Shown one piece after another: positions 1 to 64,000 of a stretch of DNA of 64,000 nt. The notes below the pieces were generated by a model. That model worked only from the letters and a program-made list of their open reading frames with translations. It ran no database searches and had not been told where the DNA came from. This DNA comes from Leifsonia sp. 1010 (GTDB taxonomy: Bacteria; Actinomycetota; Actinomycetes; Actinomycetales; Microbacteriaceae): positions 372,001 to 436,000 of the forward strand of contig NZ_JAVDSL010000003.1 of NCBI RefSeq assembly GCF_031455295.1. The letters are read 5' to 3'. The position numbers were made by a program, and so were the translations under genes. Position 1 is the first letter of the stretch. Each line of letters starts with the position of its first letter.

Positions 1-143
1 TCCTCCTCGTGATCGGCCGCGCGTTCGCGGTCAAGATCTTCGGCCACAAGGAGGCGACGAGCGCCATCGTCGTCTCGTACTACTGGCACTTCGTCGACGT
101 CGTGTGGATCGGACTGTTCGCGGTCATCTACATCATCCGATAG
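1..143 (+). CDS. ctaE: Cytochrome c oxidase subunit III, C-terminal fragment
   Basis: The gene enters from the left edge; the reading frame starts at base 3 and ends at TAG 141-143, giving 46 residues. The visible end contains the subunit III pattern [15 protein letters not shown], the last transmembrane helix of the haem-copper oxidase subunit III family, and finishes with YIIR. Subunit III is an integral membrane part of the aa3 oxidase. The gene lies directly upstream of qcrC, the usual actinobacterial order ctaE-qcrCAB, so the oxidase and the bc1 complex are probably co-transcribed. Confidence 0.95.
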
Positions 144-166
144 GAAACAGGAGCGTTCTTCACCCC

Positions 167-1006
167 ATGCGTCCGAAAAACCCCCGCCCGGCCACCCAGC
201 CTCGCACGGGCAAGCCCGCCCGCAAGGCCGGCCGTCGACACCCGCTGGCCACCGTCGCGCTGCTCGCGATCGGCCTCGGACTGACCGGCGGCGCGTACGC
301 CGCGTTCACGACGACCACCGCATCCGCCGACGAGCCGCAGGTGGCCGCCGCCAGCCAGAACTCGGTCGACGAGGGCAAGAAGCTCTTCCAGGCCAACTGC
401 GCCACCTGCCACGGGCTCGACGCCCAGGGCACCTCGGTGGCCCCGAGCCTGATCGGCGTCGGCGCGGCCGCCGTCGACTTCCAGGTCGGCACCGGCCGCA
501 TGCCCATGCAGATGCAGGGCCCGCAGGCGCAGGAGAAGCCGGTCCAGTTCACCGACGACCAGGTCAAGGCCCTCGCCGACTACGTCGCGTCCCTCGCCCC
601 GGGGCCGTCCATCCCCGAGCAGAAGTACCTCGACGGGAAGGGCGACGCCGCCCACGGCGCCGAGCTGTTCCGCATCAACTGCGCCATGTGCCACAACGTG
701 GCCGGCGCGGGTGGAGCGCTCACCGAGGGCAAGTACGCCCCGCCGCTCACCGGCGTCAGCGCCGAGCACATCTACGAGGCCATGGTCACCGGCCCGCAGA
801 ACATGCCGGTCTTCAACGACCTGAACATCACGCCGCAGGGCAAGGCCGACATCATCACGTACCTGAAGTACATCCAGAACAACCCGTCCCCGGGCGGCTT
901 CGAGCTGGGCAACCTCGGCCCGGTCGCCGAGGGTCTGTTCCTCTGGATCTTCGGTCTGGGCGCCATCGTCGCCCTCACCGTGTGGATCACGGCCAAATCC
1001 AATTAG
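167..1006 (+). CDS. qcrC: Cytochrome bc1 complex di-haem cytochrome c subunit QcrC
   Basis: 279 residues from ATG 167. A longer ORF opens at 104 but would overlap ctaE; ATG 167 has a GGAG about 13 nt upstream. An Arg/Lys-rich N-terminus and one hydrophobic segment (about residues 27-47) anchor the protein. Two c-type haem sites follow, CATCH at 78-82 and CAMCH at 172-176, each in its own cytochrome c fold. A C-terminal helix (about 252-275) anchors it again. In actinobacteria this di-haem subunit passes electrons directly from bc1 to the aa3 oxidase, replacing soluble cytochrome c. First gene of qcrCAB. Confidence 0.97.
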   Translation: MRPKNPRPATQPRTGKPARKAGRRHPLATVALLAIGLGLTGGAYAAFTTTTASADEPQVAAASQNSVDEGKKLFQANCATCHGLDAQGTSVAPSLIGVGAAAVDFQVGTGRMPMQMQGPQAQEKPVQFTDDQVKALADYVASLAPGPSIPEQKYLDGKGDAAHGAELFRINCAMCHNVAGAGGALTEGKYAPPLTGVSAEHIYEAMVTGPQNMPVFNDLNITPQGKADIITYLKYIQNNPSPGGFELGNLGPVAEGLFLWIFGLGAIVALTVWITAKSN

Positions 1007-1064
1007 CCACTTGGCCAACTAGTCGGCCCGCACAGGCACGAACCACAGCGTAAGAAGGAGAGCA

Positions 1065-2132
1065 ATGGCACAGGACGAGAACGGCGGTCGCGAGCTGACG
1101 CCCGCCAGTTCGTCTGAGGCGCACCGCACCGGCGACCCCGGGACGGCGGTGATCATCCGCGACGCCGTCGAGAACCCCGGCTTCCCGCCTCACCGCCCGC
1201 GCGTCACCGACCTCGACCCGCGGAAGGAACGGCGCGCCGAGCGCACCGTCTACACGCTGTTCTACCTGTCGATCGCGGGCTCGGTGTGGGCGGTCGCCGC
1301 CTACCTCGCCTTCCCGATCGTCGACGGCGACCCCGGCTCGGTCCGCCTGAACAACCTGTTCATCGGCATCGGCGGAGCCCTCGCGCTCCTCGCGATCGGC
1401 ATCGGCGCCGTCCACTGGGGCAAGGCCCTCATGCACGAGAAGGAGGGCGTCGACCTCCGTCACCCCGTGCGCGGCAGCGAGGCGACCACCGAGCGCGCCG
1501 CGGAGATCTTCCGCCAGGCCGACGAGGAGTCCGGCTTCAGCCGGCGCACGCTCGTGCGCAACAGCCTCATCGGCGCACTGATCGCCTTCCCGCTGCCCGC
1601 CGTCGTCCTGTTCCGCGGCCTCGCGCCCGAGAACGAGGACCCGGTCGAGCTGCTCTCGAACACGATGTGGGCGAAGGGGGTCCGGCTCACCCGCGACCCA
1701 ACCGGAACCCCGATCAAGGCCTCGGATGTGACCCTCGGGAGCGCGTTCCACGTGATCCCCGAAGGCCTCAACGAGTCGGAGAACATGCTGGAGGAGAAGG
1801 CCAAGGCGGCCGTGCTCCTCATGCGCCTCAAGCCCGAGGACCTGCACGTGTCCAAGGGCCGTGAGAACTGGAACTACGACGGCATCGTCGCCTACTCCAA
1901 GATCTGCACGCACGTCGGGTGCCCGGTGGCGCTCTACGAGCAGCAGACGCACCACCTGCTCTGCCCGTGCCACCAGTCGCAGTTCGACATCACGCACGAA
2001 GCGCAGGTCATCTTCGGACCGGCGAAGCGGCCGCTGCCGCAGCTGCCGATCACCGTCGACGCCGATGGCTACCTGGTCGCCCGCAGCGACTTCACCGAGC
2101 CCGTCGGCCCAAGCTTCTGGGAGCGCCATTGA
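1065..2132 (+). CDS. qcrA: Cytochrome bc1 complex Rieske iron-sulfur subunit QcrA
   Basis: 355 residues with an AAGGAG ribosome site just before ATG 1065. Three hydrophobic segments (about 61-86, 96-117 and 166-184) give the three-helix anchor typical of actinobacterial QcrA. The Rieske 2Fe-2S ligands are C281 and H283 in CTHVGC, and C300 and H303 in CPCH, with C286 and C302 as the supporting disulphide pair. It carries electrons from menaquinol to QcrC. The stop codon overlaps the TTG start of qcrB, suggesting translational coupling. Confidence 0.97.
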   Translation: MAQDENGGRELTPASSSEAHRTGDPGTAVIIRDAVENPGFPPHRPRVTDLDPRKERRAERTVYTLFYLSIAGSVWAVAAYLAFPIVDGDPGSVRLNNLFIGIGGALALLAIGIGAVHWGKALMHEKEGVDLRHPVRGSEATTERAAEIFRQADEESGFSRRTLVRNSLIGALIAFPLPAVVLFRGLAPENEDPVELLSNTMWAKGVRLTRDPTGTPIKASDVTLGSAFHVIPEGLNESENMLEEKAKAAVLLMRLKPEDLHVSKGRENWNYDGIVAYSKICTHVGCPVALYEQQTHHLLCPCHQSQFDITHEAQVIFGPAKRPLPQLPITVDADGYLVARSDFTEPVGPSFWERH

Positions 2133-3745
2133 GCACCACGACCGCCGCACCCGCGGCAACGACGACGGCCAAGAAGGGTGGCTTCACGGCGGCAGCCGCG
2201 AACTACCTGGAAGACCGCACCAGCATCTCAGGGGCCGTCAAGGAGTTCGGTCGCAAGATCTTCCCCGACCACTGGTCCTTCCTCCTCGGCGAGGTCGCGC
2301 TCTACAGCTTCATCGTCATCCTGCTGTCCGGCACGTTCCTGACGTTCTTCTTCCAGGCGTCGATGGCCGAGGTCACCTACAACGGCTCGTACGTGCCGCT
2401 GAAGGGCATCGAGATGTCCTCCGCGATGCAGAGCACGCTCAACATCTCGTTCGAGGTGCGCGGCGGTCTGCTTGTCCGACAGATCCACCACTGGGCGGCC
2501 CTGCTGTTCGTGGCCTCCATCGGCCTGCACATGCTCCGCATCTTCTTCACGGGCGCGTTCCGCAAGCCGCGTGAGCTGAACTGGGTGATCGGCTTCGTGC
2601 TGTTCATCCTGGCGATGGCCGAGGGCTTCACCGGCTACTCGCTCCCGGACGACCTGCTCTCGGGCAACGGCCTCCGCATCATCGACGGCCTGATCAAGGG
2701 TCTGCCGGTGGTCGGAACCTGGATCTCGTTCCTGCTCTTCGGCGGCGAGTTCCCGGGCACGGCGATCGTCGGGCGCCTCTATACGCTGCACATCCTGCTT
2801 CTGCCCGCGTTCGTCGTGGCGTTCATCGCGCTGCACCTGATGTTCGTGGTCATCCACAAGCACACGCAGTACGCGGCTCCCGGTCGCACCCAGGGCAACG
2901 TCGTCGGCTACCCGGTCCTCCCGGTGTACGCGGCGAAGGCCGGTGGATTCTTCTTCATCGTCTTCGGTGTCCTGGTGCTTCTCGCCTCGCTGTTCACGAT
3001 CAACCCGATCTGGAACTACGGCCCGTACGACCCCTCCCCGGTGTCGGCGGGTACCCAGCCGGACTGGTACATCGGCTTCGCGGACGGCGCCCTGCGTCTG
3101 GTTCCGCCGGGCTGGGAGTTCGTGTGGCTCGACCGCACCTGGTCGTTCAACATCATCATTCCGGTGGCGATCCTCGGTCTGTTCATCGTGACCGTCATGA
3201 TCTACCCGTTCCTCGAGGCGTGGATCACCGGCGACAAGCGTGAGCACCACATCCTGGACCGTCCGCGCAACGCGGCGACCCGCACCGCCATCGGCGCTGC
3301 CGGTGTCACGTTCTACGCGGTCTTCTGGGCGGCGGCGAGCTCGGACATCATCGCGACGCACTTCAAGCTGACGATGGAGGGTGTCATCCACACCCTGCAG
3401 GCGCTGTTGTTCATCGGCCCGCTGATCGCGTACGTCGTGACCAAGCGCGTCTGCCTGGCGCTGCAGAAGAAGGACCGCTCGATCGCCCTCCACGGTTACG
3501 AGAGCGGCCGCATCGTGAAGCTGCCCGGTGGCGAGTTCATCGAGGTGCACGAGCAGCTGAGCGACTACGAGCGCTGGCGTCTGGTGTCGTTCGAGTCGTA
3601 CGAGCCGCTGATGCTGCGTCCGAACCGTCGGGGCAAGATCACGGCCGCGAACCGCATGCGCGCTGGCCTGTCCCGCTGGTTCTTCGAGGACCGCATCGTT
3701 CCGCCGACCCGGAACGAGCTCGAGTCGGGTCACGACCACCACTGA
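2129..3745 (+). CDS. qcrB: Cytochrome bc1 complex cytochrome b subunit QcrB
   Basis: 538 residues from a TTG at 2129 that overlaps the TGA of qcrA; GGGAG lies about 8 nt upstream. The reading frame is open further upstream, but only inside qcrA. The protein has many transmembrane helices and the haem-ligand regions HHWAALLF...GLHMLRIF and LYTLHILLLPAF...IALHLMF, plus a quinol-site PEWY-like region written here as QPDWY. It is the membrane core of the bc1 complex, binding two b haems and menaquinol. The length fits actinobacterial QcrB, which has an extended cytosolic C-terminal part. Last gene of the operon. Confidence 0.96.
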   Translation: MSTTTAAPAATTTAKKGGFTAAAANYLEDRTSISGAVKEFGRKIFPDHWSFLLGEVALYSFIVILLSGTFLTFFFQASMAEVTYNGSYVPLKGIEMSSAMQSTLNISFEVRGGLLVRQIHHWAALLFVASIGLHMLRIFFTGAFRKPRELNWVIGFVLFILAMAEGFTGYSLPDDLLSGNGLRIIDGLIKGLPVVGTWISFLLFGGEFPGTAIVGRLYTLHILLLPAFVVAFIALHLMFVVIHKHTQYAAPGRTQGNVVGYPVLPVYAAKAGGFFFIVFGVLVLLASLFTINPIWNYGPYDPSPVSAGTQPDWYIGFADGALRLVPPGWEFVWLDRTWSFNIIIPVAILGLFIVTVMIYPFLEAWITGDKREHHILDRPRNAATRTAIGAAGVTFYAVFWAAASSDIIATHFKLTMEGVIHTLQALLFIGPLIAYVVTKRVCLALQKKDRSIALHGYESGRIVKLPGGEFIEVHEQLSDYERWRLVSFESYEPLMLRPNRRGKITAANRMRAGLSRWFFEDRIVPPTRNELESGHDHH

Positions 3746-3760
3746 GGCCCGCCTCCGTCG

Positions 3761-3800
3761 GAAGCGCCGGTGCGTTCATTCGCGCCGGCGCTTTCTCGTT
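3761..3800 (+). terminator. Probable terminator of the ctaE-qcrCAB operon
   Basis: A 13-bp stem with one mismatch (3762-3774 against 3781-3793) and a 6-nt loop TTCATT is followed by TCTCGTT. It lies 15 bp after the qcrB stop and before rlmA, as expected for an intrinsic terminator with a weak T tract. Confidence 0.7.
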
Positions 3801-3840
3801 CCCGCCCGTTGTTTCCGTTCCGTCGACCGAGGGGCTGCCG

Positions 3841-4659
3841 ATGTCCGTTGATCCGTCCCGCCTCGCCGCCTGGCTGCGTTGCCCGGTCTGCCACGCCGAT
3901 CTGGAACCGGTCGAGCGCCTCACTCTGGGATGTGTGAACGGGCACCGCCACGACGTCAACAAGCGCGGCTACGTCGTCCTGCTCGGCGGAGGAACGAAGC
4001 ACCTGGGCGACACCGCCGAGATGCTCGATGCACGCGACCTGGTGCTCGAGAGCGGCGCCTACTCCCCCATCGCCGACGCCGTGGCAGCGTCGGCCACCGG
4101 GACGCGCGTGCTGGATGCGGGCGCTGGCACCGGCCACTACCTCCGTGCCGCCCTCTCCGCCCTCCCGGACGCGCGGGGACTCGCGATGGACCTGTCTCCG
4201 CAGGCGGTCGCCCGCGCCGCGCGCTCCTCGGAGCGGATGGACGGCCTCGTGGCCGACACCTGGCGTCCGCTGCCCGTCCGTTCGGAAGCGGCCGACACCG
4301 TGCTCGACGTGTTCGCGCCGCGCAACCTCCCGGAGTTCCACCGCGTGCTGCGTCCCGAGGGAACCCTCGTGGTGGTGGTCCCCCGCGCCGATCACCTCGG
4401 TTCGCTCCGCGCCGCCGGGACGATGCTCGACATCCCGTCCGACAAGGCGGACGGGGTCATCGCCGCCACAGAGCCCCTGTACGCCCTCCTGGCGCGCGAA
4501 CCGGTCGCGTACGACCTGGCGCTCACGCCGGCGCTCCGAGACGCTCTGGCAGGCATGGGGCCTTCCGCGCGTCACGCCGCCACAGGCGCCGCTGCCATCC
4601 CGTCCGACGTCGACGCCACGCGCGTCTCCGTCGACGTCCTCCGCTTCGCCCGCCGCTGA
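3841..4659 (+). CDS. rlmA: RlmA-family 23S rRNA (guanine-N1) methyltransferase
   Basis: 272 residues. The N-terminus has the RlmA zinc finger (CPVC at residues 14-17, then C..GH.HD) followed by NKRGYVVLL, a family signature. The SAM site is VLDAGAGTGHY (about 91-101), followed by a catalytic-domain DVFAPRN segment. RlmA-type enzymes methylate N1 of a guanine in helix 35 of 23S rRNA (G745 in E. coli, G748 in the Gram-positive TlrB group, where it affects tylosin response). Which guanine is used here cannot be read from the sequence. It has no operon partner: the qcr terminator is upstream and the palindrome array downstream. Confidence 0.88.
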   Translation: MSVDPSRLAAWLRCPVCHADLEPVERLTLGCVNGHRHDVNKRGYVVLLGGGTKHLGDTAEMLDARDLVLESGAYSPIADAVAASATGTRVLDAGAGTGHYLRAALSALPDARGLAMDLSPQAVARAARSSERMDGLVADTWRPLPVRSEAADTVLDVFAPRNLPEFHRVLRPEGTLVVVVPRADHLGSLRAAGTMLDIPSDKADGVIAATEPLYALLAREPVAYDLALTPALRDALAGMGPSARHAATGAAAIPSDVDATRVSVDVLRFARR

Positions 4660-4710
4660 CGCCGCCGGCCCGTCCCTTCCTCCGCTAGGCGCCCCGCCGT
4701 CCACACCTGC

Positions 4711-5366
4711 TTGACGCAACACGCCGTCATGCCGTCACCCACGACGGCGTGTTGCGTCAACTGGATGAACAGGGTCGGGCCTCCCGGCGGACGCCTCCGC
4801 CCTGGGAACCGAACAGTGTCGCGTGCGACAACCGCACGGTCCGTGGGTCGCAGCGCACCGCTACGCGGAGCACATGACGGCGCGTTGCGTCCCACAGACA
4901 ACAAGCGCCTGCCCGCACAGCGCCGTGGTCCTGCGGGAGCACCCACGCCCCGCCCTATCCGTGGGCCGCAACACGCCGTGACGCGGACACCGTAACGGCG
5001 CGTTGCGCCCCACAGACGACAGACGCCTGCCCGCACAGCGCCCCGGTCCCACCGGAGCCCCGCGACCGCCCATCCGTAAAGCGCGACACGCCGCTACGCG
5101 GACGCCATAACGGCGCGTTGCGACCCACAGGCAATAAACGCCTGCCCGCACAGCGCCCCGGGCCCACAGGAGCGCCGCGACCGCCCGCGTGCGTGGGTCG
5201 CAACACGCCGCTATGCGGACGCCGTGACGGCGCGTTGCGCCTCACAGACGACAAGATCCTGCTCGAACAGCGTCTGGCCTCCAACAGGACGCCTCCACGA
5301 CCACCGCGTCCGTGGGTCGCGACACGCCGTTGCGACAGTGGCATAACGGCGTGTTGCGCCCCAGAG
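4711..5366. repeat. Tandem array of six palindromic units (family A)
   Basis: Most of the 860-bp gene-free stretch 4660-5518 is this array. Palindromes lie at 4711-4760, 4843-4897, 4961-5015, 5076-5130, 5193-5247 and 5312-5366. From the second unit on, the period is 115-119 bp. The shared core is CGCAACACGCCG, a loop of about 14 nt, and CGGCGTGTTGCG, usually inside outer arms GTGGGT and ACCCAC. The first unit has perfect 18-bp arms. Units 2-6 carry several mismatches. The about 62-bp spacers are also related: three contain GCCTGCCCGCACAGCGCC, and spacers 1 and 5 share a GAACAG...GACGCCTCC pattern. The array sits between convergent rlmA and ctaF. No coding potential is convincing and the function is unknown. 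Confidence 0.9.
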
Positions 5367-5468
5367 ACGGCAGGCGCCAGGAGTGGGAGGCAGCGCAGCG
5401 CCGCTGGTGTCGAACCGTGCGGACCTGGCCGGCACACGACGGAGACGCCGGGCGGCCCGATACGCAGC

Positions 5469-5498
5469 GAGGGCCGCCTCCCGTTGGAGACGGCCCTC
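5469..5498 (-). terminator. Probable terminator of ctaCDF
   Basis: An inverted repeat pairs GAGGGCCG (5469-5476) with CGGCCCTC (5491-5498), and the inner bases also pair CTCC with GGAG. It sits 20 bp past the ctaF stop. It has no T tract, so it may need Rho or may act as an RNA 3' stabiliser. Confidence 0.6.
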
Positions 5499-5518
5499 GT
5501 CAGGCGCGGACGGCGCGC

Positions 5519-5941
5519 TCAGCGCGCGAAGTAGCCGCGGTAGTACTCGTAGACCCAGCCCACGATGCAGACCAGGGCGAAGGCGACGCCGATGTAGCAG
5601 ATCCAGAAACCGACGGCGAGGCCCAGGACGACCAGGCCCGCGCCGAACGCGAGAGCAACCGGCCACCAGCTCCACGGGCTGAAGTGGCCCAGCTCGGGGT
5701 CACCGTCGTCGATGTTCGCGTCGAGACGGTCCTCCGGGAGCTCCCCGCCCTGCGAGGCGTGGGAGCGGCCGACGTAGAACGCGATGAACGCGGCGAGGAT
5801 CGCACCGAGCAGCATGCCGATGGTGCCGACCCACTCGACGTTGCGATGGGACTGGTCGAGCAGGTTCCACAGCGTGTAGACGACCGCCGAGAGCAAGAAG
5901 AAGATCGACAGGATCCAGAACAAGATGGCATTGGCGCGCAT
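5519..5941 (-). CDS. ctaF: Cytochrome c oxidase subunit IV, actinobacterial type
   Basis: 140 residues with four hydrophobic helices (about 5-28, 38-58, 93-111 and 113-133) and an acidic loop between the second and third. The conserved start MRANAILFWILSIFF and the PWSWWP motif match the actinobacterial oxidase subunit IV family, a small membrane subunit of the aa3 complex. It starts three bases after the ctaD stop, so it is translated with it. Confidence 0.94.
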   Translation of the reverse strand: MRANAILFWILSIFFLLSAVVYTLWNLLDQSHRNVEWVGTIGMLLGAILAAFIAFYVGRSHASQGGELPEDRLDANIDDGDPELGHFSPWSWWPVALAFGAGLVVLGLAVGFWICYIGVAFALVCIVGWVYEYYRGYFAR

Positions 5942-5944
5942 GGG

Positions 5945-7693
5945 TTACCTCACCTCGTCGTTCGCGACGTCGTGCACAGGGGCGTCGGGGGCGTCCTTCG
6001 CGGGTCCGATACCTACCGGGATGCCCGCCTCGGGGTGGTTCAGGTCGAACGCCGGCGACTCCGAACGGATGCGCGGGATCGACGTGAAGTTGTGGCGCGG
6101 CGGCGGGCAGCTGGTCGCCCACTCGAGCGAACGGCCGTAGCCCCACGGGTCGTTCACCGTGACCTTCGGCGCGTTACGCGCGGTGAGGTACACGTTCACG
6201 AAGAACGGGATCATCGAGATCGCCAGAATGCCGGCGCCGATCGACGACACCTGGTTCATCCAGGTGAAGCCGTCCGACGGCAGGTAGGTGGCGTACCGGC
6301 GCGGCATGCCCACGACTCCCAGCCAGTGCTGGATGAGGAAGGTCGTGTGGAAGCCGATGAACAGCAGCCAGAAGTGCCACTTGCCCAGCCGGTCGTTGAG
6401 CATCTTGCCCGTCCACTTGGGCCACCAGAAGTAGAAGCCGGCGAACATGGCGAACACGACGGTTCCGAAGACCACGTAGTGGAAGTGCGCGACGACGAAG
6501 TACGTGTCGGACACGTGGAAGTCGAGCGGCGGCGACGCGAGGATGACGCCGGTCAGACCACCGAAGGTGAACGTGATCAGGAAGCCGATCGACCAGAGCA
6601 TCGGCGACTCGAACGTGAGCGATCCGCGCCACATCGTGCCGATCCAGTTGAAGATCTTCACACCGGTCGGGACGGCGATGAGCATCGTCATCAACGAGAA
6701 CCAGGGCAGCAGCACCGACCCGGTGACGTACATGTGGTGCGCCCACACCGTGACCGAGAGGGCGGCGATCGCGATCGTCGCGTACACCAGCGTCTTGTAT
6801 CCGAAGATCGGCTTGCGGCTGAACACCGGGAAGATCTCGGACACGATGCCGAAGAACGGCAGCGCGATGATGTACACCTCGGGGTGGCCGAAGAACCAGA
6901 ACAGATGCTGCCAGAGCAGGGCTCCGCCGTTCGCCGCGTCGTAGATGTGCGCGTCGAACACGCGGTCGGCCGCGAGGGCGAAGAGCGCGGCGGCGAGCAC
7001 CGGGAAGGCCATCAGCACGAGGATCGAGGTCACCAGGGTGTTCCAGGTGAAGATCGGCATGCGGAACATGGTCATGCCCGGGGCGCGCATGGTGATGATC
7101 GTGGTGATGAAGTTCACCGCGCCGAGGATGGTGCCGAAGCCCGAGAGCCCGAGGCCGAGCACCCAGAGGTTGCCGCCGATTCCTGGCGAGAACGTCGTGC
7201 TCGAGAGCGGTGCGTAGGCGAACCAGCCGAACGATGCCGCGCCCTGCGGGGTGAGGAAGCCGGCGACCGCGATGAGCGAGCCGAACGAGTAGAACCAGTA
7301 CGCCAGCGCGTTCAGACGCGGGAACGCCACGTCCGGTGCGCCGATCTGCAGCGGCATGAGCACGTTGGCGAAGCCGGCGAAGAGCGGCGTCGCGAACATG
7401 AGCAGCATGATCGTGCCGTGCATGGTGAACAGCTGGTTGTACTGCTCCTTGGTGGCGACCACCTGCAGTCCCGGCTCGAACAGCTGGGCGCGGATGATCA
7501 GCGCCATCACGCCGCCGATGAGGAAGTACACGAACGACGAGATCAGGTACATGTACCCGATGGTCTTGTGGTCCGTCGACGTGATGTAGTTCACGAGGAT
7601 GTTGCCCTTACGGGCCACACCGTTCGCGGTGAGGATCGTGGGCGCAGGCTTGGGAGCGGTGGTCGCTCCCGGCGCCGGTGCTGTCGTCGTCAT
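5945..7693 (-). CDS. ctaD: Cytochrome c oxidase subunit I
   Basis: 582 residues, the normal length. It holds the haem a / haem a3-CuB core: FGHPEVYI carries the His-Tyr crosslink pair and HHMYVTG the CuB histidines, and [11 protein letters not shown] carries the ligands of helix X. About twelve transmembrane helices. It reduces oxygen and pumps protons in the inner membrane as part of the bc1-aa3 supercomplex. It follows ctaC by nine bases and precedes ctaF, forming one operon ctaC-ctaD-ctaF. Confidence 0.98.
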
Positions 7694-7702
7694 CTGTGCG
7701 TC

Positions 7703-8590
7703 CTACTCGTTGCCCTGCGGGGCGCCCGTTCCGGGCAGGTTCTGGTTGCGGTCGTACTCGGAGCCCAGCTGACCCTCGTAACCCTGGTCGCGGAGGCTCT
7801 TGATGTGGGCGTCGTACTCGGACTGCGACACGATCTTCACGTTGAAGAGCATCGCCGAGTGGTACTCGCCGCAGAGCTCGGCGCACTTGCCGACGAAGGT
7901 GCCCGTGCGGTCGGTCGTCTCGAAGTACATGTAGTTGGTCTTGCCCGGGATGACGTCCTTCTTGTAGAGCATCGCCGGCACCCAGAAGGAGTGGATCACG
8001 TCGCGCGAGTCGAGCTGGATCGTGATCTTCTTGTTCTCGGGGAGGTACAGGGTCGGGACCTCGCCCTCCTGGACCGATCCGGGGGTGGCGCTGTTGTCAT
8101 CCGGCTGGACCTGGATTCCCGGGTCGTAGACGTTGTCGCTGACGTAGTTGAAGTCCCACGCCCACTGCTTGGCGTACACCTGGATCTTGACGTCCGGGTT
8201 CGCGTAGGGCTGCTCGATGGCGTTCTGATCGCGCGCGGTGAAGGCGAAGAAGCCGAGCACCAGGATGAGCGGCACGATCGTGTAGAAGATCTCGATCGGC
8301 ATGTTGTAGCGCAGCTGTACGGGGAGGCCGGTCTGGCCCTTCCGGCGGCGGTACACGATGACCGCCCAGAGCGTGAGGCCCCAGACGACGATGCCGACGA
8401 TGAGGAGGACGATCCAGCTGGTCACCCAGAGGCCGCTGATGCGGTCGGTGTGGTTCGTGACGGGCGGCTCGCCCTCGACGAAGCCCGGGAGGAATCCGTG
8501 CAGCTGAGCCTGCGTGCAGCCCGCGAGTGCCACGACGAGCGTCGCGGCGATCGGGATGGCAGCCCATCGGAGACGGCGATTGTGACGCAC
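7703..8590 (-). CDS. ctaC: Cytochrome c oxidase subunit II, lipoprotein
   Basis: 295 residues from a GTG with AAAGGTC upstream. The N-terminus is a lipoprotein signal with lipobox LAGC (Cys25). Two membrane helices (about 53-80 and 98-118) precede an outward-facing cupredoxin domain. The CuA ligands are all present: H200, C236, E238, C240, H244 and M247. It accepts electrons from QcrC and passes them to haem a. First gene of the ctaCDF operon, with overlapping palindromes in its leader at 8617-8639. Confidence 0.96.
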   Translation of the reverse strand: MRHNRRLRWAAIPIAATLVVALAGCTQAQLHGFLPGFVEGEPPVTNHTDRISGLWVTSWIVLLIVGIVVWGLTLWAVIVYRRRKGQTGLPVQLRYNMPIEIFYTIVPLILVLGFFAFTARDQNAIEQPYANPDVKIQVYAKQWAWDFNYVSDNVYDPGIQVQPDDNSATPGSVQEGEVPTLYLPENKKITIQLDSRDVIHSFWVPAMLYKKDVIPGKTNYMYFETTDRTGTFVGKCAELCGEYHSAMLFNVKIVSQSEYDAHIKSLRDQGYEGQLGSEYDRNQNLPGTGAPQGNE

Positions 8591-8616
8591 CGGTGACCTT
8601 TCGAGTGACTACTGGA

Positions 8617-8639
8617 CAGTTCACATGCAACTGTATGTG
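8617..8639. promoter_or_regulatory. Overlapping inverted repeats upstream of ctaC
   Basis: Two interleaved inverted repeats lie 27-49 bp upstream of the ctaC start: CAGTT (8617-8621) with AACTG (8629-8633), and CACAT (8622-8626) with ATGTG (8635-8639). They could be a regulator operator. No regulator can be named from the sequence. Confidence 0.4.
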
Positions 8640-8680
8640 GCTGTGTCTACCCTACTCCGACTGACACCCTGATCCGAACA

Positions 8681-8707
8681 AAAGGGCCGCCCTGTGGAGG
8701 GCGGCCC
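8681..8707 (-). terminator. Intrinsic terminator after erpA
   Basis: A perfect 10-bp GC-rich stem (8684-8693 against 8698-8707) with a 4-nt loop, followed in the minus direction by TTTTGTT. It lies 28 bp past the erpA stop. Confidence 0.85.
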
Positions 8708-8734
8708 GATGTGTTTCTCTGTGCTATACGGCGC

Positions 8735-9091
8735 TCAGTGGAAGGAGTCTCCGCACGCGCAGGAACCGGTCGCGTTCGGGTTGTCGATCGTGAAGCCCTG
8801 CTTCTGGATCGTGTCCTCGAAGTCGATCGTCGCACCGTCGAGGTACGGGACGCTCATCTTGTCGACGATGACCTCCACCCCGTCGAAGTCGACGGTCGCG
8901 TCTCCGTCGAGCATGCGCTCGTCGAAGTACAGCTGGTAGATCAGACCCGAGCATCCGCCGGGCTGGACGGCGACGCGCAGACGCAGGTCGTCGCGGCCCT
9001 CCTGCTCGAGCAGGCTCCTGACCTTGGATGCCGCGGCGTCGGTCAGGCCGACTCCGTGGGCCTTGGTCGCGGTCAGCGTTGTGTCGGTCAT
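8735..9091 (-). CDS. erpA: Iron-sulfur cluster insertion protein ErpA
   Basis: 118 residues from ATG 9091, chosen over the GTG twelve bases upstream because GAGGAG lies at the right distance. It is an A-type Fe-S carrier (HesB family): the ligand cysteines are in PGGCSGL near residue 47 and in CACG near the C-terminus. It delivers clusters to apo-proteins. Its position beside the oxidase and Rieske genes fits a role in respiration. It has its own terminator. Confidence 0.9.
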   Translation of the reverse strand: MTDTTLTATKAHGVGLTDAAASKVRSLLEQEGRDDLRLRVAVQPGGCSGLIYQLYFDERMLDGDATVDFDGVEVIVDKMSVPYLDGATIDFEDTIQKQGFTIDNPNATGSCACGDSFH

Positions 9092-9185
9092 GGGACTCCT
9101 CACGAAGGTGAAACGGGACTTCGGAACGAAATCTGCGTCGATTGTACGTCGCCGAACTGGAAATTCGGCAGAGCGCGGGATCTGC

Positions 9186-10640
9186 TCAGGATGCGGTGCG
9201 CCCGTTGAGCCGCGACAGCAGGAGCGCCTCGGTCAGCACGGCGCGCTTGAACACGCCCAGGTGCAGCGACTCGTTGGGGCTGTGCGCCCGGGTGTCCGGG
9301 TCCTCGACGCCGGTCACGAGGATCTGAGCGGCCGGGAACTCGCGGACGAGGTCGGCGATGAACGGGATGGAGCCGCCGATGCCGGTCTCGACCGCTTCGG
9401 CGCCCCACGCGTCGGTCATCGCGCGCTTCGCCTCGGTCGCCGCCCACCCGTCGGTGTCGACGAGGAACGGGTCGCCGAGGTCGACGTCCTCGATCTCGAT
9501 GTGCGCGCCGAACGGCGCGTGCGCGCGCAGGTGGCGCTCCAGCGCCTCGTACGCCTCGCGGGCGGGCTGGCCCGGTGCGACGCGGGAGCTGATCCGCACG
9601 GCGACGCTCGGCAGCAGGGTGTTGGAGGCGTTGGCGACGGTCGGCGCGTCGATTCCGGTGACGGTGATGGTCGGCTGCGACCACATCCGCGACAGGATGG
9701 GACCGCGACCGACGCTGGTGACGCCCGGCAGGAACGCCGCGTCCTCCGCGAGCTGCTCCTCGGTAAAGGCCGGGGGCTCTGCCGCGGCGTCGTACGAGGT
9801 GAGCCCCTCCACGGCCACCGCACCGTCGTCGTCGTGCAGGGTGGCGAGCAGCTTGACCATGGCGAGCATCGCATCCGGCGCCGCTCCCCCGTACATGCCG
9901 GAGTGCGATGCGTGCTCGAGCGTCGAGACGGTGAGACGGAAGGTCACATTGCCGCGCAGCGAGACGGTCAGCGCCGGGGTGTTCACGTCGACGTTGTCGG
10001 AGTCGGCGACGACGATGACGTCGGCCGCGAGAGCCGCTTTGTTCTGCTGCAGGAAGTTCGCGAACGAGCGGGAGCCGAACTCCTCCTCCCCCTCGATGAA
10101 GACGGCAAGGCCGACCTCGAGGTCGTCTCCCAGCACGTCGCGCAGGGCGCGGACGCTGGCGACGTGCGTCATCACGCCCGCCTTATCGTCGGCCGCACCG
10201 CGGCCGTAGAGGCGGTCGCCGCGCACGGTCGGCTCGAACGGCGGCGTGTCCCAGTTCGCCTCGTCGCCCTCGGGCTGGACGTCGTGGTGGGCGTAGAGGA
10301 GGACCGTCGGACGGCCGTTCTTCGCGGCCCGCGTGGCCAGCACGGCCGGCTGCCCGAGCGCGTCGCCGTCGCCGATCGGCGCCTGCCTGATCTCGACGCT
10401 GTCGAACATCCCCGTGTCGGTCAGAAGCGCGGCGACGGCGTCGGCGCTGCGGCGCACGTTCTGCGGGTCGAACGCGGACCACGACACCGAGGGGATGCGG
10501 ACGAGCTGCGAGAGGTCGGCGACGGCCGACGGCAGCCCCGCCTCGACCGCGGCGCGGGCCTCCGCCTCGATGCCGGGGGTCGGTCCGCCCGACGCATCGT
10601 CGGCGGCCGCGGGAACTGGGGTCTGCTGGCTGTCTGTCAT
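9186..10640 (-). CDS. M20-family dipeptidase
   Basis: 484 residues from ATG 10640. The first metal-site motif is LLYAHHDVQP and the second GRGAADDKAG, followed by the catalytic EGEEEFGS pair; a lid domain with HSGMYGG and the final HSPNES histidine complete the M20 (ArgE/DapE/CPG2) set. The best family match is the cytosolic non-specific or beta-Ala-dipeptidase type. The exact substrate cannot be inferred. It is divergent from the DUF3043 gene, with 41 bp between. Confidence 0.88.
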   Translation of the reverse strand: MTDSQQTPVPAAADDASGGPTPGIEAEARAAVEAGLPSAVADLSQLVRIPSVSWSAFDPQNVRRSADAVAALLTDTGMFDSVEIRQAPIGDGDALGQPAVLATRAAKNGRPTVLLYAHHDVQPEGDEANWDTPPFEPTVRGDRLYGRGAADDKAGVMTHVASVRALRDVLGDDLEVGLAVFIEGEEEFGSRSFANFLQQNKAALAADVIVVADSDNVDVNTPALTVSLRGNVTFRLTVSTLEHASHSGMYGGAAPDAMLAMVKLLATLHDDDGAVAVEGLTSYDAAAEPPAFTEEQLAEDAAFLPGVTSVGRGPILSRMWSQPTITVTGIDAPTVANASNTLLPSVAVRISSRVAPGQPAREAYEALERHLRAHAPFGAHIEIEDVDLGDPFLVDTDGWAATEAKRAMTDAWGAEAVETGIGGSIPFIADLVREFPAAQILVTGVEDPDTRAHSPNESLHLGVFKRAVLTEALLLSRLNGRTAS

Positions 10641-10681
10641 GCGGGTAATCTTAAGCGGACCCCACAAGCGAAGGCTCGAAG

Positions 10682-11278
10682 TTGGCGAAACGACAGAATG
10701 CGGCAGGCGAGGCGGAGACGCCCGTCGCCGAGACCCCCGAAGAGACGGCTGCCCGGTTGAAGCAGGGCAAGGGCGCACCGACGCCCTCGCGCCGCCAGCA
10801 GGAGGCCGCCCGCAAGCGCCCGCTGGTGCCGACGGACCGCAAGGAGGCGGCACGCGTCGCCCGGCAGAAGCAGGCGGAGGCGCGTGAGAAGGCGCGCCTC
10901 GGCATGGCGGCCGGCGACGACCGCTATCTGACCGCACGCGACCGCGGACCGCAGCGGCGGTACGTGCGCGACTACGTCGACGCCCGGTTCTCGATCGGCG
11001 AGTTCCTCATCCCGGTAATGCTGATCGTCATCATCCTGACCTTCCTGCCGTGGCCGGAGATGCAGGTCTACGGCCTGTTCGCGCTCTGGGGCTTCTTCCT
11101 GATCGCGGTCATCGACTGCTTCGTGCTCGGCTTCCTGGTGCGCAAGCGCATCGCCGCCAAGTTCGGCGCGACGAAGGTCGAGCGCGGCCTGCGCTGGTAT
11201 GCCGCGATGCGCGCGCTGCAGCTGCGGGTCATGCGCCTGCCGAAGCCGCAGGTCAAGCGCGGCCAGTTCCCGAGCTGA
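10682..11278 (+). CDS. DUF3043 membrane protein
   Basis: 198 residues from a TTG. The first 90 residues are rich in Lys, Arg, Glu and Ala and probably cytosolic and flexible. Two adjacent helices (about 101-118 and 121-141) follow, then a basic tail. This is the layout of the actinobacterial DUF3043 family, of unknown role. The stop lies one base before the RNase H start. Confidence 0.8.
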   Translation: MAKRQNAAGEAETPVAETPEETAARLKQGKGAPTPSRRQQEAARKRPLVPTDRKEAARVARQKQAEAREKARLGMAAGDDRYLTARDRGPQRRYVRDYVDARFSIGEFLIPVMLIVIILTFLPWPEMQVYGLFALWGFFLIAVIDCFVLGFLVRKRIAAKFGATKVERGLRWYAAMRALQLRVMRLPKPQVKRGQFPS

Positions 11279-11279
11279 C

Positions 11280-12221
11280 GTGACGATCGTCGCGGCGGCG
11301 GACGGCTCCGCCCTCGGCAACCCCGGCCCGGCCGGCTGGGCCTGGTACGTGGACGACGACCACTGGTCCGCGGGCGGCTGGCCGCACGGCACCAACAACC
11401 AGGGCGAGCTCATGGCGGTCATCGACCTCCTGGAGGCGACCGCGCACCTGGGCGAAGACCTGCACATCTTCTGCGACAGCCAGTACGTCATCAACGCGGT
11501 GACCAAGTGGATGCCGGGCTGGAAGCGCAAGGGATGGCGCAAGGCCGACGGCGCTCCCGTCCTGAACCGCGAGCTGCTGGAACGTCTCGATCGCGCCCTG
11601 CAGGACCGGAGCTACCGCTTCGAGTGGGTCAAGGGGCACGCCGGCCACGATCTCAACGAAGCGGCGGATGTGCGCGCTCGCGCCGTCGCGCTTGCGTACC
11701 AGAAGGGCGACCCGATCCCGATCGGTCCGGGCTGGCCCGGTCGAGCGGCCGTCGCGGAGGTGCCGGCTCCGGCACGCGCGGCAGCGGCCCCCGCGACCGC
11801 GCCCCCTGCAGCCGCCGCACCCGCCCCCGCGCAGGACGCCTCCCTCGAGCTCGACCTCTTCGCCGACCTCGCCGCCGAGGAGACCGACGAGCAGGTCGTC
11901 GCGCGACTGGAGCGCGAGCTGCTGGAGCCCGCGGTGCGCTCGGACGCATCCCGTCTCGCCGAGCTGCTGCATCCCTCGTTCGAGGAGATCGGGCGCTCCG
12001 GCCGTCTCTGGGGCCGGGATGCGATCATCTCCGAGCTGGCCGTCGAAGAGGACCAGGCGGCCGCCATGGAGCTGCTCGCGGTCGACCGTGTCGCCCCCGA
12101 GACGCTGCTGCTCACCGCACGGACGACGGATGCGCGCGGCGCGACCCTGCGCAGCTCGCTATGGGTGCGCAGCTCCGGACGCTGGCGCCTACGCTTCCAC
12201 CAGGGCACGCCGGAGGCGTAG
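11280..12221 (+). CDS. rnhA: RNase HI fused to a DUF4440 (NTF2-like) domain
   Basis: 313 residues from GTG 11280. Residues 1-150 are RNase HI: the acidic sites are Asp in AADGSA, Glu in NNQGELMA and Asp in FCDSQYV, then the GHAGHDLNEAAD region with the flexible-loop His and last Asp. Residues about 160-200 are an Ala/Pro linker. Residues about 210-313 resemble a DUF4440/SnoaL-like fold (LLHPSFEEIGRSGRLWGRDA). RNase HI removes RNA from RNA-DNA hybrids; the role of the added domain is unknown. Its last 33 bp overlap the convergent pyrD. Confidence 0.88.
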   Translation: MTIVAAADGSALGNPGPAGWAWYVDDDHWSAGGWPHGTNNQGELMAVIDLLEATAHLGEDLHIFCDSQYVINAVTKWMPGWKRKGWRKADGAPVLNRELLERLDRALQDRSYRFEWVKGHAGHDLNEAADVRARAVALAYQKGDPIPIGPGWPGRAAVAEVPAPARAAAAPATAPPAAAAPAPAQDASLELDLFADLAAEETDEQVVARLERELLEPAVRSDASRLAELLHPSFEEIGRSGRLWGRDAIISELAVEEDQAAAMELLAVDRVAPETLLLTARTTDARGATLRSSLWVRSSGRWRLRFHQGTPEA

Positions 12222-13232
12222 CAGCCCCCGGTTGATCTGCCGGGCCCAGAGCGGGCCGCGGTAGAGGAACGCGGTGTAGCCCTGCACTAGAGTCGCCCCG
12301 GCATCCAGCCGCTCCTGCACGTCCTCAGCGGTCTCGACGCCTCCGACGGAGATGACGCAGAGTTCAGCGGGCACGACGGCTCGGATGAGGCGCAGCACCT
12401 CCAGCGAACGTGCCGCGAGCGGGGCGCCGCTGAGGCCGCCCGCGCCCGCTGCCTCGACGACGGAACGATCGGTGTGGAGCCCGTCGCGGGAGATCGTCGT
12501 GTTGGTGGCGATGATGCCCGCGAGCCCGAGCTCCACGGCGAGGCGCGCAATGCGCTCGACCTGCTCGTCGGTGAGGTCGGGGGCGATCTTGACCAGCAGC
12601 GGCGTCGTGCCCGCGACGTCCTTGACCGCGGTGAGGAGCGGGCCGAGCAGTTCGAGCTCCTGCAGACCGCGGAGTCCCGGGGTGTTCGGCGAGCTGACGT
12701 TGACCACCAGGTAGTCGGCGACCGGTGCGAGCGCGCGGGCGCTGGTGAGATAGTCCTCGGTCGCGTCCTCGACGGCGACGACCCGCGACTTGCCGATGTT
12801 CACGCCGAGCACGGGACGCCGGGATGCACGTCGCACGCGGAGCAGCCGGTTGGCAGCGGCACCGGCGCCGTGGTTGTTGAAGCCCATCCGGTTGATGACC
12901 GCACGGTCCGGGATGAGACGGAACAGCCGCGGCTTGTCGTTGCCGGGCTGCGGCCGCGCGGTGATCGTTCCGACCTCCACGTGGCCGAAACCGAGTGCGC
13001 CGAGACCGAGCACGCCCTCGCCGTCCTTGTCGAAGCCGGCGGCGACGCCGAACGGCGAGTCGAATCGCAGGCCGAGAGCCTCGACGGCGAGCGACGGATC
13101 CGGGGCCGTGAAGCGCCGGGCCAGCCCGCCGAGCCCGACGGCCGGGAGGGCGCGGATCACCACGAACGCGAGGTGATGGGCCCGCTCGGGGTCGAGCCGG
13201 GACAGGACGAGGTCGAAGAATGCGCGATACAT
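12189..13232 (-). CDS. pyrD: Dihydroorotate dehydrogenase, quinone-dependent (class 2)
   Basis: 347 residues from ATG 13232. It has the class 2 N-terminal amphipathic extension (MYRAFFDLVLSRLDPERAHH), the FMN-binding VAAGFDKDGE, the NRMGFNNHG block, and the catalytic Ser region VVNVSSPNTPGLR; ISVGGV and a phosphate-binding end follow. It oxidises dihydroorotate to orotate using menaquinone at the membrane, step four of pyrimidine synthesis. It ends inside the convergent RNase H gene. Confidence 0.95.
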   Translation of the reverse strand: MYRAFFDLVLSRLDPERAHHLAFVVIRALPAVGLGGLARRFTAPDPSLAVEALGLRFDSPFGVAAGFDKDGEGVLGLGALGFGHVEVGTITARPQPGNDKPRLFRLIPDRAVINRMGFNNHGAGAAANRLLRVRRASRRPVLGVNIGKSRVVAVEDATEDYLTSARALAPVADYLVVNVSSPNTPGLRGLQELELLGPLLTAVKDVAGTTPLLVKIAPDLTDEQVERIARLAVELGLAGIIATNTTISRDGLHTDRSVVEAAGAGGLSGAPLAARSLEVLRLIRAVVPAELCVISVGGVETAEDVQERLDAGATLVQGYTAFLYRGPLWARQINRGLLRLRRALVEA

Positions 13233-13252
13233 GCCGGTTCGAGAATACCTGG

Positions 13253-13723
13253 CTAGTCGACCTGCACCGGCTCCGCGTGGTGGGCCAGGCGCAGCGAGCG
13301 GATGGCCTCCTCGAAGTCGTCGAGCGAGTCGAAGCCCTGGTAGACGCTCGCGAACCGCAGGTACGCCACCTCGTCGAGCTCGCGCAGCTCCGGCAGGATC
13401 GCCAGGCCGATGTCGTTGGCCTCGATCTGCGACGCACCCGTCGACCGGATGGTCTCCTCCACCTTCTGCGCCAGCACGGCGAGATCGGAGTCGGTCACCG
13501 GGCGGCCCTGGCAGGCCTTCCGGACGCCGAGCACGATCTTCTCGCGGCTGAACGGCTCCGCCACCCCGCTGCGCTTGATCACGCTGAGGCTCGCCGTCTC
13601 CGTCGTCGAGAATCGACGGCCGCACTCCGGGCACTGCCGGCGGCGGCGGATGGACAGCCCGTCGTCGCTCGTCCGAGAGTCGATGACGCGGGAGTCCGGG
13701 TGACGGCAGAAGGGGCAGAACAT
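13253..13723 (-). CDS. nrdR: Transcriptional repressor NrdR
   Basis: 156 residues. The zinc ribbon cysteines are C3, C6, C31 and C34, followed by an ATP-cone domain (VIKRSG...FSREKI). NrdR senses dATP/ATP and represses ribonucleotide reductase genes. No nrd genes are in the window. It lies between hisD and pyrD on the same strand, so co-transcription with hisD is likely. Confidence 0.96.
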
Positions 13724-13739
13724 GGAGGGATTCTATCGC

Positions 13740-15050
13740 TCAGCGGGTGCGGAACCGCTGGGTGACCGCTTCTCCGTGCGCCGGCAGGTCCTCCGCCGTC
13801 GACAGGGCGACGATCCGGTCGGCGACCTCCTGCAGCGCCTCGCGGTCGTACTGCACGACCTGCTGCGGCCGGAGGAACGAGTACGCGCCGAGGCCGGACG
13901 AGAACCGCGCCTGTCCGCCGGTCGGGAGCACGTGGTTCGACCCCGCCAGGTAGTCGCCGAGGCTCACCGGCGACGTCGGCCCGAGGAAGATGGCGCCGGC
14001 GTTGCGGATGGAGGCGAGGAGCTCCTGCGGGTCGGCCGTCTGCAGTTCGAGGTGCTCCGGGCCGTAGGCGTTGCTGAACGCGGCGGCAGCGGCCAGGTCG
14101 TCCACGAGCACCACGGCGGACTGCGGGCCGCCCAGCGCGGTGCGCACCCGCTCGCTGTGCTTGGTGGCGCCGGCCAGCGCATCCAGCTCGGCAACGACCC
14201 GCTCGGCGAACGCCGGGCTGTCGGTGACCAGCAGGGATGCGGCCGCCTCGTCGTGCTCGGCCTGCGAGACGAGGTCTGCCGCGACGTACGCGGGGTCCGC
14301 CGTGTCGTCGGCGATCACGAGGATCTCGGTGGTGCCTGCCTCGGAGTCGATGCCCGCCTGACCGCGCACCACGCGCTTCGCGGCGGCGACGTAGATGTTG
14401 CCCGGGCCGGTGATGACCTGGACCGGGTCGAGCCCGAGCTCCTCGACTCCGTACGCCAGCGCGCCGATCGCACCGGCGCCTCCCATCGCGTACACCTCGT
14501 CGATGCCGAGGAGGCCCGCCGCTCCGAGGATGACCGGGTGGACCGCTCCCCCGAACTCCCGCTGCGGGGGGCTGGCGAGGGCGACGGACGCGACACCCGC
14601 GATCTGCGCCGGCACGGCGTTCATGACCACGCTCGACGGGTAGACGGCCTTTCCACCCGGCACGTAGAGTCCGGCACGCTCGACCGGCTCCCAGCGCTGC
14701 ACGATGGAGGCGCCGGGACGGATGACGGTCTCGGTGGGCGGCGGAACCTGCGCGGCCGTCGCCTCGCGCACGCGGGCGATGGCCTCCTCCAGCGCCTCGC
14801 GCACGTCGGCGGGAAGCGCCTCGACCGCAGCATCGATCTCGGCCTGCGGAACGCGGACGGATGCGGGAGCCGCGCCGTCGAAACGCTCCGCCTGCTCGGT
14901 GAGCGCTGCGACACCGCGATGCCGTACGTCGTCAATCAGCTCGGAGGCGACCGACATCGCCGCCTGCACGTCCACGACGGGACGGGGAACGAGTCGCTGG
15001 AAGGCGGCGCGAGTAGGCTGGACACCGCGGAGGTCGATGGTCTGGATCAT
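13740..15050 (-). CDS. hisD: Histidinol dehydrogenase
   Basis: 436 residues, the normal family length. Conserved blocks include GLYVPGGKAVYPSSV, ITGPGNIYVAAAKR, the EAGTTEIL strand, and GPTSPVSLGDYLAGSNHVLPTGG with the zinc-binding Gln/His residues. It oxidises histidinol to histidine in two NAD-linked steps. No other his gene is nearby in the window. Confidence 0.97.
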   Translation of the reverse strand: MIQTIDLRGVQPTRAAFQRLVPRPVVDVQAAMSVASELIDDVRHRGVAALTEQAERFDGAAPASVRVPQAEIDAAVEALPADVREALEEAIARVREATAAQVPPPTETVIRPGASIVQRWEPVERAGLYVPGGKAVYPSSVVMNAVPAQIAGVASVALASPPQREFGGAVHPVILGAAGLLGIDEVYAMGGAGAIGALAYGVEELGLDPVQVITGPGNIYVAAAKRVVRGQAGIDSEAGTTEILVIADDTADPAYVAADLVSQAEHDEAAASLLVTDSPAFAERVVAELDALAGATKHSERVRTALGGPQSAVVLVDDLAAAAAFSNAYGPEHLELQTADPQELLASIRNAGAIFLGPTSPVSLGDYLAGSNHVLPTGGQARFSSGLGAYSFLRPQQVVQYDREALQEVADRIVALSTAEDLPAHGEAVTQRFRTR

Positions 15051-15129
15051 GGCCCATCCACCTTATCCGCTCGGGCGAGTCCCTCCCCCGCGGAATGGTC
15101 CACACAGATTCGGGCTTGTATCCAACAGT

Positions 15130-15660
15130 ATGAACAGCGCATCCCCCGACCCCACCGACGGCGCCATCACCGACGCGACCCCCGACCTCGCGGCCTTCCG
15201 GCAGACGTTCCGGCGGCACGCGGCCGGGGTGGCCATCATCACGGCCCAGCGGGAGGACGGCACGCCCGTCGGGTTCACGGCGACGTCGCTCGCCTCGCTC
15301 GCCGCCGTCCCGCCGCTCGCCACGTTCAACATGGCGCTGTCGGCGTCGAGCTGGCCCGCCATCGCGGAGACCGAGCGCGTCGTCATCCACACCCTCGGCG
15401 TGCGCAACCGCGAGGTCGCGCAGACGCTGTCGGGCGACAACAGCCGGCGCTTCCTCGGCGACCACTGGTACCGCGGCCCGCACGGGCTGCCGGTGATCAG
15501 GGACACGACGGCGTGGATGGTCGGCCGCATCGTCGAGCGCGTGCAGGTGCACCAGAGCGCCGTCGTCGTCGTGCAGATCGAGCAGGGCGGCCTCGGCGAG
15601 GACGACGCCCCGCTCGTCTACCACGAGCGCACCTACTGGCGCCCGGGTACCCCGGTCTGA
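15130..15660 (+). CDS. Flavin reductase domain protein
   Basis: 176 residues. The FMN-binding split-barrel pattern is clear: FRRHAAGVAIIT, then VGFTATSLASLAAVPPLA, and a HTLGVRNREVAQ segment. Such proteins reduce FMN with NAD(P)H, often as the small partner of a monooxygenase. No monooxygenase gene is adjacent, so the physiological partner is unknown. It is divergent from hisD and convergent with dnaE. Confidence 0.85.
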   Translation: MNSASPDPTDGAITDATPDLAAFRQTFRRHAAGVAIITAQREDGTPVGFTATSLASLAAVPPLATFNMALSASSWPAIAETERVVIHTLGVRNREVAQTLSGDNSRRFLGDHWYRGPHGLPVIRDTTAWMVGRIVERVQVHQSAVVVVQIEQGGLGEDDAPLVYHERTYWRPGTPV

Positions 15661-15682
15661 CCCGGCGCCCTCCGGACCCCGG

Positions 15683-19198
<3,516 letters not shown>

Positions 19199-19222
19199 GA
19201 GTGACACCAGCCTACGTCGGAC

Positions 19223-20143
19223 CTACGACTCTCGGAGGACGTCCAGCGCGTGTTGCAGGTCGGCCGGATACGTCGTCGTGAAGGTGACCCACTCCCCCGT
19301 CGCGGGGTGGTCGAAGGAGAGCTGGACGGCGTGCAGCCACTGCCGGCTGAGGCCGAGCTTCGCACTGAGGACGGGGTCGGCACCGTACATCGCATCGCCC
19401 ACGCACGGGTGCCGCTGCGCGGCCATGTGGACGCGGATCTGGTGCGTGCGCCCGGTCTCGAGGTGGATCTCCAGCAGGCTGGCGGAGGGGAAGGCCTCGA
19501 TGGTCTCGTAGTGCGTCACGGACGGTTTGCCGCCGGCGACGACCGCGAACTTCCAGTCGGAGCGGGGATGCCGGCCGATCGGGGCGTCGATGGTTCCGGT
19601 CAGCGGGTCGGGGTGCCCCTGGACGACCGCGTGGTAGATCTTCTCGACCGTGCGGTCGTGGAAGGCGCGCTTGAGCACCGTGTAGGCGTGCTCCGACTTC
19701 GCGACGACCATGAGCCCGCTGGTGCCCGCGTCGAGACGGTGGACGATGCCCGCACGCTCGGCGGCGCCGGAGGTGGAGATGCGGAAACCCGCGGCGGCCA
19801 GGGCGCCGAGCACGGTCGGACCCTCCCAGCCGACGGAGGGGTGCGCAGCGACGCCGACGGGCTTGTCGATGACCACGATGTCGTCGTCGTCGTGGACGAT
19901 CGTCAGCTCGGGGACGGCGATCGGCACGATCTCGACGTCGGACTTCGGTTGCCACGACACCTCGAGCCAGGAACCTGCGGAGAGCCGGTCCGACTTGCCC
20001 GCCTCACGGCCGTCGACGGTGACGCCGCCGGCCTCGGCGATCTCGGCCGCGAAGCTGCGGGAGAACCCGAGGAGCTTGGCGAGACCCGCATCGACCCGCG
20101 AGCCCTCCAGGCCGTCCGGGACGGGGAAGCTGCGCGACTCCAT
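19223..20143 (-). CDS. rluD: RluD-family 23S rRNA pseudouridine synthase
   Basis: 306 residues. An N-terminal S4-type RNA-binding segment (about 14-75) precedes the catalytic domain with [12 protein letters not shown], where the Asp is the nucleophile, and [12 protein letters not shown]. It is read from an ATG that abuts the lspA stop, a common actinobacterial pair. The target is probably the helix 69 uridines of 23S rRNA, by family analogy. Confidence 0.93.
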
Positions 20144-20782
20144 CTAGGCCTGCGGTTTGTCGTCGCGTGGTTCGGGCGCGGGGCGAGCGGTGTCGGCGGC
20201 CGCTGCGTCTGCATCAGCAGCAGCATCCGCGTCCACGTCATCCGCATCCGCCTCATCCTCGTCATCGTCATGGGTGTGACGGCCGTCGAGGCCGACCCCG
20301 CGGAGGGTGAGGATGAGGAACAACGCCATGCTCGACACGATGGCGACGTCTGCCAGGTTGAAGATCGCCGGCAGCAGAGGGATCTGCAGGAAGTCGACCA
20401 CATGGCCGACCCCGAAGCCGGGCTCCCGGAACAGCCGGTCGGTCAGGTTGCCGAGCAGGCCGCCCAGCAGCAGGCCGAACAGCACGGCCCAGGCGGTGGA
20501 GCGGATGCGCGGGGCGTACCAGATGACGAAGCCGAGGACGCCGACCCCGACGATGGAGAAGATCCACGTCGAGCCGCTGCCGATGGAGAAGGCCGCGCCG
20601 GCGTTCTTGACGAAATGGAACTGGAGCAGTTGCCCCAGGACCTCGATCTGCTGGCCCTCGTACAGGTTCGAGACGACCAGGACCTTGGCGATCTGATCGA
20701 CGAGGTACACGCACAGCGCGACCACCGCCAGGACCGCCAAGGCCCTGATGCTGACCTTGGACCGGGAGGGACTAGCCTCCAA
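20144..20782 (-). CDS. lspA: Lipoprotein signal peptidase II with acidic tail
   Basis: 212 residues. Four helices carry the catalytic aspartates: GNLTDR and FNLADVAI, with the NAGAAFSI block. It cleaves lipoprotein signal peptides after diacylglyceryl transfer. Residues about 169-212 are an unusual tail rich in Asp and Ala, coded by short GAT/GAC/GCA-type repeats. The start is a TTG overlapping the divIVA end by 11 bp and has a weak ribosome site, so the start is uncertain. Confidence 0.94.
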   Translation of the reverse strand: MEASPSRSKVSIRALAVLAVVALCVYLVDQIAKVLVVSNLYEGQQIEVLGQLLQFHFVKNAGAAFSIGSGSTWIFSIVGVGVLGFVIWYAPRIRSTAWAVLFGLLLGGLLGNLTDRLFREPGFGVGHVVDFLQIPLLPAIFNLADVAIVSSMALFLILTLRGVGLDGRHTHDDDEDEADADDVDADAAADADAAAADTARPAPEPRDDKPQA

Positions 20783-21614
20783 AGCCGGGGAACGCCGGGG
20801 GCTGCTGCCCCTGGCCGGAGTCGTCGGAGCCGCCCGCGGGGACCGGCGCCGGGACAGAGCCGCTCGCGCTCACGGGAGCCGCGGAACGGCTGCCTGACGC
20901 ACCGCCGGGCTGCGCGCCGCCGCCCTGCACCGGAGCGTCGAGGTCGCGGAGCTGACCTTCGATGTAGCTCTTGAGGCCCTTGCGGTAGTCGCGCTCGAAC
21001 GTCCGCAGTTCGTCGATGCGGCGCTCGAGGCCGGTGCGCTCCTGGTCGAGGGCGCTGATCTGCGCGCGCTGCTTCGACTCTGCCTCTGCGACGATCCGGG
21101 CTGCGGTCGCGTGACCCTCGGCGATGAGCTGGTCGCGCTTCTCGACACCCTCGCGCACGTGCTCCTCGTGGAGACGGCGGGCGAGCTGGAGCAGGTTGTT
21201 GGTGGCGTTGGGATCGTTCGCGTCGTCCGCGGGCGCCTGGTAGGCGGGAGCGGCCTGCGCCTGCTGCTCGGCCTGCTGCTTCGCCTGCGCGGCCTCCTGC
21301 TGGGCCTGCGCGAGGCGCTGCTTGAGCTCCTCGTTCTCGCGCTGGAGGCGCTCGGCCTCGCCGTTGTCGGCCGCCTGCGGCGCTGCGGCGGCGACCGGGG
21401 CGGCACCGCCCTGGCCGGCGCTGCGCTGCAGCTCGGCGATCCGCGAGTCGGCCGCCACGAGGCGCTGCTTGAGCTCCTCGTTCTCCTGGTTCAGGCGACG
21501 CAGCTCGACGACGACCTCATCGAGGAAGTCGTCGACCTCGTCCTGGTCGTAGCCCTCGCGGAACTTCGTCGGCTGGAACCGCTTGTTGACTACATCTTCC
21601 GGAGTCAGCGCCAT
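20772..21614 (-). CDS. divIVA: DivIVA/Wag31 polar growth protein
   Basis: 280 residues. The N-terminal membrane-binding crossover is typical: LTPEDVVNKRFQ then REGYDQDEVDDFLDEV. Long coiled coils follow (about 30-60 and 85-200), rich in Gln, Glu and Ala. The C-terminus is Gly/Pro/Ser-rich and ends PAFPGFGG. In actinobacteria this protein marks poles and septa and recruits cell wall synthesis machinery. It closes the dcw cluster; the 148-bp gap before yggT probably holds its own promoter. Confidence 0.95.
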   Translation of the reverse strand: MALTPEDVVNKRFQPTKFREGYDQDEVDDFLDEVVVELRRLNQENEELKQRLVAADSRIAELQRSAGQGGAAPVAAAAPQAADNGEAERLQRENEELKQRLAQAQQEAAQAKQQAEQQAQAAPAYQAPADDANDPNATNNLLQLARRLHEEHVREGVEKRDQLIAEGHATAARIVAEAESKQRAQISALDQERTGLERRIDELRTFERDYRKGLKSYIEGQLRDLDAPVQGGGAQPGGASGSRSAAPVSASGSVPAPVPAGGSDDSGQGQQPPAFPGFGG

Positions 21615-21762
21615 GGCAAGCCACCTTAGATCGTGAAATTGGAACAGAAACGCGTTCAGCCAACGCTAGCAAAGCGGGCGGGAGTCGCGCACTCCAGCGC
21701 CTGTCCGGCGCGTCGGCTCGTCAACGATACAACGGGCCCTCCCCCGAACCGTGGACCGACGC

Positions 21763-22059
21763 TCAGCGGAATCCCAGGGTCACGTACAAGCCGATGATCA
21801 CCACGAGCATGGTGAGGCTCCAGCCGAAGTCGATCGCCACCGGGCCCATCGAGACGCGCGGGATGATCCGCCGGAAGAAGCGGATCGGCGGGTCGGTCAC
21901 GACGTACGTCGACTCTGCGAGCACCAGACCGAAACCGCGCGGGCGCCACTGGCGTGCGAAGACGCGCACCAGATCGAGCACGAACCGGGCCCAGAGGGCG
22001 AAGAAGTAGAGCAGCAACGCATAGTAGAGGACGGTCGCGATGAGGGAGACGACAAACAC
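21763..22059 (-). CDS. YggT-family membrane protein
   Basis: 98 residues with two membrane helices (about 3-28 and 76-96) and between them the family motif TDPPIRFFRRIIPR. It lies between sepF and divIVA, the standard position in Gram-positive dcw clusters. Its role in division is not settled. The GTG start follows GGGAGG with almost no spacing, so the real start could differ. Confidence 0.88.
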   Translation of the reverse strand: MFVVSLIATVLYYALLLYFFALWARFVLDLVRVFARQWRPRGFGLVLAESTYVVTDPPIRFFRRIIPRVSMGPVAIDFGWSLTMLVVIIGLYVTLGFR

Positions 22060-22076
22060 CCTCCCAGTATGGAGGA

Positions 22077-22132
22077 AAGCGCACCGCGTCCCCTGAGCGT
22101 CCGCAATGGACGACGAGGGAGGCGGTGCGCTT
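22077..22132 (-). terminator. Probable terminator after sepF
   Basis: An outer 11-bp stem (22077-22087 against 22122-22132) encloses further pairing (GTCC with GGAC). It lies 30 bp past the sepF stop and is followed in the minus direction by TTTCC. Confidence 0.65.
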
Positions 22133-22161
22133 GGAGCGTCGACGGGCCGGAGCCCGCAGGT

Positions 22162-22689
22162 TCAGGCCTGGGCGAAGAAGGAGGCGTCGACCTCGGCGTC
22201 CTGGCCGCCGTGCTCGCCCGAGACGACGACGTGGCTGGGCGACAGCAGGAACACCTTCGGGGTGACCCGCTCGATCTTGCCGTAGAGGCCCTGCGAGAGG
22301 CCGCTGGCGAAGTCGATGAGGCGGCGGGCGTCGCCCTCGCTCATCTGCGAGAGGTTGATGATGACCGGGATGCCCTCCCGGAAGGACTCGGCGATCGCCT
22401 GGGCGTCGCGGTACTGGCGGGGGTGGACCGTGAGGATCTCGTTCATTTCCTGTACCGATGCATTCCGTGCGGTGGACGACTTGCGCAGCGGCGTGACCGG
22501 AGCGCGACCGGCCGCGGGAGCGACCGGAGCGGGGTGGGGGACGGCCTGGACCGGCGACGGGGCCGGGGTGTGGACCGGTGCTTCGCGGCGCGGCTGGTGA
22601 TGAGCCTGCTCCTGCGGCTGCTCCTCGAACTCCAGTTCCTCGTCGGCGAGGCCCAGGTAGACCATCGTCTTCTTCAGCGGGTTGGCCAT
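22162..22689 (-). CDS. sepF: Cell division protein SepF
   Basis: 175 residues from ATG 22689 with GGAGG upstream. The start [18 protein letters not shown] is the membrane-binding helix, then a Pro/Ala/His linker (about 25-70), then the SepF core with [19 protein letters not shown]. SepF ties FtsZ filaments to the membrane and stands in for FtsA, which is absent from the cluster. Confidence 0.96.
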
Positions 22690-22753
22690 GGTTCCTCCGT
22701 ACAGACCTGCGCGTCGACGCCTCGCCACGCACTTCGAACTCTTCGTTTCGAGA

Positions 22754-23467
22754 TTAACGAAGCTCCGGCCGATTCCCGGTAATGGCGGTCCCGATCCGAA
22801 GGTGTGTCGCGCCGGCCGCGATGGCTTCGCGGTAGTCCTGCGACATCCCCGCGGAGATCGACGTGGCCTCCGGCGCGAGCGCACGGACGCGGTCGGAGGC
22901 GGCACGGACACGCTCGAAGGCACTGGCGGGCGCCTCGCCGAGCGGGGCGACGGCCATGACGCCGAGCAGGTTCAGCCCGGGCGCTGCGAGCACGTGCTCC
23001 ACCAGCGGTTCGAGGTCGCGGTCGGCGACACCGCCGCGCGCGGGGTCGTCGGTGAGGTTCAGCTGGACGAACACATCCACATCGCGGTCGCCCTCGCCCT
23101 CGCGCGCGGCGAGGGCGTCGACGAGCGAGAACCGGTCGACCGAGTGGATGACGGACGCGTAGCGCCGCGCCTGCCGCGCCTTCTTGCTCTGCAGCTGGCC
23201 GACGAAATGCCACGTGAGGTCGAGGTCGGCGAGCTCCGCCGCCTTCTCCTGCGCCTCCTGGTGGCGGTTCTCCCCCACGTCGCGGACGCCGAGCTCGGCC
23301 AGCTCGCGGACGAGCGAGGCAGGGTGGAACTTCGTCACGACGATGGTCGTCAGCTCGTCGGGCGAACGGCCGGCGGCCCGGGCGGCGTCGGCGACGCCCT
23401 CCCGGACCGCGGCGAGCCGCTCGGCCAGCGGACTACTTGAGGAAGTCGGGGATGTCGAGGTCGTCAT
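22754..23467 (-). CDS. yggS: YggS-family PLP homeostasis protein
   Basis: 237 residues. It is a PLP-binding TIM barrel: the cofactor lysine is in VVTKFHP, and [24 protein letters not shown] and SAGMSQDY are family blocks. Its start overlaps the ftsZ end by 35 bp, so the two are coupled or a later start is used. The family buffers pyridoxal phosphate and affects amino-acid pools. Confidence 0.93.
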
Positions 23468-24614
23468 TCTCGTCGTCGAACGCCGGGTCCTTCTGCTGGG
23501 CGGCCTCGGTCACGGGGCTCTCGCCGGTGTGCCAGGCGTCGTTGGTCACGGGCGCGGGGATCTCGCCCGCCTCCACCTCGGCGGAGGAGGCCACCTGCGA
23601 CTCCTCGGAGCCGGCCTCGATGTAGCTGGCGCGGCGCGCATCCACCGCGGCGGGCCGTGTGCTCGGCTCGCCGCCGTCGAATCCGGCCGCGATCACGGTC
23701 ACGCGCACCTCGTCGCCGAGGGTGTCGTCGATGACCGCGCCGAAGATGATGTTCGCCTCCGGGTGCACCGCCTCCTGCACCAGTCGGGCGGCGTCGTTGA
23801 TCTCGAAGATGCCGAGGTTCGATCCACCCTGGATGGAGAGCAGGACGCCGTGGGCGCCGTCGATGGACGCCTCCAGCAGCGGGGAGGCCACCGCCAGCTC
23901 CGCCGCCTTGATCGCCCGGTCGGCGCCGCGCGAGGAGCCGATGCCCATGAGGGCGGAGCCGGCTCCCTGCATGACCGACTTGACGTCAGCGAAGTCGAGG
24001 TTGATGAGGCCGGGGGTCGTGATGAGATCGGTGATGCCCTGGACACCGGCGAGGAGCACCTGGTCGGCGGTGGAGAACGCCTCCAGCATGCTGATGCCGC
24101 GGTCGCTGATCTCCAGCAGCCGGTCGTTCGGCACGACGATGAGGGTGTCGACCTCTTCCTTCAGGCGCTGCACGCCGGCCTCGGCCTGCTGCTGGCGGCG
24201 CTTGCCTTCGAAGGAGAACGGCTTGGTGACGACACCGATGGTCAGTGCGCCGATCGACTTCGCGATGCGCGCGACGACGGGTGCGCCACCGGTTCCGGTG
24301 CCGCCGCCCTCGCCCGCGGTGACGAAGACCATGTCAGCGCCCGCGAGGGCCTCCTCGATCTCCTCCGCGTGGTCCTCGGCGGCGCGACGGCCGACCTCGG
24401 GGTCCGCTCCGGCGCCGAGGCCGCGCGTGATCTCACGGCCGACGTCGAGCTTGACGTCGGCGTCGCTCATCAGCAGCGCCTGGGCGTCCGTGTTGATGGC
24501 GATGAACTCGACGCCGCGGAGGCCGAGCTCGATCATGCGGTTGACGGCGTTGACGCCGCCTCCGCCGATGCCGACGACCTTGATCACGGCGAGGTAGTTC
24601 TGTTGTGCTGTCAC
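23433..24614 (-). CDS. ftsZ: Cell division protein FtsZ
   Basis: 393 residues from GTG 24614, preceded by GGAGG. The GTP site includes [13 protein letters not shown] (16-27) and the tubulin signature [13 protein letters not shown] at 101-113. The end has an acidic linker and the conserved C-terminal peptide DLDIPDFLK, which binds SepF. It forms the division ring. The 142-bp upstream gap contains CATACT (minus strand, 24668-24673), a plausible -10 box, so ftsZ probably has its own promoter in addition to read-through. FtsR in this window is its likely activator. Confidence 0.98.
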
Positions 24615-24756
24615 GTCCGGCCTCCACTGGAACCTTCAACCTCTAGCTGAGGCTTAAAGTCTTGCTGAGTATGCAATTCTCGATCCGACGTTAGGTGGGC
24701 CGGGCCGCCGCCCCGGTATCCGGTCAGGCGTGTCGGAAAAGTCGTGCCCAACCCGG

Positions 24757-25797
24757 TCATCCCGTCGTCACACTGTGGGGCGAGGAGACGTCGTACCGCG
24801 ACGATCCCGGCGCGCTCTTCAGCAGCGCGCCCAGGTCCGCCGCCTTCAGCGACGAGTCCTCCGCGCTCCCCCAGACCACGGTCGCACCGTTGCCCCGGAG
24901 GGTGAAGCTCACGTCGTCCTTCGTCTTGGCGGCGATGGTGTCGACCTGCGCCAGCACGTCCGCCGGGAGGGCGCTCAGCACGCTGGCCGCCGCGGCGAAC
25001 CCGGAGTCGGCATCCACGTCGGCCGCCCCGCCGCTCGCCGCGATCAGCGGGTAGCCGTCCGGCCGCTTCTCGCTGCTCGAGATCGGCACCTTCGCGGCGT
25101 CCACCAGCGTGTACGCGGCCCCCCGCTGGATGACGCCGACCGGCTGCCGCTCCACCACGCGCACGATGATCGAGTCGGGCGGGTGGCTCTCCACCGTGTA
25201 GCTGCGGATGAGCGGGAACGCGGCCAGGTCGCTCGAGATGCCCGCCTGGTCGAGCAGCGGCAGCGGGGTGCCCAACTGGTCCGAGAGCTTCTTCTCGACG
25301 GCCTTCGCGTCCAGGCGGGAGGTGCCGGTCACCTGGATGTGCTTCAGCGCGAGCAGCGGCGAGTACGCGATGAGCGCGACGGAGAGCACGAGCCCCGCCA
25401 CGACGGCGGCCGCGGCCAGCCACATGATGCGACGGCGTCGCGACCGCTTGGTGAAGCGGCGCACCTCGCCGCGCTCGAGCCGTTTGCGCTCGCGGCGGGC
25501 CGCCCGCAGCGCCTTGTCGATCTCCCGGTTGGTGGGGAGCCGGGAGTACGGGGACGTGTCCGTCGAGGTTTCGGTGCGCGGAGTGCGGACCGGTTCGGCT
25601 TCGGCGGGCGGCGCCGCCGGTGCGGCCTGTGCGGCAGATGGATCGGCGATCACCGGGATGGGTTCGGTCACCGTGCCGACGCCGCGCGCGGGCGCAGCCT
25701 CCCGCCGCTGCTCGTCGCGCGCCTCCGGCTCGTGCCGCAGCGGAGCGGGCGCGGACGCCGGCACCTCCTGCCGGTCGAAACCCTGGGGACGCTTCAC
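24757..25797 (-). CDS. ftsQ: Cell division protein FtsQ
   Basis: 346 residues from a GTG. A long, disordered Pro/Ala/Arg-rich cytosolic part (1-120) precedes one helix (about 123-146), then the POTRA domain (ALKHIQVTGTSRLDAKAV, PLIRSYTVESHPPDSIIVRVVERQPVG) and the beta domain. It belongs to the divisome scaffold. It follows murC and precedes ftsZ as in other actinobacteria. The stretched N-terminus is longer than the usual FtsQ cytosolic segment. Confidence 0.92.
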   Translation of the reverse strand: MKRPQGFDRQEVPASAPAPLRHEPEARDEQRREAAPARGVGTVTEPIPVIADPSAAQAAPAAPPAEAEPVRTPRTETSTDTSPYSRLPTNREIDKALRAARRERKRLERGEVRRFTKRSRRRRIMWLAAAAVVAGLVLSVALIAYSPLLALKHIQVTGTSRLDAKAVEKKLSDQLGTPLPLLDQAGISSDLAAFPLIRSYTVESHPPDSIIVRVVERQPVGVIQRGAAYTLVDAAKVPISSSEKRPDGYPLIAASGGAADVDADSGFAAAASVLSALPADVLAQVDTIAAKTKDDVSFTLRGNGATVVWGSAEDSSLKAADLGALLKSAPGSSRYDVSSPHSVTTG

Positions 25798-25808
25798 CGA
25801 GCGGCCCG

Positions 25809-27236
25809 CTACACGCCGGCGGCGTCCGGGTGCTCCCGGCGCAGCGAGTCGAGCAGCTGGGGCACGATGCGGTAGACGTCGCCGCAGCCGAGGGTGATCA
25901 CGAAGTCGCCCTCCCGGGCGATCTGAGCGGTGTGGTCGGCGGCCTGCTGCCAGTCGGCGATGAAGGCCACGCGCTCGGGATGCTCGAAGCGATCGGCGAC
26001 GAGCGCTCCCGTCACGCCGGGCTCCGGGTCTTCGCGCGCTCCGTACACGTCGAGCACGACGGTCTCGTCGGCGTAGCGCTCGAGCGTCTCGGCGAACTCC
26101 TGGGCGAACAGACGCGTCCGGCTGTACAGGTGCGGCTGGTGGACCGCGATGATGCGCCCGTCTCCGACGACCGTGCGGGCGGCGGAGAGCGCGGCGGCGA
26201 CCTCGGTCGGGTGGTGGGCGTAGTCGTCGTAGACGCTGACGCCTCCCACCGTGCCGTGCAGCTCGAAGCGGCGCTCGGTGCCGCCGAACTCGGCGATGGC
26301 GGCGAGGGAGGCGGCCGGGTCGAATCCGAGGCCGGTCAGCACGGCGAAGGCGCCGCCGGCGTTGATGGCGTTGTGCCGCCCGGGCACGCGCAGCCGTGCG
26401 GAGTAGTCCTCGCCCTGGTAGCGCAGGGTGAACGACACCGGGCCGTCGGTCACGATGGAGTGGACGCGGACGTCCGCGTCCTCCGCCTCACCGAACGTGA
26501 CGATCCGCTTGTCGGGCGCCTGCTCGCGCAGTCGGCCGGTCACGTGCACGGCTCCCGCGTCGTCGGACGAGACGACGACGAACTCGTCCGCCTCGCGGGC
26601 GAACGACACGAAGGCGTCCTCGAACGCCTCCAGCGATCCGTAGTGGTCGAGGTGGTCGGGGTCGACGTTGGTGATCAGGGCGACGGCCGTGTCGTAGAGC
26701 AGGAACGAGCCGTCCGACTCGTCCGCCTCCACCACGAAGAGCTCGCCGGTACCGGTCTTCGAGCTCGTGCCGAGGGAGGCGATGACGCCGCCGTTCACGA
26801 AGCTCGGGTCCTCGCCGAGGCCCAGCAGCCCGGTGATGATCATGCCGGTGGAGGTCGTCTTGCCGTGCGCGCCGGCCACGGCGACCAGCCGCGAACGGTT
26901 GATCAGCCAGGCGAGCGCCTGCGACCGGTGCAGCACCGGCAGGCCCTTCTCGAGTGCCAGCTGGTACTCCGGGTTGTCCTGCCAGAGGGCGCCGGTGACG
27001 ACCAGCGTGTCGGCGTCGCCGACGTTCGCGGCGTCGTGGCCGATGGCGATCGTCGCACCGAGGTTCCGCAGGGTGTCGATGTTCGCGGAGTGCCGCACGT
27101 CCGATCCGGTCACGGTGTAGCCGGCCTCGAGGAACAGGCGGGCGATGCCGCTCATCCCGGAACCGCCGATGCCGACGAAGTGGAGCTTTCCGAGCTCCTC
27201 CGGGAGGGCGAGGGTCAGGTCGGGCTTGATCGTCAC
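25809..27236 (-). CDS. murC: UDP-N-acetylmuramate--amino acid ligase MurC
   Basis: 475 residues. The Rossmann start [14 protein letters not shown] and the ATP loop GAHGKTTST are clear, and DYAHHPTEV marks the C-terminal ligase domain. It adds the first stem residue to UDP-MurNAc. In Microbacteriaceae with B-type murein that residue is often glycine rather than L-alanine; this is family knowledge, not readable here. It lies 167 bp after murG, with the palindrome 27327-27383 in the gap. Confidence 0.97.
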
Positions 27237-27326
27237 AGGTACAGCTTTCGGTTACGCGAGAGGGACTCCATCCAGTATGAGGCTACGCGGCGACCCTGCG
27301 GATCGGCCCGAGGCTCACCGAGCGGT

Positions 27327-27383
27327 CTGTGGGTCGCAACACGCCGTTATGCTCACGCCGGAACGGCGTGTTGCGACCCACAG
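27327..27383. repeat. Solo family A palindrome between murG and murC
   Basis: Perfect 22-bp arms (27327-27348 and 27362-27383) around a 13-nt loop. The arms contain the family A core CGCAACACGCCG and outer CTGTGGGT. It is the best preserved copy in the window, 22 kb from the array. No T tract follows on either side, so it is not a standard intrinsic terminator. Confidence 0.9.
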
Positions 27384-27403
27384 CCGCGCGACCCACAGCC
27401 GTG

Positions 27404-28471
27404 TCAGAGGGCCGAGCGGATGAGGGCGACCATCCGGTCGGAGCCGTCGCGGACCCCGACCGACGCGGCCCGGCGCGCCATCTCGGCCACGCGGGCGCGG
27501 TCGGACAGCAGCGGAAGCAGCTCGCCGTCCACCCAGTCCGGGGTGAAGGCCGCGTCGTCGACGAGCACGCCGCCGCCCGCCTCGACGACGCCGGCCGCGT
27601 TGAACCGCTGCTCGCCGTTGCCGATCGGGAAGGGGACGTACACCGCCGGGATGCCCAGCGCGGCGAACTCGCACACCGTCGCGGCGCCCGCGCGCGCGAC
27701 CGCGACGTCGGTCAGCGCGAAGGCGAGATCCATGCGGTCGCAGTAGTCCAGCAGGCGGTAGTGCTCGATTCCGGGGTCCGTCAGTTCACCGCGGCCGCCC
27801 TGGATGTGCAGCACCTGCCAGCCGGCGGCCGTCAGCTCGGCGGCGCGCGCGAAGACGGTCTGGTTGATCCGGCGCGCGCCGAGGGAGCCGCCCGTGACGA
27901 GCAGCGTCGGACGTTCGGGGTCGAGCCCGAACTCGGCCGCGGCCTGCGGGCGCGCGGCGGCCGCATCCAGCTCCTCGATCTCCACCCGCAGCGGCATGCC
28001 GACGAAGGTGGGATGCGGCAGTGGCGTGCCCTCGAACGCCGCGCCGACCCAGGGTGTGTAGCGGGCGCCGAGCCGGTTCGCGAGACCCGGCCGCGCGTTC
28101 GCCTCGTGCAGGACGAGCGGGACGCCCTCGCGTCGGGCCGCCGAGTAGGCCGGGGCCGCGGCATAGCCGCCGAAGCCGACGACGGCGTCGATCCCGCGGT
28201 CGCGGATCAGGGCGCGGACGGTCGCGATGCTGCGCCGGTACTCGCCCGGGAAGCGCAGCGCGGCCGCGTTCGGGCGGCGCGGGAACGGGAGCTTCGGGAT
28301 GGTCGCGAGCTCGTAGCCGCGCTGCGGGACCAGACGCGCTTCGAGTCCCTCCTTCGTCCCGAGCACCAGCACCTCGGCATCCGGTTGGTCACGGCGCAGA
28401 CGATCGGCGACGGCGAGCAGGGGGTTCACGTGGCCGGCGGTGCCCCCGCCGGCGAGAAGGTACCGCGTCAT
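27404..28471 (-). CDS. murG: MurG N-acetylglucosaminyltransferase
   Basis: 355 residues. The GT-B fold landmarks are GGGTAGHVNP at the start, HEANARPGLANR, TGGSLGARRIN, and the donor-site AGAATVCEFAALGIPAVYVPFP. It makes lipid II from lipid I on the inner leaflet. Its start overlaps the ftsW end by four bases (ATGA). Confidence 0.97.
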   Translation of the reverse strand: MTRYLLAGGGTAGHVNPLLAVADRLRRDQPDAEVLVLGTKEGLEARLVPQRGYELATIPKLPFPRRPNAAALRFPGEYRRSIATVRALIRDRGIDAVVGFGGYAAAPAYSAARREGVPLVLHEANARPGLANRLGARYTPWVGAAFEGTPLPHPTFVGMPLRVEIEELDAAAARPQAAAEFGLDPERPTLLVTGGSLGARRINQTVFARAAELTAAGWQVLHIQGGRGELTDPGIEHYRLLDYCDRMDLAFALTDVAVARAGAATVCEFAALGIPAVYVPFPIGNGEQRFNAAGVVEAGGGVLVDDAAFTPDWVDGELLPLLSDRARVAEMARRAASVGVRDGSDRMVALIRSAL

Positions 28472-29754
28472 GCCCGGCGGCCCGCCGAACCGGTCTCGGA
28501 GGCGGCCAGGGAGTCACGGTGCGACTGCCGCGCGAACGACAGCACGATTCCGATGGCGATCATGGAACTGATCATCGCAGTCCCTCCCGCAGAGATCAGT
28601 GGGAGCGGGACGCCGAGCACCGGGATCACCCCCAGCACCACGGCGATGTTGACGAACGCCTGGCCGATCAGCCACACCATGATCGCCGCCGTCGTCACCC
28701 GCGCGAACGGGTCGGTCGACGCGTGGATGATGCGCAGGAAGACGACCGCGAGCATCACGAAGAGCAGGAGCACGACCACCGCGCCGATGAGACCGAGCTC
28801 CTCGCCGATGATCGCGAAGATGAAGTCGGTGTCCGCTGCCGGCAGCCACGACCACTTGGAGTGGGAGTTTCCGAGCCCGACACCGAAGACGCCGCCCGAG
28901 GCCAGCGCGTAGAAGCCGTTCTTGATCTGCCAGTCCACGTCCGGGTTCGCGACGCTCGTCCCGCCGAAGTAGGCGGCGATGCGGCCGACACGGCTCGCGC
29001 TCGACAGCGCGACCACGACCGCGAGGGCGCCGACGGCGACGACACCGGTGAGGAGGTAGCGGAGGCGCACGCCGGCGAAGTAGAGGGCGCCGAGGATGAG
29101 CGCCGCCATGATCATGGTCGTGCCCAGGTCGCCGCCGAGCAGCACGAGCGCGACCGCGCCTCCCGCGATGGGGACGACCGGGACGGCGACGTGCTTCCAC
29201 TGGTCGAGCACATCCCGTTTGCGTGCGAGGACGACGCCCAGCCAGACGACGAGAGCGAGCTTGATCGCCTCCGACGGCTGCGCCGTGACCGAGCCGATGC
29301 GCAGCCAGTTGCGGTTGCCGCCGATCTCGACGCCCAGCGGAGTGAGCAGCACGAGCAGCTGCAGGAAGCAGGCGGCGCCGAGGAAGAACCAGATCGTCTT
29401 CTTCCAGAACCCGCGCGGGATGCGGGAAACGAGGAACATCAGCGGGAGGCCGACCAGCGTGTACGCGCCCTGCGACCAGAAGCGGGAGAAGAAGTTGTCG
29501 TCGTCGTTGTGGGCCTCGACCGACGAGGAGGACAGCACCATCACGAGGCCGAAGACGACCATGAACAGCGTGATGCCGAGCAGGAGGAAGTAGTTGGCCG
29601 ACTCGGAGGTCATCCCCCGGCCCAGCTGGATGCGCGTGGTCAGCGCGCCGATGCGTGCGGCGGCGCTGGGGCGCGACGCCGGCTGGGCGGCGTTCTGGCC
29701 TGCGGCGGTCGGGCGCTCAGTCCTGCGCGTCGGGACGCGGGGCGGACTCGTCAT
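28468..29754 (-). CDS. ftsW: FtsW septal peptidoglycan polymerase
   Basis: 428 residues from ATG 29754, chosen for the GGAGGTGAGG upstream rather than the GTG nine bases earlier. SEDS family: about ten helices with the conserved GVGLGNSHSKWSWLPAADTDFIFA block, and PLPLISAGGTAMISSM near the end. It polymerises lipid II with FtsI. It overlaps murD by 38 bp and murG by four, so translation is coupled. Confidence 0.95.
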   Translation of the reverse strand: MTSPPRVPTRRTERPTAAGQNAAQPASRPSAAARIGALTTRIQLGRGMTSESANYFLLLGITLFMVVFGLVMVLSSSSVEAHNDDDNFFSRFWSQGAYTLVGLPLMFLVSRIPRGFWKKTIWFFLGAACFLQLLVLLTPLGVEIGGNRNWLRIGSVTAQPSEAIKLALVVWLGVVLARKRDVLDQWKHVAVPVVPIAGGAVALVLLGGDLGTTMIMAALILGALYFAGVRLRYLLTGVVAVGALAVVVALSSASRVGRIAAYFGGTSVANPDVDWQIKNGFYALASGGVFGVGLGNSHSKWSWLPAADTDFIFAIIGEELGLIGAVVVLLLFVMLAVVFLRIIHASTDPFARVTTAAIMVWLIGQAFVNIAVVLGVIPVLGVPLPLISAGGTAMISSMIAIGIVLSFARQSHRDSLAASETGSAGRRA

Positions 29755-31297
29755 CCGCCTCACCTCCCAAGTACTCGTTCACGGCCGACTGGAAGCGGCG
29801 GCCTCGTTCTGCGTAGTCGGCGAACTGGTCCATCGATGCCGCCGCCGGAGCGAGCAGCACGGTGTCTCCTTCGTGCGCGAGATCACCGGCCAGCCGAACC
29901 GCCGTCGGCATGACCTCTTCAGTCTCGTCGGCGACGACCTCCAGCACCGGAAGGTCCGGCGCGTGTCGTCGGAATGCGGCGAGGAGCGGCTCCCGGTCGA
30001 CGCCGATCAGCACCGCGCCGCGAAGGCGCCCGACGTGCCGGCCGACCAGCGCATCCACGTCGACGCCCTTGAGCAGGCCGCCGACCAGCCACACCACCGA
30101 CGGGTAGGCGCGGAGGGAGGCGTCGGCCGCGTGCGGGTTCGTCGCCTTGGAGTCGTCCACCCAGTTCACTCCGGCCTGGACGCGCACCAGCTCGATGCGG
30201 TGGGCATCGAGCCGGAAGGCCGTCAGGACGTCGCGGATGACCTGCGGAGCGACCCCGTACGACCGCGCGAGCGCGCTGGCGGCGAGGATGTTCGCGACGA
30301 CGTGCGGCGCCGAGAGCCCGGCCTCCTGCAGTTCGTCGAGAGTGGTCAGCTCGAGCGCCGCGTTCGCACGGTCGTCGAGGAAGGCGCGGTCGCAGAGGAT
30401 GCCGTCCACGATCCCGAAGTCGCTCGGGCCGGGCACGCCGAGGCCGAAGCCGATGGCGCGTGCGCCCTCGGTGACCTCCGCCTCCTCCACCATGTGCAGG
30501 GTGTTCTCGTCGGCCTTGTTGTAGACGCAGGCGACGCGGGTGTTGTCGTACACCTTCGCTTTGGCGGCGATGTACGCCTCGAGCGACCCGTGCCAGTCGA
30601 GGTGGTCGTCGGCGATGTTGAGGCACGCCGCCGAGAACGGCGACAGCTCGCCGCCCGCGTTCCGGTTGACCCAGTGCAGCTGGTAGCTGGAGAGCTCGAC
30701 CACGAGCACGTCGAATCCCTCGGGATCGCGGATGGCGTCGAGGACCGGGACGCCGATGTTGCCGCACGGTGCGACGCGGTTGCCTCCGGCGAGGATCATC
30801 GTCGCCGTGAGCTGCACGGTGGTCGTCTTGCCGTTGGTGCCGGTGACGCAGATCCAGTCGGCAGGGCCCTCGGCTCCGTCGGGACGGGCGACCTTGTCGC
30901 GCAGACGCCAGGCGAGCTCGATGTCGCCCCACACGGCCGTGCCGCGCTCCTCCGCCCACAGCAGCAGGGGGTGATCCCAGTGGAAGCCCGGCGACGCGAT
31001 GACCAGTTGGGGGTCGAACGCGACGAGACGCTCCGGCGGCGCGGTGAGGTCGGGCTCCTCGAGGAGCTCGGCGCCGATGACCTCCAGCAGCATCCGCCGC
31101 TCGTCGTCGGCCTTCGCCGCGACGACCAGCACGTCGGCACCCAGCTCGGCGAGCGTGTCCGCGACCGAGAAGCCGGTGACGCCCAGGCCGTACACCGCAA
31201 CCCGCAGGCCGCTCCAGTCGTGGTGCCAGCTGGTCAGAGCGGCCAGGCGCTCCGCCAGGGCGTCGCCCGCGCGGGCGGTGTCGTCGGAATCGGTCAC
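29717..31297 (-). CDS. murD: UDP-MurNAc-L-alanine--D-glutamate ligase MurD
   Basis: 526 residues from the GTG that overlaps the mraY stop (GTGA). N-terminal [13 protein letters not shown] loop GTNGKTTT, and [11 protein letters not shown] are standard MurD features. It adds D-Glu, the second stem residue, to the muropeptide precursor. A little longer than typical (about 450-500) because of an N-terminal extension of some 30 residues and an acidic C-terminus. Confidence 0.96.
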
Positions 31298-32409
31298 GTC
31301 GCCAGCCACTCCAGGTAGAAGGACCCGACGCCGGCGGCGACGAGCAGTCCGCCGATGATCCAGAACCGCACGACGACCGTCACCTCCGCCCATCCCTTCA
31401 GCTCGAAGTGATGATGGATCGGGCTCATCAGGAAGATGCGTTTGCCGTGCGTGAGCTTGAAGTACGCCCGCTGCACGATCACCGACCCGGCCTCGATGAC
31501 GAAGATGCCGCCGATGAGGATGAGCAGCAGCTCGGTGCGGCTCAGGATGGCGAGGGCCGCGACCGCGCCGCCGAGCGCCAGCGAGCCGGTGTCGCCGAGG
31601 AAGATCTGTGCGGGCGAGGTGTTCCACCAGAGGAAGCCGACGACCGCGCCGACGATCGCTGTCGCGACGATCGCGAGGTCGAACGGATCGCGCACGTCGT
31701 AGCATTTCGCGACGTTCTCGGGGTTCAGGTTGATGCTCGCGCACGACTGGATCGACTGCCAGAAGCCGATGATGATGTAGGCGCCGATCGCGAGGATGGA
31801 CGCGCCGGAGGCGAGCCCGTCGAGGCCGTCCGTGACGTTCACGCCGTTCGAGGTCGCCGCGACCAGGAAGTTGATCCAGATCAGGTAGAGGCCGTAGCCG
31901 ACGATCACGCCGATGGCGCCGTACCGGGTGATCTCGCCGAAGTCGATCGCCGGCAGGTCGCGGATGAAGGACACCGTCATCGTCGCGGGCGTGTAGCCGT
32001 TGCCGTTCGGGAAGCGGATCGCGAGGAACGCCCAGACGGTCGCGACGATGACCTGGCCGGCCACCTTGGCCCAGCCGGTGAGCCCGAGGCTGCGCTCGCG
32101 CCGGGTCTTCAGGAAGTCGTCGATGAACCCGACCACGCCCAGACCGACCATGAGGAACAGCACGAGGAGCGCAGAGACGCTCGTCTCGTCGCCCGTCAGC
32201 AGGAGGGCCGTGAAGTAGCCGAACAGCGTGCCGAGGATGACGACGATGCCGCCCATGGTCGCGGTGCCGCGCTTGGCGTGGTGGCTCTGCGGTCCGTCGT
32301 CGCGGATGAACTGTCCCCACTGCAGCCGGCGGAAGAGCCGGATGAAGAGCGGGGTCAGGAAGAGCGTGAACGCCATCGACAGCGCACCGGATGTCAGCAG
32401 GGCTCTCAC
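31294..32409 (-). CDS. mraY: Phospho-MurNAc-pentapeptide transferase MraY
   Basis: 371 residues, ten predicted helices. The catalytic signatures are GFIDDFLK, the [12 protein letters not shown] loop and the HHHFELKGW histidine motif. It makes lipid I from UDP-MurNAc-pentapeptide and undecaprenyl phosphate. It overlaps murF and murD by four bases at each side. Confidence 0.98.
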
Positions 32410-33845
32410 GAGAACGATTCTCCTAGCCGGTCGCCCAGGATGCGCAGCCCGGCCGAGTTGGAGGACTTCACGAGGACCGTGTCACCCGGGCGCAGGGCAC
32501 CTCGCAGGTGCTCGAACGCGGCGTCCTGCGTGTCGAAGTACAGGGATTCGCCGTCCCAGGAGCCCTCGTTGATCGCCGAGATGTGCATCCGGCGCGCCGC
32601 CGGTCCGACGATCACCAGCTGGTCGATGCCGAGCCGGACGGCGAGCAGACCGATGCGGTCGTGCTCCTCACCGGAGACCTCCCCCAGCTCGCTCATCTCA
32701 CCCAGGACGGCGATGGTGCGGCCGTCCGGTTCGGCGATCTGCGCGAGGGTCTTGAGCGCTGCGGCCATGGAGTCCGGGCTCGCGTTGTAGGCGTCGTTGA
32801 TGATCGTCACGTCGCTGCCGCCCATGACCTCCATCCGCCACCGCTCGGCCGTCTTCACGGTCTGGAGGGCGGAGACGATGGTGTCGATGTCGACGTCGAG
32901 CACGTACGCGGACGCCGCGGCGGCCAGGGCGTTCATGACGTGGTGCTCGCCGAGCACCTGGAACCGCACCGGGCGCGACTGCGCCTCGGAGCCGGGACCG
33001 TCGGTCCCGTTGCGCGGCGGGAGGTGAAGCGTGAACGACGTGCCCCGCCGGTCGGAGACGACGTCGGTCGCGCGCACGTCGGCGCGCTCGTCCAGGCCGA
33101 ACCAGAGCACGCGGGCGACGGTCTTATCCGACATCGTGGCGACGCGCGGATCGTCCATGTTCAGCACGGCGACGTCCGACTCCAGCAGGTCGGTGACCAT
33201 CTCGGTCTTCGCCTGCAGGGTCTTCTCGATGCCGCCGAACTCGCCGGCGTGCGCGAGGCCGACCTTGAGGACGACTCCGACGTCCGGGCGCGCCATGCGC
33301 ACCAGGCGGGCGATCTCGCCGATTCCGCTCGCGCCCATCTCGGCGACGAGGAACTGCGTCTCCTCGGTCACCTGGAGCATGGTCACGGGTGCGCCGACCT
33401 CGTTGTTGAAGGAGGCGCGCGGCGCGATCGTCGGTCCGACCTGCTCGAGCACGGCGCGGAGCAGGTTCTTCGTCGTGGTCTTGCCGTTGGACCCGGTGAT
33501 GCCGACGATCTTGAGCAGTCCGAGCGCCCGGACCCGGGCGATGACCTCGGTGGCGAGGTCGCCGAGGGCGACCACGGTGTCCTCAACCAGCAGCTGCGGG
33601 ACGGGCAGCTCGAGTGGATGGTCGACGACGACGAGCGCGGCGCCCGCCTCGACCGCCTGCGGGGCGAAGAGGTGGCCGTCGGTCACCTCCCCCGGCTTCG
33701 CGAAGAAGATGCTGCCGGGCACGACCTCGCGCGAGTCGGTCGTGGACAGCCCGGAGACGACCGTCTCCGGGGAGACGTGGGTGCCGTCGAGCAGCAGGGT
33801 GCCGCGGGTGGCCTCGGCGATCTCGGCCAGGGTGAGGGCGATCAT
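32406..33845 (-). CDS. murF: MurF D-Ala-D-Ala adding ligase
   Basis: 479 residues. ATP loop [15 protein letters not shown], the [10 protein letters not shown] segment, the [11 protein letters not shown] motif and a C-terminal [14 protein letters not shown], all typical of MurF. It completes the pentapeptide stem. It starts immediately after the murE stop. Confidence 0.97.
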
Positions 33846-35399
33846 CTACAGCCACCCGGCCTCTCGCAGCGCGAGGCGCACGTCGTCACGGGCCGAGTAC
33901 GGCAGACGCTGGCCGGCGACCTCCTGGTAGTCCTCGTGGCCGGGGCCGGCGTACAGGACGACATCGCCCTCGTCCGCCAGGGACAGCGCGGTGCGGAACG
34001 CGGCGCGCGGATCGGGCACCTCGTACAGCTCGAGGTCGGGGACCGCGCTGCGCGCTCCCTCGAGGAGGGCGGCGCGAATGCTCGCCGGGTCCTCCCAGCG
34101 CGGATGGAAGTCGGTGATGACCACGGCGTCCGACCCGCGGGCGGCGATGGCGCCCATGTCGGTGCGCTTCGTGGTGTCGCGGTCGCCGTCGGCGCCGAAC
34201 ACCATGACGATGCGGCCATCGGTCACCTTGCGCAGCGCGCTCAGGGTCGAGAGGAACGCATCGGGGCTGTGGCCGTAGTCGATGAAGACGACGGGACCGC
34301 GATCGCCCGACAGTCGCTCGGCGCGGCCCGGGATGTACGCGTCGATCCCGCCGTCGCGCTCCAGTGCCGCTCCGATCGCGTCGAGGTCGTAGCCCGACTC
34401 GACCAGCATGACGATGGCGAGCGCCGCGTTCGCCGCGTTGTAGGCGCCGAGCAGCGGGATGCTGGTCTCCAGCCGGCGTCCGTCCGGGCCTTCGAGGGCG
34501 AACGAGGTGCGGGTGAGCGTCTCCTCGAGCACGGTGAGCAGCCACTCGGATTCGGCCCCGGGCGAGCTGGAGAGCGTGGCGACCGGGATGCGCGACTGCT
34601 CGACCAGGGCGCGGCCCCAGTCTGAGTCGACCGTGACGACCCCGCGGCGGGCGCGGTCGGGCTGGAAGAGCTCGAGCTTCGCCGCGAAGTAGTCGTCCAT
34701 CGCGGCGTAGTCGTCGAGGTGGTCATGGCTGAGGTTGGTGAAGCCGACGACGTCGAACACGATCCCGTCGACGCGGTGGCGGGTCAGTGCCTGCGCCGAC
34801 ACCTCGATGGCGACGGCGCGGACGCCCTCCTCGCGCATCCGGGCCAGCAGCGCGTGCAGCTCGCTCGCCTCGGGAGTGGTCAGCTTGCTCGTGATCGCCG
34901 TGTCGCCGATGCGGCGCTCCGCCGTCGAGCTGAGGCCGGAGACGACCCCGAGCTGCCCGAGGATGGCATTGAGCAGGTACACGACGCTGGTCTTGCCGTT
35001 GGTGCCGGTGACGCCGAACAGCGTCGCCGAATTCTCGTCGGTGCGGTAGATCCAGGCGGAGACGGCGCCGAGCGCGGCCCGGGGCTCCGGCGTGACGATG
35101 ACCGGGAGGCCGGACTCGGCCGCGAGGGCCGCACCCTCCTCGTCGGTGAGCACGGCGACGGCTCCCGCCTCCGCCGCGGCGGTCGCGTACGTCGCGCCGT
35201 GGGCGTTGCGGCCGGGTACGCCGACGTAGAGGTCACCGGGTTCGACGGCGGAGCTCGCGAGAGCCGCACCGGTCACCTCGACCCCGTCGAGGTCGCCGCG
35301 GCATTCCAGCCCGAACTCCGCTACCAGCTGGGCGAGCGGGCGGGCGACGGGATGCTCGGGGCGCAGTGAAGAGGGCGCCGGTCCTGTCACGTGGCTCAC
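33846..35399 (-). CDS. murE: MurE muropeptide ligase with non-canonical DNPR motif
   Basis: 517 residues counted from GTG 35399; a second GTG nine bases on is possible. ATP loop GTNGKTSVVYLL, NLSHDHLDDY, and the C-terminal GHEDYQEV are all MurE-like. The substrate motif, DNPR in meso-DAP enzymes, reads FHPR here (D430-F-H-P-R434), so the Arg is kept and the Asp-Asn pair is lost. This fits a third residue other than meso-DAP, such as the diaminobutyrate or ornithine of Microbacteriaceae murein. The residue used is an inference. Confidence 0.93.
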   Translation of the reverse strand: MSHVTGPAPSSLRPEHPVARPLAQLVAEFGLECRGDLDGVEVTGAALASSAVEPGDLYVGVPGRNAHGATYATAAAEAGAVAVLTDEEGAALAAESGLPVIVTPEPRAALGAVSAWIYRTDENSATLFGVTGTNGKTSVVYLLNAILGQLGVVSGLSSTAERRIGDTAITSKLTTPEASELHALLARMREEGVRAVAIEVSAQALTRHRVDGIVFDVVGFTNLSHDHLDDYAAMDDYFAAKLELFQPDRARRGVVTVDSDWGRALVEQSRIPVATLSSSPGAESEWLLTVLEETLTRTSFALEGPDGRRLETSIPLLGAYNAANAALAIVMLVESGYDLDAIGAALERDGGIDAYIPGRAERLSGDRGPVVFIDYGHSPDAFLSTLSALRKVTDGRIVMVFGADGDRDTTKRTDMGAIAARGSDAVVITDFHPRWEDPASIRAALLEGARSAVPDLELYEVPDPRAAFRTALSLADEGDVVLYAGPGHEDYQEVAGQRLPYSARDDVRLALREAGWL

Positions 35400-35417
35400 T
35401 TTCCGTTGACGCTGTTT

Positions 35418-37169
35418 CTAGTAGTAGGGCGGATAGTCCGCCGGGCTCGACGTGGAGGGCTTCACCCGGTAGGTCTTCAGCACCTGACTCATGATCGTGT
35501 GGAACAGCGGAGCGGCGGCTGCCGACGAAGTAATGGTAGTCGGGAACCCGAGGTTGACCGAAACGACGTACTGCGGATCGTCCACCGGCGCGACGCCCAT
35601 GACCGACACGTAGTACGACGGCAGGTACCCGCCTTTGCCGTCCGGCTGCTGGGCCGTTCCGGTCTTCGCGGCGATGCGGTACCCGGGGATCTGCAGCTGC
35701 TTCTTGAGCTCGCCGTCGGTGACGACGGACTCCATCATCCCGAGCGTCGTGGCCGCCGCCTGGGCGGAGACGACCGGCGTCGGCTTGCTGTTCGGGATGT
35801 CCGTGACCGAGCCGTCCGGGTGCTCGCATCCCTCGACCAGCGACAGCGGGATGCGGGTGCCGCCGTTGGCGAGCGCCTGGTACGCCCCGACCATCTGCAG
35901 CTGGGTCGCCGAGACGCCCTGGCCGAACATCGTCGCGTACTTGGTCTGGTCGTCCCAGTCCTTGACCGGGTGGAGCTCGCCGGCGGACTCGTCGGGGTAC
36001 GGCAGACCGGTCGGATCGCCGATCCCGAACTTCTTCAGGTAGTCGTACCGCGTCTGGTCGCTGAGCGCGCGGCCCAGCTGCGACATGCCGGTGTTCGACG
36101 ACATCATGAGCACGCCGGTCAGGGTGAGCCGGAGCGGTGCGTGGAATCCCGAGTCGTGCAGGTCGGCCCCGTTGCCGGACTGCCAGGAGTACGGGGCGAG
36201 CACCTGCGAGGTCGGCGTCGCCTTGCCCTGGTCGATGAGCATCGCGGCCGTCAGCGCCTTGAAGGTCGAGCCGGGCTCCCGCGGGTCGGTGAGCGGCTGG
36301 AGCCGCCAGAACGACGGATCCGTCGCATCGATGTTGTTGGGGTCGAGCGACGGCACCTGCGCGATCGCCTTGATCTTGCCGGTCTTCGCCTCCGCCACGG
36401 TCACGAAGCCGAACTTGGACCCGGTCGCGGCGACCTGCTGCGCCAGGGTCTGCTGCGCGAACCACTGGAGGTCCGAGTCGATGGTCAGCTTGAGCGTGCC
36501 GCCGTCCTTCGCCTGCTTCTGCACGACGGTACTGCCGGGGATGGCGACGCCGTCGGCCCCGCGCTGGTAGGTCTCCTCGCCGTTCTCCCCTGCCAGACAG
36601 CCGTTCTCGCTGGCCTCCAGCCCCGCGTCGCCGCCCTGCGAGAGGTAGCCGAGCAGGTTGCCGGCGACGGCGCCGTTCGGGTAGCTGCGCGCCTGCTTCT
36701 TGGTGAAGGTGAGCCACGGGTACGGGAGCTTGTCGAGCTTGTCGAACGTCCCGACATCCATACCGGCCTTGATGAGGACGTACTGCGACTTCGGATTCTC
36801 TTTGAGGGCCGCATCGAGGAGCGCGACGACCGCATCGCCGCCCTGGCCGGTGATCGCACCGATCTTCGCGGCGGCTTCGACCATCTTCGCCCGCCCGCCG
36901 GCGATCGCATCCTTCGGCGAGGCCGCTGCCGTGTACGTGTAGATCGTGGTGGCCAGCACCGTGCCGTCGGTGTCGATGATGTCGCCGCGGTTGCCCAGCA
37001 GCGGCGTCGACACCTCTTTGGCGGTCACCGACTGCCGCTGCAGCGCATCCGCCCGGACCACCTGGATGTCGACCAGCTTGGCGCCCAGGATGCCGACGGT
37101 CGCCGCGACGGCGAGGACCGTCACGGCGGTCCGCCGCCGCAGCATCTTCTTGCTGACCATGCCCCGCAT
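35418..37169 (-). CDS. ftsI: Septal penicillin-binding protein FtsI (PBP3)
   Basis: 583 residues from ATG 37169; ATG 37160 is an equal candidate. One N-terminal helix (about 15-35), then the pedestal domain (NRGDIIDTDGTVLA) and the transpeptidase. Active-site motifs: STFK with Ser301, SSN in MMSSNTGMS, and KTG in AAKTGTAQQ. It crosslinks septal murein with FtsW. It starts 11 bp after the ftsL-like stop. Confidence 0.95.
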   Translation of the reverse strand: MRGMVSKKMLRRRTAVTVLAVAATVGILGAKLVDIQVVRADALQRQSVTAKEVSTPLLGNRGDIIDTDGTVLATTIYTYTAAASPKDAIAGGRAKMVEAAAKIGAITGQGGDAVVALLDAALKENPKSQYVLIKAGMDVGTFDKLDKLPYPWLTFTKKQARSYPNGAVAGNLLGYLSQGGDAGLEASENGCLAGENGEETYQRGADGVAIPGSTVVQKQAKDGGTLKLTIDSDLQWFAQQTLAQQVAATGSKFGFVTVAEAKTGKIKAIAQVPSLDPNNIDATDPSFWRLQPLTDPREPGSTFKALTAAMLIDQGKATPTSQVLAPYSWQSGNGADLHDSGFHAPLRLTLTGVLMMSSNTGMSQLGRALSDQTRYDYLKKFGIGDPTGLPYPDESAGELHPVKDWDDQTKYATMFGQGVSATQLQMVGAYQALANGGTRIPLSLVEGCEHPDGSVTDIPNSKPTPVVSAQAAATTLGMMESVVTDGELKKQLQIPGYRIAAKTGTAQQPDGKGGYLPSYYVSVMGVAPVDDPQYVVSVNLGFPTTITSSAAAAPLFHTIMSQVLKTYRVKPSTSSPADYPPYY

Positions 37170-37180
37170 CCGTCCCGTCG

Positions 37181-37852
37181 TCAGTGCGTCACCGGAGTCG
37201 GCAACGCTCCCTGCAACGGTACGGTCGGCGTGGCACCGGAGCCGGTAGCCCCACCCGAAGTTGTGGAATTCCCAGCCTGCCCCGCCGCTGTGGACGGATT
37301 CGCCGTCTGCTGCGGCTGCGTCACCAGGGAGACGCCCGCGAGCAGCGAGTTCGGCACGAGATTGCCCTGCGTGCCGGTGACCGTGCCCGCCGCCCCGCTC
37401 GCCGGGAGCGGCGCGCCCAGCACCGCTCCGTCGGACAGGCGCAGGTACGCGGGGTTGCTGTTGCTGACCATTCCGAGCGCGTTGGCGTTGGCGGCGAGGT
37501 TCTGCGGCGAGGCGACCCGGTTGAGGTCCTGCGACACCGCCTGATACGAACGCTGGAGCTCGGTCTGCTTCGACTCCAGCGTCTGCAGCTGGTAGGCGCC
37601 CTGCGAGATCCCGATGCTGAGGAGGAGCTGCGCAACGACGACCGCCAGCAGCGTGGCGACCGCGATCCCCGCGTACAGGGCCCGCGGACGTGCCCGCCGC
37701 TGCGACCGGGTCGGGACGACCTCGAGGTGCGTCCGCTTCGGCTCCTCCACCGGTGCGGGGAGGGCGCCGCCGCGCCACAGCGCCGCCGGACGCCGTGCCG
37801 CTGTCGGCCTGCGCCCGATGACCGGGGCCGCCTCTGCCAGATTGCCGCTCAC
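37181..37852 (-). CDS. FtsL-like cell division protein
   Basis: 223 residues. A basic cytosolic region (1-57), one helix (about 58-83), a short coiled coil ([20 protein letters not shown]) and a long Ser/Thr/Ala/Gly/Gln-rich exterior tail (from about 145). Position between rsmH and ftsI and this layout mark it as the FtsL equivalent; sequence similarity in this family is always weak. The long low-complexity tail is not typical of FtsL. It overlaps rsmH by four bases. Confidence 0.78.
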
Positions 37853-38853
37853 GAACGCCTCCTCGTCTCGTCCTTGCTGGTGGATGCGCCACTCGCCGGG
37901 CGCACCCGCTCGGCCGCCCGCAGGCGCACCGGGGTGGCCCTCGGGTTGGCGGCCTTCTCGTCGTCGTCGGCCAGCTCCGCACCGCGGATGAGGAGCTTCA
38001 GCTCCGGCCGGTGCTCGGGAAGTTCGACGGGCAGCCCTGCGGGAGCACTCGACGTGGAGCGGGCCTGCAGCTCGCGCTTCACGATGCGGTCCTCGAGCGA
38101 CTGATACGCCTCCACGACGATCCGGCCGCCCACCGACAGCGCGTCGATGGCCGCGGGGATCGCCCGCTGCAGCACCGCCAGCTCCTGGTTGACCTCGATG
38201 CGCAGGGCCTGGAAGACGCGTTTGGCGGGATGCCCCTGCCGCTGCAGGGCCACCGGCGTCGCCTTGATGATCAGGTCGACCAGCTGGCCGGAGCGAACGA
38301 GCGGCTCGCGCTCGCGCGACTCCACGATCCGGGAGGCGTAGCGCCCCGCCAGCTTCTCTTCGCCGTACTCGCGGAAGATGCGCCGGAGGTCGGACTCGGA
38401 GTACTCCGCGAGGACGGTCGCGGCGGTGAGCTCGCTCGTGCCGTCCATCCGCATGTCGAGCGGCGCGTCCTTCGAGTAGGAGAAGCCCCGCTCCACCCGG
38501 TCGAGCTGGAGGGAGGAGACGCCGAGGTCGAACAGCACGCCGTCGACCGCGTCGAAGCCGAGCCCCTCGATGGCCTCGCGGATGCCGTCGTACACCGTGT
38601 GGACGAGGTGCACGCGGTTACCGAAACGCTCCAGGCGCTCCCCCGCGATCGCCAGGGCCTCGGGGTCGCGGTCGAGCCCGACCAGGGTGACGTCGGGAAA
38701 TCGCTCGAGGATGCCGGCGGAGTGGCCGCCCATCCCGAGCGTCGCATCGACGAAGACGGCGCCGGGCCGCGTCAGCGCGGGGCCGAGCAGCTCGATGCAG
38801 CGCTCCAGGAGGACCGGAGTGTGGATGCGGGAGGTGTCTTCGGAGTCGGTCAT
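37849..38853 (-). CDS. rsmH: 16S rRNA (cytosine1402-N4) methyltransferase
   Basis: 334 residues from ATG 38853. SAM site ATLGMGGHS, then [31 protein letters not shown], and the C-terminal [16 protein letters not shown]. It methylates N4 of C1402 in 16S rRNA. It is the second gene of the dcw cluster; a 115-bp gap without clear signals separates it from mraZ. Confidence 0.97.
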
Positions 38854-38968
38854 GGTCGATCGGGACGGGCCGCCTGCCCCTGATTCCGGATCCCCATCCA
38901 TTCCGACCTGGCACCGGGGAAGTGGTGTCAGGGCGTATGGCTGGGAGTCCGGCGCCAGGGACGCGGGC

Positions 38969-39400
38969 TCAGAAGAGTCCCGGGATCACCTCCTCCTCCG
39001 TGTTCGCGAATGCTGCTTCCTGTTCGGCCAGGTAGGTCTCCCAGGCCTGGGCGTCCCAGATCTCCGCGCGGCTGCCCGCGCCGATCACGACCAGGTCGCG
39101 ATCGAGTCCCGCATACGAGCGGAGCGCGGACGGGATGGTCACCCGGTTCTGCTTGTCCGGGACCTCTGCGCTCGCCCCCGAGAGGAAGACGCGCAGGTAG
39201 TCACGGGCCTGCTTGCTCGTCACCGGCGCCTGGCGGATCTTCTCGTGGAGCGATTCGAACTCGCGCTGCGAGAAGACGTAGACGCAGTGCTCCTGGCCGC
39301 GGGTGAGGACGAGGCCGGACGCGAGCTCATCCCGGAATTTTGCCGGCAGGATGATGCGCCCCTTCTCGTCCAGCTTGGGGGCGTGCGTACCGAGGAACAT
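38969..39400 (-). CDS. mraZ: Transcriptional regulator MraZ
   Basis: 143 residues, standard length. The two AbrB-like swapped-hairpin repeats each show the DxxxR pattern: [14 protein letters not shown] and [13 protein letters not shown]. MraZ binds direct repeats upstream of its own operon, usually as a repressor. Matching repeats (GTGGA every 10 bp) lie 43-67 bp upstream. Confidence 0.97.
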
Positions 39401-39442
39401 CGGCTGCCACCCCCACTCTCCTGGCCCAGGTTGCGGTGTGGC

Positions 39443-39467
39443 TCCACTTTACTCCACTTCCATCCAC
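39443..39467 (-). promoter_or_regulatory. Candidate MraZ operator, three GTGGA boxes
   Basis: On the minus strand GTGGA occurs at 39463-39467, 39453-39457 and 39443-39447, an exact 10-bp repeat, one helical turn per box, reading toward mraZ. Part of it reads AAAGTGGAG, close to the AAAGTG-type box known for Mycoplasma MraZ. Known MraZ operators are direct repeats of this spacing. Confidence 0.75.
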
Positions 39468-39538
39468 AAAATCTCGCATTGAGGACAGATTGCCCCGAAA
39501 TGGGTACGCCGAAGCCCGAAAACACGCGGAAGTAGCTG

Positions 39539-39553
39539 GTGGAGGAAAGTGGA
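39539..39553 (+). promoter_or_regulatory. Second GTGGA pair, opposite orientation
   Basis: GTGGA at 39539-39543 and 39549-39553, again exactly 10 bp apart, but on the plus strand. It lies about 140 bp upstream of mraZ. It could be an auxiliary MraZ site. Confidence 0.45.
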
Positions 39554-39580
39554 GCGCATGGGGAGTCCCAGGAGCAACAG

Positions 39581-39607
39581 AAAAGGGCCGATCAGAAGAT
39601 CGGCCCT
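39581..39607 (-). terminator. Intrinsic terminator of the DUF3040 gene
   Basis: A perfect 10-bp stem (39584-39593 against 39598-39607) with loop AGAA, followed on the minus strand by a run of T (AAAA at 39581-39584). It isolates the DUF3040 gene from mraZ. Confidence 0.88.
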
Positions 39608-39621
39608 TCGTCGAAGAACGG

Positions 39622-39636
39622 GTGGAGCGGAGTGGA
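39622..39636 (+). promoter_or_regulatory. Third GTGGA pair near the DUF3040 stop
   Basis: GTGGA at 39622-39626 and 39632-39636, 10 bp apart, plus strand, just after the DUF3040 stop codon at 39640. Same box and spacing as the mraZ-proximal set. Confidence 0.4.
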
Positions 39637-39639
39637 GGG

Positions 39640-40020
39640 TTAGCCCTCGCCGCCGTCGTTGCGCTTGTCCCAGCGGTCGTTCATGCGGTCCATGAAGCCC
39701 GTCTGACCGCCACGCGCCTTCGCCTTCTTCGGCTCGGCGGCGCCCGGCTCGACCGCGACGCGCTTGCCCGGCGCGATGGCCACGAGGACACCCGCGAACA
39801 TCACCACGAAGCCCAGGACGCCGACGATCGGCTGCTGGTAGTAGACGCCGGCGATCAGCACGCCGACGCCGACGACGGCGAGCAGGATGCCGAGCACGAT
39901 CGACCGGTAGGCGGGACGTGCCCGCTTGCCCCCGACCTTCGCGACGAAGTCTGCGTCGTTCTGATAGAGACTGCGTTCCATCTCTTCGAGGAGGCGCTGC
40001 TCATGTTCCGAAAGCGGCAT
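39640..40020 (-). CDS. DUF3040 membrane protein
   Basis: 126 residues. The start MPLSEHEQRLLEEMERSL is the DUF3040 signature; two adjacent helices (about 41-60 and 64-84) and a basic tail follow. The family is actinobacterial, next to mraZ also in mycobacteria, with unknown function. It is monocistronic with a good terminator. Confidence 0.9.
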   Translation of the reverse strand: MPLSEHEQRLLEEMERSLYQNDADFVAKVGGKRARPAYRSIVLGILLAVVGVGVLIAGVYYQQPIVGVLGFVVMFAGVLVAIAPGKRVAVEPGAAEPKKAKARGGQTGFMDRMNDRWDKRNDGGEG

Positions 40021-40100
40021 CCGATTCCCCCTCTTTCTCGCGGGTTCGAGGCTTCAGTGAGGTCGATTCTAGACCTCACGTGTCTGGCTAGGCTAGGCGT

Positions 40101-41231
40101 GTGTCTGAAAGCATCCGATTCGTCGACCTCATCCAGTCAAGAATCGATGGATTCTTCGATGCGCGTGCCTCCATTCTCGTCTCGATCGCCGATGAGCTCT
40201 CTCCCGTAGCGGCGTTCTCAAGGGAATTTCTCAGCGGCGGCAAGCGCTTCCGCGCCCTGTTCTGCTTCTGGGGATGGCAGGCCGTCCGCACCGCGGGAGA
40301 CGAGGGCGACGACGAGTCGGACAGCGGCGCGGTCACGGCCGGCGGCGCCCTCGACGCCGTGGTCTCCGTCGCCAGCGCCCTCGAGCTGTTCCACGCCGCC
40401 GCGCTGGTCCACGACGACCTGATCGACAACTCGGACACCCGGCGCGGCAAGCCCGCCGCCCACAAGCGCTTCGAGCACCTCCACCTGAGCGAGGGATGGG
40501 GTGGCTCCGGCGCCACGTTCGGCACGGGCGCGGCGACCCTCCTCGGCGACCTGCTGCTCATCCTCAGCGACGAGCTGTTCGACGAGGGGCTCGCCCAGCT
40601 GGTGAGCGCCCCGGCGCGGCGGGCGACGCGAGCCGAGTTCAACCGGATGCGGATCGACGTCACGGCGGGCCAGTACCTCGACATCTTCGAGGAGATCGGC
40701 TGGTCGGGCCGCCCCGACTCGGAGCAGCTGGAGCGCGCCGAGCGCGTCATCGTCTACAAGTCGGCCAAGTACTCGATCGAGTCCCCTCTGCTCATCGGAG
40801 CGAGCCTGGCGGGAGCGACCGTGGGTCAGCTGGAGTCGCTCCGGGCGTTCGGGCTCCCCCTCGGCATCGCCTACCAGCTGCGCGACGACCTGCTCGGTGT
40901 CTTCGGAGACGCCGATGTGACGGGGAAGCCCAGTGGAGACGACCTCCGGGAGGGCAAGCGGACAGTCCTCATCGCGCTCACGCGCCAGGCCATCCCGTCA
41001 GGAGCGCGTGCCGCGCTGGACGAGCTGCTCGGCGACCCGGAGCTCACGCCGGAGCAGATCCGGACGATGCAGCTGACCATCCGGGAGTCCGGGGCCGTCG
41101 ACACGGTGGAGCGGATGATCGCCGACAACGTCGCGCGCGCCATTGACGCGCTGGATGCAGCACCGCTCGGGGCAGCCGCGAAGGGCCAGCTCCGCGAGCT
41201 CGCGATCGCGGTCACGCGCCGGAGCGCATAG
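40101..41231 (+). CDS. Polyprenyl diphosphate synthase
   Basis: 376 residues from a GTG. All-alpha prenyltransferase: GGKRFRALF, first Asp-rich motif DDLIDNSD (D105, D106, D109), then GTGAATLLGD, and second motif DDLLGVFGD (D262, D263). It makes a short- to medium-chain all-trans prenyl diphosphate, probably geranylgeranyl or longer, for menaquinone or carotenoids. The chain length cannot be fixed here. It is divergent from DUF3040 and matches the position of idsA2 in mycobacteria. Confidence 0.9.
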   Translation: MSESIRFVDLIQSRIDGFFDARASILVSIADELSPVAAFSREFLSGGKRFRALFCFWGWQAVRTAGDEGDDESDSGAVTAGGALDAVVSVASALELFHAAALVHDDLIDNSDTRRGKPAAHKRFEHLHLSEGWGGSGATFGTGAATLLGDLLLILSDELFDEGLAQLVSAPARRATRAEFNRMRIDVTAGQYLDIFEEIGWSGRPDSEQLERAERVIVYKSAKYSIESPLLIGASLAGATVGQLESLRAFGLPLGIAYQLRDDLLGVFGDADVTGKPSGDDLREGKRTVLIALTRQAIPSGARAALDELLGDPELTPEQIRTMQLTIRESGAVDTVERMIADNVARAIDALDAAPLGAAAKGQLRELAIAVTRRSA

Positions 41232-41255
41232 GCCCCATCGCGAGCCTGGAGCGAT

Positions 41256-41597
41256 TCAGGCCAGCGCTTGGGCCACGCGGCGCACCTCGGCCTTGCGGCC
41301 GGCGCGCAGAGCCTCGATCGGCGATGTGCCGAGGCTCTCCTCCTCCGTCAGCAGCCAATCCACGGACTCGTCGTCGCTGAAGCCGTCGTCCGCCAGGACG
41401 ATCAGGGTTCCCCGCAGCTCGCTGAGCGGCTGGCCGTCCTTGAGGAAGGACGCGGGCACCTTGAGCACGCCGTCGACGCGCTTGGCTCCCAGGTGGCGGT
41501 CCTCGATGAGCCGACGGACGCGGCTCACGCTCAGTCCCATCAGCTCGACGAGGTCGGGTACGGTCAACCACTCGGTGGTCTGGACGTGCTCGGTCAC
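41256..41597 (-). CDS. Rv2175c-like DNA-binding regulator
   Basis: 113 residues from GTG 41597. An N-terminal winged helix-turn-helix (LTVPDLVELMGLSVSRVRRLIEDRHL) precedes a compact C-terminal domain (LRGTLIVLADDGFSDDESVDWLLTEEES). This is the layout of the mycobacterial Rv2175c, a DNA-binding substrate of kinase PknL. Here too a Ser/Thr kinase gene is close, with one hydrolase gene between. The target DNA is unknown. Confidence 0.82.
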   Translation of the reverse strand: MTEHVQTTEWLTVPDLVELMGLSVSRVRRLIEDRHLGAKRVDGVLKVPASFLKDGQPLSELRGTLIVLADDGFSDDESVDWLLTEEESLGTSPIEALRAGRKAEVRRVAQALA

Positions 41598-41645
41598 CCC
41601 ACCAGCGTGCCACGGATTGCCGTCCGGCGAGAAGCGGGAGTAATT

Positions 41646-41680
41646 GTTACGATCATGTAAACCCGTGTCACATCCGTCAC
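41646..41680 (+). promoter_or_regulatory. GTnAC-type repeats upstream of the LysM gene
   Basis: GTTAC (41646), GTAAA (41657), GTCAC (41667) and GTCAC (41676) follow at 9-11 bp steps in an AT-richer stretch between the regulator and the LysM gene. The pattern resembles the GTMAC direct repeats bound by actinobacterial MtrA, which controls murein hydrolase genes. It is a suggestion from spacing and sequence only. Confidence 0.35.
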
Positions 41681-41747
41681 TCCTGTTGACTCCTCTCTCC
41701 TTGTGTGTCAGCGTGATGGGCGACGTGTCACTCGAAGAGGGGGTCAC

Positions 41748-42881
41748 ATGGCTCTGGCAGACACCGGCAGATCGCGCAGCATCCTGGGCACCGTCCCGAT
41801 CGCGGTCGCGAGCTCGCTCGCGGTGACCCTGAACCTGGTCACGCCCGCACAGGCGGCGCCCCAGGAGGACCGCGCGACCGACCACTCCGGCGACACCGGC
41901 GAGATCAGTCCTCTCGAGCGCGCGGCGCTCGGCAGCACCATCGGGATGACGCCCAGCGGATCGACGTCGAGCACGTCCGCTCCGCTCACCTCCGTCGCGG
42001 CAGCACCCGCGACCTACCGCGTGCAGTCGGGCGACACCATCTCCGGCATCGCGGCCCGTTTCGGACTCTCGACAGCAGCCGTCCTCGCGATGAACGGCCT
42101 CAGCTGGAAGAGCCTCATCTTCCCGGGCCAGGTGCTCGCCCTCGCGCAGGCCGCACCCGCGGCCGCGCCGGCCCCGGCTCCCGCCCCCGCGGCTCCCGCG
42201 CCGGCTCCCGCCGCCACGGTGTACTCCGTGGTGCGCGGCGACACGATCAGCGGCATCGCCGGCCGTTTCGGCGTCACCACCCGCGCGGTGCTCGCCGCGA
42301 ACGGCCTGAGCACGTCCAGCCTAATCTTCCCCGGGCAGAAGATCCGCATCCCGGGCATGACGACCGCCGCGCTCAACACCCCGGCACCGGCACCGGCACC
42401 GGCGCCCGTCGCCGCTCCGGCGCCCGTCGCCGCGCCGGCACCGCTGCCGACCGCGTCCGCCGGTCAGGTGGTCGCCCTCACCGACGAGATGCGCGCGAAT
42501 GCCCAGCTGATCATCCGCATCGGCCGCCAGCAGGGCGTTCCGGACCAGGGCATCGTCATCGCTCTCGCCGCCGCCGCACAGGAATCCGGCCTCCGCAATG
42601 TCCGCTATGGCGACCGCGACTCCCTCGGGCTGTTCCAGCAGCGGCCGAGCACCGGATGGGGGACGCCGGAGCAGGTGCTCGACCCGACGCGCGCGACGCT
42701 CGCGTTCTACGGCGGAGCGGGAAACCCCAACGCCGGCCGCACCCGCGGCCTCCTCGACATCCCCGGATGGACGCGGATGAGCGTGACGCAAGCGGCGCAG
42801 GCCGTGCAGATCTCGGCGTTCCCCGACGCCTACGCCAAGTGGGAGACGTCGGCGCGCACCTGGCTGGCCCAGCTCGGCTGA
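41748..42881 (+). CDS. Secreted LysM protein with lysozyme-like domain
   Basis: 377 residues from ATG 41748. A signal peptide (about 1-35, ending TPAQAAP) precedes two LysM murein-binding domains (starting TYRVQSGDTISGIA and VYSVVRGDTISGIA), with Ala/Pro linkers after each. The C-terminal about 140 residues resemble the lysozyme-like fold with AAAQESGLRN, where Glu may be catalytic, and DSLGLFQQRP. Likely an exported cell wall hydrolase or binding protein. It sits between the Rv2175c-like gene and the PASTA kinase. Confidence 0.85.
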   Translation: MALADTGRSRSILGTVPIAVASSLAVTLNLVTPAQAAPQEDRATDHSGDTGEISPLERAALGSTIGMTPSGSTSSTSAPLTSVAAAPATYRVQSGDTISGIAARFGLSTAAVLAMNGLSWKSLIFPGQVLALAQAAPAAAPAPAPAPAAPAPAPAATVYSVVRGDTISGIAGRFGVTTRAVLAANGLSTSSLIFPGQKIRIPGMTTAALNTPAPAPAPAPVAAPAPVAAPAPLPTASAGQVVALTDEMRANAQLIIRIGRQQGVPDQGIVIALAAAAQESGLRNVRYGDRDSLGLFQQRPSTGWGTPEQVLDPTRATLAFYGGAGNPNAGRTRGLLDIPGWTRMSVTQAAQAVQISAFPDAYAKWETSARTWLAQLG

Positions 42882-42967
42882 GCCGGAATGTCACAGCCCG
42901 ATCACAGCCACCGCGTCCACCGGTGTTTTGCAGGGTTCTCGCCCGGCTCGTTCCCTAGACTCGATCC

Positions 42968-44869
42968 GTGACCACGAGCCAGACCGACCCGATGATCGGC
43001 CGTCTCATCGACGGCCGCTATCAGGTGCGCTCGCGGATCGCCCGAGGCGGCATGGCGACCGTCTACCTCGCGACCGACCTGCGCCTCGAGCGCCGCGTCG
43101 CGATCAAGATCATGCACGGCCACCTCGCCGACGACTCCACGTTCAAGAGCCGCTTCGTGCAGGAGGCCCGCTCGGCCGCTCGGCTCGCGCATCCCAACGT
43201 CGTCAACGTCTTCGACCAGGGCCAGGACTCCGACATGGCCTACCTGGTCATGGAGTACCTGCCCGGCATCACCCTGCGCGACCTGCTCAAGGACTACGGC
43301 AAGCTGACGCCCGAGCAGACCATCGACATCATGGAGGCGGTGCTCTCCGGCCTCGCCGCGGCGCACAAGGCGGGCATCGTCCACCGCGACCTCAAGCCGG
43401 AGAACGTGCTGCTCGCCGACGACGGGCGCATCAAGATCGGCGACTTCGGGCTCGCCCGTGCGGCCAGCGCCAACACGGCCACCGGCCAGGCGCTGCTCGG
43501 CACGATCGCGTACCTCTCCCCCGAGCTCGTCACCCGCGGCGTCGCCGACGCCCGCAGCGACATCTACGCGCTCGGCATCATGATGTACGAGATGCTCACC
43601 GGCCAGCAGCCGTTCCAGGGCGAGCAGCCGATGCAGATCGCCTACCAGCACGCGAACGACGCCGTGCCCGCGCCGAGCAGCAAGAACCCGGCCGTGCCCG
43701 CAGAGCTGGATGAGCTCGTCCTCTGGGCGACGGAGAAGGACCCGGACCGACGGCCCCGCGACGCGCGGGAGATGCTCGATCGCCTGCTGGAGGCCGAGAA
43801 GGCGCTCCGCGGCGAGGCCGTTCTGCAGCCGACGATGGTGCTCCCGCCCGCGTACGAAATCGACCAGGGCGACACCCAGATCATCAACCCGGCGATCCGC
43901 CAGCAGGTCGCGTCCAGCACGCCGGCCGCGGCGACGACACTCACAGCGGCTGCCGCCAAGCGGCGCTCGAAGGGCTGGTGGCTGTTCGCGCTCGTCCTCG
44001 TGCTCGCCGGCGTCGCTGCAGGCACCGGCTGGTACTTCGGTGCGGGCCCCGGCTCGCTGGTCGCCGTCCCGAACGTCGTCAACAAGGCGCCGGATGCGGC
44101 GGTCTCGCAGCTGCAGAAGCTCGGTTTCAAGACGGCTCAGGCGCCCGAATACAGCACGACCGTCGCGGCCGGGATGGTATCGAGCACGGACCCCGGAGCC
44201 GGCGTCCCCGCCGGGCGCGGTAGCACGGTGACGCTGCGTGTCTCGCAGGGGCCGAAGCCGGTGACCATCCCGCCCCTCGCCGGCACGACCATCGACACGG
44301 CCAAGAGCGCCATCACCGGCGTCGGGGCGAAGGTCGGAACGGTCGCGGAGCAATTCGACGCCAAGGTGCCCGCCAACACCGTCATCTCGGCGACGCGCGC
44401 CGACAACGGCGCGGACATCTCCGGCGGCGGCAACTACTTCGAGGCCGCGGCGGTGAACCTCGTCGTCTCGGTCGGCGCCATCCCGGATGTCGCCGGCAAG
44501 TCCGTGGAAGACGCCTCGGCCATCCTGAGCAAGGTCAAGCTCCTCACCTCCGCCGGCCCCGAGAGCTACAGCGACACGGTCGAAGACGGCGACGTGATCT
44601 CCGCGCAGCCGCAGCACGAGCCCGTCCGCCCCGGCGACACACTGCTGCTGGAGACGTCGAAGGGACCGGAGCCCGTCACCATCCCCGATGTCGCCGGCAA
44701 GACGTGGGATGTGGCCAAGAAGGCGCTCACGGACGCCGGCTTCAAGCTCAAGTACAGCGCCATCGCCGACGTCGCACCGAACGCGTTCGTCGTGTCGAAG
44801 GTGTCGCCGGCCGGCGGGACCCAGGCGCCCAAGGGCTCGACGATCACGGTCAACTTCGCCGGGTTCTGA
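42968..44869 (+). CDS. PASTA-domain Ser/Thr protein kinase
   Basis: 633 residues from a GTG. The kinase domain (about 18-280) has the Gly loop ARGGMATVYLA, K47, HRDLKPEN (H139, D141) and DFG at 159-161. It is an RD kinase. After a linker there is one helix (about 337-357) and four exterior PASTA repeats (about 360-633), each starting VPNV, IPPL, IPDV and IPDV. PASTA kinases bind muropeptides or lipid II and phosphorylate growth and division proteins. Position matches mycobacterial pknL, but PknL lacks PASTA repeats. Confidence 0.95.
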   Translation: MTTSQTDPMIGRLIDGRYQVRSRIARGGMATVYLATDLRLERRVAIKIMHGHLADDSTFKSRFVQEARSAARLAHPNVVNVFDQGQDSDMAYLVMEYLPGITLRDLLKDYGKLTPEQTIDIMEAVLSGLAAAHKAGIVHRDLKPENVLLADDGRIKIGDFGLARAASANTATGQALLGTIAYLSPELVTRGVADARSDIYALGIMMYEMLTGQQPFQGEQPMQIAYQHANDAVPAPSSKNPAVPAELDELVLWATEKDPDRRPRDAREMLDRLLEAEKALRGEAVLQPTMVLPPAYEIDQGDTQIINPAIRQQVASSTPAAATTLTAAAAKRRSKGWWLFALVLVLAGVAAGTGWYFGAGPGSLVAVPNVVNKAPDAAVSQLQKLGFKTAQAPEYSTTVAAGMVSSTDPGAGVPAGRGSTVTLRVSQGPKPVTIPPLAGTTIDTAKSAITGVGAKVGTVAEQFDAKVPANTVISATRADNGADISGGGNYFEAAAVNLVVSVGAIPDVAGKSVEDASAILSKVKLLTSAGPESYSDTVEDGDVISAQPQHEPVRPGDTLLLETSKGPEPVTIPDVAGKTWDVAKKALTDAGFKLKYSAIADVAPNAFVVSKVSPAGGTQAPKGSTITVNFAGF

Positions 44870-44952
44870 GCGACTGCCGCCGCAACCGGCGCGGTCTGCC
44901 TGCGCTGCCGCGCGTCGGAACGGAGGAGATACCGCTTCGCCGCGTCCGTCAA

Positions 44953-45008
44953 CGCAGAAAGCGGAGGAGCACCGCGGCCGTGGGGCCGTGGGCTCCTCCG
45001 TTTCTGCG
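44953..45008. terminator. Bidirectional terminator between kinase and aroG
   Basis: A 17-bp stem with one bulged G (44953-44970 against 44992-45008), with AAA on one side and TTT on the other inside the stem, and a partly paired GC loop. It lies in the gap between convergent genes, so it probably stops both. Confidence 0.75.
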
Positions 45009-45034
45009 GAGGGTGGAGGTGCTGCGAGCCGGTA

Positions 45035-46426
45035 TCAGCGGGCAGCGGCCGAGAGCTCCTCGGCAACCAGGAAGGCCAGCTCCAGCGACTGCTGGTGGTT
45101 CAGGCGCGGGTCGCAGAGCGACTCGTAGCGGGTCGCCAGCGTCTCCTCGTCGATGTGCTCGGAACCGCCCAGGCACTCGGTCACGTCGTCGCCGGTGAGC
45201 TCCACGTGGATGCCGCCCGGGTTGGTGCCGGCAGCGCGGTGCGCCTCGAAGAAGCCCTTCACCTCGTCGACGATGTCGTCGAAACGGCGCGTCTTGTAGC
45301 CGGTCGGCGTGGTGAGACCGTTGCCGTGCATCGGGTCGGTGACCCAGAGCGGCTTCGCGTCCGAACGCTTGATCGCTTCGAGCAGCGGCGGCAGCGCGTC
45401 CCGGATCTTCCCGGCGCCCATGCGCGTGATGAAGGTCAGGCGGCCGGGCTCACGCTCGGGATCGAGCTTGTCGATGAGGCGGAGCATGTCGTCACGGGAG
45501 GTGGTCGGCCCGAGCTTCACGCCGATCGGGTTGCGCACGCGCGACAGGAAGTCGACGTGCGCGCCGTCGAGCTCGCGCGTCCGCTCGCCGATCCAGACGA
45601 AGTGCGCCGACGTGTTGTACGGCGTGCCGGTGCGGGAGTCGATGCGCGTCATCGGCCGCTCGTAGTCCATGAGCAGCGCCTCGTGGCTGGAGTAGAACTC
45701 CACCCGCGTGAGCTCGTCGAAGTCGGCGCCCGCCGCCTCCATGAACTTGATGGCGCGGTCGATCTCGCGGGCGAGGCCCTCGTAGCGCTGGTTGGCCGGG
45801 TTCGCGGCGAAGCCGCGGTTCCAGCTGTGCACCTGGCGCAGGTCGGCGAATCCACCCTGGGTGAAGGCGCGGATGAGGTTCAGCGTGGATGCGGCGGTGT
45901 GGTACCCCTGCACCAGCCGGCGCGGGTCGGCCTGGCGCGACTCGGGCGTGAAATCGTAGCCGTTGACGATGTCGCCGCGGTAGGCGGGCAGGGTGACACC
46001 GTTGCGCGTCTCGGTGTCACTGGAGCGCGGCTTGGCGAACTGCCCGGCCATGCGGCCCATCTTGATCACGGGCACGGAGGCGCCGTAGGTCAGCACGACG
46101 GCCATCTGCAGCACCGTCTTGACACGGTTGCGGATGGCGTCGGCCGTCGCTCCGGCGAACGTCTCGGCGCAGTCGCCGCCCTGCAGCAGGAACGCCTTGC
46201 CCTCGGCGGCGCGGGCCAGCCGCGTCCGCAGCTGGTCGACCTCGCCGGCGAACACCAGCGGCGGAAGGGTGGCGATCTCGGCGGACGCGGCGGCGGCCGC
46301 CTCCGGGTCCGGCCAGGCCGGCTGCTGCTTGATCGGGAGCGTGCGCCAATACTCCAGGCCCTCGATCACGGACTCGTCAGGTCGCACGACGGGCTCTGTG
46401 GTCTGTAGCACTGGTCTTCCGCTCAC
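45035..46426 (-). CDS. aroG: Class II DAHP synthase
   Basis: 463 residues, the plant-like class II length. Conserved blocks: LLQGGDCAETF, VIKMGRMAGQFAKPRSS, RLVQGYHTAASTLN, WIGERTRELDGAHVDF, GPTTSRDD and GGIHVELTGDDVTECLGG. It joins PEP and erythrose-4-phosphate, the first step of aromatic amino-acid synthesis. A GTG 15 bases in has a better ribosome site (GGAAGA), so the start may be there. Last of a probable glcK-plsC-aroG transcription unit. Confidence 0.95.
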   Translation of the reverse strand: MSGRPVLQTTEPVVRPDESVIEGLEYWRTLPIKQQPAWPDPEAAAAASAEIATLPPLVFAGEVDQLRTRLARAAEGKAFLLQGGDCAETFAGATADAIRNRVKTVLQMAVVLTYGASVPVIKMGRMAGQFAKPRSSDTETRNGVTLPAYRGDIVNGYDFTPESRQADPRRLVQGYHTAASTLNLIRAFTQGGFADLRQVHSWNRGFAANPANQRYEGLAREIDRAIKFMEAAGADFDELTRVEFYSSHEALLMDYERPMTRIDSRTGTPYNTSAHFVWIGERTRELDGAHVDFLSRVRNPIGVKLGPTTSRDDMLRLIDKLDPEREPGRLTFITRMGAGKIRDALPPLLEAIKRSDAKPLWVTDPMHGNGLTTPTGYKTRRFDDIVDEVKGFFEAHRAAGTNPGGIHVELTGDDVTECLGGSEHIDEETLATRYESLCDPRLNHQQSLELAFLVAEELSAAAR

Positions 46427-46477
46427 TCGAGGTTGGATGGGATATCCGAGCCTATCGCGAAAGCCGATGCGGCCGTC

Positions 46478-47167
46478 CTACTGTGACAGCGTCGCCCGCT
46501 TCTCCTTGACCGTGCTGGCGTACACGTCGACGTACTCCTGGTCGCCGAGGCGCTGCAGCTCGTACATGATCTCGTCGGTGACCGAGCGCAGGATGAAGCG
46601 GTCGCCCTCCATCCCGTCGAACCGGGAGAAGTCGAGCGGCTCCCCCACGATGATGCCGATGCGTCCGATCTTCGGGAGCCGCTTGCCGATCGGCATGATC
46701 TTGGCCGTATCCACCATCGCGACGGGGACGACCGGGACGCCGGCCTCCAGGATCATCCGCGCGACGCCCGTGCGACCGCGGTACAGCTTGCCGTCCGGGC
46801 TGCGGGTGCCCTCCGGGTAGATGCCGAGGATCTCGCCGCGAGCGAGGACTGCGAGCCCGGTGTTGAGCGACGCCTCCGACGCCTTGCCGCCGGAGCGGTC
46901 GATGGGCAGCTGGCCGGTGGCGTTCATGAACGCCTTGGTCGCCCATCCCTTCAGGCCCCTGCGGGTGAAGTAGTCGCTCTTGGCGAGGAAGGACACGTGC
47001 CGGTCGACCTCGAGCGGCAGGAAGATCGAGTCGATGAACGACAGATGGTTGCTCGCGAGGATGACCGGACCGTCGGTGGGGATGTTCTCGAGGCCGACGA
47101 CCCACGGCCGGAAGATACCGCGCAGCAGCGGTCCCACGATCACGTACTTCATCAGCCAGTAGAACAT
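46478..47167 (-). CDS. plsC: 1-acyl-glycerol-3-phosphate acyltransferase family protein
   Basis: 229 residues. The catalytic HX4D box is NHLSFID (H41, D46), followed by YPEGTRSPDGKLYRGR, the phosphate-binding motif. It transfers acyl chains to lysophosphatidate at the membrane. Position between glcK and aroG, 28 bp after glcK, matches the mycobacterial Rv2182c arrangement. Confidence 0.92.
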   Translation of the reverse strand: MFYWLMKYVIVGPLLRGIFRPWVVGLENIPTDGPVILASNHLSFIDSIFLPLEVDRHVSFLAKSDYFTRRGLKGWATKAFMNATGQLPIDRSGGKASEASLNTGLAVLARGEILGIYPEGTRSPDGKLYRGRTGVARMILEAGVPVVPVAMVDTAKIMPIGKRLPKIGRIGIIVGEPLDFSRFDGMEGDRFILRSVTDEIMYELQRLGDQEYVDVYASTVKEKRATLSQ

Positions 47168-47195
47168 CGAACCGAAGCCTATCCCCGCGCTGCCC

Positions 47196-48146
47196 CTAGA
47201 GCGAGGATGCGTGCAGTCGCGCCAGGTCGGCCGCTCCGACCACCCCGGCGTCGTTCACCAGCTCGGCGATCGCGAACTCGGGCTCCGGGTGGAAGCCGCG
47301 GGCGGGAAGATTCTCCAGATACGCCAGCCGGATGGGCTCCAGCAGCAGCTCGCCGGCCTGGGCGACGCCGCCGCCGAAGACGAAGAGCTGCGGGTCGAGG
47401 ATGGCGCCCAGGCTCGCGCACGCCTGCCCGAGCCAGTCGCCGAGCTGGCGGAGGGCGGCGAGCGCTCCCGGGTCGCCCGCGGTGATCAGGGCGCTGATGT
47501 CGTGCCCGGTGAGCGCGCCGGTGCGGCTGCGCACATCCGCGAGTCCCTGGCCGATCCCGCCCGCGTCCGCGAGCTCGTTCGCCATGCGCTGCAGGGCGCG
47601 GCCGGAACCGTACTGCTCGATGCAGCCGTGCGCGCCGCAGCCGCAGGGAAGGCCGCCCGGGACGACGCGCATGTGGCCGATCTCCGCTCCCGCGCCGAAA
47701 CCGCCGCGGAAGAGCCGGTCGTTGCTGACGATCGCACCGCCCACACCGGTCCCGATGGTGAGCACCACCATGTCGGAGACGAGCCGGCCGGCACCGTAGC
47801 GGAACTCCGCCCAGCCGGCCGCGTTGGCGTCGTTCTCGATGATCACGGGGATGTCGAGGCGCTCCTCGAGCTTCTCCCGGAACGGCTCGTGGCGCCAGTT
47901 GATGTTCGGCGCATAGTAGACGGTCGACTGCGCGGCGTCGATGAAGCCGGCCGCGGCGACTCCCGCACCGGCGATCTCCTCCGGGCCGTCGCTGAGGCGG
48001 CGGATCATCGCGACGACGGCGTTCTCGATCTCCTCCGGACGCGTCGCATCGGTGGGGACGCGATCCTCCCGGACGATCGTCCCGAGCTCGTCGACGAGGG
48101 CTCCGGCGATCTTGGTCCCTCCGATGTCGATGCCGATGGCGTGCAC
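47196..48146 (-). CDS. glcK: ROK-family glucokinase
   Basis: 316 residues from GTG 48146, preceded by AGGAAGG. The ATP motif is IGIDIGGTKIAGA, the sugar site ENDANAAGWAE, and the ROK zinc motif CGCGAHGC. It phosphorylates glucose in the cytosol. ATP- or polyphosphate-dependence cannot be told from motifs seen here. It is divergent from the acyl-CoA ligase, with a 148-bp gap that should hold two promoters, though none is clear. Confidence 0.93.
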   Translation of the reverse strand: MHAIGIDIGGTKIAGALVDELGTIVREDRVPTDATRPEEIENAVVAMIRRLSDGPEEIAGAGVAAAGFIDAAQSTVYYAPNINWRHEPFREKLEERLDIPVIIENDANAAGWAEFRYGAGRLVSDMVVLTIGTGVGGAIVSNDRLFRGGFGAGAEIGHMRVVPGGLPCGCGAHGCIEQYGSGRALQRMANELADAGGIGQGLADVRSRTGALTGHDISALITAGDPGALAALRQLGDWLGQACASLGAILDPQLFVFGGGVAQAGELLLEPIRLAYLENLPARGFHPEPEFAIAELVNDAGVVGAADLARLHASSL

Positions 48147-48294
48147 GTGGGGCCTTCCTGGAGGGATGGTGAGAGGGAGGGGCGGTCTGGCCGGGTCTCG
48201 GGCGAGCCGTGGCGGGACCATCTAGAGTGTAATCAACCGAATCGCCCCGAGCCATTCGGCCGCACGCCCGCCCACCGGTATCGAGGGAGCTACC

Positions 48295-50124
48295 GTGAAA
48301 CAGATCCTTACCCCCGCGATCGTCCCTGCGGACCCGGACGCCAACGCCACCGGCCTGCTCGTCGACCGCGTTGCGCAGACGCCGGACCAGCCGCTGTTCA
48401 GCCTCCCGGACGGCGACGGCTGGCGCGACGTGTCGGCGGCGGAGTTCCACCGCCAGGTGATCGCCCTCGCGAAGGGCCTGGTCGCCGCGGGCATCGAGCC
48501 CGGCGACAAGATCGGGCTGATGTCGAAGACCCGGTACGAGTGGACTCTCATCGACTTCGCCGTGTGGTTCGCCGGCGCGGTTCTCGTGCCGATCTACGAG
48601 ACGTCCTCCCCCACCCAGATCCAGTGGAACATGTCCGACTCCGGCGCCATGGCGGTGTTCCTGGAGAACGCCGAGATGCACGCGCGCTTCGACGAGGTGC
48701 ACCCGGAGCTCCCCGACATCCGCACCGTCTGGCAGCTGCACCTCGGCGACCTCGACAAGCTCGCCGCCGCGGGTGTCGACGTGCCCGACGAGGAGATCGA
48801 GCGGCGCCGCCGCATCGCCAAGGGCTCCGACATCGGGACGCTGATCTACACCTCGGGCTCGACCGGGCGGCCGAAGGGATGCGTCCTCACGCACTCGAAC
48901 TTCGTCGAGCTCTCGCGCAACTCGGCCGAGGCGCTCAAGCAGGTCGTGCAGCAGCCGGGCGGCGCATCCACTCTGCTCTTCATCACCACCGCGCACGTGT
49001 TCGCCCGCTTCATCGCCGTGCTCTGTGTCACCGGCGGCGTCAAGGTCGGCCACCAGGCCGACACCAAGCAGCTGCTGCCTGCGCTGGCGAGCTTCAAGCC
49101 GACGTTCCTGCTGGCGGTGCCGCGCGTGTTCGAGAAGGTCTACAACTCGGCCGAGCAGAAGGCCGAGTCCGGTGGACGCGGTAAGATCTTCCGCGCGGCC
49201 GCGGACGTCGCGGTCGAGCACTCGAAGGCCGTCGAGGCCGGCTCGGTGCCGTTCGGACTGAAGCTCAAGTTCGCCCTCTACGACCGGCTGGTGTATTCGA
49301 AGCTCCGTGCCGCGATGGGCGGCCGCGTGAAGTTCGCGGTGTCCGGCTCCGCGCCGCTCGGCTCGCACCTCGGTCACTTCTACCACAGCCTCGGCATCAA
49401 GGTCCTGGAGGGCTACGGGCTCACCGAGACCACCGCGCCCGCGACCGTGAACCGGCCGGACACGTTCCGGATCGGCACCGTCGGTCCGGCGCTCCCGGGC
49501 GTCGACCTGCGTCTCGCCGACGACGGCGAGATCGAGGTGCGCGGCATCAACGTCTTCAAGGAGTATTGGAAGAACCCGGAGGCGACCGCCGCGGCGTTCC
49601 ACGACGGCTGGTTCAAGACCGGCGACCTCGGCTCGTTCGATGAGGACGGCTTCCTCACGATCACCGGCCGCAAGAAGGAGATCATCGTCACGGCCGGTGG
49701 CAAGAACGTCTCCCCCGCCGCGCTCGAGGACCCCATCCGCTCGAACCCGCTCGTGAGCCAGGTGATCGTGGTGGGCGACCAGAAGCCGTTCATCTCCGCC
49801 CTCATCACCCTCGACACCGAGATGCTGCCCACGTGGCTCGCCAACAACGGCGAGGACAAGGACATGACCCTCGCCGAGGCGTCGGTCAATCCGGCCGTCC
49901 ACGCCGAGATCCAGCGCGCCATCGACCACGCCAACGCCGGTGTCTCGCGCGCCGAGAGCGTCCGCAAGTTCGTGGTGCTCGCGACGGAGCTGAGCGAGGC
50001 GAGCGGCCACCTGACGCCCAAGATGAGCATCAAGCGCAACGTCATCCTCGCCGACTTCGCGGACGTGATCGACGGCATCTACAGCGACAACCCCCGCACC
50101 GAGGGCTTCTCCCTCGCCCACTGA
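48295..50124 (+). CDS. fadD: Long-chain fatty acid-CoA ligase
   Basis: 609 residues from a GTG with GAGGGAG upstream. AMP-binding motifs: LIYTSGSTGRPKGC, EGYGLTETTAP, WFKTGDLGSFDEDGF and the catalytic-lysine region around KRNVILADF. It activates long-chain fatty acids as acyl-AMP then acyl-CoA. It corresponds in position to fadD15 in mycobacteria. Its stop is 16 bp before the first family B palindrome. Confidence 0.93.
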   Translation: MKQILTPAIVPADPDANATGLLVDRVAQTPDQPLFSLPDGDGWRDVSAAEFHRQVIALAKGLVAAGIEPGDKIGLMSKTRYEWTLIDFAVWFAGAVLVPIYETSSPTQIQWNMSDSGAMAVFLENAEMHARFDEVHPELPDIRTVWQLHLGDLDKLAAAGVDVPDEEIERRRRIAKGSDIGTLIYTSGSTGRPKGCVLTHSNFVELSRNSAEALKQVVQQPGGASTLLFITTAHVFARFIAVLCVTGGVKVGHQADTKQLLPALASFKPTFLLAVPRVFEKVYNSAEQKAESGGRGKIFRAAADVAVEHSKAVEAGSVPFGLKLKFALYDRLVYSKLRAAMGGRVKFAVSGSAPLGSHLGHFYHSLGIKVLEGYGLTETTAPATVNRPDTFRIGTVGPALPGVDLRLADDGEIEVRGINVFKEYWKNPEATAAAFHDGWFKTGDLGSFDEDGFLTITGRKKEIIVTAGGKNVSPAALEDPIRSNPLVSQVIVVGDQKPFISALITLDTEMLPTWLANNGEDKDMTLAEASVNPAVHAEIQRAIDHANAGVSRAESVRKFVVLATELSEASGHLTPKMSIKRNVILADFADVIDGIYSDNPRTEGFSLAH

Positions 50125-50137
50125 CCCGTCGTCTCGT

Positions 50138-51070
50138 TCACGATTTGCGCCAAATCTCGGTTTTCGGCGTCGCAATACCGAGATTTGGCGCAAATCGTTG
50201 GAGGCGTTGGACGAATGCGGCTCGGTCGGCGAAGAGGTCGTCGGCGGTGATCCTGAGAACCTGCCAGCCCGCGGCCAGGAGAAGGTCGTGCCGTTTGATG
50301 TCGAGGAACCACTGCCGCCTTTCGACCCGGTGTGCGTCGCCGTCGTACTCGAACGCGATGCGCCGGTCGGGTAGCGCAAGATCCGGGTGCAGAACCCGGC
50401 CGTCGGCGACCAGCACGGGCTCGTTCACCCTGAGGCCCGTGATGCCGAGCTCCGCCAGGAACAGGCGCAGCAAGCTCTCCGGCCGGGAGTCGGTTCCGAA
50501 CCGGATGCGGGACAGAGCCCAGGCGCGCGCCTTGCCTCCCTTCGTCCGGCGAACCCGGGCGGAGGTCTCCGCCAACTGATCGATCGTGACGATCGGAGGG
50601 CGGTTTCGCGCGCCGACGAGATGGTCGCCGGCAGCGACGAGATCGCTCGGCCCGAGCATTCCGGAGAGCTGGCACCACACGTGAGCGGGCAAGGACACCG
50701 GGAGGCCGGCGACGTCCATCCCTTCAAGCGCTCGCAAGCTGTGCCCGGTCACGCCTCGACCGTGCGGGGCCGTGCGTGGAGAGAGCACCGACACGTGCAA
50801 GGGGCGACGAGACGCATCGGCCGGCAACGGGATGCCGAGGAGTTCAGCGGCCGTGGTGTGACTGAAGAACGCACGCATCGGCATGACGCGCAGGTACGCC
50901 CGACACAGTTCCTGCAGCTCACCTGGACCGTACGACAGATTCACGCCGTGAAACGGATGGTGGATGTCGCCGGCGCGCAAGCGCAACGCGTCGACGCCGT
51001 GCCGCTGTGCCTGCGACAGGGTGAAAGGGACACCGACGAGCGGTCGTGGGAGGGGTGGTGGGGTTCGCAT
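50138..51070 (-). CDS. DUF559-type protein with AbiEi-like N-terminus
   Basis: 310 residues from ATG 51070. The N-terminal part (about 8-90) resembles the winged-helix region of AbiEi-type proteins (FTLSQAQRHGV...HHPFHGVNL). The C-terminal part is a Vsr/DUF559-like nuclease fold: HPDLALPDRRIAFEYDGDAH, with Asp, Glu and Asp of a PD-(D/E)XK site. Proteins of this layout are common, variable actinobacterial accessory genes of unknown role. No partner toxin gene is adjacent. The last about 19 codons and the stop lie inside a palindrome, and another palindrome lies upstream. Confidence 0.7.
   Translation of the reverse strand: MRTPPPLPRPLVGVPFTLSQAQRHGVDALRLRAGDIHHPFHGVNLSYGPGELQELCRAYLRVMPMRAFFSHTTAAELLGIPLPADASRRPLHVSVLSPRTAPHGRGVTGHSLRALEGMDVAGLPVSLPAHVWCQLSGMLGPSDLVAAGDHLVGARNRPPIVTIDQLAETSARVRRTKGGKARAWALSRIRFGTDSRPESLLRLFLAELGITGLRVNEPVLVADGRVLHPDLALPDRRIAFEYDGDAHRVERRQWFLDIKRHDLLLAAGWQVLRITADDLFADRAAFVQRLQRFAPNLGIATPKTEIWRKS
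50140..50198. repeat. Family B palindrome, copy 1
   Basis: Perfect 22-bp arms (50140-50161 and 50177-50198) and a 15-nt loop. Core GATTTGCGCCAAATCTCGG. It falls between the convergent acyl-CoA ligase and DUF559 genes and overlaps the end of the latter. It lacks a T tract after the stem. Confidence 0.92.
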
Positions 51071-51159
51071 CCCGTCATCATGCCGAACACGCCCGCCGCA
51101 TGACCCCGCAGCCCGCCGATCTGTGGACAGCGCGCGTTCTCCACACCCTGACCGCAGAT

Positions 51160-51220
51160 TGAGATTTGCGCCAAATCGCGGTTTTGACGCCCACATAACC
51201 GAGATTTGGCGCAAATCTCA
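51160..51220. repeat. Family B palindrome, copy 2
   Basis: 24-bp arms with one mismatch (51160-51183 and 51197-51220) and a 13-nt loop. It shares the core of copy 1, but the outer bases differ and still pair (TGA with TCA here). It lies between the DUF559 gene start and the epimerase stop; the rest of the 173-bp gap shows no other signal. Confidence 0.92.
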
Positions 51221-51243
51221 GGAAGGGCGGATGCGGCGGCGGG

Positions 51244-52089
51244 TCAGACCTCGTCGCGCCAGGAGTGGGTGGGGGCGTAGCCGAGGATGCGGCGGGCCTT
51301 GTCGATCGACAGGAGGGTGTCGTTGACGCCGAGTTCGCGCTTCAGCGGCACGCCGGGGAACACCTCGGCGACCAGGTCGTCGTTGGAGCGGCTCATCACG
51401 GTGTCGGCGGCGGCGATGATGAAGCGGTCGAAGCCGGTCGTGTCCCACTCCAGCGCGCGGCGGATCGCCTGTGCGCCGTCCCGCGCGTCGATGTAGCCCC
51501 ACAGGTTCCATTTGCGCGCCCACGGGTCGTCGTCGAACGCGGGGAACGCCGCGTAGTCCTCCGGGTCCATCACGTTCGAGAAGCGCAGCGCCACGATCTT
51601 CAGCGCCGGATCCCAGCGCACCAGCTCGATCGCCATCTGCTCCTCGAGGTGCTTCACCAGCGAGTAGGTGCTCTCCGGGCGGGCCGGGTAGTCCTCATCC
51701 ACGGGGATGTACGGCGGCGGCACGTCGAACGGCAGGCCCAGCACGGTCTCGCTCGACGCGTAGACGACATTCCGGATGCCCGCGCGACGCGCAGCCTGGA
51801 ACACGTTGTACGTCACGCGGATGTTGTTGTGGAACGTCGCAACATCGCTCAGGATGCCCGGCGCCGGGATGGCCGCCAGGTGCACGATCGCGTCGAAACC
51901 GTCGTGCTGGTCGTTGACGCCGAGCATCGCATCCACCGTCTGCCCGTAGTCGGTGAGGTCGACGCGGACGAAACCGGGACCGCGCTCCCCCGCCGCGTCG
52001 AGGGAGACGACGATGTCTCCCGACTTCCGCAGCTCGCGCACGACAGTGCGTCCGAGCTTGCCCGATCCTCCGGTGACCGCAATTCGCAT
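51244..52089 (-). CDS. NAD-dependent epimerase/dehydratase family protein
   Basis: 281 residues. Extended SDR fold: nucleotide site TGGSGKLG at 7-14, VHLAAIPAP, the ASSE segment and catalytic YSLVK. The pattern resembles uronate dehydrogenase or sugar-nucleotide epimerase relatives; the substrate is unknown. It lies downstream of def on the same strand (35-bp gap). Confidence 0.82.
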   Translation of the reverse strand: MRIAVTGGSGKLGRTVVRELRKSGDIVVSLDAAGERGPGFVRVDLTDYGQTVDAMLGVNDQHDGFDAIVHLAAIPAPGILSDVATFHNNIRVTYNVFQAARRAGIRNVVYASSETVLGLPFDVPPPYIPVDEDYPARPESTYSLVKHLEEQMAIELVRWDPALKIVALRFSNVMDPEDYAAFPAFDDDPWARKWNLWGYIDARDGAQAIRRALEWDTTGFDRFIIAAADTVMSRSNDDLVAEVFPGVPLKRELGVNDTLLSIDKARRILGYAPTHSWRDEV

Positions 52090-52124
52090 GCGGCCAGTCT
52101 ACGAGCGCCGCGGGCGGCGAGGCG

Positions 52125-52616
52125 TCAGAACCAGTCCGACTCGCGGACCTGCTTCATCGCCTCCCGGCGGCTCTCCTTGTCGAGCCGGTCGAGGTAGAGC
52201 TTTCCGTCGAGGTGGTCGGTCTCGTGCTGCAGCGCCTGCGCGAGCACACCGGTGCCGGAGACCTCGATCTCGTTGCCGTCGAGGTCGAGGCCCGTCACCC
52301 GGGCGAACGGGTAGCGCAGCGTCTTGAACCAGAGACCCGGCACGGAGAGGCAGCCCTCGTCCATCAGCTCCGGCTCCCCCGACACCTCGACGAGGACGGG
52401 GTTGATGACGTACCCGACCTTCCCGTCGACGTTGTAGCTGAATGCGCGCTCGTTGACGCCGATCTGCGGAGCGGCGACGCCGGCGCGGCCCGGCGGGAGG
52501 ACGCTGTCCACGAGGTCTTCGACCAGTCCGCGCACGCCGTCGTCGATCTCCCCGATCGGCTCGGACGGGGTCTTCAGAACGGGGTCGCCGAACAGGCGGA
52601 TCTGACGCTCGGTCAC
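52125..52616 (-). CDS. def: Peptide deformylase
   Basis: 163 residues from GTG 52616 with GAGGAG upstream. The three metal motifs are present: [13 protein letters not shown] (Cys ligand) and QHETDHLDG (two His, Glu catalyst). It removes the formyl group from new proteins. It lies between the MinD-like and epimerase genes. Confidence 0.95.
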
Positions 52617-52654
52617 AAGTGCTCCTCGGTGGATCGGGCGGACGGTCGGGATGC

Positions 52655-54073
52655 TCAGTCGCGCTCCGCGGGCAGGCCCTCGACGACGAGAGCGGCCAGC
52701 GTACGCGCCGAGAGGCGGGTCAGCGGCTTGAGGTCCTTCCACGACACCACGGAGCCGGCGGCCAGCTGCGGGTCGTACGGGACACGGACGATCTCGCGGA
52801 CCCGCGAACGGAAGTGCGCCTCGATCTCCTCCAGCTTCACCAGGTTGGTGGCGTGCGTCGCGGTGTTCAGTGCGACGACGGCGTTGCGGACGAGCTCGCC
52901 GTAGCCGTTCGCCTCCAGCCAGGTGAGCGTCTCGGAGGCCAGGCGGGCCTCATCCACACTGCCGCCGGACACGATGACGAGCGAATCCGCCCGCTGCAGC
53001 GTCGCGCGCATGACCGAGTGGACGATACCGGTGCCGCAGTCCGTGAGCACGATCGAGTAGAACCGTGCGGAGAGGTCGGCGACGACGTTGTAGTCGTTCT
53101 CGTCGAACGCCTCCGAGAGCATCGGGTCGGTGTCGGACGCGAGGATGTCGAGACGCGTCTCATCGCGCGACACGAGTGCCGAGAAGTCGGTGAAGCCGCC
53201 GATGCTTGCGGCCTTGTGCACCACGTCCCGCACGGTCGAACGGGTCTGGCGCGGCACGCGCTCGGACAGCGTCCCGCGGTCCGGGTTCGCGTCGATCGCG
53301 ATGATGCGGTCCTCGCGGGCCGACGCCAGCGCCATCCCGAGCAGCGTGGTGACGGTGGTCTTGCCGACGCCGCCCTTGCGGGTGAGCACGGGCACGAAGC
53401 GCGCGCCGCCCTCCAGGTGCTTCTGGATGCGGTGGTCGAGCTCCTTGCGCGCCCGCACCTTGGCGGAGTCGCCGAGGTTCACGGTGCGGAAGGTGACGTT
53501 GTAGACGAAGCGCTGCCACGGCCCCTCCGGACCGGGACGCGTCTTGCGATTGACCTCGAGGAGGCGGTCGGCGGTCAGCATCGCGGCGGGCTCGGGCTGG
53601 CCGGACTGCTCGCCGCGGAGCCGGTCGCGGCGGGAGCCGGCGAAGGCGTCGGACGCCAGCAGCGGCGGCACGTCGTCGGCGGGAGCCGCTGCACCCTCCG
53701 GCGGTTCGGGCGTCGTGGCGAGACGGGAGGCGACGATGGCGACCGACATGGTGGTCGGCTCCGCGGGCGACGCGACGAACCCCGGGTCGACGGGGACCTC
53801 GTCGATCGCGACGGCGGCCTCGTCCTCCGGGATCTCGCGCGGCGGCGTCGGCGGGAGGTCGACGGCGATGCTCAGCGTCGACTCCACATCCAGCACCGGC
53901 TCGCGCGACGGCGACGGCGACGGCGACGGCTCGAACGAGCGCGCGGGCGTCAGCTCGTCATCCGCGGGCACGAGGTCGCGCGGGGCGTGCTCCTCGGGCG
54001 CGTCGGCGTCGGACCTGTCAGCCACGTCGTCTCGTCCTCCTTCTGTCGCGGGAGTGTCCCGCCGACTCGTCAT
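52655..54073 (-). CDS. MinD/ParA-like ATPase with long disordered N-terminus
   Basis: 472 residues. Residues 1-190 are acidic, Pro/Ser-rich and probably unstructured, with an SPSPSPS run coded by four GCGACG hexamers (53905-53928). The ATPase follows: deviant Walker [15 protein letters not shown], then [11 protein letters not shown] and [11 protein letters not shown]. Related actinobacterial proteins occur near type VII secretion or stand alone; no secretion genes are in the window. The role is unknown. It lies 41 bp after pyc stop on the same strand. Confidence 0.8.
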
Positions 54074-54113
54074 TGTAGGCCGCCCCGGGCCGGGGCGGCC
54101 GATCAGCGCCCGC

Positions 54114-57100
54114 TCAGGCCGGCTGGATCACCACGAGCAGGTCGCCCGCGTCGACCTGCTGGGTCTTCGGGATGGCGAGCCGCTCGATGGTCCCGGCGAT
54201 GGGAGCCGTGATGGCGGCCTCCATCTTCATCGCCTCGATCGAGGCGACCGCCTGACCCGCCGTGACCGTGTCGCCGACCGCGACCTGGAGGGTGACGACG
54301 CCGGAGAACGGCGCGGCCACCTGGCCCGGGTTCGCGGAATCGGCCTTCTCGGCCGCCTTGGTCTCGACGACGATGCTGCGGTCGCGCACGAACACCGGCC
54401 GCAACTGGCCGTTGAGCGTGGTCATGACCGTGCGCATGCCCTTCTCGTCCGCCTCGCCGATGGCCTCCAGCCCGACGTACAGGCGCACGCCGCGGCTGAA
54501 CTCGATGACGTGCTCCGATCCCTGCTTGAGCCCGTACAGGTAGTCGAGCGTGTCGACGACGGAGAGGTCGCCGAACAGCTCGCGCATCTGCTCGTAGATG
54601 CGGGTGGGAGCCGGGAAGAGGAGGCGGTTGAGGGTCGCGCGACGCTCCTCGCTCGATCCCTCCAGCGCGCTTCGGTCGTCGGCCGAGAGGTCCTCGACGC
54701 CGACCTTGACCGTCTTGCCCGCCAGCACCTTCGTGCGGAACGGCTCCGGCCATCCACCGGGCAGCTCGCCCAGCTCGCCCGCCATGAAGCCGACCACCGA
54801 GTCCGGGATGTCGTAGTTCTGCGGGTTCTCGGCGAAGTCGTCCGGGTCGGCCTTGACCGCCGCGAGGTGCAGGGCCAGGTCGCCGACGACCTTCGACGAC
54901 GGCGTCACCTTCGGGATGCGGCCCAGGATGCGGTTGGCCGCCGCGTACATGTCCTCGACGAGCTCGAAGTCCTCCGCGAGGCCCAGCGCCTTCGCCTGCT
55001 GACGCAGGTTGGAGAGCTGGCCGCCGGGGATCTCGTGCTTGTAGACACGACCCGTGGGGCCGGGCAGACCCGACTCGAACGGGCGGTAGACCTGGCGGAC
55101 CGCCTCCCAGTACGGCTCGAGGTCTTCGACCGCACTGAGGGAGATGCCGGTGTCGCGCTCGGTGTGGGCGAGGGCGGCCACCAGAGCGGAGGCGCTCGGC
55201 TGGCTGGTCGTTCCGGCCATGGGGGCGCTGGCCACATCCACAGCGTCCGCACCCGCGCGCGAGGCGGCGAGCAGCGTGGCGAGCTGGCCGCCCGGGGTGT
55301 CGTGGGTGTGCACGTGGACCGGGAGGTCGAACCGCTCGCGGAAGGCGGCGACGAGCTTCTCGGCGGCCGACGGACGCAGCAGTCCGGCCATGTCCTTGAT
55401 GGCGAGGATGTGCGCGCCCGACTCGACGATCTGCTCGGCGAGGCGGAGGTAGTAGTCGAGCGTGTACAGGTCTTCCGCCGGGTCGAGCAGGTCGCCGGTG
55501 TAGCAGACCGCGACCTCGGCGATCGCGGAGCCGGTGGCGAGCACGGACTCGATGGCCGGGCGCATCTGCGACACGTCGTTGAGGGCGTCGAAGATGCGGA
55601 AGATGTCCACACCGGTCGCGGCGGCCTCCTGCACGAAGGCGTCGGTCACCTGCGTCGGGTACGGCGTGTACCCGACGGTGTTGCGACCGCGCAGCAGCAT
55701 CTGGATGTTGATGTTCGGCAGTGCCTCGCGGAGGGTTGCGAGACGCTCCCACGGGTCCTCGCCCAGGAAGCGGAGCGCGACGTCGTAGGTCGCGCCGCCC
55801 CAGGCCTCCACCGAGAGGAGCTCCGGCGTCATCCGCGCGACATAGGGCGCGACGGCGACGAGATCGCGAGTGCGGACGCGGGTGGCCAGCAGCGACTGGT
55901 GCGCGTCGCGGAACGTGGTCTCGGTGACCGCGAGCGCCTTCTGCGCACGCAGGGCCTCCGCGAACCCGGCCGGGCCGAGCTCCAGCAGACGCTGACGCGA
56001 GCCGGCGGGGGCCGGCGCGCTCAGGTCGATCTTCGGCAGCTTCTCCGCCGGGTCGGCGCTGATCGGGCGCGGGCCATTGGGCTGGTTCACCGTGACATCG
56101 GCGAGCCAGTTGAGCACCTTGGTGCCGCGGTCCTTCGATGCACGCCCCTTGAACAGCTCCGGGCGCTCCTCGATGAAGGAGGTGGAGACGTTGCCGGCGA
56201 TGAAGTCCGGGTCCTCCATGACCGCCTGCAGGAACGGGATGTTCGTGGCGACACCGCGCACGCGGAACTCGGCCAGCGCGCGGCGGGCGCGCAGCACGGC
56301 GGCCGGGAAGTCGCGTCCGCGGCAGATGAGCTTCGCGAGCATCGAGTCGAAGTGCGGGCTGATCTGCGCGCCCGGGTTGATCGTGCCGCCGTCGAGGCGG
56401 ATGCCCGCACCGCCCGGAGAGCGGTAGGTCGTGATCTTGCCGGTGTCGGGACGGAAGCCGGCCGTCGGGTCCTCCGTGGTGATGCGGCACTGCAGCGCCG
56501 CGCCCCGGATGTGCACCGTCTCCTGGCTGAGGCCGAGGTCGGCCAGCGTCTCCCCCGCCGCGATGCGGATCTGCGACTGGACGAGGTCGACGTCGGTGAT
56601 CTCCTCGGTGACCGTGTGCTCCACCTGGATGCGCGGGTTCATCTCGATGAACACGTGCTGTCCGGCGCGCTCTCCCGCGGTGTCGAGCAGGAACTCGACG
56701 GTGCCGGCGTTCTGGTAGCCGATCGAGCGGGCGAACGCGACGGCGTCGCGGTACAGCGCCTGACGGATGTCCTCCGACAGGTTCGGTGCCGGAGCGATCT
56801 CGACGACCTTCTGGTGGCGGCGCTGCACGGAGCAGTCGCGCTCGAACAGGTGCATCGTCTCGCCGGTGCCGTCGGCGAGGATCTGCACCTCGATGTGACG
56901 CGGGCGGAGCACGGCCTGCTCCAGGAACATGGTGGGGTCGCCGAAGGCGCTGTCCGCCTCGCGCATGGCCTCCTCGAGCGCCGGACGGAGCTCGTCCTTG
57001 CTGCTGACGCGGCGCATCCCGCGGCCACCGCCACCGGCGACCGCCTTCGCGAAGATGGGGAAGCCGATCGCATCGGCGCCCGCGAGAAGCTCGTCGATGT

Positions 57101-57518
57101 CGCGCGACGGCGGGGTGGACTTGAGGACGGGGACGCCCGCGGCGATCGCGTGCTCCTTCGCCGTGACCTTGTTCCCGGCCATCTCCAGCACGGAGGCGGA
57201 CGGGCCGATGAAGGTGATGCCGGCCGCGCGGGCCGCTTCGGCCAGGTCCGGGTTCTCGGACAGGAAGCCGTAGCCGGGGTAGATGGCGTCCGCGCCGGAC
57301 TCCTTCGCGACGCGGATGATCTCGTCCACATCCAGGTAGGCGCGGACCGGGTGGCCCGGCTCGCCGATCTGGTAAGCCTCGTCAGCCTTCAAGCGGTGCA
57401 TCGAGTTGCGATCTTCATACGGGAAGACGGCGACCGTTTCGGCGCCGAGCTCGTACGCGGCCCGGAAGGCTCGGATGGCGATTTCACCGCGGTTGGCAAC
57501 GAGGATCTTTCGGAACAT
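54114..57518 (-). CDS. pyc: Pyruvate carboxylase
   Basis: 1134 residues from ATG 57518. Order: biotin carboxylase (from KILVANRGEIA; GGGGRGM ATP loop), carboxyltransferase (FRDAHQSLLATR, VHVHTHDTPGG), central PYC_OADA region, and biotinyl domain with EAMKMEA near the end. It makes oxaloacetate from pyruvate to refill the TCA cycle. It is divergent from parA, with a 70-bp gap. Confidence 0.97.
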   Translation of the reverse strand: MFRKILVANRGEIAIRAFRAAYELGAETVAVFPYEDRNSMHRLKADEAYQIGEPGHPVRAYLDVDEIIRVAKESGADAIYPGYGFLSENPDLAEAARAAGITFIGPSASVLEMAGNKVTAKEHAIAAGVPVLKSTPPSRDIDELLAGADAIGFPIFAKAVAGGGGRGMRRVSSKDELRPALEEAMREADSAFGDPTMFLEQAVLRPRHIEVQILADGTGETMHLFERDCSVQRRHQKVVEIAPAPNLSEDIRQALYRDAVAFARSIGYQNAGTVEFLLDTAGERAGQHVFIEMNPRIQVEHTVTEEITDVDLVQSQIRIAAGETLADLGLSQETVHIRGAALQCRITTEDPTAGFRPDTGKITTYRSPGGAGIRLDGGTINPGAQISPHFDSMLAKLICRGRDFPAAVLRARRALAEFRVRGVATNIPFLQAVMEDPDFIAGNVSTSFIEERPELFKGRASKDRGTKVLNWLADVTVNQPNGPRPISADPAEKLPKIDLSAPAPAGSRQRLLELGPAGFAEALRAQKALAVTETTFRDAHQSLLATRVRTRDLVAVAPYVARMTPELLSVEAWGGATYDVALRFLGEDPWERLATLREALPNINIQMLLRGRNTVGYTPYPTQVTDAFVQEAAATGVDIFRIFDALNDVSQMRPAIESVLATGSAIAEVAVCYTGDLLDPAEDLYTLDYYLRLAEQIVESGAHILAIKDMAGLLRPSAAEKLVAAFRERFDLPVHVHTHDTPGGQLATLLAASRAGADAVDVASAPMAGTTSQPSASALVAALAHTERDTGISLSAVEDLEPYWEAVRQVYRPFESGLPGPTGRVYKHEIPGGQLSNLRQQAKALGLAEDFELVEDMYAAANRILGRIPKVTPSSKVVGDLALHLAAVKADPDDFAENPQNYDIPDSVVGFMAGELGELPGGWPEPFRTKVLAGKTVKVGVEDLSADDRSALEGSSEERRATLNRLLFPAPTRIYEQMRELFGDLSVVDTLDYLYGLKQGSEHVIEFSRGVRLYVGLEAIGEADEKGMRTVMTTLNGQLRPVFVRDRSIVVETKAAEKADSANPGQVAAPFSGVVTLQVAVGDTVTAGQAVASIEAMKMEAAITAPIAGTIERLAIPKTQQVDAGDLLVVIQPA

Positions 57519-57588
57519 GGGGACCTTTCGAGCAGGGGTCGACACCACACAGCAAACGGTTAGGTTCTCTAAGACTAGTGAAGGTAAC
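57519..57588. promoter_or_regulatory. Divergent promoter region of pyc and parA
   Basis: The 70 bp between two divergent starts must hold both promoters. TAAGAC on the plus strand (57570-57575) could be a -10 box for parA, but no convincing -35 is seen. Confidence 0.35.
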
Positions 57589-58407
57589 GTGGCTCTCGTG
57601 CACGTACTCAGCGTTAGCTCCCTCAAGGGCGGTGTCGGAAAGACGACGGTGACGCTCGGTCTGGCGTCGGCGGCGTTCGCGAAGGGCCTCCGGACGCTGG
57701 TGGTGGACCTCGATCCGCAATCGGATGTCTCGACCGGCATGGACATCCAGGTCGCCGGTCACCTCAATGTCGCCGATGTGCTCGCGTCGCCCAAGGAGAA
57801 GATCGTGCGCGCCGCGATCGCCCCTTCCGGCTGGACGAAGGGCCGTTCCGGCACGATCGACGTCATGATCGGCAGCCCGTCCGCGATCAACTTCGACGGA
57901 CCGCACCCGAGCATCCGCGACATCTGGAAGCTCGAGGAGGCGCTCGCCAACGTCGAGCACGACTACGAGCTGGTCCTCATCGACTGCGCCCCGTCGCTCA
58001 ACGCGCTCACCCGTACGGCGTGGGCTGCGAGCGACCGTGTGGCCGTCGTGACCGAGCCCGGCCTGTTCTCGGTCGCCGCGGCCGACCGCGCACTGCGTGC
58101 GATCGAGGAGATCCGCCGCGGGCTCTCGCCGCGCCTCCAGCCGCTCGGCATCATCGTGAACCGCGCGCGCGTCCAGTCACTCGAGCACCAGTTCCGCATC
58201 AAGGAGCTGCGCGACATGTTCGGGCCGCTCGTGCTGTCGCCCCAGCTGCCGGAGCGCACGTCTCTGCAGCAGGCGCAGGGCGCGGCGAAGCCTCTACACG
58301 TCTGGCCGGGCGAGAGCGCTCAGGAGATGGCGCACAACTTCGACCTGCTGCTGGAGCGTGTGCTGCGCACCGCCCGCATCGGCGAGTACGCGACCGCCCA
58401 GTCCTGA
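57589..58407 (+). CDS. Orphan ParA-family ATPase
   Basis: 272 residues from GTG 57589 (AAGG upstream); a GTG nine bases later is possible. Walker [14 protein letters not shown], then VDLDPQSDVST and LIDCAPSLNALT, all typical of ParA. The next gene is not a ParB and no parS-like site is evident. Homologues lie next to the MerR/GarA gene group in related bacteria. It probably positions some other cargo; that is an inference. Confidence 0.88.
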   Translation: MALVHVLSVSSLKGGVGKTTVTLGLASAAFAKGLRTLVVDLDPQSDVSTGMDIQVAGHLNVADVLASPKEKIVRAAIAPSGWTKGRSGTIDVMIGSPSAINFDGPHPSIRDIWKLEEALANVEHDYELVLIDCAPSLNALTRTAWAASDRVAVVTEPGLFSVAAADRALRAIEEIRRGLSPRLQPLGIIVNRARVQSLEHQFRIKELRDMFGPLVLSPQLPERTSLQQAQGAAKPLHVWPGESAQEMAHNFDLLLERVLRTARIGEYATAQS

Positions 58408-58424
58408 CCCGGCTAAGAAGCAAT

Positions 58425-58481
58425 CAGCTCCTGAGTTTTTCCGCTCAAAACATCGTTTGAGCGCGAAAAAGTCAGGAGCTG
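58425..58481. repeat. Family C palindrome between parA and merR
   Basis: Arms of 25 and 26 nt (58425-58449 and 58456-58481) pair with one mismatch and one bulge around a 6-nt loop ACATCG. Each arm contains CAGCTCCTGA followed by TTTTTC. It lies between convergent genes. Runs of T and A are inside the stem, not after it, so it is not a standard terminator, though it could stop transcription in both directions. Confidence 0.85.
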
Positions 58482-58511
58482 TTGGCTTGGAACGCGGGGT
58501 GGCGCGGGAGT

Positions 58512-59063
58512 TTAGGAAGCGCGGGTGCGCGCGGCGCGGCGAGCGGCGAGTTCGTCCATGGCGTCGGTCTGCGTGTCGAGCTCGACGAGGCTCGACTCGA
58601 CCTCGCGCAGCACCTTGCCGACCGCGATGCCGAAGACGCCCTGCCCGCGGCTGACGAGGTCGATGACCTCGTCGTTCGACGTGCAGAGGTAGACGCTCGC
58701 GCCGTCGCTCATCAGCGTCGTCTGGGCGAGGTCGTTCACGCCCGACTCGCGCAGCTGGTTGACCGCGGTACGGATCTGCTGCAGCGAGATGCCGGTGTCG
58801 AGAAGACGCTTCACGAGCTTGAGGACGAGGATGTCGCGGAAGCCGTACAGGCGCTGCGACCCGGAACCCGCGGCACCGCGGACGGTCGGCTCGACCAGTC
58901 CGGTGCGCGCCCAGTAGTCGAGCTGGCGATACGAGATGCCGGCCGCACGGGCGGCGACCGCACCGCGGTAGCCGTTCACGTCGTCCATCTCGGGGAGGCC
59001 GTCGGTGAAGAGGAGTCCGAGGTCGTACCGGGCGACGCCGTCTTCACGACTCAGTTCGCTCAT
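58512..59063 (-). CDS. MerR-family regulator, Rv1830-like
   Basis: 183 residues. The DNA-binding part carries AAGISYRQLDYWARTGLVEPTVR and SQRLYGFRDILVLKLVKRLLDTGISLQQI, the MerR winged helix. The rest is a sensor-like domain with no Cys metal site. By position it is the second MerR gene of the GarA-FtsR group. Targets are unknown. Confidence 0.88.
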   Translation of the reverse strand: MSELSREDGVARYDLGLLFTDGLPEMDDVNGYRGAVAARAAGISYRQLDYWARTGLVEPTVRGAAGSGSQRLYGFRDILVLKLVKRLLDTGISLQQIRTAVNQLRESGVNDLAQTTLMSDGASVYLCTSNDEVIDLVSRGQGVFGIAVGKVLREVESSLVELDTQTDAMDELAARRAARTRAS

Positions 59064-59195
59064 GTTGTTCGCCTCTCACCCCGGGTTGTGGATCGCGCGT
59101 CGCATCCGCGTCGCTTCATCCACGGTACCCATGCGGCGGTCGCCGGGCAACGACATCCGCCCTTTCGGTTTCGGCGTGTCGAGGCGACGGGGCCG

Positions 59196-59888
59196 TCACG
59201 GACGCAGCCGGGCGATGGATGAGCGGATGATGCTGCCGCGCACCACGTCGAGCTGTGCCGCGATCTCGCGGGCGAGTTCGGCCGTGCGGGCCTTGCTGCT
59301 CACGTCGTTGCGGCGGGCGATGGGGACGAGCGCGGTCTCGATCAGCCCGATCTCGCGCTCGGCCGCCGCACGGAAACCGCGGAGGTGCCGCGGCTCGATC
59401 CCGCTGCGGCGGAGCTCGGCGAGGGCGCGGAGCACGGTCAGCGCCTCGTCGCCGTACACGTCCGAGGCGGGGAGCAGCGAGGCGCTCACGGCATCCTGCA
59501 GCAGTTCCACGTCGGCGCCGGCCTCGCGCAGCAGCTCGTCGCGCCGGTAGCGGCGCGTGCCGGCGAGGATGGACCCCGCAGGCGCGGTGCCGGGGAACGC
59601 GGGATCGAGCCCCGCATCCAGGTCGGCGAAGTACTTCTTGATGACCTTCAGCGGGAGGTAGTGGTCGCGCTGCATCGCGAGCACGGCGCGCAGCCGCTCC
59701 ACATCGGCCGGCGAGAACTTGCGGTAGCCCGAGGCCGTGCGGGCCGGCGACACCAGCCCGCGCTCCTCCAGGAAGCGCAGCTTCGACGACGACAGGTCCG
59801 GGAACTCGGGAGTGAGCCGCGCGAGGACCTGGCCGATGCTGAGCAGGGCCGGAGCGCCGTCGGCGGCCCTGGTGGCCGGCCGGGCCAC
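59196..59888 (-). CDS. ftsR: FtsR-like MerR-family regulator
   Basis: 230 residues from a GTG sharing one base with the garA stop. The MerR domain (about 15-85) has LSIGQVLARLTPEFPDLSSSKLRFLEERGLV and SGYRKFSPADVERL, as in Rv1828 and corynebacterial FtsR. FtsR activates ftsZ in Corynebacterium. Direct linkage to garA supports the assignment. Confidence 0.88.
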   Translation of the reverse strand: MARPATRAADGAPALLSIGQVLARLTPEFPDLSSSKLRFLEERGLVSPARTASGYRKFSPADVERLRAVLAMQRDHYLPLKVIKKYFADLDAGLDPAFPGTAPAGSILAGTRRYRRDELLREAGADVELLQDAVSASLLPASDVYGDEALTVLRALAELRRSGIEPRHLRGFRAAAEREIGLIETALVPIARRNDVSSKARTAELAREIAAQLDVVRGSIIRSSIARLRP

Positions 59889-60394
59889 TAGCCGTTCGCC
59901 GCTGCGGCGAGGTCGTGACGCGAGGCGTAGAAGGTGAGGCGGAACTTGCCGATCTGCACCTCGGCCGAGTCGGAGAGGAGCGCGCTCTCGATCCGGACGC
60001 CGTCGTAGTACGTCCCGTTCAGAGAGCCCAGGTCGCGGACCTCGAAGGAGGTGCCGCGGCGGGTGAACTCCGCGTGACGACGCGAGACCGTCACGTCGTC
60101 GAGGAAGATGTCCGCATTGGGATGGCGACCGGCCGTCGTGACGTCGGCGTCGAGGAGGAAGCGGGCGCCCGAGTTCGGCCCCCGTCGCACGATCAGCAGG
60201 GCGGAGCCGGACGGCAGGGCGGCGATGGCCTCCTGCTCCTCCGGCGACACCTCGCCCGAGGGGTACATCTTCGAGATGAACTCCTCGCCGAAACGCGCGG
60301 TCGTGTCCTCGTTGCCCGCCGCGTCCCGCAGGGGGCCCTTGGCGGCGTCGTCGGCTCCGTCGGCCGGGCCGTTCGGGTTAATGTCTTCAGGCAC
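59888..60394 (-). CDS. garA: GarA/OdhI FHA-domain regulator
   Basis: 168 residues from GTG 60394 with AAGGAGG upstream. The N-terminal tail has the kinase site EDTTARF (T31, T32), equivalent to the ETT motif phosphorylated in mycobacterial GarA and corynebacterial OdhI. The FHA domain follows: TAGRHPNADIFLDD, VSRRHAEF and LGSLNGTYYDG. Unphosphorylated, the family inhibits 2-oxoglutarate dehydrogenase; phosphorylation makes it bind itself. The PASTA kinase in this window may act on it. Confidence 0.93.
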   Translation of the reverse strand: MPEDINPNGPADGADDAAKGPLRDAAGNEDTTARFGEEFISKMYPSGEVSPEEQEAIAALPSGSALLIVRRGPNSGARFLLDADVTTAGRHPNADIFLDDVTVSRRHAEFTRRGTSFEVRDLGSLNGTYYDGVRIESALLSDSAEVQIGKFRLTFYASRHDLAAAANG

Positions 60395-61019
60395 CGTCAA
60401 CCTCCTTGCCGTCCAGCGTATCCGATCGTGGGCCCCTGTCATCGGCCGGAAGGCGGATTACCCGTGCCGTCTCCCGGATGTACACGATGCCGGCCCACCA
60501 GTAGAGGAATGCGCCCCACAGCGCGAAGGCCCAGCCCAGCGGGAGGGAGAAGGGCGCGAGCGGCTCGAACGCCTCGCCCAGCATCAGCAGCGGGAGGGCC
60601 CAGAACAGGCAGAAGGTGGCCACTTTTCCCAGGTGGTGCACGGGAAGCGGGCCGAACCCGTGGTTCGCGAGGATGACGCCGAGGACGGCGAGCATCACAT
60701 CCCGCGCCACGATGACCACGAAGAGCCACCAGGGGATGACCTCGCGCCAGCACAAGCCGATCAGGGCCGCGAAGATGTAGAGCCGGTCGGCGGCCGGATC
60801 GAGCAGCTGCCCGAGACGGGACTCCTGGTGCAGGCGGCGGGCGAGGAAGCCGTCGAGGAAGTCGGTCACGCTGGAGAAGACCAGCACGAGGAGGGCGAGG
60901 CCGTCCTCCCCGACGATGATCAGCCACAGGAACACGGGGACCAGCGCGAGCCGGAAGAAGCTGAGCACGTTGGGGATCGTCCACACCCGCGAACTCACCA
61001 CGGCGGTCTCACCCTGCAC
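60387..61019 (-). CDS. CDP-alcohol phosphatidyltransferase
   Basis: 210 residues if read from GTG 61019; a GTG 18 bases on has a comparable ribosome site. The family motif is complete: DFLDGFLARRL then G-QLLDPAADR. About five helices. It makes a phospholipid such as phosphatidylglycerol phosphate or cardiolipin; position next to garA matches mycobacterial pgsA2. It overlaps the garA start by eight bases. Confidence 0.87.
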   Translation of the reverse strand: MQGETAVVSSRVWTIPNVLSFFRLALVPVFLWLIIVGEDGLALLVLVFSSVTDFLDGFLARRLHQESRLGQLLDPAADRLYIFAALIGLCWREVIPWWLFVVIVARDVMLAVLGVILANHGFGPLPVHHLGKVATFCLFWALPLLMLGEAFEPLAPFSLPLGWAFALWGAFLYWWAGIVYIRETARVIRLPADDRGPRSDTLDGKEVDGA

Positions 61020-61029
61020 GCTCCCGAGT

Positions 61030-61860
61030 CTAGTGAGGACGCGGCGTCCACTCGGCAAGGCGGTCACGCAGGCCCATGGCGTCGTAGGGCGCACGCACCT
61101 TCACGTCGTTGTCGAAGTAGGCGTACACATCCCGCCCCTCGCCGAGATGGGCCCCGAGTTCGGCCGCCCAGCGATCGAGCGACTCGTCGGTGTACCCGCT
61201 GGTGTACAGCTCCTCGTCGCCGTGCAGCCGCACGTAGACGAATCCGGCGGTGGCCTCACGGATGACCGGATACCGCCCGGCGGTGTCCGCCAGCACGATC
61301 GCGACGCCGTGCGCGCGGGCGAGCGCGGTGAACTCCGGGACGTCGAAGGAGGCGTGGCGCACCTCCACCGCGTGCCGCAGCGGTCGCTCCTCCCCCGCGG
61401 CCAGGTGCGTGCGGTCCTCCTTCAGCGTCGTCTCGCGGGCCAGCGCCGCCGCCTCGGTCGTGGTGCGCGGCAGCATGCCGAGGAACGCATCCACCTCGCC
61501 CGCATCGAACTGCAGGGTCGGCGGCAATTGCCACAGCAGCGGCCCGAGCTTCGGGCCGAGCGCGAGCACGCCGGAGGCGAAGAAGTTGGCGACGGCCCCG
61601 CGGGCGTTCTTCAGGCGCAGGATGTGGGTGATGTAGCGGCCGCCTTTGACCGAGAACACGAACTCGTCCGGGGTCCGCTCCGCCCACATCCGGTAGCTCG
61701 TCGGACGCTGCAGCGAGTAGAAGCTGCCGTTGATCTCGATGGAGTCCAGCCGCTCGGCGGCGTACTCCAGCTCGAGGCGGTGCGGCAGCTTCGGCGGGTA
61801 GAACACGCCCCGCCAGGGTGCGTAGGTCCAGCCGGAGATGCCGATGCGCGCGAACGCCAT
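61030..61860 (-). CDS. DUF72 family protein
   Basis: 276 residues. TIM-barrel DUF72 features: IGISGWTYAPWRGVFYP at the start, EINGSFYSLQRPTSYRMWAERTP, and the end DVYAYFDNDVKVRAPYDA. The function is unknown. Its ATG shares a base with the stop of the S4 gene (TGATG), so translation is coupled. Confidence 0.88.
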   Translation of the reverse strand: MAFARIGISGWTYAPWRGVFYPPKLPHRLELEYAAERLDSIEINGSFYSLQRPTSYRMWAERTPDEFVFSVKGGRYITHILRLKNARGAVANFFASGVLALGPKLGPLLWQLPPTLQFDAGEVDAFLGMLPRTTTEAAALARETTLKEDRTHLAAGEERPLRHAVEVRHASFDVPEFTALARAHGVAIVLADTAGRYPVIREATAGFVYVRLHGDEELYTSGYTDESLDRWAAELGAHLGEGRDVYAYFDNDVKVRAPYDAMGLRDRLAEWTPRPH

Positions 61861-62261
61861 CAGCGGCCCCGGAGCTGCTCGAGCAGTCGTCGTTCGCGCT
61901 TGGTCGGGCGACCCGCGCCGCGCTCGCGCAGCACAGCGGCCGGTGCCTCGGTGCGCGGCGGCGGCGGCGGTGTGCGGTCCTCGAAGCAGTCGGCGGCCGC
62001 CGCGGCGCTCAGCCGCTTGGTGATGAGGCGGCGCGCGATGTAGATGCGCTCGACGCCGCCGACGAGCGCGCGCACCTCGTCGCCGACCTTCACCGGCTGG
62101 GCGGGCTTCGCGCGGTCGCCGTTCACCTTCAGGTGGCCCGCCTTGCACGCGTCGGAGGCTGCGGAGCGCGTCTTGAAGAGCCGCACCGCCCAGGCCCACG
62201 AGTCGACGCGGACGCTGGAGCGGCCGCCGTCCGGCGTCGCGTGCGGGGTGGAGCCGGCCAT
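61860..62261 (-). CDS. S4-domain RNA-binding protein, Hsp15-like
   Basis: 133 residues. The S4 motif is VRVDSWAWAVRLFKTRSAA then KVNGDRAKPAQPVKVGDEV. The C-terminal tail is rich in Pro, Arg and Glu. Hsp15-type proteins bind stalled 50S subunits carrying nascent chains. Coupled to the DUF72 gene. Confidence 0.88.
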   Translation of the reverse strand: MAGSTPHATPDGGRSSVRVDSWAWAVRLFKTRSAASDACKAGHLKVNGDRAKPAQPVKVGDEVRALVGGVERIYIARRLITKRLSAAAAADCFEDRTPPPPPRTEAPAAVLRERGAGRPTKRERRLLEQLRGR

Positions 62262-62262
62262 G

Positions 62263-62745
62263 TCAGGGCACCGGGACCGGGCGGCTCTCGGTGGCCGGCT
62301 GCGTCTCCTCCGCCAGCGATGCCTTCCACTTCACCAGGCTCCGGACGGTCCGGCTGCGGTCGGACGCCAGCTTCTCCATCACATCCGCCGGGACGAAGTA
62401 GTTGACGGCCACCCAGCCGCGCACGGTCTCGGAGCGGTCGTCGGCGAGTGCGCGCAGGATGTCGCAGGGCGTCGCCTCGTTCTTCGCGACGCAGCCGCGC
62501 ACCCCGTCGTCGGGGTCCTTCGCGAGCGTCTCGAACAGGTCCGCCGGGGTGTTGTAGCTGCTGGCAACCGCTTCCCGGATCTTCGGGTTCGGGTCGGCGG
62601 CGAGCAGCCGCAGGCGTCGGAGTTTGCTCTCCGTCACCTCGGGTGCGGGGTGCAGCGCGGCCGCCTCTTCGGCGGTCAGCATGGCCGGCCGGTGGTTCCG
62701 CATGGCCTTACGCTGGGCGGGGGTGTTGAACCGAATGCAGGACAT
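62263..62745 (-). CDS. Variant leucine-rich repeat protein
   Basis: 160 residues with about four tandem 24-residue helical repeats (from about 42 to 140) of the pattern LAxDxxxxVRxxVAxNxxxPxDxLxxL, for example DPDDGVRGCVAKNEATPCDI and DRSETVRGWVAVNYFVPADV. This resembles the LRV repeat family. It probably mediates protein binding; the partner is unknown. Its stop lies one base before the S4 gene start. Confidence 0.75.
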   Translation of the reverse strand: MSCIRFNTPAQRKAMRNHRPAMLTAEEAAALHPAPEVTESKLRRLRLLAADPNPKIREAVASSYNTPADLFETLAKDPDDGVRGCVAKNEATPCDILRALADDRSETVRGWVAVNYFVPADVMEKLASDRSRTVRSLVKWKASLAEETQPATESRPVPVP

Positions 62746-62787
62746 GCCTCCACCGTAGCCCCGGTCGTCAGCCTCAGGCGGGGTGCG

Positions 62788-63630
62788 TCACCGCGATTCG
62801 GGCGACACGCGCGCCGCTCCGGCCCCGCGGCCGGGGAACCACGGGATCACGGGCGAGGTGCGCGCCTGGTACTCCGCATACTCCGGGTACCGCGACCGGC
62901 TGATGCTCTCGGTGAACACCGTCGAGCCGATGAACAGGCCGGTGAGCAGCAACGGCCCGATGACCGTCCACTGCAGGAGGGATCCGGCGGCGACGCATCC
63001 GAACAGGAAGAGCACCCACCACTGCGCCTGCTCGAAGAAGAAGTTGGGATGCCGCGAGAAGCGGAACAGTCCCGCCTGCAGGAAGCGCGGCGACGGCTCG
63101 CGGCCGGCCGCCACCTCCAGCTTCTTCCAGCGGTGGAAGTTCCACTGCTGCTGGTCGGCGATCGTCTCGCCGGTGAGGAAGAAGAGGAACACGGCGGCGA
63201 GGATGACGTCGAGCGCGTTCAGCGGCGTGCGGTGCTGGAACGCCGTCCACGCGGGCAGGGCGATGAGGAGCAGCAGCATGTTCTGGTAGATCACGATGAA
63301 GAACAGGTTGAAGACCTGGAACGCCGCCGCGCCCATCCGGCCGCGCAGCACCACCCAGCGGTAGTCCTCTCCCCCGGGCGCATAGCCGCCCTTCCGGGCG
63401 AAGTTGAAGGTGAGCCGGGCTCCCCACAGCGTCACCAGGATCGCCATGAGGTCGAGGCGCACGTCGGCGAGGCCGGCCGCGCCTGCGAAGACCCATACGT
63501 ACACCACCGGCACGATCGACCAGATGCGGTCCACCCAGGAGTGCTCGTTGGTGATGAGGGACAGCACCCAGGTCGCCAGGCAGGCGGCGGCCAGGATCCA
63601 GAGACAGACGATGAAGGGCTCCACGTGCAC
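62788..63630 (-). CDS. DUF1295 membrane protein (steroid 5-alpha-reductase fold)
   Basis: 280 residues with about six helices. The family features are NFARKGGYAPGGEDYRW in the middle and RFSRHPNFFFEQAQWW and RYPEYAEYQARTSPVIPWF at the end, near which NADPH should bind. The substrate is unknown. It is read on its own between the LRV gene and the right-edge gene. Confidence 0.87.
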   Translation of the reverse strand: MHVEPFIVCLWILAAACLATWVLSLITNEHSWVDRIWSIVPVVYVWVFAGAAGLADVRLDLMAILVTLWGARLTFNFARKGGYAPGGEDYRWVVLRGRMGAAAFQVFNLFFIVIYQNMLLLLIALPAWTAFQHRTPLNALDVILAAVFLFFLTGETIADQQQWNFHRWKKLEVAAGREPSPRFLQAGLFRFSRHPNFFFEQAQWWVLFLFGCVAAGSLLQWTVIGPLLLTGLFIGSTVFTESISRSRYPEYAEYQARTSPVIPWFPGRGAGAARVSPESR

Positions 63631-63726
63631 AGTGTAGAACTCCCGTGCGGTCGCCGTGACTTCGTCGGGATGCTGCTGAATGAAAGCCGAGGAGTACTCG
63701 AACTCTCAGCGCGACACGCCTAACGT

Positions 63727-64000
63727 GTGACCGTGTCGATTTCCGGTCCCCACGCGTTTCGCGCCGTGCTCCTCCGTGACAACGGGGAGCCCGCGCGCAC
63801 GCTCACGCTGCCCAGCGACGTGGAAGTGCCGCCGAGCCGCATCCGCGTGCCGTCCGACTTCGTCGGCGCATCGGCGTTCGACGTCTACGAACTCGTCGAC
63901 GACCGGGCGTGGCCGGAGGAGGCGACGTTCCAGCTCGTGTCGACCGTCCCGCGTTCCACCGACGACCTGCCGGAGCACGAGCGCGACCTGGAGCAGAGCA
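63727..64000 (+). CDS. Hypothetical protein, 5' part only
   Basis: A frame opens at GTG 63727 (a second GTG at 63733) and runs to the right edge without a stop, 91 codons. The sequence begins TVSISGPHAFRAVLLRDNGE and is acidic later (STDDLPEHERDLEQ). No domain is recognised. Divergent from the DUF1295 gene, with a 96-bp gap that shows no clear promoter. Confidence 0.6.
   Translation, partial: MTVSISGPHAFRAVLLRDNGEPARTLTLPSDVEVPPSRIRVPSDFVGASAFDVYELVDDRAWPEEATFQLVSTVPRSTDDLPEHERDLEQS

What the first reader, a model, noticed from the sequence alone, without database searches (positions are those of the whole stretch)
4711..5366. Tandem array of six large palindromes filling a convergent gap
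Seen directly: palindromes recur with a 115-119 bp period (132 bp for the first step), and their spacers are also related, three sharing GCCTGCCCGCACAGCGCC. No coding, tRNA, CRISPR or IS pattern fits: spacers are similar rather than unique, and there is no transposase. It could be a REP/BIME-like array, a cluster of structured RNAs, or a nucleoid-protein or recombination site. I know no description of this element, but I cannot search.
Basis: partly seen in the sequence, partly recalled or inferred. Interest (0 to 1): 0.75.

Follow-up and report, generated by a model that had tools for sequence, protein, structure and literature searches.

The report
Palindromes paired with their own nuclease
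The row of six palindromes belongs to families of DNA repeats scattered through soil bacteria, and many of these families appear to be tied to a nuclease gene that carries a matching palindrome at both ends; this looks like a previously undescribed partnership between a repeat and an enzyme.

Summary
The array is real: six palindromes in a convergent gap. The unit is an inverted pair of arms around a fixed 17- or 18-bp spacer (GCAACACGCCG-N17/18-CGGCGTGTTGC); the own genome (a Leifsonia) holds about 37 copies in two classes. Pairs of copies led to ~300-aa genes (PF18741/DUF559 nuclease domain, AbiEi-like N-terminus) bracketed by the palindrome. Other genes of the family, one of them in this window (50138-51070), are bracketed by palindromes of different sequence: 54 of 77 genes examined against 1 of 202 slid controls. 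The palindrome read off the window gene predicted a second dispersed family: 34 matches, control 0. Palindromes and nucleases co-diversify, and cassettes sit at conserved loci. I read this as a REPIN/RAYT-like two-component system with an unrelated, homing-endonuclease-like enzyme; the RAYT domain PF01797 is absent from 20 of 20 genomes. Shown: architecture, dispersal, co-variation. Inferred: that the nuclease binds and cuts the palindromes. Against: the own family-1 nuclease frame is interrupted, and class A palindromes (five of the six in the array) have no cognate nuclease here.

The parts
4711..4760 (.). Array palindrome 1, class B (18-bp spacer, arms TTGACGCAACACGCCG)
4838..4900 (.). Array palindrome 2, class A, most decayed (core 4850-4888, 4 mismatches)
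4956..5018 (.). Array palindrome 3, class A (core 4968-5006)
5071..5133 (.). Array palindrome 4, class A (core 5083-5121)
5188..5250 (.). Array palindrome 5, class A (core 5200-5238)
5307..5369 (.). Array palindrome 6, class A (core 5319-5357)
3841..4659 (+). Flanking ORF, 272 aa, methyltransferase-like (name recalled, not searched)
5519..5941 (-). Flanking ORF, 140 aa (cytochrome oxidase subunit ctaF, name recalled); used to find the same place in 28 of 28 genomes of the genus
5468..5499 (-). Separate short-loop hairpin next to the 5519 stop codon; a hairpin at the corresponding place is listed in 18 of 28 genomes (my count): the likely terminator of that gene, distinct from the palindromes
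27327..27383 (.). Single class A palindrome; the place is empty in the nearest genome G018
50138..51070 (-). Family-2 nuclease, 310 aa: AbiEi-like N-terminal part, PF18741/DUF559 C-terminal domain; its last residues are encoded inside the 3' palindrome
50140..50198 (.). Family-2 palindrome at the 3' end of the nuclease (GATTTGCGCCAAATCTCGG-N17-CCGAGATTTGGCGCAAATC)
51160..51220 (.). Family-2 palindrome upstream of the nuclease
58418..58488 (.). Solo palindrome that matches the pair bracketing the nuclease at own C1:1323588 (L288), a further family

Best explanation
The array is a tandem cluster of non-autonomous copies of a dispersed palindrome family whose autonomous form is palindrome - nuclease gene - palindrome. 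Each palindrome (about 50-70 bp) is two inverted ~20-bp arms around a spacer whose length is fixed within a family (17 or 18 in family 1, 17 in family 2). I propose that a dimer of the cognate protein (AbiEi-like winged helix plus EDxHD/Vsr-like nuclease) binds the two arms and nicks or cuts in or near the spacer, and that repair from other copies homogenises, spreads and occasionally removes copies. A solo palindrome would then be an empty target and palindrome-gene-palindrome the occupied one, as in homing. Shown: architecture, dispersal, geometry, invariant candidate catalytic residues, co-variation of nuclease and palindrome, conserved loci, one solo-versus-cassette pair. Inferred: binding, cutting, and cutting as the cause of spread. 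In this genome family 1 looks like a relic: the class B nuclease frame is interrupted and class A is orphaned.
For: Bracketing: of 77 PF18741 ORFs of 200-480 aa, 54 have matching 5' and 3' ends (score >=16) against 1 of 202 slid controls; at >=18, 53 of 77 against 0 of 202; without the four loci I already knew to lie beside a family-1 palindrome it is 50 of 73. Prediction test: the palindrome read from the window nuclease is dispersed, 34 matches in the own genome (the two source copies included, two pairs overlapping), reversed control 0. Geometry: with spacers of 10-22 allowed, only 17 or 18 occurs in the rows listed (list cut); arms are palindromic to about -11 and not beyond. Co-variation: protein identity vs palindrome similarity rho 0.447, 0 of 999 permutations as high, 48 proteins; solo arms resemble the nuclease arms of their own genome more than those of others (0.762 against 0.602; 2 of 40,320 permutations; own genome best in 5 of 8 rows); GATTTG palindromes abound where the locus-2 nuclease carries GATTTG arms (34, 39, 42, 4, 2 against 18, 4, 2, 1, 1 and twelve zeros; p 5.7e-4). 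Residues E199, D231, E242, H248, D258 are identical in 60 of 60 rows (56 distinct genes). Fold: I-Bth0305I catalytic domain (E 6.5e-3, prob 1.00, TMt 0.75), Vsr (E 1e-2), and Rv2827c (E 2.5e-3). The EDxHD enzyme I-Bth0305I dimerises on a target of nearly 60 bp (PMC3943268, passages); Rv2827c, an AbiEi-family antitoxin, binds inverted repeats (PMC7319586, abstract). Solo versus cassette: Agromyces L046 has one palindrome that aligns to both palindromes of the G018 cassette at the orthologous locus. Generality: in seven genomes outside the genus 11 of 24 full loci reach >=18 (no separate control), and an Arthrobacter and a Tsukamurella plasmid have the pair.
Against: No binding or cutting was shown. 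23 of 77 ORFs lack matching ends at >=16, many from a second subfamily with shorter palindromes; 13 of 24 full loci outside the genus are below 18. Class A, five of the six array units, has no nuclease near any copy: none of the 7 own PF18741 hits lies within 5 kb of a class A copy (coordinates). The own class B nuclease is split over two reading frames. In own and G018 the solo arms do not fit the resident nuclease best. G009 has 18 GATTTG copies but an ATTCG-type locus-2 nuclease. Locus-1 nucleases of G006, G011 and G038 show no core palindrome (G038 near a contig end) and G012's carries a variant. The cassette is found once per family and genome, so it is not an active transposon in the usual sense. 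Empty sites (3 of 9 own-only loci) show no clean target duplication and unknown polarity. Related genomes are not independent in the permutation tests.
Confidence: 0.6

Rival explanations
1. The protein is a DNA-binding regulator or nucleoid organiser (AbiEi-like autoregulator) and the palindromes are its operators or chromosome-marking sites; the nuclease activity matters little.
For: AbiEi-like N-terminus; AbiEi proteins bind inverted repeats (abstract); one palindrome lies just upstream of the gene. Family-1 copies favour the terminus half: 25 of 29 loci in G018, 18 of 24 in G005.
Against: Candidate catalytic residues are invariant in 60 of 60 rows. Family-1 sites favour gene 3' ends, not promoters (65 of 90 and 27 of 34, random about 0.5). 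No terminus bias for family 2 in G035 (16 of 31 loci). Copies are present or absent, or differ in class, between close genomes.
Confidence: 0.2
2. The palindromes are bidirectional terminators or 3'-end hairpins that happen to be repetitive.
For: Family-1 position just after stop codons and in convergent gaps.
Against: At least three places already have an ordinary hairpin near the stop codon: the 5519 gene, L013 and L168 (by eye). The spacer does not co-vary as a stem. Terminators need no 11-bp core shared between genera, nor a copy at both ends of one gene family.
Confidence: 0.1
3. MITE-like elements moved in trans by some other transposase; the nuclease gene is a passenger captured between two copies.
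For: Presence/absence at 3 of 9 own-only loci; palindrome-gene-palindrome looks composite.
Against: Different nuclease clades are bracketed by different palindromes, which a chance capture would not give; no Y1 transposase in 20 genomes. Other transposase classes were not searched.
Confidence: 0.1

Closest known systems
REP / REPIN with RAYT (TnpA-REP)
   Same: Dispersed extragenic palindromes in many copies, clusters, several families per genome, each beside a distinct single-copy gene whose phylogeny is largely that of the species (PMC3116915, passages).
   Different: The enzyme is a PF18741/DUF559 EDxHD-like nuclease with an AbiEi-like N-terminus, not an HUH tyrosine transposase; no PF01797 in 20 of 20 genomes. 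Palindromes are long with a spacer of fixed length.
EDxHD homing endonucleases (I-Bth0305I) and Vsr
   Same: Predicted catalytic fold; target length near 60 bp for the dimer (PMC3943268, passages).
   Different: Free-standing between palindromes, not in an intron; targets would be repeats scattered in the same genome; N-terminal part is AbiEi-like.
AbiEi / Rv2827c antitoxins (type IV toxin-antitoxin)
   Same: N-terminal part and a fold match; proteins of this family bind inverted repeats at their own promoter (abstract).
   Different: C-terminal nuclease domain; no toxin gene recognised beside it in the window (ORFs, by eye).
TIRtrons with TIR-associated tyrosine transposases (PMC3733652, passages)
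   Same: Gene flanked by long inverted repeats that in some species also form dispersed families.
   Different: Those genes are tyrosine transposases.

Membership tests
REPIN/RAYT | Dispersed extragenic palindromes in many copies | tested here: met
   24 (N17, control 1) + 13 (N18, control 0) family-1 and 34 family-2 matches in the own genome
REPIN/RAYT | Single-copy gene per family flanked by the palindromes | tested here: met
   (among the loci examined)
REPIN/RAYT | The gene is a Y1 HUH tyrosine transposase | tested here: not met
   PF01797 in 0 of 20 genomes (13 of the genus), control rings in 5 of 14; flanked gene is PF18741/DUF559
REPIN/RAYT | GTAG or CGTC tag at the foot of the palindrome | tested here: inconclusive
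   by eye no constant tag in family 1, though CGTC occurs in the arms of Leifsonia 71-9; other families not checked
EDxHD homing endonuclease | EDxHD catalytic fold | tested here: met
   3r3p prob 1.00, TMt 0.75, E 6.5e-3; by sequence only E 0.96
EDxHD homing endonuclease | The exact E, D, H, D residues of the motif | tested here: inconclusive
   E199, D231, E242, H248, D258 invariant in 60 of 60 rows (numbering one higher than in the window protein); not mapped residue by residue on 3r3p
EDxHD homing endonuclease | Cleaves an unoccupied allele and is copied into it | not testable with these tools
   only one solo/cassette pair seen (L046)
AbiE type IV toxin-antitoxin | Adjacent AbiEii nucleotidyltransferase toxin gene | tested here: inconclusive
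   neighbouring ORFs at the window locus look like other genes (by eye, not searched); other loci not tested
Intrinsic terminator | Stem followed by a U-run | tested here: not met
   no T-run after the palindromes listed (by eye) except L051 and L072, two hairpins from MAGs of other phyla
Rfam RNA | Match above a gathering score | tested here: not met
   window 3600-6600

The most novel reading that the evidence does not exclude
Actinobacteria carry a large, order-spanning class of two-component palindrome systems: a vertically inherited AbiEi-winged-helix/EDxHD nuclease whose ~60-bp dimeric target is its own pair of bracketing palindromes, and which converts, spreads and homogenises tens of solo targets per genome. 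It would be an independent invention of the REPIN/RAYT way of life by a homing-type nuclease, with target specificity switching quickly between species at the same locus.
Probability: 0.45. Interest if true: 0.88.

Novelty: categorically new. Interest (0 to 1): 0.8.

Why it matters
It would give a function-bearing partner to a gene family annotated as DUF559 or hypothetical, suggest that palindrome-enzyme partnerships evolved more than once in bacteria, and offer dozens of nuclease-target pairs in which each ~20-bp half-site can be read straight from the genome. That makes two open questions directly testable: what keeps single-copy REP-type enzymes alive over long times, and how EDxHD nucleases change specificity.

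Tried and rejected
Structured RNA: Rfam gave nothing above gathering score and centre pairing is not above shuffles (family 2, 17 distinct centres, 70 of 119 pairs against mean 69; class A, 20 centres, 104 of 140 against mean 97, largest shuffle 110; class B, 13 centres, 60 of 104 against mean 51, largest 65). RAYT: PF01797 absent. Phage origin: viral contigs exact pattern 0, nuclease 0 confirmed of 565 candidates; one phage record, not followed. Terminator and terminus-marking ideas: see rivals. Likely chance look-alikes, judged by eye for lack of palindromic outer arms: L034, L087 (Sphingomonas), L098 (Symbioplanes); L043, L051, L072 look like hairpins of other kinds. All six stayed in the counts.

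Limits of my own counts. The gene calls come from a simple GC3 script, not from an annotation; one search left out 9 sites inside called genes and 9 at locus edges of 108, and used 15 of the family-2 loci. One search lists 148 PF18741 matches in 28 genomes; I examined 90 loci (30 given, 60 picked by hand mostly by rank, the ~1255-aa ORFs left out of the picking), and one search used 88 (L209 and L218 too short). Four of them (L252, L283, L286, L290) I already knew to lie by a family-1 palindrome. The loci with high scores were mostly fetched because of their palindromes, so that call is not an unbiased test. One search counted one nuclease-flanking palindrome of strain 71-9 as a solo and used one locus (L115) whose organism I had not seen; one search repeats it without these and is the one cited (diagonal 0.762 instead of 0.775; 2 instead of 6 of 40,320). 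Some strains there have only 1-3 solos.

Literature: nine searches of the held library. No listed paper concerns palindromes bracketing DUF559/PF18741 genes, but the listings are capped (for example 20 of 571). 14 papers hold the word DUF559 (listing only). PMC12306157 (RepRanger): term search only, no occurrence of Leifsonia, Microbacter-, DUF559, endonuclease or transposase. Subscription journals and bioRxiv are largely not held, so absence is not proof.

Full report
WHAT IS THERE. Contigs of its genus mates have the lengths of named Leifsonia records (1861900, 1237267, 373947), so I call the genus Leifsonia. Six palindromes fill the convergent gap 4660-5518. The unit is GCAACACGCCG - spacer - CGGCGTGTTGC with further outer arms. 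Two classes coexist: A (17-bp spacer, outer arm about CCGTGGGTC) and B (18-bp spacer, outer arm about CAGTTGAC). Window copy 1 is B, copies 2-6 are A.

DISPERSAL. The own genome has 24 N17 matches (control 1) and 13 N18 matches (control 0) with up to 3 mismatches. The exact arms occur in 12 of 30 genomes searched, all of one genus, and in 96 stretches of genome contigs; the 80 rows shown include Leifsonia, Microbacterium, Agromyces, Leucobacter, Sinomonas and Micrococcus (103 sites). When spacers of 10-22 were allowed, only 17 and 18 appear in the rows listed; the list was cut. Over the 103 sites, arms pair well above shuffles out to about -11 and not beyond; inside, pairing is weak. In own copies the centre pairs no better than shuffled. 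So the element looks like two inverted half-sites at fixed distance rather than one long selected stem.

POSITION AND AGE. The nearest gene end is a 3' end for 65 of 90 classified family-1 sites in the loci and 27 of 34 own sites (one locus present twice), against 0.51 and 0.47 for random intergenic positions; family 2 shows no excess (15 of 22 against 0.67) (crude gene finder). Of 34 own places (array counted once), 25 hit a fetched palindrome locus of the nearest genome G018, two of them with one flank only; 14 were aligned. At three (L014, L124, L175) the two genomes have opposite classes. At the other nine, G018 is empty at 3, has a copy with mismatches or a small deletion that my G018 pattern had missed at 5, and is rearranged at 1; window 27336 is one of the empty ones. 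The 5519 gene was found in 28 of 28 genomes; 11 of 28 have core-type palindromes beside it, in varying number and class (my count). Family-1 loci lie in the terminus half in 25 of 29 (G018), 18 of 24 (G005), 5 of 5 (G013) and 9 of 12 (G009) cases; family 2 in G035 does not (16 of 31).

THE NUCLEASE. Pairs of palindromes about 1 kb apart flank a ~300-aa ORF with PF18741/PF04480 matches at its C-terminus, mostly below Pfam's cut-offs. An HMM from five such ORFs gives nine hits above 300 bits (L048, L064, L008 and L056 which are one gene, L042, L195, L009, L075, L171); all nine have core palindromes at both ends, though most of these loci had been fetched for their palindromes. In later loci fetched by PF18741, most but not all such genes have the core (exceptions L264, L272, L273). 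The last residues of the gene are encoded inside the 3' palindrome (L048, L064...GRNTPL; window gene).

GENERALISATION. Other PF18741 genes had no such core but their own palindromes, with different sequence. One is in this window: gene 50138-51070 with palindromes 50140-50198 and 51160-51220. I fetched 60 more loci. Of 77 ORFs of 200-480 aa, 54 have matching ends at score >=16 and 53 at >=18; slid windows give 1 and 0 of 202; mismatched pairs give 82 and 48 of 1500, partly because relatives share palindromes. Of 11 larger ORFs, 2 reach 16. Among 60 seed-type rows a palindrome was detected at the 3' end in 52, the 5' end in 49, both in 42. In seven genomes of other genera, 24 full loci were scored: 15 reach 16 and 11 reach 18, with clear pairs for example in L329, L331, L334, L345, L348, L351, and none in L333, L338, L350; no control was run there. 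Of three plasmid relatives fetched, L353 (Arthrobacter) and L355 (Tsukamurella) have the pair, L354 shows one end.

PREDICTION TEST. From the two palindromes of the window nuclease I wrote the pattern GATTTGNNNCAAATCNCGG-N17-CCGNGATTTGNNNCAAATC. The own genome has 34 matches, the two source copies included, reversed control 0. Across 28 genomes: G035 42, G018 39, G000 34, G009 18, G001 4, G015 4, G003 2, G013 2, G002 1, G005 1, eighteen zero. Among the 22 genomes with a locus-2 nuclease examined, those with GATTTG arms (G000, G018, G035, G001, G003) have more copies (p 5.7e-4). Most listed G035 copies carry a TGCC variant, as do the palindromes of its nuclease. G009 is an exception: 18 copies, 14 with mismatches, and an ATTCG-type nuclease. 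A solo palindrome at 58418-58488 of this window matches the pair that brackets own C1:1323588 (L288).

CO-VARIATION AND INHERITANCE. Cassettes of the seed type that I fetched fall into three orthologous loci in Leifsonia: 18, 22 and 11 genomes, plus a small fourth. Locus 1 and locus 2 proteins are monophyletic (support 0.967 and 1.0); locus 4 nests inside locus 3, weakly supported (0.232). Palindromes differ between species at the same locus. Protein identity and palindrome similarity correlate (rho 0.447, 0 of 999). Solo outer arms match the nuclease arms of the same genome better than of others (0.762 against 0.602; 2 of 40,320 permutations); the own genome is the best fit in 5 of 8 rows, C5G2 being slightly closer to its near relative and own and G018 being exceptions because class A is orphaned there. 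At locus 1 of an Agromyces (L046) a single palindrome stands where Leifsonia has palindrome-gene-palindrome, and it aligns to both.

PROTEIN. In 60 aligned rows (56 distinct genes) D150, R191, S196, E199, R203, D231, E242, Y243, H248, D258, R261 and W270 are invariant (numbering one higher than in the window protein). The AlphaFold model (6-sequence alignment, pLDDT 76.8) matches I-Bth0305I, Vsr and Rv2827c (1zel) with modest E-values; the only match below 0.001 is a mitoribosome protein with rmsd 16, which I disregard. PADLOC gives AbiEi for the N-terminal part (1.3e-7 for L048, 4.9e-4 for the window protein).

MECHANISM. Inferred: a dimer binds the two arms (AbiEi-family proteins bind inverted repeats, abstract) and the nuclease domains act near the spacer. 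The ~60-bp palindrome is close to the target length reported for dimeric I-Bth0305I (passages). Breaks or nicks repaired from other copies would explain homogenisation and class switching. Open: how new sites arise, why cassettes stay single copy, why chromosomes with dozens of targets are not destroyed (perhaps cutting is restricted to single strands, structured DNA or low expression), and what keeps the gene under purifying selection.

VERDICT. Works like REPIN/RAYT; is not a member, because the defining enzyme domain is tested and absent. I found no description in nine searches of the held library, whose listings are capped and which lacks most subscription journals. The corrections made on re-checking (in place, and the selection notes above) did not call for a change of odds.

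Noticed in passing
own C2:542.7-543.8k (L171); G018 L195: The own family-1 (class B) nuclease is split over two overlapping reading frames; the G018 ortholog is one open frame.
   Followed up: partly
L202, L212, L220, L234, L236, L241, L270: PF18741 ORFs not hit or hardly hit by the seed HMM are often next to shorter palindromes (AACGGAGGAGATC, ACTCCGGAG, CGAATCTCCG), several with a 17-bp spacer.
   Followed up: partly
L225 (G018), L227 (G005): Very long open frames (~1255 aa) with a PF18741 domain occur in many genomes of the genus; near these two lie long palindromes with GTTGCG/CGCAAC arms.
   Followed up: no
window 27375-27400 (L016), L193: The end of a palindrome is repeated in tandem just outside it, perhaps a trace of how copies arise or arrays begin.
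   Followed up: no
L129 (G018): The array at the same place in G018 has several very similar units of about 103 bp, so arrays seem to grow by tandem duplication.
   Followed up: no
G018, G005 chromosomes: Family-1 palindromes are concentrated in the terminus half, family 2 in G035 is not.
   Followed up: partly
L175/L190 and L177/L318: Two palindrome loci coincide with breaks of flank similarity between the own genome and G018.
   Followed up: no
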